From the IMG/VR virus record IMGVR_UViG_3300011420_000026, positions 1-29,869 of that record: a DNA stretch of 29,869 nt; one strand, written 5' to 3'. Numbering within the stretch: position 1 is the first letter of the stretch; each line of letters begins with the position of its first letter. The notes beneath the pieces were generated by a model that saw only the letters and a list, made by a program, of their open reading frames with translations, had not been told where the DNA came from and made no database searches. Shown in pieces: positions 1 through 29,869 of the stretch. The translations under genes were made by a program, and so were the position numbers. Source of the DNA: a virus.

Positions 1-304
1 TGAAGATAGCAGAAGGAACTATCCGCAACTGCAAGTTTTGACCGGCGACGAACTTGGTGAGGTAGGTGAGTGGCTTCAGGATAGACTTAACGAAGTCCTT
101 CTGGGTGGATGCAGGTCGAGTATTGAATTCCACCGCGACGTTATCCTCCTGAACAGCCGAGCCAGACCTATCAATGGCGCGTGGAGACTCTTTACTTCCA
201 CCAATACGCCCGACAGAGGAAACAAACTTTCCTCTGTGAGTGATCAGAAATAATTCCGGATCGGCCCCAAAACGAACAGAAGTAAACTTTGGATGTTTTT
301 TCAT
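1..304 (-). CDS. COOH-NH2 ligase (phiEco32-like amidoligase type 2), N-terminal part, cut by window edge
   Basis: The visible 101 codons begin at an ATG (304-302) preceded by AAAGGAG at 322-316, which lies in the 3' end of the upstream gene. The protein opens with FGADPELFL (residues 12-20) and has VQEDNVAVEFNTRPA at 51-65. This pairing of an early acidic GxDPE motif with an ExxxVEFN motif is what I know from the glutamine-synthetase-fold COOH-NH2 ligases of phiEco32-type phages, where the acidic residues would bind Mg-ATP. Such enzymes are predicted to join an amine to a carboxylate, making peptide-like bonds. The genes just upstream encode two glutamine amidotransferase-type enzymes, which supports the call. 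The substrate is unknown. The catalytic C-terminal part is outside the window, so completeness cannot be judged. Confidence 0.8.
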   Translation of the reverse strand, partial: MKKHPKFTSVRFGADPELFLITHRGKFVSSVGRIGGSKESPRAIDRSGSAVQEDNVAVEFNTRPASTQKDFVKSILKPLTYLTKFVAGQNLQLRIVPSAIF

Positions 305-309
305 TCCAA

Positions 310-915
310 TTAACTCTCCTTTGATGGAAGAACTGTGAATTGTTGTAATGCGGCGTTAGTTCTGATACTAGTAAATGCGTCTCCCCATCGTATCTCTGTG
401 ATCTTGGAGAGAAATGGTTTTTGATCTACGACACGAGCAATACCAATCCCATGTCCATATCTATTGGCTGTCATTGCTCCACGAATAATTTTTGTTAAAA
501 GCTCAAATGCTGGAGCCGATCCGTTCGAAAGGGATACTCCGGGAAACATCGCTGTGAACAAGTATGCCCCACAACAGGCGGGATAGGGTTGAATAGTAAT
601 TTGAGCACAATCATAACGATAATGCCCATTCCTTGCTATCACTCCATACTTGTTCCGTACCTCTCGTTGATTCGCCTCACTTACAGGAGTAGCATTAATT
701 ACATTAAGTCTTACTAGATGTATGTAGGGGTCTTTAGAATACTCAGAGGGCGAAATGAAAAGAGGAGAGTCTCTCGTTTCAAGCCTATACTTAAGTATCC
801 CATCCGCAGGGGAATAATACGCATACGCGGTATTTTTATAATTAGCAGGGGATGGAATTGCTCCTGGAGTTGACAATACCCTTGCTGCCTCGTCTATTAC
901 ATACTTAATTTCCAT
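310..915 (-). CDS. hypothetical protein in the amidoligase cassette (201 aa)
   Basis: A 201-aa protein starting at an ATG 8 nt after the GAGGAA Shine-Dalgarno sequence that forms one arm of the inverted repeat at 924-939. I do not recognise the family. It has no signal peptide or membrane segment. It is rich in Tyr and Arg, has a Cys pair (PACCGAY, about residue 114) and a C-terminal stretch with NRYGHGIGIARVVDQKPF (about 151-168). It lies between the GATase I gene and the amidoligase, 5 nt before the latter, so it is probably part of the same biochemical cassette, perhaps as a substrate-modifying enzyme or partner. That role is inferred from position only. Ends in TAA. Confidence 0.85.
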   Translation of the reverse strand: MEIKYVIDEAARVLSTPGAIPSPANYKNTAYAYYSPADGILKYRLETRDSPLFISPSEYSKDPYIHLVRLNVINATPVSEANQREVRNKYGVIARNGHYRYDCAQITIQPYPACCGAYLFTAMFPGVSLSNGSAPAFELLTKIIRGAMTANRYGHGIGIARVVDQKPFLSKITEIRWGDAFTSIRTNAALQQFTVLPSKES

Positions 916-923
916 GATGTTAT

Positions 924-939
924 TTCCTCACATGTGGAA
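924..939. promoter_or_regulatory. operator-like inverted repeat, site 1
   Basis: TTCCTCA-CA-TGTGGAA, one mismatch from the perfect dyad TTCCACA-NN-TGTGGAA. On the minus strand the start-proximal arm reads TGAGGAA and is the Shine-Dalgarno sequence of the gene starting at 915. The segment 912-941, including the start codon, is nearly identical to 6759-6788. Confidence 0.75.
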
Positions 940-947
940 TTATTTCA

Positions 948-1616
948 CTACGAAAGGAGATACTTCTGAACCAACGCGATAGAGTATTGCACGAAGGGGG
1001 CACTTTCCACCATAAATTCCGGGTGTCCTTGAATACCAAGACTATTCGTTTCTCGGAAGTATACAATTTCAGGTTCAGGAACCTCTATCTTAGATTTAAC
1101 GTTAAGCTCATTGAACATATATATCGAGGATCTATTCTCAGATGCTGTGGCGATAAGTTCAAACTTATCCTTTGGAAGAACATATGGCCACATCATTTGA
1201 TGATGAACACTGGAGGATACATACTCCTTTCCTTCGTTCGTGGAGATAAAATGATTTCCTCCTGTATGATTACTCACATGCTGAACAAGCTTTGCTCCAG
1301 ATAGGGCACATAATAGTTGCGCCCCACGACAAATACCGTAGTGCTTCGCTCCAACTTCTTGACCATGAAGGAACGCGAGACGTTCAACTACATCTCGGGG
1401 GGAAGGTAAATCGCTAGAATGGGAATGGAAAGGCTTTTCCCCATATAGCGACGGGGAAATATCCTCTCCTCCTCCATAAAGGATAACATCTCCCTTTTTA
1501 ATTTTGTGAAGGTCTTTCTCCTGATATATCGTTAATGTTTCTTTAAACATATCCCGATATATTGCGGGAGCACCAAAACAACCGCCAAGCGCGATTAATC
1601 GAACCCTTGTTGCCAT
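948..1616 (-). CDS. class I glutamine amidotransferase-like hydrolase (peptidase C26 type)
   Basis: A 222-aa protein with the class I GATase fold signature. The nucleophile elbow is YGICRGAQLL with Cys96, and the C-terminal catalytic pair is GIQGHPE (His198, Glu200). A glycine-rich strand, ILYGGGEDISPSLYG, lies near 45-59, and VHHQMM near 137 resembles the substrate-loop histidines of gamma-glutamyl hydrolases (PuuD/peptidase C26). These enzymes cleave gamma-glutamyl bonds or release ammonia from glutamine. Here it could recycle or trim products of the neighbouring amidoligase. It starts at ATG 1616 after AAAAGGAG and overlaps the upstream gene by 22 nt, so translation is probably coupled. 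It ends in TAG directly followed by TGA, a tandem stop. Confidence 0.9.
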   Translation of the reverse strand: MATRVRLIALGGCFGAPAIYRDMFKETLTIYQEKDLHKIKKGDVILYGGGEDISPSLYGEKPFHSHSSDLPSPRDVVERLAFLHGQEVGAKHYGICRGAQLLCALSGAKLVQHVSNHTGGNHFISTNEGKEYVSSSVHHQMMWPYVLPKDKFELIATASENRSSIYMFNELNVKSKIEVPEPEIVYFRETNSLGIQGHPEFMVESAPFVQYSIALVQKYLLS

Positions 1617-2053
1617 ATTACAGTAGACTCCTTTTCAGTTGGAAATTCACTATAAATAAATACTATATCTTCTTGCCGGGTAGTGGGGGCTTGTAAGGGC
1701 TCTGGCGTAGAGGTTCCTCCCACAGAGAAATCGGGGTTTTCGAGCATTGCGATAGCTTCTTGTTTTTCTTTCATTAGGATTTTTCCCTCTGCGGATTTAG
1801 CTTTTGTGTATGTCCGGCATATAAACACATTAGGTGCCCCTATAAGGCCACGATCACAAGTATTATCCTTACGATCAAACCAAACACATCGCGGACACAA
1901 TTTCTTTTGTGACATCTCATTACTCTCCGTGTGAGATACTATTGGGGGGAAATTTGTGATTGGCCTTGGAGAAGGAGTCTTTATTGCTTTAAGTAAAATA
2001 ACACTAATTAACCAGACGATACCGCACGCAATCAGGACAGTAAAACCCTCCAT
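1595..2053 (-). CDS. membrane-anchored protein with a four-Cys motif (152 aa)
   Basis: The start at ATG 2053 is chosen over an upstream ATG (2113) because GAGGAA lies 7 nt before it, inside the inverted repeat at 2061-2076. Residues 4-22 form one hydrophobic segment, probably a membrane anchor. The soluble part has Cys53-x2-Cys56, Cys66 and Cys79 (CPRC...C...C), which may bind zinc or an iron-sulfur cluster. Met47 follows a GGAGAG sequence and could give a second, soluble product starting MSQKKLCPRC. The gene overlaps the 3' end of the GATase II gene by 50 nt and the start of the GATase I gene by 22 nt, so it belongs to the same unit. Family not recognised. Confidence 0.75.
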   Translation of the reverse strand: MEGFTVLIACGIVWLISVILLKAIKTPSPRPITNFPPIVSHTESNEMSQKKLCPRCVWFDRKDNTCDRGLIGAPNVFICRTYTKAKSAEGKILMKEKQEAIAMLENPDFSVGGTSTPEPLQAPTTRQEDIVFIYSEFPTEKESTVIWQQGFD

Positions 2054-3614
2054 GGTTTTTTTCCTCAAGTGTGGAATTGGCATGAGCATCCACCGGCAGA
2101 ACATTAGGAGCATCTACCAGTTGTATTTGGCCTGAGCATCTAGCGCAACCAAGATCTGCGATCTCTTCAAATCGGTGTAGTTTATACCTTACATCATTAT
2201 GGACTACAAGAGAGAGTGTCTCATCCTCTTCAATCTCAAGAAATGGACTCTTCTTCATCTCTTCTTCAAGATTAATAATCTCCTTATTAATTAGCAAGTT
2301 CTGAACATGAGAAGAGAGACGTTCACACTCCTTAATATATAACCTCAAAGTATACTCAGACTTTTCAGAGAGATAGATTATAGAGGTTATTTTTCCAGCG
2401 AGAATAACCTCATCTTTAAACGGAAGAAAATCCCCCTTGTGGTGACACGCGACACAGACTTGTTCTAGCGCAACGTGTGTGCCAGTGATGTAAACCTTAT
2501 CCTCATTTAGAGGCTCCACCTTCTCAGGGTAGAAGGCAATCATTCCTCCTACGCGAAAACGAACGCCAAACTTGGTAATCGCGACAACCTTAGCCCGTTC
2601 TCGCTCCTTCATCGAGGCTTTATCTTCTGCCTGATGTGCCTTTCTTTCTCCGGTATTAGTAAACAACTTTTGCAATTCTAGTTGTGTCCCTTTGGCCTCC
2701 CCATCTTTGCGACCGTAGTGATCCGGCAAAGAAATTACTCCTTGGCTGGAGAGTTGAGGCCGATCCTCCATGTTTGCATAGGATTCATAATTAGTATATC
2801 CCCCGTTATTAAACCCCATACCAAAGTTTCTTCTCGAATTATTCCAAACACCACCATTATAATTCGACATCGCAGGAGAGAGCGAGATTTTTTCCTTAAT
2901 AATTGTGTCCTTGTCTTGAAGAGGAAAGGTATATAAATGATCCGGGTCAAAGTATGCCGGCGCATCAAGTTTTATATTCGAGAATTTATCCCCAATAAAG
3001 TTAAGAGTTTCTTTCTCGGAAGCGATGAATCTCATTGTTGTATCTTTTCTTGAGGCCAACCATAAGGGTCTTTCAGTGTTTCGATATGCATATATGGCAT
3101 GGGTCTTTCGATTATACCATAGTAGAGCGAGCGCTCCAGAAACTTCTTTCAATGTTGACTTAACTCCCTCCGTTGCGAATAACCATGTGAGGGCTTCAGA
3201 ATCAACCTCAAAACGAGTAAAGAGGGATTGTCCCTTTTTAGTGAGCTGAAATAAATTCCGAATAGACCCGTTGTGCGCTAGTATGATATGGTCATGAATG
3301 AATGGATGCGCATTCTTAGCAGTGATATCTCCCTGCGTCGCATATCTCCCATGTCCAATAACCGCGTTAAACTTGTTCCACATATGAGTCATAAACTTTT
3401 TTCCCACATCATGGCGGAGTAACTCATATGGATTACCGACGTGTTTAACGACCTCTATCTTATCCTCCTTGGAATCAATATGTTGCACACCAAGTAACCC
3501 CGTTGAGTGTGCCCCACGCATAGAGGTAAGTAACATCATGGGAATAATTGCTTGCTTACTTTCATAATCAAACCCGGTAGTCCCATAATGAATCATTCCG
3601 AATAATCCGCACAT
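2004..3614 (-). CDS. class II glutamine amidotransferase (Ntn hydrolase) with C-terminal zinc-ribbon extension
   Basis: A 536-aa protein beginning MCGLFG, with Cys2 exposed after Met removal as the expected N-terminal nucleophile. Further class II GATase motifs are RGAHSTG (33-39), GHGRYATQG (87-95), NAHPF (101-105), LAHNGSI (112-118) and DSEAL (138-142). The enzyme releases ammonia from glutamine and normally passes it to a synthase or ligase partner, here plausibly the amidoligase at the left edge. After about residue 205 the protein departs from the GATase domain: a Gly/Asn-rich linker (250-280), CVAC at 387-390, and a terminal zinc-ribbon-like pair C490-x2-C493 and C526-x2-C529. No sugar isomerase domain is seen, so it is not GlmS. 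The start follows TAAGGAA, which is an arm of the inverted repeat at 3624-3639. Ends in TAG. Confidence 0.92.
   Translation of the reverse strand: MCGLFGMIHYGTTGFDYESKQAIIPMMLLTSMRGAHSTGLLGVQHIDSKEDKIEVVKHVGNPYELLRHDVGKKFMTHMWNKFNAVIGHGRYATQGDITAKNAHPFIHDHIILAHNGSIRNLFQLTKKGQSLFTRFEVDSEALTWLFATEGVKSTLKEVSGALALLWYNRKTHAIYAYRNTERPLWLASRKDTTMRFIASEKETLNFIGDKFSNIKLDAPAYFDPDHLYTFPLQDKDTIIKEKISLSPAMSNYNGGVWNNSRRNFGMGFNNGGYTNYESYANMEDRPQLSSQGVISLPDHYGRKDGEAKGTQLELQKLFTNTGERKAHQAEDKASMKERERAKVVAITKFGVRFRVGGMIAFYPEKVEPLNEDKVYITGTHVALEQVCVACHHKGDFLPFKDEVILAGKITSIIYLSEKSEYTLRLYIKECERLSSHVQNLLINKEIINLEEEMKKSPFLEIEEDETLSLVVHNDVRYKLHRFEEIADLGCARCSGQIQLVDAPNVLPVDAHANSTLEEKNHGGFYCPDCVRYRLVN
2061..2076. promoter_or_regulatory. 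operator-like inverted repeat, site 2
   Basis: TTCCTCA-AG-TGTGGAA. It lies inside the last codons of the GATase II gene. On the minus strand its TGAGGAA arm is the Shine-Dalgarno sequence for the gene starting at 2053. Confidence 0.75.
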
Positions 3615-3623
3615 ATTAGGTAA

Positions 3624-3639
3624 TTCCTTAGTTGTGGAA
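3624..3639. promoter_or_regulatory. operator-like inverted repeat, site 3
   Basis: TTCCTTA-GT-TGTGGAA, placed 9 nt before the ATG of the GATase II gene. The TAAGGAA arm on the minus strand is its Shine-Dalgarno sequence. Confidence 0.75.
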
Positions 3640-3652
3640 ATAAGATATTAAA

Positions 3653-3958
3653 TTAACTTAAAACACGAAAAATATTGATTAGCTCATGTGTGGCAACCTC
3701 TCCAATACCATCTTTTGGATAGGTCGGAGGACGACGCTCAATTTCCAAAGAGCTTTTATCTTTGAACTCATAGATAAGAACTACTTCCTTGTGCCCACCA
3801 TTATATTTTATTGTGGCACTTGACAACGTTGCAGTCCCCAAGATATCTTTTAGGAGTTGCTCTCCATGCCGGTAAGTTCTTCCCCCTAACTCTGTTGCTC
3901 GATAATGATACAGGCTATTGAGAAATCTCTCAGCATCTACTTGAGTTTCAGGACTCAC
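3653..3958 (-). CDS. hypothetical protein (101 aa)
   Basis: A 101-aa protein with a GTG start that overlaps the stop of the upstream gene by 4 nt (GTGA), a typical coupled junction. The sequence looks like a small alpha/beta protein: residues 1-45 are helical and charged (RFLNSLYHYRA, RHGEQLLKDIL), followed by strand-like segments (ATIKYNGGHKEVVLIYEF). No family recognised. It lies 38 nt before the GATase II start. Confidence 0.7.
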   Translation of the reverse strand: MSPETQVDAERFLNSLYHYRATELGGRTYRHGEQLLKDILGTATLSSATIKYNGGHKEVVLIYEFKDKSSLEIERRPPTYPKDGIGEVATHELINIFRVLS

Positions 3959-4155
3959 ACAAACTCTTTCCCTTTTGGCCCGACGTATATCACATGGCCA
4001 AATTGATCTTGCACAAAAGTGTGGTTATCATCTTTTGCATTACGTAAGCAACAGGCAACAGCCGCTTCGCGGGTAGCGTAAGGGGATGCGCGTAATGACC
4101 TTTCCCAATAGCTGTTTCTACCTGTTACGATAGATTCCTTCGCATAGTAGGGCAT
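3955..4155 (-). CDS. hypothetical protein (66 aa)
   Basis: A 66-aa basic protein starting at ATG 4155 after GGGGAAATAAT. It contains WERSLRASPYATREAAVACCLRN and ends in a strand-rich segment (HTFVQDQFGHVIYVGPKGKEF). This arrangement, with residues such as YATREAAV, resembles many small phage proteins of unknown role. It overlaps the next gene by 4 nt. Its leader (4160-4179) holds TTCCCCA-n6-TGGGAAA on the plus strand, a diverged relative of the repeated operator. Confidence 0.65.
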   Translation of the reverse strand: MPYYAKESIVTGRNSYWERSLRASPYATREAAVACCLRNAKDDNHTFVQDQFGHVIYVGPKGKEFV

Positions 4156-4156
4156 A

Positions 4157-4471
4157 TTATTTCCCCACTACTTTGGGAAATTTCCATCGTTTGGTTTCGC
4201 TTTCCGTGGGAGATCGTGCCCGGTGATATACACCTACTAGTCTACCGCCATGCGCATAAGAGTTATAGGTAGATACTTTTCTAAATCCAGCAGCAAGCAA
4301 CGTAGTTACTACTCTTTTATTTTGCACTAAGCAACAACAAAGAATTGAATCTGTGCGTTTGCTCACGGGAAAGGTTTTAAGAAACCTCTTTACTGCCCCC
4401 TCCCTCCCTGCTAAAGGCAAATCAAACAAATATGTCCCAGAGCAGGTATGGATTAACTCTTGAAGATTCAT
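4157..4471 (-). CDS. hypothetical protein (104 aa)
   Basis: A 104-aa protein with a clear Shine-Dalgarno sequence (AAGGAGCC) before ATG 4471. Residues 44-82 (ILCCCLVQNKRVVTTLLAAGF, then KVSTYNSYAHGGRLVGVYHR) have the order helix, AGF turn, strand and Gly-rich strand. That order is reminiscent of the C-terminal half of GNAT acetyltransferases, but the protein is too short for a full domain and I do not claim that function. The C-terminus is basic. Confidence 0.7.
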   Translation of the reverse strand: MNLQELIHTCSGTYLFDLPLAGREGAVKRFLKTFPVSKRTDSILCCCLVQNKRVVTTLLAAGFRKVSTYNSYAHGGRLVGVYHRARSPTESETKRWKFPKVVGK

Positions 4472-4503
4472 TGTGGCTCCTTGCGCGCTTGTGACCGTAG
4501 TTT

Positions 4504-4842
4504 CTATCGAACTCTTTCACGTATATTGGGAACAAAGTGACTCTCGCTCTCGTAATACTTCTCAACGAGAATCTTGCGTATCTCCCCGCGGGGTAAACCA
4601 TGAGGAATAGTGATAGTCCTTCCCCCGCCTCTCAAAAGTCTGCCTTGACTCCCGTCTCGACCAATCTTGCGGCAAAAGACATCTTTATCACAACACTTGG
4701 CTATGTAATACTCAACAGCATCCTCAGTATCACTTAACGAGGATACTTCATAGCCAATAGTGGCTCCGCCAGTAGCAAAGATAAACTCCGTCGTGGTAGG
4801 ACGCTGCTCGCGGCGACGAAGATGAATAAAGCGTGTTGGCAT
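4504..4842 (-). CDS. hypothetical protein (112 aa)
   Basis: A 112-aa, Arg-rich protein starting at ATG 4842 after GAGGAGAGGCTCA. It has two Cys near the middle (KCCDKDVFC) and a basic Gly-rich segment, GRDGSQGRLLRGGGRTITIPHG. No membrane segment and no recognised family. Ends in TAG, with 32 nt before the next start. Confidence 0.7.
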   Translation of the reverse strand: MPTRFIHLRRREQRPTTTEFIFATGGATIGYEVSSLSDTEDAVEYYIAKCCDKDVFCRKIGRDGSQGRLLRGGGRTITIPHGLPRGEIRKILVEKYYESESHFVPNIRERVR

Positions 4843-4858
4843 TGAGCCTCTCCTCTAT

Positions 4859-5128
4859 CTAGGTGGTTGGATGGATTTTGGTATGGATTTCATCATTGAT
4901 ACTCAAACTACATACAGCACAAGAGTCAGATACGGAACTGATTCTGTTGAAGGAGTGTCTGAACTGGCGGAGATACTTTTCCACACATGTGGAATTACGA
5001 ATCGCTGCCTCTGATTGACGAAGCAGCATAGATAATTCTGGCTTAGTTAGCACCGCACCACTCTCAATCCACGTCCGCATTGTAGCAATGCGAGACATAG
5101 AAAGAGGTAATCCTTTAGGAGTGTTCAT
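4859..5128 (-). CDS. hypothetical protein (89 aa)
   Basis: An 89-aa protein starting at ATG 5128 after AAAGG. The N-terminal 60 residues are predicted mostly helical (MSRIATMRTWIESGAVLTKPELSMLLRQSEAAIRNS) and could be a small helix-turn-helix-like or coiled structure. The C-terminal part has CAVC at about 70-73. It is unusual in carrying the best copy of the inverted repeat (4979-4994) inside its coding sequence. Confidence 0.65.
   Translation of the reverse strand: MNTPKGLPLSMSRIATMRTWIESGAVLTKPELSMLLRQSEAAIRNSTCVEKYLRQFRHSFNRISSVSDSCAVCSLSINDEIHTKIHPTT
4979..4994. promoter_or_regulatory. operator-like inverted repeat, site 4 (perfect, intragenic)
   Basis: TTCCACA-CA-TGTGGAA, both 7-nt arms fully complementary, within the gene at 4859-5128. 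The plus strand also reads TTTTCCACA here (4977-4985), which fits the relaxed DnaA-box pattern TTWTNCACA. Unlike sites 1-3 it is far from any start codon. Confidence 0.75.
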
Positions 5129-5140
5129 ATCTGGTGCCTT

Positions 5141-5374
5141 TTATTCATGTTCCCTCCCATCAAGCGAGCTTGTTGGCCATTCTTGAGTAAATCTCCCATA
5201 GCCTATTGGCTCGCGCCATTGAACTTCAAGAGTAAGTGGTGCCTCGGCCGCTGGTAGATCATTGGCGCGTATCTTTCTCCCCGGCATATTGGCATATAAC
5301 CGCAATAGCACCGCTGCCGTGGTATCTAGATAAGTATGGCCGTTCGCCTTGACAATAATGCGCGGATCGCTCAT
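5141..5374 (-). CDS. hypothetical protein (77 aa)
   Basis: A 77-aa protein starting at ATG 5374 after AAAGGTCAC. The first half is strand-turn-helix (IIVKANGHTYLDTTAAVLLRLYANMPGRKIRAND) and the second is Pro/Trp-containing. No family recognised. It sits 12 nt from each neighbour's boundary, consistent with one operon. Confidence 0.65.
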   Translation of the reverse strand: MSDPRIIVKANGHTYLDTTAAVLLRLYANMPGRKIRANDLPAAEAPLTLEVQWREPIGYGRFTQEWPTSSLDGREHE

Positions 5375-5385
5375 TGTGACCTTTG

Positions 5386-5691
5386 CTAATCAAGTAACGG
5401 AAGTAATCTGGGAATTCTTTCATCAGGTTCTATCTTAATCCGTTCCCGCTCAAACACAGCAAGGTTATAGCAATGAAAGGAATAGGCCACATATCCTTCT
5501 TTATCCTTCGTGAAGGGATGGAAGGTTATAGTTTTGAGGCCAAGATTATTGCCACATAGGGATTTACTCTCTCCTACACGGAAAACACTAGCGGGTATGG
5601 AGGTTGGAGCAAGACTCATTCCAATTCCATACATGAGGAATAGACAACTCAATACCCCAACAATCATCATCCAGATTGTATGGTGTTTCAT
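5386..5691 (-). CDS. small membrane protein (101 aa)
   Basis: Taken from ATG 5691 (MKHHTIW), because GGAAG lies just before it. A GTG at 5718 would add nine residues but has no ribosome-binding site. Residues 5-27 form one strongly hydrophobic helix (IWMMIVGVLSCLFLMYGIGMS). The remaining 70 residues form a soluble tail with two Cys (SLCGNN, FHCYN), perhaps disulfide-linked outside the cytoplasm. Function unknown. The first ATG is overlapped by a 14-bp perfect palindrome (5693-5706). Confidence 0.65.
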   Translation of the reverse strand: MKHHTIWMMIVGVLSCLFLMYGIGMSLAPTSIPASVFRVGESKSLCGNNLGLKTITFHPFTKDKEGYVAYSFHCYNLAVFERERIKIEPDERIPRLLPLLD

Positions 5692-5692
5692 A

Positions 5693-5706
5693 GCTTCCGC
5701 GGAAGC
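5693..5706. repeat. 14-bp perfect palindrome at a gene start
   Basis: GCTTCCGCGGAAGC, directly upstream of the ATG at 5691. In RNA it would form a hairpin that hides the GGAAG ribosome-binding site, so it could limit translation. It shares TTCC/GGAA ends with the repeated operator but has a different centre. Confidence 0.5.
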
Positions 5707-5745
5707 AGAATCAACCACAGTAGAAGAAGTATTATTAGAAAGTTT

Positions 5746-5964
5746 TCAAGCTGAATCCACCAAGTGAGACTTAACTTGAATTCGTTCTTCATCCTGTTCC
5801 ACTCCTCGCGCATACGCTTTAGCATCTTCTTTTCCTCCAGCGTTATTCGGAAATGATTTGTAATAACGATAGCCCATGTATTTTCTAGCATCAAACCCGG
5901 CCATCATCATAATGAGATATTTCCATTCGCCACTGGTCAGGTGGCGCAAGAGGAGGATTCTCAT
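5746..5964 (-). CDS. hypothetical protein (72 aa)
   Basis: Start assigned to the ATG at 5964, which overlaps the TGA of the upstream small gene (ATGA). The longer open frame reaching 6273 runs through two better supported genes, so it is rejected. A second candidate start is the Met cluster about 18 residues in. The protein contains AGFDARKYMGYRYYKSFPNNAGGKEDA, then an acidic-basic helical tail. Family unknown. Confidence 0.55.
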   Translation of the reverse strand: MRILLLRHLTSGEWKYLIMMMAGFDARKYMGYRYYKSFPNNAGGKEDAKAYARGVEQDEERIQVKSHLVDSA

Positions 5965-6080
5965 ACCCCGCAGACAACCACAGCAAATACAAACGCCGCC
6001 AGTAACATGAATACTGTTACCAATGAAATTGCTTGTGGTAAATTCGCTTTGGCTTTCATCCGAGATTTCGTGAGTCTCAT
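5961..6080 (-). CDS. small single-pass membrane protein (39 aa)
   Basis: A 39-codon gene with a very good ribosome-binding site (AAAGGAGAAATACGCATC then ATG 6080). It overlaps the upstream stop by 4 nt and the downstream start by 4 nt. The sequence is a basic N-terminus (MRLTKSRMKAKAN) followed by about 22 hydrophobic residues (AISLVTVFMLLAAFVFAVVV) and a short CGV end. This is a typical inner-membrane phage micro-protein. Function unknown. Confidence 0.6.
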   Translation of the reverse strand: MRLTKSRMKAKANLPQAISLVTVFMLLAAFVFAVVVCGV

Positions 6081-6397
6081 GATGCGTATTTCTCCTTTCT
6101 GCCGAGGATAACTGTTTTCTTGCCTTTACCTGTCCACCGATGCCGATTCCGCTTGCCATTGCAGGTATGGAATGGCCACGGCTCGCCCCGCTTCCAGTCT
6201 CTACGCGCAGCCTTGTTGTTCTCATTACGCATAAAGGCACCACTACGCCGATCCTTCTCTGTCTTGCCCACACGCCACGGCCCTTCTACACTACGGTATT
6301 TTTCTTTGCGGCGAGTGTCGATCTCCTGACGGCCTAATTCCTCATTAAGCCAGCGAGCAAGTTGTGCGGCATACATCAACATTTCAGCTTGGTTCAT
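6077..6397 (-). CDS. hypothetical basic protein (106 aa)
   Basis: A 106-aa protein starting at ATG 6397 after AAAAAGGAGAAGTAACC. Residues 1-25 are helical and acidic (MNQAEMLMYAAQLARWLNEELG); the rest is extremely basic (RRDWKRGEPWPFHTCNGKRNRHRW), which suggests nucleic-acid binding or contact with another acidic component. No known family recognised. It sits 2 nt after the preceding membrane-protein gene's stop. Confidence 0.65.
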   Translation of the reverse strand: MNQAEMLMYAAQLARWLNEELGRQEIDTRRKEKYRSVEGPWRVGKTEKDRRSGAFMRNENNKAARRDWKRGEPWPFHTCNGKRNRHRWTGKGKKTVILGRKEKYAS

Positions 6398-6399
6398 GG

Positions 6400-6762
6400 T
6401 TACTTCTCCTTTTTGACGGGTTCCTTGAGGTATTCGTCCAGAGTTTTCTCGATAAGCTGAAGGGACTTCTTTGCTAATCTTCCAGCCGGAGCACTTCTAC
6501 TTATTTCGAGCACTCCCCATCCAGCGAGGATAATTGCTGCGTCCTTTTGAGAAGGGGTTATAATACTCATAGTGAGAAAGAGACAGAAATAGATTACGAA
6601 TTTCTTTCTTACTTTTATATATTTTTTCTCGTTGCTGTAATAGGTATCCCCCTGAGCAATTAAAGCTATTAAAATCCCTATAAAGCAAACGATAGTAAGC
6701 ATGATGCTTACCGCTTGAATCGTAGCCAACCGAGTCCAGATGTAAAGCAGAAATAATTCCAT
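6400..6762 (-). CDS. membrane protein with two predicted transmembrane helices (120 aa)
   Basis: Start at ATG 6762, 8 nt after the TAAGGAA arm of the inverted repeat at 6771-6786. Hydrophobic helices are predicted at about residues 15-36 (AVSIMLTIVCFIGILIALIA) and 54-68 (FVIYFCLFLTMSIITP). The tail is charged and helical and ends EPVKKEK. Size and topology would fit a holin-like or regulatory membrane protein, but its place among early-type genes away from any lysin gives no support, so no function is assigned. Confidence 0.7.
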   Translation of the reverse strand: MELFLLYIWTRLATIQAVSIMLTIVCFIGILIALIAQGDTYYSNEKKYIKVRKKFVIYFCLFLTMSIITPSQKDAAIILAGWGVLEISRSAPAGRLAKKSLQLIEKTLDEYLKEPVKKEK

Positions 6763-6770
6763 GATGTTAA

Positions 6771-6786
6771 TTCCTTATATGTGGAA
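6771..6786. promoter_or_regulatory. operator-like inverted repeat, site 5
   Basis: TTCCTTA-TA-TGTGGAA followed by TTGCG. It gives the Shine-Dalgarno sequence (TAAGGAA) of the gene starting at 6762. The surrounding 30 nt match the leader at 912-941 with about four to six differences. Confidence 0.75.
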
Positions 6787-6843
6787 TTGCGATTGATGTT
6801 TCTTGACTAACTATCTCCCTGCTGCTACTACGGTCTTTTGTCC

Positions 6844-7035
6844 TTATTCAGAGTAATAGAACTCGGGCTTTGGGATGGGTGTAGTAATGAAATATCCCTT
6901 GAATTCGAGGATGTGGAAATCCGTTCCGGGATTCGCTGCCGACAATCGTGCTGCCTCGGCCAGCGCCCCGGTATACGAGGGATGCTAATGTTTCGGAAGA
7001 TTTCCTTTTGGGCTCCAAACGAACCAGTATTTCAT
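6844..7035 (-). pseudogene. small phage protein gene interrupted by an in-frame amber codon
   Basis: From ATG 7035 (good site AAAGAGGAGAAGTCC) the frame reads MKYWFVWSPKGNLPKH, then TAG at 6987-6985, and continues in the same frame as HPSYTGALAEAARLSAANPG and TDFHILEFKGYFITTPIP to TAA at 6844. The pieces before and after the stop together match the layout of a common small phage protein (FVVxSPxG...H.SY..A..EA.RLA..NPG..F.VLE). A single C-to-T change of a CAG glutamine codon would explain it. Either the gene is broken, or the TAG is read through, or it is a sequencing or strain variant. Confidence 0.65.
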
Positions 7036-7059
7036 GGACTTCTCCTCTTTAAGTAGACG

Positions 7060-7323
7060 TTATGCGGCGCTGGCATTGTCACACCCACACATTTCTGCGT
7101 TCTGGTATGGACACTCTGGATACACGCAGATAGTGAGGCGATGTTTATAGGCAGAAGCAAACAAGCGAGCGATGCTACTATCTTCCTCTGCCGCCTGTCT
7201 TGCCTCTCTCAGAGAAGGTCTAACTCCTGAATTGTAAGTCCGGCCATTAACCAAGATAGAATACTCGGTCTGGCCGGTGGGGTTAGTCTTGTCGAGATGT
7301 CTAAACTTCTGGCTTATATCCAT
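7060..7323 (-). CDS. hypothetical protein (87 aa)
   Basis: An 87-aa protein starting at ATG 7323 after CAGGAGTAAACAGCC. The middle is a helix rich in Arg/Glu/Ala (PSLREARQAAEEDSSIARLFASAYKHR). The C-terminus has four Cys (CVYPECPYQNAEMCGC), perhaps a small metal site. Family not recognised. Its Shine-Dalgarno sequence lies in the end of the upstream gene. Confidence 0.65.
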   Translation of the reverse strand: MDISQKFRHLDKTNPTGQTEYSILVNGRTYNSGVRPSLREARQAAEEDSSIARLFASAYKHRLTICVYPECPYQNAEMCGCDNASAA

Positions 7324-7330
7324 AGGCTGT

Positions 7331-7624
7331 TTACTCCTGTTCGTTGGGATGATTCCGGCGGCTCGGACGATTGGCCACTTGTTCGCGGTTTTCCTCAGTT
7401 GTGGAATTGCGTTTCAATTCCTCTGGCCACGGGAATGGCTCTCCGAGGAGATAGACTGTGTTCCTTGTCTCTATCTCCGCCCCTTTAGAGGGGATTATAT
7501 CCAAATCCACAATCTGCGAGGTATAGACCAGCGTCCCGTCCAGATGCTTCGGATGACCGTAGCAGATACCGGCAAACCCCCCGGCCAGTAACCACCAATT
7601 CTCAAGCCTTACTCTTGGTTTCAT
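7331..7624 (-). CDS. conserved phage hypothetical protein (97 aa)
   Basis: Starts at ATG 7624 after GGGGGAACATC. The sequence (LENWWLLAGGFAGICYGHP, DGTLVYTSQIVDLD and ETRNTVYLLG) has the layout of a small phage protein I have seen in many tailed phages: an N-terminal WWLL-GICYGHP segment, a DG-T strand and a final ETRN-YxLG strand. Its function is not known to me. Residues after about 70 are a polar tail, and that tail carries an inverted-repeat copy (7391-7406) in its codons. Confidence 0.7.
   Translation of the reverse strand: MKPRVRLENWWLLAGGFAGICYGHPKHLDGTLVYTSQIVDLDIIPSKGAEIETRNTVYLLGEPFPWPEELKRNSTTEENREQVANRPSRRNHPNEQE
7391..7406. promoter_or_regulatory. operator-like inverted repeat, site 6 (intragenic)
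   Basis: TTCCTCA-GT-TGTGGAATTGCG within the 3' part of the gene at 7331-7624, 68 nt upstream of the start at 7323. It keeps the GAGGAA arm but no start codon follows closely in a useful frame. Confidence 0.7.
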
Positions 7625-7675
7625 GATGTTCCCCCGGTTATCGAGCGTAGATGGTGAACCGATTAAGGTAGAGCA

Positions 7676-7879
7676 TCACGAACCTACCCGCATCGTGCCT
7701 TCGAACACATGGTAATCGCATTGCTTATGCAACGTGATACCCAGCATGATGTCAGCATCTCGATCATCCGAGGTCAGGTGACCACCGAATGATTCCTGCC
7801 GCTCAACCGTGGTCATTCGCGCTTGTTGCTTCCGGCGGAACGTCAGCTTCCGATATGTAACATTTTCTTTCATTGCCAT
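7676..7879 (-). CDS. hypothetical protein (67 aa), first gene of the leftward operon
   Basis: A 67-aa protein starting at ATG 7879 after ATAGGAGAACATCAA. The first third is basic (MAMKENVTYRKLTFRRKQQARM); the second part has DDRDADIMLGITLHKQCDYHVFEG. No family recognised. It is the first convincing gene downstream of the promoter at 8216-8244, preceded by a leader of about 330 nt. Confidence 0.65.
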   Translation of the reverse strand: MAMKENVTYRKLTFRRKQQARMTTVERQESFGGHLTSDDRDADIMLGITLHKQCDYHVFEGTMRVGS

Positions 7880-8215
7880 TTGATGTTCTCCTATAAGTAA
7901 ACATCAGAAGGGAACACTTGGCGATACTCGGCTCACCCTGCGACCACGCTACAATATGTATCGCCTTACGGGCTCTCGCGCTTACCAAATGTCCCTTTTG
8001 CTGCTCACTACACAAAAAGAAAACTATATATATATTTGATGGTATCGTTTACATCATGTGATTTCTCCAGTCTGTTTATTTCCACACCCGTGGAATAACA
8101 ACATGAGCGGGAAACGTCCAATATCGTAAGAGCAATTGCCTAGTCCCGTGTATATAAATATACCGGAGACACAATTACACCGACAACCTTGTGACGCTTT
8201 CCCACTCACACCTAT
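7880..8215 (-). other. long untranslated leader of the leftward operon
   Basis: No convincing gene in this stretch. It runs from the expected transcription start (about 8209) to the first gene at 7879. It contains an inverted-repeat copy (8080-8095), a short TA run (8026-8036) and an 8-bp stem GGCGATAC/GTATCGCC (7920-7927 with 7958-7965) close to the first ribosome-binding site. The stem could be a translational or attenuation control element. Confidence 0.5.
8080..8095. promoter_or_regulatory. operator-like inverted repeat, site 7
   Basis: TTCCACA-CC-CGTGGAA, one mismatch, about 115-130 nt downstream of the expected start of the leftward transcript. This position would suit a roadblock or stoperator rather than a promoter operator. 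Confidence 0.7.
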
Positions 8216-8244
8216 ATTATACTCCTTCTGGATTCTAGATGCAA
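8216..8244 (-). promoter_or_regulatory. strong sigma70-type promoter of the leftward operon
   Basis: Minus strand: -35 TTGCAT (8244-8239), 17-nt spacer (8238-8222), -10 TATAAT (8221-8216). The stretch from just before the -35 into the spacer (CGCTTGCATCTAGAATCC) is repeated with two differences at the promoter 9447-9419, so both are probably read by the same factor. Confidence 0.8.
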
Positions 8245-8312
8245 GCGTATGTACTTGATTCTAAAGGGATTATTTATTAGCTATACATCGCGGAGTGACT
8301 AACTATCTATTT

Positions 8313-8391
8313 ACTACGGTCATAGCATATAGGGTTACGCTTACTAACACAGACATACGCACTTACTATCACAGGCATACAACTACGGTCA
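8313..8391. repeat. nested direct repeats upstream of the leftward promoter
   Basis: Two 19-nt copies, 8340-8358 and 8362-8380, spaced exactly 22 nt apart and differing at two positions (CTTACTAACACAGACATAC and CTTACTATCACAGGCATAC). They are flanked by two identical ACTACGGTCA decamers at 8313-8322 and 8382-8391. This gene-free stretch (8245-8448) could bind a regulator or replication protein on one DNA face. Confidence 0.6.
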
Positions 8392-8425
8392 CATCAGCGT
8401 GAGGGTGGGGGAGGGGAGCGTGGGA

Positions 8426-8441
8426 TTCCACGCGTGAGGAA
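8426..8441. promoter_or_regulatory. operator-like inverted repeat, site 8
   Basis: TTCCACG-CG-TGAGGAATTGCGG, with a mismatch in each arm relative to the perfect dyad. It lies between the terminator (8451-8478) and the direct repeats, about 180 nt upstream of the leftward promoter. Confidence 0.6.
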
Positions 8442-8450
8442 TTGCGGACG

Positions 8451-8478
8451 AAAAAAAACCCCAGCCCGAAGGCTGGGG
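8451..8478 (-). terminator. intrinsic terminator of the 8505-9365 gene
   Basis: Read on the minus strand: CCCCAGCC, loop TTCG, GGCTGGGG, then eight T. This is a perfect 8-bp GC-rich stem with a stabilising UUCG tetraloop and a U-tract, 27 nt after the stop codon. Confidence 0.95.
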
Positions 8479-8504
8479 TCTTGAGACTTGCTTACTTCTG
8501 GATA

Positions 8505-9365
8505 CTACGCTGCCTTCGCTTCCGGGCTCTTGGCATCGTCGAGCCGTGCCATTGCGTTCTGATACTGCAAGGTTGCCGTGCCTAGTTGCTTTATCAAATC
8601 AAGGAACGGTGTGGGAATCTTGTTGCCTTTCAACTGGACACCATTAAAGCGAACCATATCCGCGACCAGTGCCAGAGTTTGGAACGTGGCGTCTTTCAGC
8701 AATGCGCTGATCTGTTCTGCCACTCCGCCCGCTACGTGCTTAGGCGGAATGGTGCCGCCCTTGTCGGCGTTAGCCGTGCCCGCTTTCCGCCCCTTGCTCG
8801 ACACGTTCGGCAATGCGACCAGTTTCTGGTGAGTCGTTCCCGGCCCGTTCAACACTTGCATCGTCCGCGACATGGCCGTATTCAGGTTAGCGCACACAAG
8901 GCGAGTCTCGCTTATGCGCTTGCTGATATGCCGCTTGTAAAGTTCCTTCACGGCATCAGGCCAGAGTTCCCGCGCCCCGTTGATCTGCTCATCGGACAGG
9001 CCCGCTTTGACCAGCATCTCACGGTAAACAAGTTTCGGGTATGCCTGAAGCACCGGATTGACAGATGGCGAATCCTTCGTGGCACCTTTGACATACGGCA
9101 CCTTAGAAGCGATGGCGCCGACGGCGCGCCAGCAGTCCATCCGGTCTCCCATCAGATTGATCTGCGACAGGATAAAGCCGCTTTCCTTCTGCGCTTCGCC
9201 CAGCAATGCCTTCTGCCAGTTGATACCAGCGGGCACCGCGTCTTTGCCAGTAGCCGCACCTTTCACCTTTGCTGCCGCTTGCACATGTTCGGCCGTAGGC
9301 GTGGTTGCCGCCACGGCTAGCGTGAGTGCCTCGCTCTTGGGTTTCGTGTTCGCTGTCGTTGTCAT
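8505..9365 (-). CDS. monocistronic gene of unknown function (286 aa)
   Basis: Start placed at ATG 9365 (MTTTANTKPK), which has AAAGGAACAGTGACC before it. An ATG at 9431 would lie within the promoter itself. The N-terminal 55 residues are low in complexity and rich in Ala/Thr. Residues about 60-190 are helical (QKALLGEAQKESGFILSQINLMGDRM, ARELWPDAVKELYKRHISKRISETRLVCANLNTAMSR). A Gly/Lys linker (PNVSSKGRKAGTANADKGGTIPPK) precedes a last helical part. No helix-turn-helix or catalytic motif seen. Own promoter, own terminator and higher GC than the nearby small genes suggest independent, probably high, expression and a separate origin. Confidence 0.85.
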   Translation of the reverse strand: MTTTANTKPKSEALTLAVAATTPTAEHVQAAAKVKGAATGKDAVPAGINWQKALLGEAQKESGFILSQINLMGDRMDCWRAVGAIASKVPYVKGATKDSPSVNPVLQAYPKLVYREMLVKAGLSDEQINGARELWPDAVKELYKRHISKRISETRLVCANLNTAMSRTMQVLNGPGTTHQKLVALPNVSSKGRKAGTANADKGGTIPPKHVAGGVAEQISALLKDATFQTLALVADMVRFNGVQLKGNKIPTPFLDLIKQLGTATLQYQNAMARLDDAKSPEAKAA

Positions 9366-9418
9366 GGTCACTGTTCCTTTCAGTAGTGGCACAGAGGGAA
9401 TCCCCATGCCATGAGAGG

Positions 9419-9447
9419 ATTCTACGCTCATTGAATCCTAGACGCAA
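9419..9447 (-). promoter_or_regulatory. promoter of the 286-aa gene
   Basis: Minus strand: -35 TTGCGT (9447-9442), 17-nt spacer, -10 TAGAAT (9424-9419). Shares the CGCTTGCRTCTAGRATYC stretch with the promoter at 8244-8216. It supports the downstream ATG at 9365 as the true start, with a leader of about 45 nt. Confidence 0.75.
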
Positions 9448-9483
9448 GCGTTCTAGCCTACCGTTCGTCAGCTCGTTCCCGTA

Positions 9484-9499
9484 TTCCTGACCTGTGGAA
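9484..9499. promoter_or_regulatory. operator-like inverted repeat, site 9
   Basis: TTCCTGA-CC-TGTGGAA, about 37 nt upstream of the -35 element of the 286-aa gene's promoter. It is the rightmost good copy in the window. Confidence 0.65.
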
Positions 9500-9719
9500 T
9501 AGACCGCTCGCGCTAAGGATGGACAGTGATAGGTTGCTGTATTCCTAGTGTGGTATCGAGGAGATTTTATATCCCATATTTCAAGCCTGTTTTTAAATGA
9601 GGGAGTAGGGGGGAAAACTCTTTGCGAGGTAATTTCTATTTCAGGCTCAATTTAACGGCGCTATTACTTTTAAGAGTTTTATACGGAATGACACTTATAC
9701 TCAAATATGCCCCTGTGAG

Positions 9720-9826
9720 CCTCGTAGAGGCCATTACAGCCCTTTCTGGGCTCGGGGTGGGGGGTAACCACCAACTGCGCCCACCCCTCGCTTGTAGAGC
9801 CGCTAATAGAAACCATAGACGCGGCT
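9720..9826. other. candidate structured RNA or cruciform-forming region
   Basis: Four successive stem candidates in a gene-free stretch: CCTC/GAGG (9720-9730), AGCCC/GGGCT (9738-9752, loop TTTCT), GGGGTGGG/CCCACCCC (9754-9761 with 9780-9787) and AGCCGC/GCGGCT (9798-9803 with 9821-9826). The segment is GC-rich between AT-rich flanks. A TATACT lies upstream on the plus strand (9696-9701) but no matching -35 is seen. Could be a small RNA or an origin element. A 78-codon open frame (9622-9858, TTG start) covers it, but its composition is not protein-like. Confidence 0.4.
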
Positions 9827-9840
9827 ATTCTTTTTATTTA

Positions 9841-9995
9841 TTTTATATATATATATAGTATATAATATATTATAGTATAATATATATAATAATATATAAT
9901 AATATAGTATAGTATAATATATTATATATATAATATAGTATAATATATATATATAATACTATATATAATATATAATATAGTATATTATATATATA
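9841..9995. repeat. extreme AT tract of degenerate TA repeats
   Basis: About 155 bp made almost only of A and T, with occasional G in the recurring unit TATAATATAGTA and a single C (9959). It lies between the leftward and rightward transcription units. Such a tract would melt easily, as in a DNA-unwinding element, and is prone to slippage, so its exact length in the assembly may be unreliable. Confidence 0.85.
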
Positions 9996-10019
9996 ATGAT
10001 ATTAGACATCTAATATCAT
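9996..10019. repeat. 24-bp inverted repeat beside the AT tract
   Basis: ATGATATTAGA-CA-TCTAATATCAT: two perfectly complementary 11-nt arms around CA, at the right edge of the AT tract. Could be a protein-binding dyad or origin component. Confidence 0.75.
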
Positions 10020-10052
10020 ATATAGTTCCTTCTTAAAACAGATTTCCGTCTT

Positions 10053-10088
10053 GGCACAAATTGGTGTGCCGTCTGCCGCCGCTGGCGG
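10053..10088. other. two adjacent hairpins before the rightward promoter
   Basis: GGCACA-AATTGG-TGTGCC (10053-10070) and CCGCC-GCT-GGCGG (10076-10088). No U-tract follows on either strand, so they are not ordinary terminators. They sit 32 nt upstream of the -35 of the late promoter. Confidence 0.5.
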
Positions 10089-10119
10089 ATACGATAAGAT
10101 AAGATATTATAAATGGTTC

Positions 10120-10148
10120 TTGACTTTCTGTTTCGTCTATGGTATAAT
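10120..10148 (+). promoter_or_regulatory. strong promoter of the rightward structural operon
   Basis: -35 TTGACT (10120-10125), 17-nt spacer (10126-10142), -10 TATAAT (10143-10148), close to the sigma70 consensus. Transcription would start near 10155 and lead directly into the lipoprotein gene at 10188. Confidence 0.85.
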
Positions 10149-10187
10149 GTTATATACGAGTAAATATTACACTCATAGGGAGTATTA

Positions 10188-10583
10188 ATGATTAAACTTA
10201 AATTCATGAAAAGCCATGCTTTTTACAAAGCTATAGGGGCAGTGCTATTCACTGTCATTCTTGCAGGATGTGGTCTCTTGCCGCAATCTCCAGAAGAACA
10301 AATTCGGGATGGTGCAAATGCCGTCACTGTCGGAGCTTCAGTCACTGGGAGTTTACTGTCTGTAGATAAGATTACGAAACCCCAAGCAAAAAGTTATCGA
10401 GACATTGCAGGCACTGCAAGTCGCCATCTTGATGTTGCATTCAAGGATTTGGAAGCTTGTCGTCTAAAGACTGGAAGTGGGCCGAAAACGAATCCCGACC
10501 CTTGCAAACCTTCCGTGCAAGCAGATATTGATCTGGGCAATGCGATTGCTGCGGAATTGCAAAAAACGTTGAACGCCAAGTAA
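10188..10583 (+). CDS. phage lipoprotein (131 aa)
   Basis: Starts at ATG 10188 after AGGGAGT. It has a lipoprotein signal peptide: basic MIKLKFMKSH, hydrophobic core AIGAVLFTVI, and lipobox LAGC with Cys28. After cleavage the protein would be lipid-anchored, most likely to the outer membrane of a Gram-negative host. The mature part is Ala/Thr-rich with DIAGTASRHLDVAFKDLEACR and a possible disulfide between Cys at about 90 and 106. Being first in the late operon it could act in lysis (outer spanin), superinfection exclusion or virion release; no motif decides this. Confidence 0.85.
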   Translation: MIKLKFMKSHAFYKAIGAVLFTVILAGCGLLPQSPEEQIRDGANAVTVGASVTGSLLSVDKITKPQAKSYRDIAGTASRHLDVAFKDLEACRLKTGSGPKTNPDPCKPSVQADIDLGNAIAAELQKTLNAK

Positions 10584-10598
10584 AGGAAAATATAATAT

Positions 10599-10850
10599 AT
10601 GAATATCGCAGAAATTGTTAAACTCCTAATGGGAGCCTCACAGATTGTAGCCACCTTCCGTGGCACGGCAGCAGATGCTGCGAAATCAGTTATGGTGCAA
10701 GACGCTATTGCCACTATCACAGCTCTTACCCCCATCTTCCAGCAATTTGGAGATGGAAGAGAAGTTACTCTAGAAGATGCTCGTGTCGCTTTAGCAGGTA
10801 AGGACGCAGCCCTTGCCCGACTGGATGCAATTATCGCTAACAAGCCCTAA
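10599..10850 (+). CDS. hypothetical protein (83 aa)
   Basis: Starts at ATG 10599 after AAGGAAAATATAAT. A mostly helical, Ala-rich protein (IVKLLMGASQIVATFRG, MVQDAIATITALTPIFQQFGDG), then EVTLEDARVALAGKDAALARLDAIIAN. Weakly amphipathic, with no clear membrane segment. Function unknown. It is cotranscribed with the lipoprotein gene before it and the DUF1508 gene 3 nt after it. Confidence 0.75.
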   Translation: MNIAEIVKLLMGASQIVATFRGTAADAAKSVMVQDAIATITALTPIFQQFGDGREVTLEDARVALAGKDAALARLDAIIANKP

Positions 10851-10853
10851 GCC

Positions 10854-11120
10854 ATGAAATTTACAATTTATAGGGATAGTTCAGACGGCTTTTCGTGGCG
10901 TCTGACAGCAAGTAACGGCCAAATCCTCGCACAAGGCGAGAGCTACACACGAGTGGCCAATGTGCTTAATGTGATTAAATCCTTGCAGAAGACTACAGCA
11001 AAGACTCCCATTGTTCGAGAAGATCTAACTACCAAAAAAGCACCCCCAAAGGCAACCCCGCCAGTAGTTCCGACTCCGGCACCCGCGAACTCGGAAAAGA
11101 GGTTTAACGACGGGCATTAA
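10854..11120 (+). CDS. DUF1508 (YegP-like) domain protein (88 aa)
   Basis: Residues 2-45 (KFTIYRDSSDGFSWRLTASN, GQILAQGESYTRVANVLNVI) match the layout of DUF1508/YegP: aromatic strand, WRL-ASNGQI hairpin, SYT helix. This is a small alpha/beta fold of unknown role found in bacteria and in phages. A low-complexity Pro/Thr/Ala tail (APPKATPPVVPTPAPANSE) follows. The usual protein has two copies of the domain; here there is only one. Start directly follows the upstream stop. Confidence 0.8.
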   Translation: MKFTIYRDSSDGFSWRLTASNGQILAQGESYTRVANVLNVIKSLQKTTAKTPIVREDLTTKKAPPKATPPVVPTPAPANSEKRFNDGH

Positions 11121-11123
11121 GTT

Positions 11124-11846
11124 ATGGCTTTTGCTACAAAAGTAACCGGGATAGATAAGTATACTGGATTCTCTTATAATGGAAAACCTATAGTTGCTAC
11201 TAAGGTAGCGGGAAATCCAGTTAAGAAGGATTATCACCACAATAGTTGGGTTCCAGAAACCAAGAAGGTGGAAGTTGCCACTTTATGGGCAGCGTTACGT
11301 GACTACGACTCTGTATCTGAATTGACTAAAACGTCAATCACTATGATTCGTAAATGGCAGGTTGAACCTTGGTTTAAGAATATTGTAAGTCAGGTAATTA
11401 AAGATAAAAATGAAGTTCTTGATGGTAAAATTACTAATGTATTGGAGGGGTGTGTCTCTCTCATTCTGGATCGACTCCAGCATGGAGAGCAAAAACTCGC
11501 CCATCGCACAGGAGAAATAGTTCGAGTCCCCATTGATGCCGCTCGTGCAGCGACCATCGTGGGGATTCTGTTTGATAAACGACAGTTGTTACGTGGGGAA
11601 GCCACGAGTAGGTCCGAAACTGGATCATATGATAGGAAGTTAGAGGAGTTAAAGGAAGCTTTTTTAAAGTATTCCCAAGCCTCCGAGATACAAGGAGAAA
11701 TTGTTAATGTCGATGCTCAACCCGTTCAAGCGCAACAAGAAGAAGCCGAGCAAGCGGAAGCGGTATTAGAGATTATATGTGATGTCACTAACGGCGAGGA
11801 TGATCCACGGACTGAGCGAATCAGTCCTGAGCCAGCGGTTCTTTGA
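11124..11846 (+). CDS. terS: terminase small subunit (likely)
   Basis: A 240-aa protein immediately before, and overlapping, the large terminase gene. Residues 52-85 (ATLWAALRDYDSVSELTKTS, then MIRKWQVEPWFKNIV) read as a helix-turn-helix that would recognise the packaging site. The middle has a helical oligomerisation-type region (NVLEGCVSLILDRLQHGE), and the C-terminus is Gln/Glu-rich and acidic, as in several TerS proteins that bind TerL by the tail. Assigned from position, size and HTH, since TerS proteins diverge strongly. The ribosome-binding site is weak. Confidence 0.75.
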   Translation: MAFATKVTGIDKYTGFSYNGKPIVATKVAGNPVKKDYHHNSWVPETKKVEVATLWAALRDYDSVSELTKTSITMIRKWQVEPWFKNIVSQVIKDKNEVLDGKITNVLEGCVSLILDRLQHGEQKLAHRTGEIVRVPIDAARAATIVGILFDKRQLLRGEATSRSETGSYDRKLEELKEAFLKYSQASEIQGEIVNVDAQPVQAQQEEAEQAEAVLEIICDVTNGEDDPRTERISPEPAVL

Positions 11847-13305
11847 ACGTAAGCTGACTCCTGCTTGTCACCTTGAATGGTGGGAGTTATGCACAAGTTC
11901 TGCTCCATTAGTCGCTATTGCAGCGCCTCGTGGTCACGCAAAGAGCACTGCAATCACTCATGTATACGTTCTTGCCAACATGCTTTTTAGGGAGAGAGGG
12001 TTCTGCCTTCTGATCTCGGATACATATGAACAAGCAGTTATGTTCTTGAAAGACATTGCTATGGAGTTACATGAAAACGAAGACTTACACACCCTATTCG
12101 AGATTTGTCCGGAGTTTGAAAAAGATTCGGAAAACGATATCATCGTCAAGTTCAAAGATGGTGAGAAATTTCGGATTATGGCTAAAGGGAGCGAGCAAAA
12201 GGTAAGGGGATTAAAGTGGAATTCCCGTCGTCCAGACTTAATTGTTTGTGACGATCTCGAAAACGACGAGATTGTGATGAATGAGGAGCGTCGTAAGAAG
12301 TTTAAGAATTGGTTTTTAGATGCTTTAGTGCCGTGCCGAAGTGATAATGGTATCATTCGAGTTGTAGGCACTATTCTGCATTTAGATAGTCTTCTTGAGA
12401 ATCTTATGCCCCCCCTGCATGATCGGGTATTTACAATCAATACTCCATTAAAGTCAATCTCTGTAAATAAACGTAGATCCTGGAAAGCAGTTCGTTATCG
12501 CGCTCATCCTGGAATTGGAGACTTCTCAGAGATTCTTTGGGAAAGTAAATGGCCAAAACAACGATTACTTGATGAGCGGCAGAAATATTTAGATCAAGGT
12601 AATCCTGAAGGCTATGCCAAGGAGTATCTCAATTATCCGATTGATGACTCTCACTCTTACTTTCGTAAGTCTGATTTTGTATCCTCAGAAGAGGGAGATG
12701 CAGAGAAGTTTAAGCACTACTACATTGGAGTAGACTTAGCTCTTGGACAATCAGATCGTTCAGACTATTCATGTTTTGTTGTGGGAGGAGTTGATGCAGA
12801 AGGGCTACTTCACATTGTGGAAGTTATCCGAGAACGGATGGACACTAAAGAAAGTGCCGAAGTCTTCTTCGCGCTTCAGCAACGATTTGATCCTGAGATA
12901 TTCATTGTTGAAGGAGGGGCGATTGAGAAGTCTATTGGGCCCTTCCTTTATGCAGAGATGCTCAAGCCGAATAGAATTCCGCTTACTATTGTTACCAAAA
13001 CACCTTCTAAGGATAAGGAATACCGCGCCAGATCTATACAGGCGCGTATGAGAGCCCATGGATGCAGATTCAATAAAGCGGCCGATTGGTATCCAGAATT
13101 TGAGAGGGAATGTCTTGAATTCCCCAGAAGCAAACACGATGACCAAGTAGATTCCTTTGCATATATTGGTCTGATGCTCCGCGATCTTATAGACGCTCCG
13201 ACACGAGAAGAAATGAGACGTGCAGACTGGGAAGAAGAAGTAAGTATTAATCTGGGATTCCGAGTGGGCGAGCCCGATGGTAGATCAGAATACACGGCAT
13301 ATTAA
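11779..13305 (+). CDS. terL: terminase large subunit (ATPase and nuclease)
   Basis: A 508-aa DNA-packaging motor. Numbering from GTG 11779: Walker A APRGHAKST (49-57), Walker B DLIVCDDLE (153-161), and coupling motif GTI (197-199). The RNase H-like nuclease has Asp319 (YIGVDLALGQ), Glu378 (IFIVEGG) and HDDQVDSF (453-460). All expected motifs are intact. The true start could also be ATG 11782 or 11800; the first 68 nt overlap terS, so the two are probably translated together. It ends 2 nt before the portal gene. Confidence 0.96.
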   Translation: MMSLTARMIHGLSESVLSQRFFERKLTPACHLEWWELCTSSAPLVAIAAPRGHAKSTAITHVYVLANMLFRERGFCLLISDTYEQAVMFLKDIAMELHENEDLHTLFEICPEFEKDSENDIIVKFKDGEKFRIMAKGSEQKVRGLKWNSRRPDLIVCDDLENDEIVMNEERRKKFKNWFLDALVPCRSDNGIIRVVGTILHLDSLLENLMPPLHDRVFTINTPLKSISVNKRRSWKAVRYRAHPGIGDFSEILWESKWPKQRLLDERQKYLDQGNPEGYAKEYLNYPIDDSHSYFRKSDFVSSEEGDAEKFKHYYIGVDLALGQSDRSDYSCFVVGGVDAEGLLHIVEVIRERMDTKESAEVFFALQQRFDPEIFIVEGGAIEKSIGPFLYAEMLKPNRIPLTIVTKTPSKDKEYRARSIQARMRAHGCRFNKAADWYPEFERECLEFPRSKHDDQVDSFAYIGLMLRDLIDAPTREEMRRADWEEEVSINLGFRVGEPDGRSEYTAY

Positions 13306-13307
13306 TA

Positions 13308-15347
13308 ATGGCAGACTTAAATCTAAATAAAATCCTGGAATCGACAAATCTCGCCAAAGAACTAAGTGAAGAACTTCTCACTGAGATTGGGGATCGTGTT
13401 GTAAAAGATTTTGATATAGATACCCAGTCTAGAAAAGACTGGATGAATCGTATGGATGACTGGATTAAGTTGTCCACTCAAGTCATGGAGAAGAAGACTT
13501 TCCCGTGGGCGAAAGCAGCAAATATTAAATACCCACTAGTTACTACTGCGGCCATGCAGTTTAGTGCTCGTGCTTATCCGGCGCTTGTCCAAGGACTCGA
13601 TATTGTAAAAGTTCGGGCTATTGGAGATGATCCTACGGGAGAGAAGGCAGCAAGAGCTGCTCGTGTCTCCAAGCATATGAGCTACCAAATTCTCGAACAG
13701 ATGGATGACTGGGAAGAGGATATGGATAAGATCACCATGATGGTTCCAATCATCGGGTGTGCTTTCAAGAAGACTTGGTATGATTCTAATACTAAGAAGA
13801 ATCGCAGCGAGTTAGTTCATCCCAAGGACCTTGTAGTAAATTACTATGCAAAATCGTTGGAGACGGCTTCCCGAAAGACCCATGTTCTTTACAAGAGTCC
13901 CAATGAAGTCAAAGAGAAACAGCTTAAAGGGATTTATCTTGAGGATGTAGAACTATCAACCCCGCAAGTAACCAATCCTCAAATCAATTCAGAACTAGAT
14001 AAGGTTCAAGGGGCCACTCCTCCGTCCGAAGACTCCAGCGCTCCTTACGTAATGCTGGAACAACATCGCTACTGGGATCTGGATGAGGATGGATACCAAG
14101 AACCCTATATCATGACTGTAGAACAGCAAAGCTCTAAGGTGTTGAGAATTGTTGCTTGTTTTGAACAAGGGTCTATTGAGACTCAAGGGGAAAAGATCAT
14201 AAAGATCACTCCTACGGAATATTTTACGATGTTTCCCTTTATTCCGAACCCTGATGGTGGATTTTATCCTCTTGGGTTTGGAGCGTTACTTGGGCCATTA
14301 AATGAGACAGTCAATACCCTCATTAATCAACTCCTGGACTCTGGCACCCTGAATAACCTTCAGAGTGGTTTCTTGTCAAAGGGACTTCGTATAAAACCGG
14401 GGTCATTATCGTTTGATCCTGGGGAATGGAAGATAGTTGCTTCTAGCGGAGATGATCTTAAGAAAGGAATTGTTCCACTTCCGGCAAAGGAACCCTCAGA
14501 TGTTTTATTCCAACTTCTTGGAAACATCATCCAGAGTGGTAAAGAGCTTGCTAGCGTAGCCGAGATTTTTGTGGGTAAGATGCCCGGACAGAATACTCCG
14601 GCCACTACTACGATGGCAACTATTGAGCAGGGAATGAAAGTATTTACGGCGATTTATAAGCGCCTGTTTCGATCCCTTAAGAAAGAATATAAGAAGCTAT
14701 ATCGTCTAAATAGTATATACCTCGACCAAAAGGAATACTTTACTATTCTGGATACAGGCCAACCCGCTCAAACAGGACAAGATGACTATAAAGGGGATTC
14801 AACGGATATTGCCCCAAATGCCGATCCGACGGCAGTAAGTGAGATTCAGAAACTTGCCAAGGCGCAGGGGTTAATGGAACTTGCGCAATTCGGGACTATT
14901 AACATGCTGGAAGCTACCAAGCGAGTGCTTGAAGCCCAGCAACAAGAAAATATACAAGCGCTGATTAATCAGAATCCTCCACCCGATCCTAAGCAACAAG
15001 AACTCCAGATGAAGATGCAGATGGAGCAACAGAAGAATGAAGGCAAGATGCAAATGGATCAGCAAAAGCATCAGATGGAGATGTCGGCGAAACAAGCCGA
15101 ACTTCGTTTCAAAGAACTTGAGATGAAGATGGACCTTCAACTGAAGCAAGTGGAAATGCTTCTTGAGCAACAGAAGATGCATATGCAAATGCAGGGGGAG
15201 AAACAGAAACACGATCAGCAAATGGACATGCAGGAAGAGAAGCACTTTATGGGCATGGAGCAGCAAAAAGAGAAAGGCAAGTTACAGCAACAACAGATAA
15301 AGGAAAAGGAGAAAGCAAAGCCAAAGAATGGACAAGCCAACAAGTGA
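13308..15347 (+). CDS. portal protein with long Gln/Met-rich C-terminal coiled coil
   Basis: A 679-aa protein directly after TerL. It has portal-like features: an N-terminal helical region, MDDWIKLSTQVMEKKTFPWAKAANIKYPLV (about 46-75), a wing region with PKDLVVNYYAKSLE, and a stem/crown region around GNIIQSGKELASVAEIFVGKMPG. Length and context fit P22-like portals. The last 120 residues or so are almost only Q, M, K, E and H (QMKMQMEQQKNEGKMQMDQQ), predicting one long coiled coil or barrel, like the extended barrel of P22 gp1 but of unusual composition. The 3' end overlaps the next gene by 20 nt. Confidence 0.92.
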   Translation: MADLNLNKILESTNLAKELSEELLTEIGDRVVKDFDIDTQSRKDWMNRMDDWIKLSTQVMEKKTFPWAKAANIKYPLVTTAAMQFSARAYPALVQGLDIVKVRAIGDDPTGEKAARAARVSKHMSYQILEQMDDWEEDMDKITMMVPIIGCAFKKTWYDSNTKKNRSELVHPKDLVVNYYAKSLETASRKTHVLYKSPNEVKEKQLKGIYLEDVELSTPQVTNPQINSELDKVQGATPPSEDSSAPYVMLEQHRYWDLDEDGYQEPYIMTVEQQSSKVLRIVACFEQGSIETQGEKIIKITPTEYFTMFPFIPNPDGGFYPLGFGALLGPLNETVNTLINQLLDSGTLNNLQSGFLSKGLRIKPGSLSFDPGEWKIVASSGDDLKKGIVPLPAKEPSDVLFQLLGNIIQSGKELASVAEIFVGKMPGQNTPATTTMATIEQGMKVFTAIYKRLFRSLKKEYKKLYRLNSIYLDQKEYFTILDTGQPAQTGQDDYKGDSTDIAPNADPTAVSEIQKLAKAQGLMELAQFGTINMLEATKRVLEAQQQENIQALINQNPPPDPKQQELQMKMQMEQQKNEGKMQMDQQKHQMEMSAKQAELRFKELEMKMDLQLKQVEMLLEQQKMHMQMQGEKQKHDQQMDMQEEKHFMGMEQQKEKGKLQQQQIKEKEKAKPKNGQANK

Positions 15348-15567
15348 GGAGTTTAAGGAGTGGCAAAGACTCCCAGTTACACGCTGGGTATTTGTAGAGT
15401 TAGAAGGCCGTAGAAACGAAGTAAGAAATGATATGGCCGATGGAACAATTCTTTCAGAGACTCCAGGATTGACTGCACAACTTGCAGCAAGAGCCGTAGG
15501 AGAAATTGCAGGAATTAACTTTATTCTTAATAAGGATTTTTTACCGGATATAGACCATGACAGTTAA
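15328..15567 (+). CDS. hypothetical protein (79 aa)
   Basis: A 79-aa helical, acidic protein between portal and chaperonin, overlapping both (20 nt and 11 nt). The sequence includes EFKEWQRLPVTRWVFVELEG and LTAQLAARAVGEIAGINFIL. Small proteins with this kind of EWQ...W.F.ELE opening are common between portal and capsid genes of podoviruses; their role is not known to me. Confidence 0.75.
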   Translation: MDKPTSEEFKEWQRLPVTRWVFVELEGRRNEVRNDMADGTILSETPGLTAQLAARAVGEIAGINFILNKDFLPDIDHDS

Positions 15568-15868
15568 AGCACTTGGACATCATGTTTTAGTAAAGGTTGT
15601 AGAACCAGATGTAAAATCAAAGGGCGGTATTATGATTCCAGAATCCGTCAGAGACGCAGAGAAGCGTGGAAGTGAGTATGGAATTGTAGTAGGTGTAGGA
15701 GAAACAGCTTGGATGGCGGAGGGACTCGGCGGATTTCCTTGGGCCAAGGTAGGCGATAAGATTTGGTTTGCAAAATATGCAGGCAAATGGATCGTTGATC
15801 CTCAAACAGACGAGAAGGTTCTCATTCTACTTGATACAGATATAGTAGCTAAACTAGTGGAGAATTAA
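15557..15868 (+). CDS. GroES-like co-chaperonin (Cpn10)
   Basis: A 103-aa protein with the Cpn10 layout: HHVLVKVVEPD at the start, GGIMIPES (23-30) corresponding to the mobile loop region, GIVVGVGE, the KVGDKIWFAKYAGKWI strand pair and the closing LILLDTDIVAKL. By analogy with T4 gp31 and other phage GroES proteins it would cap the host GroEL to fold the phage capsid protein, which fits its place beside scaffold and capsid genes. It has an insert around MAEGLGGFPWA compared with bacterial GroES. Confidence 0.9.
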   Translation: MTVKALGHHVLVKVVEPDVKSKGGIMIPESVRDAEKRGSEYGIVVGVGETAWMAEGLGGFPWAKVGDKIWFAKYAGKWIVDPQTDEKVLILLDTDIVAKLVEN

Positions 15869-15873
15869 GAATC

Positions 15874-16734
15874 ATGGAAGAAGTTGTCGCAGGAAAAGAA
15901 GAAGCAAAAGTTGAAGCGGTTGTTACTCCCGAAGTAAAGGAAGCTCCGGCGCTTACGGAAGTAGAACAACAAGCATATAAAGAAGGATGGCGTCCTCAGA
16001 ATGAATATAAGGATGCGGCTGAAAAGGCATGGATTCCAGCAGATGAGTTTATCCGCCGGAAACCCCTGTTTGAGAAGATTGACAGTCTCAAATCAGATGC
16101 CTATCAGACTCGCCGAGAGTTACAGGAAGTTAGAAAGACCCTGACTACTCTAGCGGACCATCATAAGAAAGTTCGGGAAACCGAGTATCAACGCGCGATA
16201 GATGATCTTAAGGGCCAGCGGCGTGCCGCTATGGACGACCGGGATATTAAGGCCGTTGAACATATTGAAGAGCGAATGGATGAAGTCAAGGCGGAGAAGC
16301 AGGACTTCGACCGCCAAGTTAAGGAAGAGGTTAAAGCCAATGTTGGGCCTACTGAGGAATTCGTTTCCTGGGTAAAGGACAATGGATGGTATCATACCAA
16401 TAAAGAAATGCATGATTTTGCAGACGATGTTGGAGCAGCCTACCTTAGACGTAACCCGCAATCGTCTCCCAATGATGTATTTGTATATGTGTCTAAGCAA
16501 GCCAAAAGGGCTTTTCCCGAAACTCTCGGAAATGGGAATGGCGTGGAAGAGCCTAAAAGGAAGCCTAGTCCAGTAGATAGTAGCACTTCAGAAGGTCGTT
16601 CTTCCTCTTCAGGTAAGGACGATTATAAGTTAAGTTCTGAGGAATTGGAGGTAGCGAAAAGATTCGAAGCCTCTGGAGTGATGACGCGCAAACAGTATGC
16701 GGAAGAACTTAGAAAGTTCGACAAGAGGAGCTAA
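15874..16734 (+). CDS. putative scaffolding protein (286 aa)
   Basis: A highly charged, helical protein between portal and major capsid genes, the usual place for a scaffold. Residues 1-40 are Glu/Val/Ala-rich. A coiled-coil region runs about 75-150 (LQEVRKTLTTLADHHKKVRE, HIEERMDEVKAEKQDFDRQV). A Ser-rich linker near 235-250 precedes a basic C-terminal helix (ELEVAKRFEASGVMTRKQYAEEL), which could dock to the capsid protein as in P22 gp8. Assignment from composition and synteny. Confidence 0.75.
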   Translation: MEEVVAGKEEAKVEAVVTPEVKEAPALTEVEQQAYKEGWRPQNEYKDAAEKAWIPADEFIRRKPLFEKIDSLKSDAYQTRRELQEVRKTLTTLADHHKKVRETEYQRAIDDLKGQRRAAMDDRDIKAVEHIEERMDEVKAEKQDFDRQVKEEVKANVGPTEEFVSWVKDNGWYHTNKEMHDFADDVGAAYLRRNPQSSPNDVFVYVSKQAKRAFPETLGNGNGVEEPKRKPSPVDSSTSEGRSSSSGKDDYKLSSEELEVAKRFEASGVMTRKQYAEELRKFDKRS

Positions 16735-16741
16735 TATAAAA

Positions 16742-17176
16742 ATGGCACAAGCACATGCAGAAGTGGAAAGAACGTTAAGCGATAGCGCTAAACGGGCACA
16801 AAGGCCAGAAAGAATCCCAGTAAGTGGGAAACGCGATGTCTTGACTTTCAAGAATCGCTCGCCGGGGTTTGAATACCGTGTAGTGAAGGACAAACCCGGA
16901 CGTATTGATCGTTTCTTAGATGGTGGTTATGAAATTGTTACCCATTCTACCGAAGTTGGTGATAAACGAGTTGCTACGCCGGCCCCGGAAGGGTCTCCGG
17001 TGAAGATTAGTCTCGGACATGGTGAACACGGCTACCTGATGAGGCAGCCCGAAGAATTCTATAAGGAAGATCAAAAGAGAAAACAGGATGACATAGATGC
17101 CACTGAGGCGACTATGCGTCGAAAACCGAAGGAAGATGGATACTACGGCGAAGTTAAAATTACTGAACGGAAGTAA
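16742..17176 (+). CDS. hypothetical head-associated protein (144 aa)
   Basis: Start at ATG 16742 (MAQAHAEVER), with AAGAGGAGCTAATATAAA before it, rather than an earlier in-frame ATG inside the scaffold gene. The protein is hydrophilic. A mid part, SPGFEYRVVKDKPGRIDRFL and DGGYEIVTHSTEVGD, looks like a small beta domain, and the basic C-terminus ends in VKITERK. Genes of this kind between scaffold and capsid occur in related phages; role unknown. Confidence 0.75.
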   Translation: MAQAHAEVERTLSDSAKRAQRPERIPVSGKRDVLTFKNRSPGFEYRVVKDKPGRIDRFLDGGYEIVTHSTEVGDKRVATPAPEGSPVKISLGHGEHGYLMRQPEEFYKEDQKRKQDDIDATEATMRRKPKEDGYYGEVKITERK

Positions 17177-17242
17177 TGAGGCTTAAATGCAAGTGGTCTT
17201 TTATCATTCTTCAGCTTAATACTAACGAGGATTTAAACTTAT

Positions 17243-17839
17243 ATGGCTAATGTAAATAGACCATTTGGATTTTTTCCGGTTGGACACCTTGACGGGAGTC
17301 CCTTTAGTGGAACAATGCGCATGTATTTGTTTGATGATGCAAATGCGTGCTATGTTGGCGATCCAGTCATTTCAGCAGGTTCTGCTGGAGCGGCGGGGTT
17401 GTTTGTCAATGGGATAAACTGTGAAGGTATGCCCACTGCCACTGTCGCGGCTGCTGGTGGAAACTTGCTGGGTGTTGTTACAGCATTTCTCCCCCTACAG
17501 AGTGACTCCATGATTATCCATAAACAAGCCACGGCGACAGATCGTATTGGCTTGGTAGTGGATGCACCGGATGTTGTGTTTGAAGTTCAGGAAGATTCAG
17601 TAGCGAATAATATCGCAGTTACTCAGGTTGGAAATAATTTCGACCTAGCGTATACTGCGGGTAATGGCACTACGGGTATTTCCGCTGCGGAGCTTGATTC
17701 CAGTGATGCTTCTGGAACAGCTACGGCTCAGTTTCGACTCTTGCGACTTGCTCCTAAACCAGACAATGAAGTTGGCACCGATGCCAAATGGCATGTCTAT
17801 ATTAACGAGCATGAGCATAAGTCTACTACGGGAGTTTAA
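17243..17839 (+). CDS. putative head decoration/structural protein (198 aa)
   Basis: Begins MANVNRPFGFFPVGHLDGSP and continues as a Gly/Ala/Val-rich beta protein without Lys-rich parts, typical of capsid-associated proteins placed just before the major capsid gene. I recognise the RPFGF-P opening from similar phage structural proteins but not a named family. It lies 66 nt after the preceding gene and 6 nt before the capsid gene. Confidence 0.8.
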   Translation: MANVNRPFGFFPVGHLDGSPFSGTMRMYLFDDANACYVGDPVISAGSAGAAGLFVNGINCEGMPTATVAAAGGNLLGVVTAFLPLQSDSMIIHKQATATDRIGLVVDAPDVVFEVQEDSVANNIAVTQVGNNFDLAYTAGNGTTGISAAELDSSDASGTATAQFRLLRLAPKPDNEVGTDAKWHVYINEHEHKSTTGV

Positions 17840-17845
17840 TCTTAT

Positions 17846-18742
17846 ATGGCTACAGCAACTGGCAATTTTGCGAAGCTTCTCTGGCCGGGATTAAATGCTA
17901 TTTATGGTAAGAACTATAAAGAGCATAAAACCGAGTGGACTGAGATCTTTGACCAATTCACTTCCAAGCAAAACTGGGAAGAGGAATTGGGCGTGGTTGG
18001 ACTTGGACTTCCGGTTCTTAAGGGAGAAGGGGACGCTATCACGTATGATACTGAGCGGCAGGGATTCTTACAGCGTTACACCCATTCGGTGTGGGCGCTT
18101 GGATTTATCATAACCCGCGAACTGTTTGAAGATGACCTGTATGATGTTGTCGGGGAAAAGAAGGCTCGTGGGCTTGCTTTCTCGATGCGTCAAGCGAAGG
18201 AAATTCTTGGGACTAACGTGCTTAATCGAGCGTTTAACTCGACCTATGCATTTGCTGATGGTAAGGAAATTCTTGCCACGGATCATCCCAACGTTTCTGG
18301 CGGGACATATGCGAACGAACTCGCAGTCGCAGCCGACCTGAGTGAACTTTCTCTGGAGCAAGCGATGATTGATATTATGAAGTTCACGGATGATCGTGGA
18401 CTCAAGATCAACGTCCGGCCCTTGAAACTGATCGTTCCGGTTGATCTGTGGCCAGATGCCCAAAAACTTCTGGAAACTCAGTATGAGGTTGGAACGGCTA
18501 ACAACACTATCAGCGTTGTCTACAAGAAACTGCCGATGATTGTTAACCACTACCTCACTGACTCCGATGCTTGGTTCATCAAGACAGATGTGAGTGATGG
18601 TCTGAAATACTTTAATCGCCGGTCGGATAGTTTCGACATGGATAACGATTTCGATACCGAGAACGCAAAGTTCAAGGCTACGTTCCGTTGTTCTTTCGGG
18701 ATTACTAACGTGAAAGCGTTGTTTGGCTCGCCAGGCGCGTAA
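17846..18742 (+). CDS. major capsid protein
   Basis: A 298-aa protein (MATATGNFAKLLWPGLNAIY) with the layout of Mu gpT-type, HK97-fold major heads: an N-terminal arm, ITRELFEDDLYDVVGEKKARGLAFS (E-loop/spine helix region), DHPNVSGGTYANELAVAADL, and a C-terminal A-domain with IVNHYLTDSDAWFIKTD, characteristic of these capsid proteins. It is followed by a terminator-like hairpin, as expected for the most abundant product. No cleavage site is obvious. Confidence 0.92.
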   Translation: MATATGNFAKLLWPGLNAIYGKNYKEHKTEWTEIFDQFTSKQNWEEELGVVGLGLPVLKGEGDAITYDTERQGFLQRYTHSVWALGFIITRELFEDDLYDVVGEKKARGLAFSMRQAKEILGTNVLNRAFNSTYAFADGKEILATDHPNVSGGTYANELAVAADLSELSLEQAMIDIMKFTDDRGLKINVRPLKLIVPVDLWPDAQKLLETQYEVGTANNTISVVYKKLPMIVNHYLTDSDAWFIKTDVSDGLKYFNRRSDSFDMDNDFDTENAKFKATFRCSFGITNVKALFGSPGA

Positions 18743-18768
18743 TCCGCGCAAGGAGAGTTTCTGGAGGG

Positions 18769-18803
18769 AGGAGACTCAAAAGGTCTCCTTCTCTCTTTCT
18801 TTT
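18769..18803 (+). terminator. terminator-like hairpin after the major capsid gene
   Basis: AGGAGAC-TCAAAAG-GTCTCCT (18769-18789) followed by a pyrimidine-rich, T-ending tail (TTCTCTCTTTCTTTT). The stem is moderate and the tail imperfect, so termination is probably partial, which would lower expression of the tail genes relative to capsid. Confidence 0.7.
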
Positions 18804-18826
18804 AAATTGTTGGAGGATTTAAATTT

Positions 18827-19567
18827 ATGGCTGGAACAGGATTAAGTGAGTCCCTTGAAATAGGGGGTAGTTTTAGTCAGTATCGGTATCGTTCTGGAAA
18901 AGGACTGATCTCGTCTGCTGAATGGTTAGTAGTCTTTGATGACTTTACTCAGCTAGTTACCACTAACGTCCCTGTCGGTTGGGCAGCGGCGATTGTTGAT
19001 GCTGGTGGCACAGTGGCGGCGAACACTACCGCTGCTATTGGTGCTACAGGTGTTATTACTTTTGCAGATGCCACGGCATCAGAGGGAGCTGCAATTTACC
19101 TTCCCAAAGCAGTTCAATTGACTGCTGGTAAGAAGTTCTTCATGGAAGTTCGTGTTCGAACGAATGATGTTACAGATAATGCGATTCAGTTTGGTCTTAC
19201 AGATCTGACTGCGGTTGTGAATCCTGAAGATTTATGGACGACTGTAGCAGCGAATCTGATTGCCTTCGGCATTCTGGATGGATCTGCTGTAACTACAATG
19301 CTAACGGATGCTGGAAATAGCGGAACAACCGCGCAAGTAGGTTCCCGTTCTCTGGTGGTAGATACCTGGCATGTCCTTGGTATTGAATATAATGGTGTAA
19401 ATCTTCGTGGTTTCGTAGATGGACAAGCGTCTCTTCTCTGGTCTGGTGCGGCTGCGACTGTGCCTACTGGTGTTGCTTTATCACCCTTTATTGGGCATAT
19501 TAATGGTAACGGCGCGGGTGGTAATGGCGTATTTGTTGATTATTTTAGATACGCTATTGAGAGGTAA
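18827..19567 (+). CDS. structural protein with lectin-like beta-sandwich (246 aa)
   Basis: Good ribosome-binding site (TTGGAGGATTTAAATTT). The sequence resembles a concanavalin-type jelly roll: FDDFTQLVTTNVPVGWAAAI opening, EVRVRTNDVTDNAIQFGLTD, DTWHVLGIEYNGVNLRGFVDG and a closing YFRYAIER. Such domains bind glycans or decorate virions. Likely a head or tail decoration protein. The position after the capsid gene suits this. Confidence 0.75.
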   Translation: MAGTGLSESLEIGGSFSQYRYRSGKGLISSAEWLVVFDDFTQLVTTNVPVGWAAAIVDAGGTVAANTTAAIGATGVITFADATASEGAAIYLPKAVQLTAGKKFFMEVRVRTNDVTDNAIQFGLTDLTAVVNPEDLWTTVAANLIAFGILDGSAVTTMLTDAGNSGTTAQVGSRSLVVDTWHVLGIEYNGVNLRGFVDGQASLLWSGAAATVPTGVALSPFIGHINGNGAGGNGVFVDYFRYAIER

Positions 19568-19573
19568 TCTCCA

Positions 19574-19972
19574 ATGGCAGATACAGTTGATGTTAAATCC
19601 ATAGCTAGTGGCACTCGTAAGCACGTTCTCCATTTAACTAATATTAGTGACGGCACTGGAGAAGCTGCCGTCACTAAGTTAGATATTTCCACATTAATTG
19701 GTCCAGATGGAACTCCCCCAATCCGAACAGTGATTGAGGAAATACAATGGTCTATTCAGGGATTTGCTAGTGTTCGTCTCCATTGGGATCATGATGTTGA
19801 TGATGAGATCGCTGTATTAGCTGCGGGTTCAGGATACTTTAATTTTATAGGTGCTGGTGGATTTGTTGATCCAGCCACTGTTGGAGGCACAGGAGATATT
19901 CTTCTAACAACCAGTGGTCTTGCGGTAGGTAATACTTATGATATTACCATTTCTTTACGACTTAAAGATTAG
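19574..19972 (+). CDS. structural protein (132 aa)
   Basis: A 132-aa beta-rich protein, MADTVDVKSIASGTRKHVLH, with SVRLHWDHDVDDEIAVLAAGSGYF and GTGDILLTTSGLAVGNTYDI. These short modules recur among phage structural gene clusters near the capsid. No named family given. It ends TAG, 2 nt before the next start. Confidence 0.75.
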   Translation: MADTVDVKSIASGTRKHVLHLTNISDGTGEAAVTKLDISTLIGPDGTPPIRTVIEEIQWSIQGFASVRLHWDHDVDDEIAVLAAGSGYFNFIGAGGFVDPATVGGTGDILLTTSGLAVGNTYDITISLRLKD

Positions 19973-19974
19973 AT

Positions 19975-20175
19975 ATGACTCTATTACGAAAAAAAGGATC
20001 ATTAAGTTTCGGACTTCCTAGAGGATTTTTAACAGGGTCGGGGATGTTAAATTCTGGTATCTTTGGACGTGGAAGTATTGGTGGTAAAGCAGGAACTGGA
20101 GTCCCGGGAGAGCCAATTCCTCCGGCTGGGGCAACCCCGATAGGATTGTTGTTAGCACTTACAAGGACTATATAA
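19975..20175 (+). CDS. small Gly/Pro-rich protein (66 aa)
   Basis: A 66-aa protein with a basic N-terminus (MTLLRKKGSLSFGLPRGFL), Gly repeats and a C-terminal hydrophobic stretch. It lies 2 nt from the upstream gene and 1 nt from the downstream one, which supports that it is translated. Function unknown; perhaps a connector or structural peptide. Confidence 0.6.
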   Translation: MTLLRKKGSLSFGLPRGFLTGSGMLNSGIFGRGSIGGKAGTGVPGEPIPPAGATPIGLLLALTRTI

Positions 20176-20176
20176 T

Positions 20177-22048
20177 ATGGCAGACAATATTGCAGTAACA
20201 GCAGGAGCAGGCACTATAATTGCTGCTGATGATATAGCAGGTATTTTACATCAACGTGTAAAATTATCGTTGGGCGCGGACGGTGTTGGGGCAGATGCAC
20301 CGATTGGTGGGGGAGTAGAGGCAGGAGTTTTACGTGTAACTATTGCTTCAGATTCTTCTGGAGTTCTTTCTATTGATGATAATGGTGGGGCTCTTACTGT
20401 AGATGGAACTGTTACATCTAATTTAGGTGCTACAGATAATGCTGTGTTAGACAGCATTGATGCTTCTACTAGTCGTCTTATTTCCAGTGCAACTAATATT
20501 AATGCTGGTTCTGCTCTAGCTACAACTTCCTTTGTTGTCGGCACTAGATATAAAGCTACTCCTCCTACATTTACTGATGGTCAAGAAGGTGCTTTACAGA
20601 TAGATAGTGCTGGGAAACTTCTAACTTCCAGTGCAGTTTCTGCTATTGTTCCAGGCACAGCCGCAACAAATCTTGGGAAAGCAATTGACTCTGTCGGAGG
20701 CGCTACCGACACAGGGATTGTTACTCTTGCCATTAGAGATGATTCTCTAACTGCACTAACTCCAGTTGACGGAGATTACGTTGCGTTGCGTGTTAACTCG
20801 ACAGGCGCTTTGCATGTGACTGGGGGCGGGGGCGGAACTGAGTATGCGGTAGATACTGCATTAGGCGCAACTCCTACTGGCTCGCTTGCTATTGCGATTC
20901 GAGACGATGCTCTTTCAACTCTAACTCCAGTAGAAGGAGATGCCATTGGTCTAAGGGTTAATTCGACTGGTGCTCTCTGGGTGGCTCCTATCGCTGGCGC
21001 TGCTGATAAACTTGACGATCAAGCCTTTACCTTAACTACAGATTCGGTTGTAATGATCGGAGCGATTCGTGATGATGCTCTGGCAGCACTTGCTGCCGCT
21101 GAGGGCGATGCAGTTCCGTTACGAGTAAGTTCTACGGGAGCATTGCATGTTACGGGAGCAGGTGGTGGCACACAATTTGCTGAGGATTCTGCTCATACAA
21201 CTGCTGATCTTGGAACTCTAGCTCTAGCAGTTCGTCATGATACTTCAACTACTGGTCTTGGAGTTGATGGCGATTATGCCGCTCTTGTTTTAAATGCTAA
21301 TGGTAGACTTTTTACTACTTCTACAATAGATGCTGCACTACCTGCTGGAACTAATAATATTGGTGATGTGGATATATTAACTATTGCAGCAGGGGATAAT
21401 AATATCGGAAATGTCGATATTGTTACTATGCCCACAGTTACAGTCAATGCTCATGCTGTAACTAACGCAGGCACCTTTGCAACACAAGTTGATGGTGCTG
21501 CTCTTACTGCTTTGCAGGTTATAGATAATCCGGTGCTTGTTGATGATGCGGCATTTACCCCAGGAACATCGTCAGTGACAATGGCTGGTTTTCAAGCAGA
21601 CGAAGCCTCCACAGACTCAGTTGATGAGGGTGACGCGGGCGCTGCTAGAATGACTCTCACCCGTAAGGTTATTGTCAATTCCCAACCACATACTGCTGGT
21701 GGGTGCTTAATTCTTAAAGTGCTAGATAATGACGAAACCGAAGATGAAATTAAAGCAACGGCGGGGACATTATATACGTTGTATTGTTTTAATTCCACTA
21801 ATGCTATTCTGTATGTTAAACTGTATAATGCTACTGCGGCAAACGTAACTGTTGGAACTACAACTCCAGTTATGACCATCCCAGTTCCGGGGAATAATGA
21901 CACAGATGGTGCTGGAGTCGTGCTTTCATGGCCCCTTGGGGTTAATTTTGATACGGCTATTACTGTCGCAACGACAACCGCTTTAGCGGACAATGACACA
22001 GGAGCACCGGGAGCAAATGCGATGACCCTCGCTGGCACCTATTTCTAA
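20177..22048 (+). CDS. repeat-containing structural protein (623 aa)
   Basis: A long, Ala/Thr/Gly/Val-rich beta protein. Its middle has at least four copies of a 45-75-residue module with the signature IRDDxLxxLTPxEGDxxxLRVNSTGALHV (cores at about 185-215, 235-270, 295-330 and 348-380), with a weaker fifth (FTPGTSSVTMAGFQADEAST) near 460. The modules probably form a fibrous or decoration structure, as in other phage structural proteins with this repeat. The C-terminal 140 residues form a different beta domain (CLILKVLDNDETEDEIKATA). It overlaps the next gene at TAATG. Confidence 0.85.
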   Translation: MADNIAVTAGAGTIIAADDIAGILHQRVKLSLGADGVGADAPIGGGVEAGVLRVTIASDSSGVLSIDDNGGALTVDGTVTSNLGATDNAVLDSIDASTSRLISSATNINAGSALATTSFVVGTRYKATPPTFTDGQEGALQIDSAGKLLTSSAVSAIVPGTAATNLGKAIDSVGGATDTGIVTLAIRDDSLTALTPVDGDYVALRVNSTGALHVTGGGGGTEYAVDTALGATPTGSLAIAIRDDALSTLTPVEGDAIGLRVNSTGALWVAPIAGAADKLDDQAFTLTTDSVVMIGAIRDDALAALAAAEGDAVPLRVSSTGALHVTGAGGGTQFAEDSAHTTADLGTLALAVRHDTSTTGLGVDGDYAALVLNANGRLFTTSTIDAALPAGTNNIGDVDILTIAAGDNNIGNVDIVTMPTVTVNAHAVTNAGTFATQVDGAALTALQVIDNPVLVDDAAFTPGTSSVTMAGFQADEASTDSVDEGDAGAARMTLTRKVIVNSQPHTAGGCLILKVLDNDETEDEIKATAGTLYTLYCFNSTNAILYVKLYNATAANVTVGTTTPVMTIPVPGNNDTDGAGVVLSWPLGVNFDTAITVATTTALADNDTGAPGANAMTLAGTYF

Positions 22049-22722
22049 TGAGCCTTACTTTAACGGGTGTAGGAGGCAAGTTGTCAAAGGCTGCTGGCGG
22101 CGGCGGTCCTGTTGCTTTTGTTTCCTCAGTAGTTGGAACGATCAACTTCACTCCGGCATTGACGGTAACGAGTGTAGCACCTTCCGGCTCTGATAGACTT
22201 CTGCTCGTCGGGATACATTGGTCCGATGCTACGGCAACTGTAGGGACGGTGGTTTTCAATACCAGCGAGAGTTTAACGCGGTTGGGTGGGGGCATTCAAG
22301 GAATCCTGCATAGCGATATTTGGTATCTCATAGCACCGTCTGTAACAACGGCGAGTCTTGTCATAACCATGGCTGGTGCTACTTCGATGGGGAGTTTAAT
22401 GGCGGGAGCGAATTGGCTTACCGGAACCCATCAAACAACTCCATTGACCGATTTCCAATCCTTTGGCACAGTCGTGAATCCGGGAGCGCAGCCAACACTT
22501 ACGATCTCCAGCACGACGAACGACTTAGTATTCGATGCCCTTATGGTTGAGTCAGCACCGACTATTGGTGCAGGTCAGACCTTGAGATACACAACTGCTG
22601 GGAACTCTCTAGAATCTCGTGGTAGCACCGAGCCGGGAGCAGCATCAGTTACTATGTCGTGGTCTGCCATCTCAAATTTTAGTGCCTATATACATACTGC
22701 CTGCAATATTGAGTCCTCATAA
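22048..22722 (+). CDS. putative virion adhesion/structural protein (224 aa)
   Basis: A 224-aa beta-rich protein with a layout common in phage virion proteins: FVSSVVGTINFTPALTVTSV, DRLLLVGIHWSDATATVGTV, SDIWYLIAPSVTTASLVITM and DFQSFGTVVNPGAQPTLTIS. The repeated V-strand and W-Y-L-AP pattern suggests a jelly roll. It is fused end-to-start with both neighbours (TAATG), so expressed with them. Base composition moves to higher GC here, the beginning of a richer segment. Confidence 0.75.
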   Translation: MSLTLTGVGGKLSKAAGGGGPVAFVSSVVGTINFTPALTVTSVAPSGSDRLLLVGIHWSDATATVGTVVFNTSESLTRLGGGIQGILHSDIWYLIAPSVTTASLVITMAGATSMGSLMAGANWLTGTHQTTPLTDFQSFGTVVNPGAQPTLTISSTTNDLVFDALMVESAPTIGAGQTLRYTTAGNSLESRGSTEPGAASVTMSWSAISNFSAYIHTACNIESS

Positions 22723-24779
22723 TGGCTACTTGGGCATCAAGAATCGGCGCTGCGGGTGTAGTCCGTTCCTGGGACTTCAATACCTCTGCCCAGCTCGGAG
22801 ATACCGACCTTACGGATAACGTCGGCTTCGTGGCGGGCGGGAGTAATGACCCGGAGATTGACCTCACAACACCGGCTCATCCCGGAGGCGGATCGTTAAA
22901 GTTTACCGTTCCGGGGTTGAGCGGGGCTAATGCTGGTGGAGAGTGGTGGGGGAACTTTTCTACTGACCTGCTGACCCGCTTCGGTGCCAACTCGGAGTTC
23001 TGGGTGCAGTGGCGGGAGAGAAAAAACAGTGCGATGTGCACTGTGGACTTAACCGACCCCGGCGGTTCCACCGGAATAAAAACGCTGATTCTAGGGCATC
23101 AGAACGGCACGGATGCTAATCCGGGCGCGGCCAATCCAGACGTAGCCATTAGCAGCGACCACATGAAGATTGTGGTGCAAACTTATCAGCACACGGCTGC
23201 GACCCGGTTTCCGATTGTCTACCGCTACCACCCGGACGACATGAGCAACGCGCAGTTGTTCGAGGTTTTGGGCGGCGGTGAATTCGGTCTTGAAAACGCG
23301 ATTCCCTCTCCGTTCTGTCGGTACAACGGCAGCCGCGACGGGTGCCTGATGTGGATCGCGGATCAGTGGGACACTTACACGCTGCATGTGACGACCGGGG
23401 ATTACGACGACACGACCTACGGGAATCCCTGTTTTTCAAACAGTGAGTTTCAGCTTTACATCCAGCGACCGGGTGAATCGCGTCAACTCGTTGTGGATTG
23501 GCAGACCACTACTAGCGGATATGTTGAATTGCAGGCGTGGCCGGAGGGATTTCCGTGGGAATACGGCAAACTCTGGTTTGGCCCCTACATCACCAACAAA
23601 GTAGATTCACAGTCTCATGCTGACATGATCCTGTGGATTTCGGACGTAATCGTATCCAGTCAGGACATTGCCGAAGTAACAGAAGAATCGAGCGCGCTAG
23701 CCACGGTGGCCGCGGGCTTGTCCCCTGGACAGTGGGGGACGCTGGATACAACAGATATTGAAACGGTTTGTTCCAGCGACGACGTAGGGGGTGGTGCTTC
23801 TGGTGGGATATTTGGCTATTGCAACAAACAGGTCTGGGACTCGATTACGCGCAGATTTTATGTCTCAGGTTCGGACCATCTAACAAACGGGTCGGATCAC
23901 GTCAAAGGTGTTTACTATGACGACGCGACGAATACGTGGGAAGTGTTTAGAGTTCCTGATACTCCGAACTGGGGCATTGTCGAAACCTCACACGGGAACG
24001 CGCACCAAGCGATAAGCGCGACTGACCGATATTACTACACGATCCAGTATTTTCAGTCCAAGAACGCGGTGCGGCGTTTCCACATTGACAATCTTACGTG
24101 GGACACTCTTCCAACCAATTCATTCGACGATTACACAGCAACAAACGGCGGGTACGGAAGCATATTTTTCATACCCAATCACGGTTTGATGCAAGTCCTC
24201 CCCTACGGGGATGGCGGGGATGGAAGGTCGGAGCTTTATCGGTTTAATGAATCCACGGATACGTGGAGCCAGATCGGGGCCGGGGTCTACGATGTTGGCA
24301 CATACGCAACGTGGGATGCGTACTGTGCGTACTCAAACTTGGGCTTCTTCGGAGGTGGAGGGACTTATCCACGGAAGGTCTATAAATACAACCCAGCCGA
24401 TTCAACTGTCACCGCCTGCGCCGATGCCCCGGTAGATTTCGTCCTGTCCGACGACAGCATGATCGTTATCGTGGGTTCTCCGACTAGCCCCTATGTGTAT
24501 GCGTGGCACGCCAATGGGGCGATGTATAGATACGACATTGTTGGGAATTCCTGGTCAACGATTGACGCGATAGGAACCAACCGATTTGATCCAGTCAACA
24601 ATCGGTCTGAAGCAACGTGGTATGTGATCGGCGGACAGTGTGAGACCTACGGAGTAATTGTTCTGTCAAAGTTCCACGCGACGGATGCGAACTGCAACGT
24701 CTACGTGTTCAAGCCGGATGCGGCGGATGCTCCGGCGGAAGAACCAACACAACTTCGTGGCTCTATGTCAATGAGATAA
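22722..24779 (+). CDS. putative receptor-binding protein: lectin-like domain plus Kelch-like propeller (685 aa)
   Basis: Two-part protein. Residues 1-330 resemble a concanavalin/LamG-type domain (WDFNTSAQLGDTDL, EFWVQWRERKN, ELQAWPEGFPWEYGKLWFGP). Residues 370-665 carry repeated Kelch-type blades ending in DxxTxTW: DATNTWEVFRVPD, DNLTWDTLPTNSF, ESTDTWSQIGAG, NSWSTIDAIG, with Tyr-rich inner strands. Such a propeller usually binds sugars or proteins. Likely a tail or head fibre that contacts the host surface. Coding is clearly more GC-rich than the flanking operon, which suggests module exchange. Confidence 0.75.
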   Translation: MATWASRIGAAGVVRSWDFNTSAQLGDTDLTDNVGFVAGGSNDPEIDLTTPAHPGGGSLKFTVPGLSGANAGGEWWGNFSTDLLTRFGANSEFWVQWRERKNSAMCTVDLTDPGGSTGIKTLILGHQNGTDANPGAANPDVAISSDHMKIVVQTYQHTAATRFPIVYRYHPDDMSNAQLFEVLGGGEFGLENAIPSPFCRYNGSRDGCLMWIADQWDTYTLHVTTGDYDDTTYGNPCFSNSEFQLYIQRPGESRQLVVDWQTTTSGYVELQAWPEGFPWEYGKLWFGPYITNKVDSQSHADMILWISDVIVSSQDIAEVTEESSALATVAAGLSPGQWGTLDTTDIETVCSSDDVGGGASGGIFGYCNKQVWDSITRRFYVSGSDHLTNGSDHVKGVYYDDATNTWEVFRVPDTPNWGIVETSHGNAHQAISATDRYYYTIQYFQSKNAVRRFHIDNLTWDTLPTNSFDDYTATNGGYGSIFFIPNHGLMQVLPYGDGGDGRSELYRFNESTDTWSQIGAGVYDVGTYATWDAYCAYSNLGFFGGGGTYPRKVYKYNPADSTVTACADAPVDFVLSDDSMIVIVGSPTSPYVYAWHANGAMYRYDIVGNSWSTIDAIGTNRFDPVNNRSEATWYVIGGQCETYGVIVLSKFHATDANCNVYVFKPDAADAPAEEPTQLRGSMSMR

Positions 24780-24781
24780 TA

Positions 24782-25165
24782 GTGACACAAAATTATAATT
24801 ATGTTCAAGGGGAATGGAATGTAATCTGCGATGTCTGCGGATTTAAGTTTAAGTCTTCCCAACTTAAAAAGCGGTGGGATGGATTCATGGTCTGTAAGGA
24901 TGATTGGGAAACTCCTAATCCACAACAGTATGCGAGAGTTCCAAGAACTGAAAAACCTATCCCTTGGGCAAGACCAGAACCAGCAGATCATTATATTGAT
25001 GAGAGTATAGACTGCGCTCTGATTGAAGAGATTAATCTTCCAGCAGGGGTAATCGCAGGAATAGATGGTGGAACGTATCATATATACAAGGCAAGAACTA
25101 TTGGTCCTGTATCTATTACAAATGATACCATCGTAGTAGTTCATTGTGAATGGGCAATTATATAA
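24782..25165 (+). CDS. zinc-ribbon phage protein (127 aa)
   Basis: GTG start (24782) just after the upstream stop. The N-terminal 60 residues hold CDVCGFKFKSSQLKKRWDG and MVCKDDWETPNPQQY. This is a well-known small phage module with Cys-x2-Cys, a Trp-x-GFMVC-xDxW segment and a P-PQ turn; three Cys and Asp/His probably bind zinc. The other half is a beta segment (GVIAGIDGGTYHIYKARTIG). It lies among the tail genes and may help tail assembly or be a minor virion protein. Function not established. Confidence 0.8.
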   Translation: MTQNYNYVQGEWNVICDVCGFKFKSSQLKKRWDGFMVCKDDWETPNPQQYARVPRTEKPIPWARPEPADHYIDESIDCALIEEINLPAGVIAGIDGGTYHIYKARTIGPVSITNDTIVVVHCEWAII

Positions 25166-25168
25166 ATA

Positions 25169-25843
25169 ATGGCAAGCACACTAAAAGTAGATTTTATAGA
25201 ACCAGAAAGTGCGGCATTTGTAACGATAAGTTCCGGAACGGGGGCGCTAACCACAACGAAACTGAGCATATCTACGGCTGTTGGAAAGATCATCCCCGGC
25301 GCGACATCGCTCTCGCATCGGAACAATGCCGACAGCGCGGACAACCTGTTGATCTCGGATGCGGGGATAGTTTCAACTCGCAACCTTCTTGACCTAAGTA
25401 ACGCAGCAGCCGGGCAGATAAAGTTTCCTGCCGCGCAGAATGCCTCAGCAAACGCGAACACGCTCGACGACTACGAAGAAGGAACATGGTCGCCGGCTTC
25501 TAGCGGGACGGCCACTTATAGCTTTCAAATCGGCACCTATACCAAGATCGGAAGGGTTGTAATTGTCACCGGCTTTCTTGAAATTTTACTTATTGGCACC
25601 GGCGATCCGCAGCAATTAGCTGGATTTCCTTTTGCCTCCAGTGGCGCGTTTGCTAATTACCCCATGACTATAGCGGACTCACAGAGTATCGCGACCGCTG
25701 TGGTGTCGCTCGATGGGCGGGTAAATGCGGCCAGCACGGGCATGACTTTCATGACAAGAATAGCCGCCTCAACTAGTGACGCTGTTCGTAACGTTCTGGC
25801 TAATGGATCAAAGCTCAGTTTCAGCGGTGCTTACATAACTTAA
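25169..25843 (+). CDS. tail fibre-like protein (224 aa)
   Basis: A 224-aa protein with the motif YEEGTWSPASSGTATYSFQI and GTYTKIGRVVIVTGFLE, a very common C-terminal module of phage tail fibres and appendages. The first part (DFIEPESAAFVTISSGTGAL, LSHRNNADSADNLLISDAG) looks like a triple-helix-type shaft. No chaperone domain seen. Probably part of a host-recognition complex with the protein at 22722-24779. GC-rich relative to the following genes. Confidence 0.8.
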   Translation: MASTLKVDFIEPESAAFVTISSGTGALTTTKLSISTAVGKIIPGATSLSHRNNADSADNLLISDAGIVSTRNLLDLSNAAAGQIKFPAAQNASANANTLDDYEEGTWSPASSGTATYSFQIGTYTKIGRVVIVTGFLEILLIGTGDPQQLAGFPFASSGAFANYPMTIADSQSIATAVVSLDGRVNAASTGMTFMTRIAASTSDAVRNVLANGSKLSFSGAYIT

Positions 25844-25854
25844 AGGATAACCAA

Positions 25855-26145
25855 ATGATTGAGAAGAAAATAGAAGTCTGCATAGGCACCGATCGTTCGA
25901 GGCATGTTCGGGCGCGGCTGTCTCTAATGCTCGTTGACGGTGGCAACGTCATCCACGAGCATTTCCACAGCATCGCCATCGGGCCCGAGGATAATCTGGC
26001 CGCGCTGCGTTCTATAAACGAAGCGCACATCTCAGCTCCTGGTGGCGGAGTGCCCGGCGCTCCGTGGCCCGCGATCCCCGACGATGAGTGGGAGAAGGTG
26101 GTCAAGGTCTGCGCCATCATCCACGCGCCACAGGCGCGCCGTTAA
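25855..26145 (+). CDS. hypothetical protein (96 aa)
   Basis: A 96-aa protein, 11 nt after the fibre gene, with ribosome-binding site AAAGGATAACCAA. Beta strands at the start (KKIEVCIGTDRSRHVRARL, GGNVIHEHFHSIAIGP), then DNLAALRSINEAHI and a Gly/Pro turn (GGGVPGAPWPAIPDDEW). Its GC-rich composition matches the fibre gene, so it probably came with it. Role unknown, perhaps a fibre assembly factor. Confidence 0.7.
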   Translation: MIEKKIEVCIGTDRSRHVRARLSLMLVDGGNVIHEHFHSIAIGPEDNLAALRSINEAHISAPGGGVPGAPWPAIPDDEWEKVVKVCAIIHAPQARR

Positions 26146-26226
26146 AAGAGAGCGCTGAAAAGCCAATGGCGCCATCGTCGCCGAAGCCAGTTAAAACACC
26201 TAGTATTTTCAAGGAGAAAGTAGGCA

Positions 26227-26484
26227 ATGGAATTTAACTTTACTGAGATTATCACCACCTTTATTGCTACTCTCCCAGCTACTATCGCAGCAGTAGCGGC
26301 ACTAATTGTGTCTATACGAAATGGAAGTAAGGTAGAAGAGGTCAGACATGCAACAAACAGCATGAAGGATCAACTCGTCGCCGCTGCACTCCAAGAAGGA
26401 AAGTCTGAGGGCCGCGCCGCTGGTATGGTTGAGGAAAGAGCGAATCAGAAAGAAAAACAACAGGAAACGGAACGTAAACAATAA
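26227..26484 (+). CDS. small membrane protein, holin-like (85 aa)
   Basis: Starts at ATG 26227 after AAGGAGAAAGTAGGCA. Residues 8-29 form one transmembrane helix (IITTFIATLPATIAAVAALI), followed by VSIRNGSKVEEVRHATNSMKDQLV and a long charged helical tail. This topology (short N-terminus, one helix, charged cytoplasmic tail) is common in late-region phage membrane proteins, some of which are holins. No lysin is seen in the window, so only a holin-like possibility is noted. Confidence 0.7.
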   Translation: MEFNFTEIITTFIATLPATIAAVAALIVSIRNGSKVEEVRHATNSMKDQLVAAALQEGKSEGRAAGMVEERANQKEKQQETERKQ

Positions 26485-26486
26485 TT

Positions 26487-26774
26487 ATGCCAAGTTCACC
26501 GAACTATAAAAGAAACTACCAGGAAGAGTATCAGAACGAGGATCGCGAACGCCGGAAGCTTCGAGCTATGCGTAATGCTGCTCGAAGACAGCTTATGAAG
26601 GAAGGCAGGGTCCACAAGGGAGATGGTAAGGATGTTAACCATGTTAATCCTCTCTCAAAGGGCGGTGGGAATTCCCGAGGCAATCTGAATGTAGTGGGGA
26701 AAAATCGAAATAGCTCCTATGCAAGAACTCGAACTGGAGCAATGAAGGCACGGAAATCATATCCCAAGGGGTAA
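26487..26774 (+). CDS. HNH-endonuclease-like protein (95 aa)
   Basis: A small, very basic protein. Residues 45-80 (DGKDVNHVNPLSKGGGNSRG, NLNVVGKNRNSS) follow the HNH pattern seen in phage proteins: DVxHxNPLSKGGxNxxxNLxVxxKxxN. His52 would be the catalytic base and the later Asn residues the metal ligands. The usual zinc Cys pairs are absent, so it is a minimal HNH. Possible roles are packaging-linked nicking or DNA processing. Confidence 0.75.
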   Translation: MPSSPNYKRNYQEEYQNEDRERRKLRAMRNAARRQLMKEGRVHKGDGKDVNHVNPLSKGGGNSRGNLNVVGKNRNSSYARTRTGAMKARKSYPKG

Positions 26775-26777
26775 TTT

Positions 26778-27716
26778 GTGGCGACCAGCAACTCAGTGGA
26801 TTTCACAGTAACACGAGATAATCTTGTCAAATACGCCCTGCTGAATGTTGGGGGTATTGGTGATGGAGAATCTCCGTCATCTAATCAATTGACAGATTGC
26901 TCAATGATACTCAATATGATTGCCAAGGCATGGCATTCAGATGGGATGCCTTTATGGGCCTTAAAAGAGGGGTATATCCTTCCGGTAAGCGACACGAATC
27001 AAGTCCTGCTCGGGCCTTCAGGCGGACATGCGACACTTTCCTATGTTCATGCTACTCTTACTGCGTCTAGTGCTGGCGTTACTATTGATATTGCTGATAC
27101 TACTGGAATTTCTAATACCAATTCCATTGGTGTGGAATTGGATGATGGCACTATGCACTGGACTACAGTGAATGGTGTTCCTACTGCCACGGTGATTACT
27201 CTTACCTCGGGACTTGCTTCTACTGCCTCTGTTGGGAATCATGTGTATGCCTATGCTGCAAAGATACAGAGACCTCTGAAGATTCTAGAAGCTATAAGTA
27301 TGAATATGGGTAATCCTCCAAATACTGAGGTTGAGGTTCAAGTAACTACTCATAATGACTTCTTCTTCACTTCAGATACGACCTCTGAATCATCGCAAGC
27401 GCTGAAACTCTGGTATGATCCACAACTTATTAATGGTATTGTGAGCATTTGGCCTAGATTCCAGGATGGAGGAAATATAATCAAGATTTGGTTTCATCGT
27501 CCATTTGAGGATTTTGATGCCGCTGGGGATAATCCAGATTTTCCACAGGAGTTTTACTTACCTCTTCTATGGCAACTCTCATGGGCAATATCTCCTCAGT
27601 ATGGAGTTCAACTTAAGGAAAGAACTATGTTCCTTCAAGAAGCAGCAATACTTAAGAAGGCTGCTCTTGACTTTGTAATGGAAGAAGGTTCACTTAGAAT
27701 CTCACCAAATGTCTAA
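26778..27716 (+). CDS. P22 gp4-like head-tail adaptor (tail accessory factor)
   Basis: A 312-aa protein with a GTG start. The opening, NLVKYALLNVGGIGDGESPS then LTDCSMILNMIAKAWHSDGM and PLWALKEGY, matches the N-terminal helical domain of P22 tail accessory factor gp4-like proteins. These bind beneath the portal to close the head. Residues about 85-165 form an inserted beta domain (GHATLSYVHATLTASSAGVT, VELDDGTMHWTTVNGVP). The end, FYLPLLWQLSWAISPQYGV and AILKKAALDFV, is helical again. Assignment is supported by the gp10-like gene that overlaps its 3' end by 8 nt. Confidence 0.85.
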   Translation: MATSNSVDFTVTRDNLVKYALLNVGGIGDGESPSSNQLTDCSMILNMIAKAWHSDGMPLWALKEGYILPVSDTNQVLLGPSGGHATLSYVHATLTASSAGVTIDIADTTGISNTNSIGVELDDGTMHWTTVNGVPTATVITLTSGLASTASVGNHVYAYAAKIQRPLKILEAISMNMGNPPNTEVEVQVTTHNDFFFTSDTTSESSQALKLWYDPQLINGIVSIWPRFQDGGNIIKIWFHRPFEDFDAAGDNPDFPQEFYLPLLWQLSWAISPQYGVQLKERTMFLQEAAILKKAALDFVMEEGSLRISPNV

Positions 27717-29148
27717 ACTACGAGTCGTTGCCAAGGATGCAGATGTCGAAATAAAGGAATTCCCCTTTGGGGGAATGATCCTTAATCGCGCATCTGGTCT
27801 CAAGGATCAACGATATATTAATGTTATCTTCGAGAAGGTAGAGAATCCTGCGGCTGGAACATCTAGAGCTTATGTAATTAAACGTCCAGGATTACTTAAT
27901 TATTCCCAACCTTCGGGAGGTAGTGCTACAGGCCGTGGGGTATATCATTGGCCAGGAACTGGAAAGATATATAGTGTCTTTAATAATAAGATATGGAGTG
28001 ACACCACAGACCTTGGAGTAACTCTCACTGGGAGTTCTGGTAAGGTGTGGTTCGATGAGTCTCCACAAACCTTTGGAGCAGGATATCGTTTGTTTGTAAG
28101 TGATGGTGTGAAACTCTATGATATCAATACAAGCGATACGATTAATGTTACAGATACTACAGATGATGCTCAATTTCCAACTCCTAATCTTGGTCCTGTT
28201 ATCTGGTTTGATAGCTACTTGTTATTTGGGAAAGCCAATGGAGAAATCTGGAATAGCACCGAAGATACATTTGCGTCATATTCCTCTTTAGATTTTCTTG
28301 CGGCCGAGATGTTTGGGGATGATCTAGAATGTATTATTAGACAGAAGGATCAGATAATTGCTCTTGGAAAATACGGAATAGAGTTCTTCTTTGATAATGC
28401 AAATACTGTCGGATCTCCTCTATTACGCATAGATCAGAACGCTCTTCATATTGGACTTACCAGTAAGAATAGCGTTGCGACCTGTGGAGATTCTCTCTGT
28501 TTTGTAGGAAAAGAGAAAGCTCAGGGATACTCCGTATGGATGATAGAGAATCTTACTTCCTGCAAGAAAGTATCTACTGAGCAAATAGAACGTATACTTA
28601 AGGCTGAAGTATCAAGTATCTCTTCCTGCACGGCTACCATGTTTCGGGTGTCGGGACATATGCTATACATTCTAAATCTTTCAGAAGGAAACCGGACATT
28701 AGTATATGATCTTACCGAGAACTTTTGGGTAGAATGGCAAAGTGCTCTTGGGAATAAGTTCAACTGTATCTCTGCTACCGAGAAAGATGGTATTATCTTT
28801 CTTCAGGATGCTACTAATGGACGAGTATATATGTTCGATCCTAATACCTACCAAGATAGTGGATCTAACTTTGTAGTGACACTTCAAACAGACAATTATA
28901 TGTGTGAGCGGCCGGATTCTAAGAAATGCTCTACACTTGAGATAGAAGGAGATACTACTACTGGGAATCTGACAGCATCTTACAGTGATGATGACTACGC
29001 CAATTTCAGCACTCCCCGGAATATAGATATGTCTTTGGTCTGGAAACATCTAGAGCGACTTGGGTCGTTTATACGTCGAGCCTGGAAATTTACTTACACA
29101 GATAATTTTCCATTGAGACTCATAAAGTTTACATTACATATTAAATAG
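27709..29148 (+). CDS. P22 gp10-like packaged-DNA stabilisation (tail hub) protein
   Basis: A 479-aa protein following the gp4-like gene, as in P22. Typical parts: PGLLNYSQPSGGSATGRGVY near the start, YRLFVSDGVKLYDIN, DLECIIRQKDQIIALGKYGI, EFFFDNANTVGSPLLRIDQN, then VGKEKAQGYSVWMIENLTSC, which reads as a beta-propeller-type hub. It probably sits below gp4 and carries the needle. Ends in TAG, then one TAT codon before the ATG of the next gene in the same frame. Confidence 0.88.
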   Translation: MSKLRVVAKDADVEIKEFPFGGMILNRASGLKDQRYINVIFEKVENPAAGTSRAYVIKRPGLLNYSQPSGGSATGRGVYHWPGTGKIYSVFNNKIWSDTTDLGVTLTGSSGKVWFDESPQTFGAGYRLFVSDGVKLYDINTSDTINVTDTTDDAQFPTPNLGPVIWFDSYLLFGKANGEIWNSTEDTFASYSSLDFLAAEMFGDDLECIIRQKDQIIALGKYGIEFFFDNANTVGSPLLRIDQNALHIGLTSKNSVATCGDSLCFVGKEKAQGYSVWMIENLTSCKKVSTEQIERILKAEVSSISSCTATMFRVSGHMLYILNLSEGNRTLVYDLTENFWVEWQSALGNKFNCISATEKDGIIFLQDATNGRVYMFDPNTYQDSGSNFVVTLQTDNYMCERPDSKKCSTLEIEGDTTTGNLTASYSDDDYANFSTPRNIDMSLVWKHLERLGSFIRRAWKFTYTDNFPLRLIKFTLHIK

Positions 29149-29151
29149 TAT

Positions 29152-29640
29152 ATGAGTAGCGAATTTCCTCTTGTTCAAACCCCACTTAAAAGAGATTCTA
29201 AATCCACATATAATCAAGGTCAATATGGCTTATGGGAACCAGGATTAAGCTTTGCTCTTCCCGGAGATTTATTGGTTAGTTACGCTTCCCGTGGAGGATG
29301 GTATAGTCTTGATGGTGGAATGGCTATTCTTGGATTTAATATTGTTACTAGTGCGTTTAATTATACGACTTCTTCTGGAGCATTGCAGATTGGACCAATT
29401 CCGTTCATTCCCCATACAGGGCAGACTTTTGGGTATCCGGGAGTAATAGTGTGGAGCGGAATTGTATTGCCCGCAGGATATACACAACTTGCATCCTATA
29501 TTTCATCGGGGTTTGAATATATATTACTTATGATGAGTGGTTCAGGACAACCCATAAACTCTGTTGGAAACGCAGAGGTTGCAACAGGATCAAGTCTTAT
29601 TTTGGATGGAAGTGTTCTTTACAGAGTTAATAAATTATAA
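29152..29640 (+). CDS. putative minor tail protein (162 aa)
   Basis: A 162-aa beta-rich, Gly/Ser/Tyr protein (QYGLWEPGLSFALPGDLLVS, FIPHTGQTFGYPGVIVWSGI) in the same frame as the gp10-like gene, separated only by TAG-TAT. In P22 the next gene would encode the tail needle gp26, but this sequence lacks its long coiled coil, so a different small tail or spike-base part is more likely. No ribosome-binding site is clear before ATG 29152; coupling to the upstream gene is likely. Confidence 0.75.
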   Translation: MSSEFPLVQTPLKRDSKSTYNQGQYGLWEPGLSFALPGDLLVSYASRGGWYSLDGGMAILGFNIVTSAFNYTTSSGALQIGPIPFIPHTGQTFGYPGVIVWSGIVLPAGYTQLASYISSGFEYILLMMSGSGQPINSVGNAEVATGSSLILDGSVLYRVNKL

Positions 29641-29678
29641 ACTATGAATTTTAATATAAATAACGAGGGAATTATTCT

Positions 29679-29869
29679 ATGGCATCATTAGAAAATCTCT
29701 GGGGAACCTCTGGAGACCCGACGAGAACCCTTGAGCAGCTTATGGCCGGACAGGGATTTACCTCACGCCAAGTGGGTGGTGAGGACGAGCGTATGCAATG
29801 GGGGCAGATGGGTGACGATGGCGGGTGGAACCCGATGCGCTCGGATTCCGAGACCCTTGCAAACTCACA
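29679..29869 (+). CDS. hypothetical protein, cut by window end
   Basis: Starts at ATG 29679 after ACGAGGGA; 63 codons are visible. The sequence MASLENLWGTSGDPTRTLEQ, then LMAGQGFTSRQVGGEDERMQ, is hydrophilic, Gly-rich and likely intrinsically flexible, like the N-termini of large late podovirus proteins (ejection proteins or transglycosylases). That role is a guess from place in the operon. The remaining protein is outside the window. Confidence 0.65.
   Translation, partial: MASLENLWGTSGDPTRTLEQLMAGQGFTSRQVGGEDERMQWGQMGDDGGWNPMRSDSETLANS

Follow-up and report, generated by a model that had tools for sequence, protein, structure and literature searches.

Why should a palindromic repeat in a phage early region supply the Shine-Dalgarno (SD) sequence of several genes, and would such a site act as DNA or as RNA? 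The stretch analysed here (the window, 29,869 nucleotides) is a fragment of an uncultured phage that carries ten copies of the repeat AATTCCACA-NN-TG[T/A]GGAATT, all located in its leftward early module. The ten copies lie within the 9.5 kb of this module, whereas the rightward 20 kb hold a single probable copy. Among the few thousand dyads tried on the first 10 kb, TTCC-N8-GGAA ranked first: 10 copies were counted where 0.43 would be expected (P about 4e-11, uncorrected for this number of trials). Each site is a pseudo-palindrome of 16-20 bp, and in leave-one-out scoring the copies reached 21-28 bits, whereas nothing in 812 kb of relatives scored above 16.0. The copies at 924, 2061, 3624, 4979, 6771 and 8080 had been located correctly in the original prediction, which missed those at 5625, 7391, 8426 and 9484 and the probable one at 27122. 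At four genes, one arm of a copy coincides with the ribosome-binding site:

924..939, minus strand: putative operator copy TTCCACATGTGAGGAA; its GAGGAA arm ends 8 nt from the ATG at 915 and serves gene 310-915 as SD
310..915, minus strand: 201-aa protein with fused operator/SD; matches no family
2061..2076, minus strand: putative operator copy TTCCACACTTGAGGAA; SD of gene 1595-2053, ending 7 nt before the ATG at 2053
1595..2053, minus strand: 152-aa Cys-containing protein with an N-terminal hydrophobic stretch
3624..3639, minus strand: putative operator copy TTCCACAACTAAGGAA; its AAGGAA arm ends 9 nt from the ATG at 3614 and serves gene 2004-3614 as SD
2004..3614, minus strand: 536-aa class-II glutamine amidotransferase protein with N-terminal Met-Cys (phrog_4736 5e-60, PF13522)
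6771..6786, minus strand: putative operator copy TTCCACATATAAGGAA; its AAGGAA arm ends 8 nt from the ATG at 6762 and serves gene 6400-6762 as SD
6400..6762, minus strand: 120-aa membrane-type protein (phrog_3878 1.5e-18)

On the minus strand the gene-proximal arm reads TGAGGAA at 924 and 2061 and TAAGGAA at 3624 and 6771, which confirms that the arm is positioned as an SD, 7-9 nt from the ATG; no second purine-rich SD was visible at these four start-adjacent copies. Four of ten sites within 6-10 nt of a start were reached 0 times in 200,000 random placements. The postulated merger of a binding-site-like palindrome with the SD is hence real at four genes and far from random. An SD arm lacking a conserved partner was not encountered within this genome, the partner arm TTCCACA being unbroken at all four start-adjacent copies. 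The T-to-A change strengthens the calculated anti-SD pairing about twofold, from -3.3 to about -6.1 kcal/mol; an exception is the copy at 8080, which pairs at -6.3 kcal/mol via a different register. Class-II glutamine amidotransferases require Cys directly after Met, and the start at 3614 (MCGLFG...) is hence independently supported, as is the start at 6762, where the PHROG profile begins. The copy at 2061..2076 also encodes the C-terminal end (NSTLEE) of the upstream gene.

The remaining copies are placed as follows, together with the terminator that lies among them:

4979..4994, minus strand: putative operator copy with perfect 7-bp arms, inside ORF 4859-5128
5625..5640: putative operator copy TTCCATACATGAGGAA (plus-strand sequence), inside ORF 5386-5718; GAGGAA in the plus-strand arm
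7391..7406, minus strand: putative operator copy TTCCACAACTGAGGAA, close to where gene 7331-7624 ends and 67 nt from the next gene; GAGGAA arm without a start
8080..8095: putative operator copy TTCCACACCCGTGGAA, in a noncoding stretch upstream of gene 7676-7879
8426..8441: putative operator copy TTCCACGCGTGAGGAA (plus-strand sequence), 13 nt past the terminator; GAGGAA in the plus-strand arm, no gene
8455..8482, minus strand: intrinsic terminator with a 12-pair stem, after gene 8505-9365
9484..9499, minus strand: putative operator copy TTCCACAGGTCAGGAA with a CAGGAA arm, 118 nt upstream of gene 8505-9365
27122..27137: probable eleventh copy TTCCATTGGTGTGGAA, inside the rightward gene 26778-27716; 21.6 bits

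Copies are thus found in intergenic positions, at starts and within coding sequence, and they are more evenly spaced than random (CV 0.39, P = 0.004). The unaltered copies at 4979 and 8080 are indeed not start-adjacent, as had been noted, but the claim that the arm deviates only next to starts did not hold: GAGGAA is also present at 7391, 8426 and 5625, and CAGGAA at 9484. Start-adjacent copies (4/4) set against the others (2/6) gave a Fisher P of 0.07. Apart from the strong terminator at 8482-8455, a scan with promoter and terminator consensus sequences revealed no excess over shuffled sequence. In the loci listed by a collection-wide motif scan, single chance-like copies per contig were found, L109 excepted; on this unrelated phage contig three similar palindromes are clustered within 420 bp.

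In the same module, related phages have dispersed palindromes of different sequence:

QDWS535 (cultured Alcaligenes phage): TCCTAANNTTAGGA, TCCTAA-NN-TTAGGA (P 8e-18)
L025: TAGTCTAGACTA
L054/G033: GTTTAAN6TTAAAC
L297: TTAACACTGTTAA
L283: TTACAN4TGTAA
L281/L282: TTACAN3TGTAA
L318: TTAAGN3CTTAA

Three QDWS535 copies lie 6-9 nt before annotated starts with AGGA as the SD, an arrangement that random placement reached in 41 of 200,000 trials. In L318 the SD and start codon are located inside, or at the edge of, TTAAG-N3-CTTAA, and five of ten copies are at starts (P 7e-6). Pooled over ten lineages, 19 of 82 sites abut starts versus 3.2 expected, with starts in unannotated contigs called by a simple caller that rewards SDs; in three of these lineages (L282, L300, L025) no site is at a called start. 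Sites of the TGTTNNTANNAACA clade are distributed genome-wide and mostly within genes, hence more than one kind of system may be involved. No dispersed palindrome was detected, at the sensitivity used, in Zobellviridae phage PA11, Pelagibacter phage HTVC023P or the Manatee Spring phages MW202785 and MW202796. The TTAA-N5-TTAA dyads of G005, G013, G015 and G019 were set aside, as they look compositional. Some relatives carry parS-like host sites. The closest terminase relatives (L008, L009) come without the early region, and in direct homologue searches no phage record matched the early-region DNA and none was found for the class-II glutamine amidotransferase or the 8505-9365 protein; for GATase I only relatives of 41-43% identity were found, which are without the motif.

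A protein bound to the site on the mRNA, or pairing between the arms, could block the SD and so co-regulate the four genes. Fusion at 7-9 nt in the absence of another SD, recurrence of the merger in QDWS535 and L318, and the QDWS535 palindrome, which could fold to -4.3 to -6.5 kcal/mol, would agree with such translational control. However, the very change that creates the SD removes the middle base pair, and the stem is broken in eight of ten copies and compensated in none. Isolated sites of the SD type folded to only -2.9 to -4.1 kcal/mol, versus -7.1 kcal/mol for the perfect copy. Folding of the four leaders, suggested as a check in the original prediction, gave structures no better than shuffles (z -1.4 to +0.2), and the leaders of QDWS535 were likewise shuffle-like. 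On the folding of leaders and isolated sites, we rejected the RNA hairpin model for the window; a hairpin switch is unlikely because the SD-type deviation breaks the stem without compensation. Joint translational control of the four genes gains no support from the six further sites off starts, several of which lie within genes, the perfect copies among those away from starts. Taken together, an operator acting on translation appears improbable.

At the DNA level these features are less difficult to accommodate. Position 5 of the half-site is A or T in either arm, giving A/A or T/T across the dyad in eight of ten copies. DNA half-sites tolerate such combinations whereas an RNA stem does not, which favours a DNA operator. 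The A-half is paired with a T-half in eight of ten copies, a mild asymmetry (P = 0.04), and relative to transcription the TTCCACA arm is upstream in six of the eight asymmetric copies. Even spacing, of the kind roadblocks would have, and the location of sites off starts and within genes also suit a role at the DNA level. We consider it probable that the sites are lineage-specific dispersed DNA operators, akin to stoperators, that have merged with translation starts and are recognized by a putative phage-encoded binder. Such a protein would bind the pseudo-palindromes of the leftward early module and repress or block transcription, some copies acting near likely promoters and others within the operon as roadblocks. 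The operator sequence would be particular to each phage lineage. In a tightly packed operon operators would tend toward gene starts, and where an arm contains GGA it could serve as the SD, so that operator and ribosome-binding site share bases. The sequence data thus point to fast-evolving DNA-binding control rather than an RNA switch.

Dispersed operators of this kind have precedents. Cluster A mycobacteriophages (L5, Bxb1) carry about 20 short repressor sites in short intergenic spaces genome-wide, with a consensus specific to the phage group and a majority orientation relative to transcription; the asymmetric 13-bp sites of L5 are recognized by a monomeric cognate repressor that halts elongation, and the phages are temperate (PMC9283540, PMC6550527). 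The window resembles L5 in having 10 (11) copies of one short site, non-promoter positions included, but its site is a 20-bp pseudo-palindrome rather than a 13-bp asymmetric sequence and shares bases with the SD of four genes, no integrase is seen in the window, and the binder is putative. SPBRE of Bacillus phage SPbeta, a 15-bp motif repeated in many intergenic regions, was later recognized as the operator of the phage-encoded master repressor MrpR, which has an unexpected fold; this prophage system works in promoter regions, and SD fusion was not described (PMC10516654). The window shares with it a repeated element in a phage genome, and differs in SD-fused sites and a putative binder. If the DNA operator reading is correct, operator/SD overlap would extend across many genes and recur with different operators in related phages, the same bases of compact viral operons would carry two regulatory codes, and selection on the SD would shape the half-site. 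Lineage-specific operator systems would become visible in abundant uncultured phages and in one cultured Alcaligenes phage, and it would become possible to test directly which protein is the binder, how specific superinfection is, and what role repeats like the start-associated sequences (SAS) of cluster K play.

SAS are 13-bp asymmetric repeats confined to non-structural genes, almost always at starts and with the SD core inside, while ESAS are inverted repeats upstream of the SD with 17-bp arms, 4-13-bp spacers and a consensus that varies by subcluster (PMC3203893, PMC12699233). The window's single palindrome, in comparison, itself contains the SD, and start and SD location apply to only four of ten copies. 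That the repeats are SAS-type elements tuning translation or transcription without a repressor would fit their position, their confinement to non-structural genes and the presence of the SD in them (PMC3203893). Nearly all SAS are start-adjacent, however, the present repeat is palindromic, and its consensus TTCCACANNTGWGGAA does not match the SAS consensus GGGATAGGAGCCC, making this reading very unlikely. We hold it equally hard to believe that the repeat is a recombination linker or a spreading cassette, a short module travelling with genes or from one to another without any regulatory function itself. The modules at 924 and 6771 (910-941 versus the 6771 region) are 91% identical over 32 nt, SD and start included, but the remaining copies have only the 20-bp palindrome in common, spacing is even, several copies lie within genes in coding-compatible frames, and the palindrome differs per lineage. 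Least probable is a site for a host transcription factor or nucleoid protein, to which the L109 cluster and the parS-like sites would lend support, but against which at least seven different palindromes among related phages argue, if weakly.

With respect to the putative binder of DNA operators, one early gene deserves attention:

8505..9365, minus strand: opens the leftward module; encodes a 286-aa member of an undescribed family, a candidate for the operator-binding protein

The family comprises the window member and 15 relatives and has an RGRK/P motif. Pfam and PHROG searches of all leftward ORFs revealed no recognizable repressor. AlphaFold models were too poor, both for the protein alone (pLDDT 38) and with the 15 relatives (pLDDT 59, all-helical), and Foldseek returned no match. 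The candidacy is weakened by QDWS535, whose first leftward gene (46885-47598) has no detectable relation to the family. No integrase was seen in the window fragment or in QDWS535, and since the phage looks lytic, there is no obvious reason to expect a classical immunity repressor. It is conceivable, though doubtful, that a lytic-looking clade shares this fast-diverging early protein together with lineage-specific palindromic operators embedded in start regions, one arm being the SD; operator and protein would then change specificity in step, much like an immunity system, and binding might affect transcription as well as translation. In several lineages, the palindrome adjoins the gene of this undescribed early protein.

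In the window, a 29,869-base piece of an uncultured virus, leftward genes occupy 1 to ~9.5 kb and include one class-I and one class-II glutamine amidotransferase; the structural genes, with terminase and portal, run rightward from ~10.2 kb. Counting every 4-mer dyad without prior selection placed TTCC-N8-GGAA first in the leftward module, with 10 copies versus 0.43 expected. In full, the site is a pseudo-palindrome of 20 bp, AATTCCACANNTGTGGAATT. The window sites scored 21-28 bits in leave-one-out tests, the next best leftward match reaching 8.9. A match at 27122, scoring 21.6, is probably an eleventh copy, since the top score across 812 kb of relatives was 16.0. The sites named in the original prediction (924, 2061, 3624, 4979, 6771 and 8080) were found in place, the list being incomplete in that 5625, 7391, 8426, 9484 and 27122 had been overlooked. 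Along the leftward module, sites are spaced more evenly than random (CV 0.39, P = 0.004).

The start codons at 915, 2053, 3614 and 6762 each follow the end of a copy at a distance of 7-9 nt. None of 200,000 random placements relative to the 17 leftward starts put four sites 6-10 nt from a start. SD-type arms pair with the anti-SD sequence at about -6.1 kcal/mol and TGTGGAA arms mostly at -3.3; the context of the 8080 copy pairs at -6.3 kcal/mol, using another register. Given this spacing, placement and stronger pairing, the postulated merger of a site arm with the Shine-Dalgarno (SD) sequence at four window genes is therefore real. The start-proximal arm had also been described as a deviation. 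It is instead the common form, because in 8 of 10 copies one half is TTCCA and the other TTCCT (above expectation, P = 0.04), and the GAGGAA arm is also present at 5625, 7391 and 8426, without a start. Arm form and proximity to a start are associated no more than suggestively (Fisher P = 0.07).

An RNA hairpin between the arms had been proposed as well. Such a structure would set position 5 in one arm opposite position 3 in the other; in 8 of 10 window copies this central pair is A/A or T/T, with compensation in none. Isolated SD-type sites fold to only -2.9 to -4.1 kcal/mol (perfect copy, -7.1), and folding z-scores of the four start leaders range from -1.4 to +0.2, all of which argues against the hairpin. 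Good hairpins are formed by the copies at 4979 and 8080, neither of which, as originally stated, lies at a start. A symmetric DNA-binding protein, with a half-site tolerating A or T at position 5, would account for all copies, intragenic ones included.

A terminase search yielded many uncultured relatives, none of those found being close with the early region covered, and one cultured phage, Alcaligenes phage vB_Af_QDWS535. Its architecture matches that of the window and it carries its own amidotransferases; its dispersed palindrome, TCCTAANNTTAGGA, is different. Its leftward module has 11 copies of the dyad CTAA-N2-TTAG (0.14 expected). Three copies of the palindrome stand 9, 6 and 8 nt upstream of annotated starts, where AGGA is the only SD; random placement matched this number in 41 of 200,000 trials. 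A fourth lies 6 nt ahead of an unannotated 76-codon GTG ORF (L268, the QDWS535 record, 44001 to ~43774, minus strand), which occupies a gap between annotated genes. With no integrase in the window fragment or the QDWS535 annotation, we read the phage as presumably lytic. Between the leftward and rightward modules of the window, ~170 bp (9840-10010) are nearly pure A/T and may mark an origin or a region of divergent promoters; QDWS535 contains comparable A/T blocks at 31.8 and 48.5 kb.

Different palindromes again were present in the leftward modules of other lineages:

L025/G012: TAGTCTAGACTA
L054/G033: GTTTAAN6TTAAAC
L297: TTAACACTGTTAA
L283: TTACAN4TGTAA
L281 and L282: TTACAN3TGTAA
L300: TTAACWATTGTTAA
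L318: TTAAGN3CTTAA

Copies in L318 such as TTAAGGACATTAATG include the SD plus part of the start codon, and the L297 palindrome adjoins a separate GGAG SD. Pooling ten lineages, 19 of 82 sites fall between -2 and +16 nt relative to a called start (3.2 expected); in unannotated contigs, starts were called by a simple program that favours SDs. Three of the ten lineages have no site at a called start. The rule that emerges from these sequences would be that putative operators are positioned at start regions, and we infer that they merge with the SD where one of the arms happens to include GGA or AAGG.

The first leftward gene (8505-9365) belongs to a so far undescribed early-protein family, spanning 16 aligned phages of the group and featuring the motif SATVRxSExxTIAKAxDAG and a basic RGRK/P stretch. 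Comparison of its protein with Pfam, PHROG and PDB gave nothing convincing. A terminator follows the gene in the window and L297, and the lineage's own operator adjoins it in the window, L297, L300, L283, L054, L281, L282 and L318, as expected for autoregulation. As a candidate operator binder the protein is a lead only, because the family was not detected in QDWS535 by sequence and the structure was not predictable from the sequences at hand.

Among known systems, three come closest: cluster A mycobacteriophage stoperators (PMC9283540, PMC6550527), cluster K mycobacteriophage start-associated sequences (PMC3203893) and SPBRE/MrpR from SPbeta (PMC10516654). We judge that the window sites, as putative operators, would work most like stoperators, with a placement like that of start-associated sequences. 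They belong to neither family, since the window site, unlike both, is palindromic and the start-associated consensus is absent from it.

Another dispersed palindrome, TGTTNNTANNAACA, occurs in 28 of 49 terminase-related phage contigs (G017, G018, G022, G028, G030, G039, G040, G042, G044 and others), with up to 16 copies per genome in early and late genes, mostly within coding sequence; the reversed control pattern gave 0 or 1. Exact matches to parS, the bacterial chromosome-partition site (TGTTNCACGTGNAACA), absent from the window, were found in QDWS535 (47934), G022 (1244) and G021 (14684), at least two of the three in a noncoding region near the early module. An unrelated contig, L109, holds three TTCCACA-NN-TGTGGAA palindromes within 420 bp of noncoding DNA (327, 473 and 745). 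Roseobacter phage CRP-901 (L272) has four near-identical intergenic modules (12028, 12658, 13277 and 14290) laid out as TTGTAATCTGTGACANNTGTCA...TATATA...GAGAGAGGAA-start, a recurring cassette that unites promoter, palindrome and SD.
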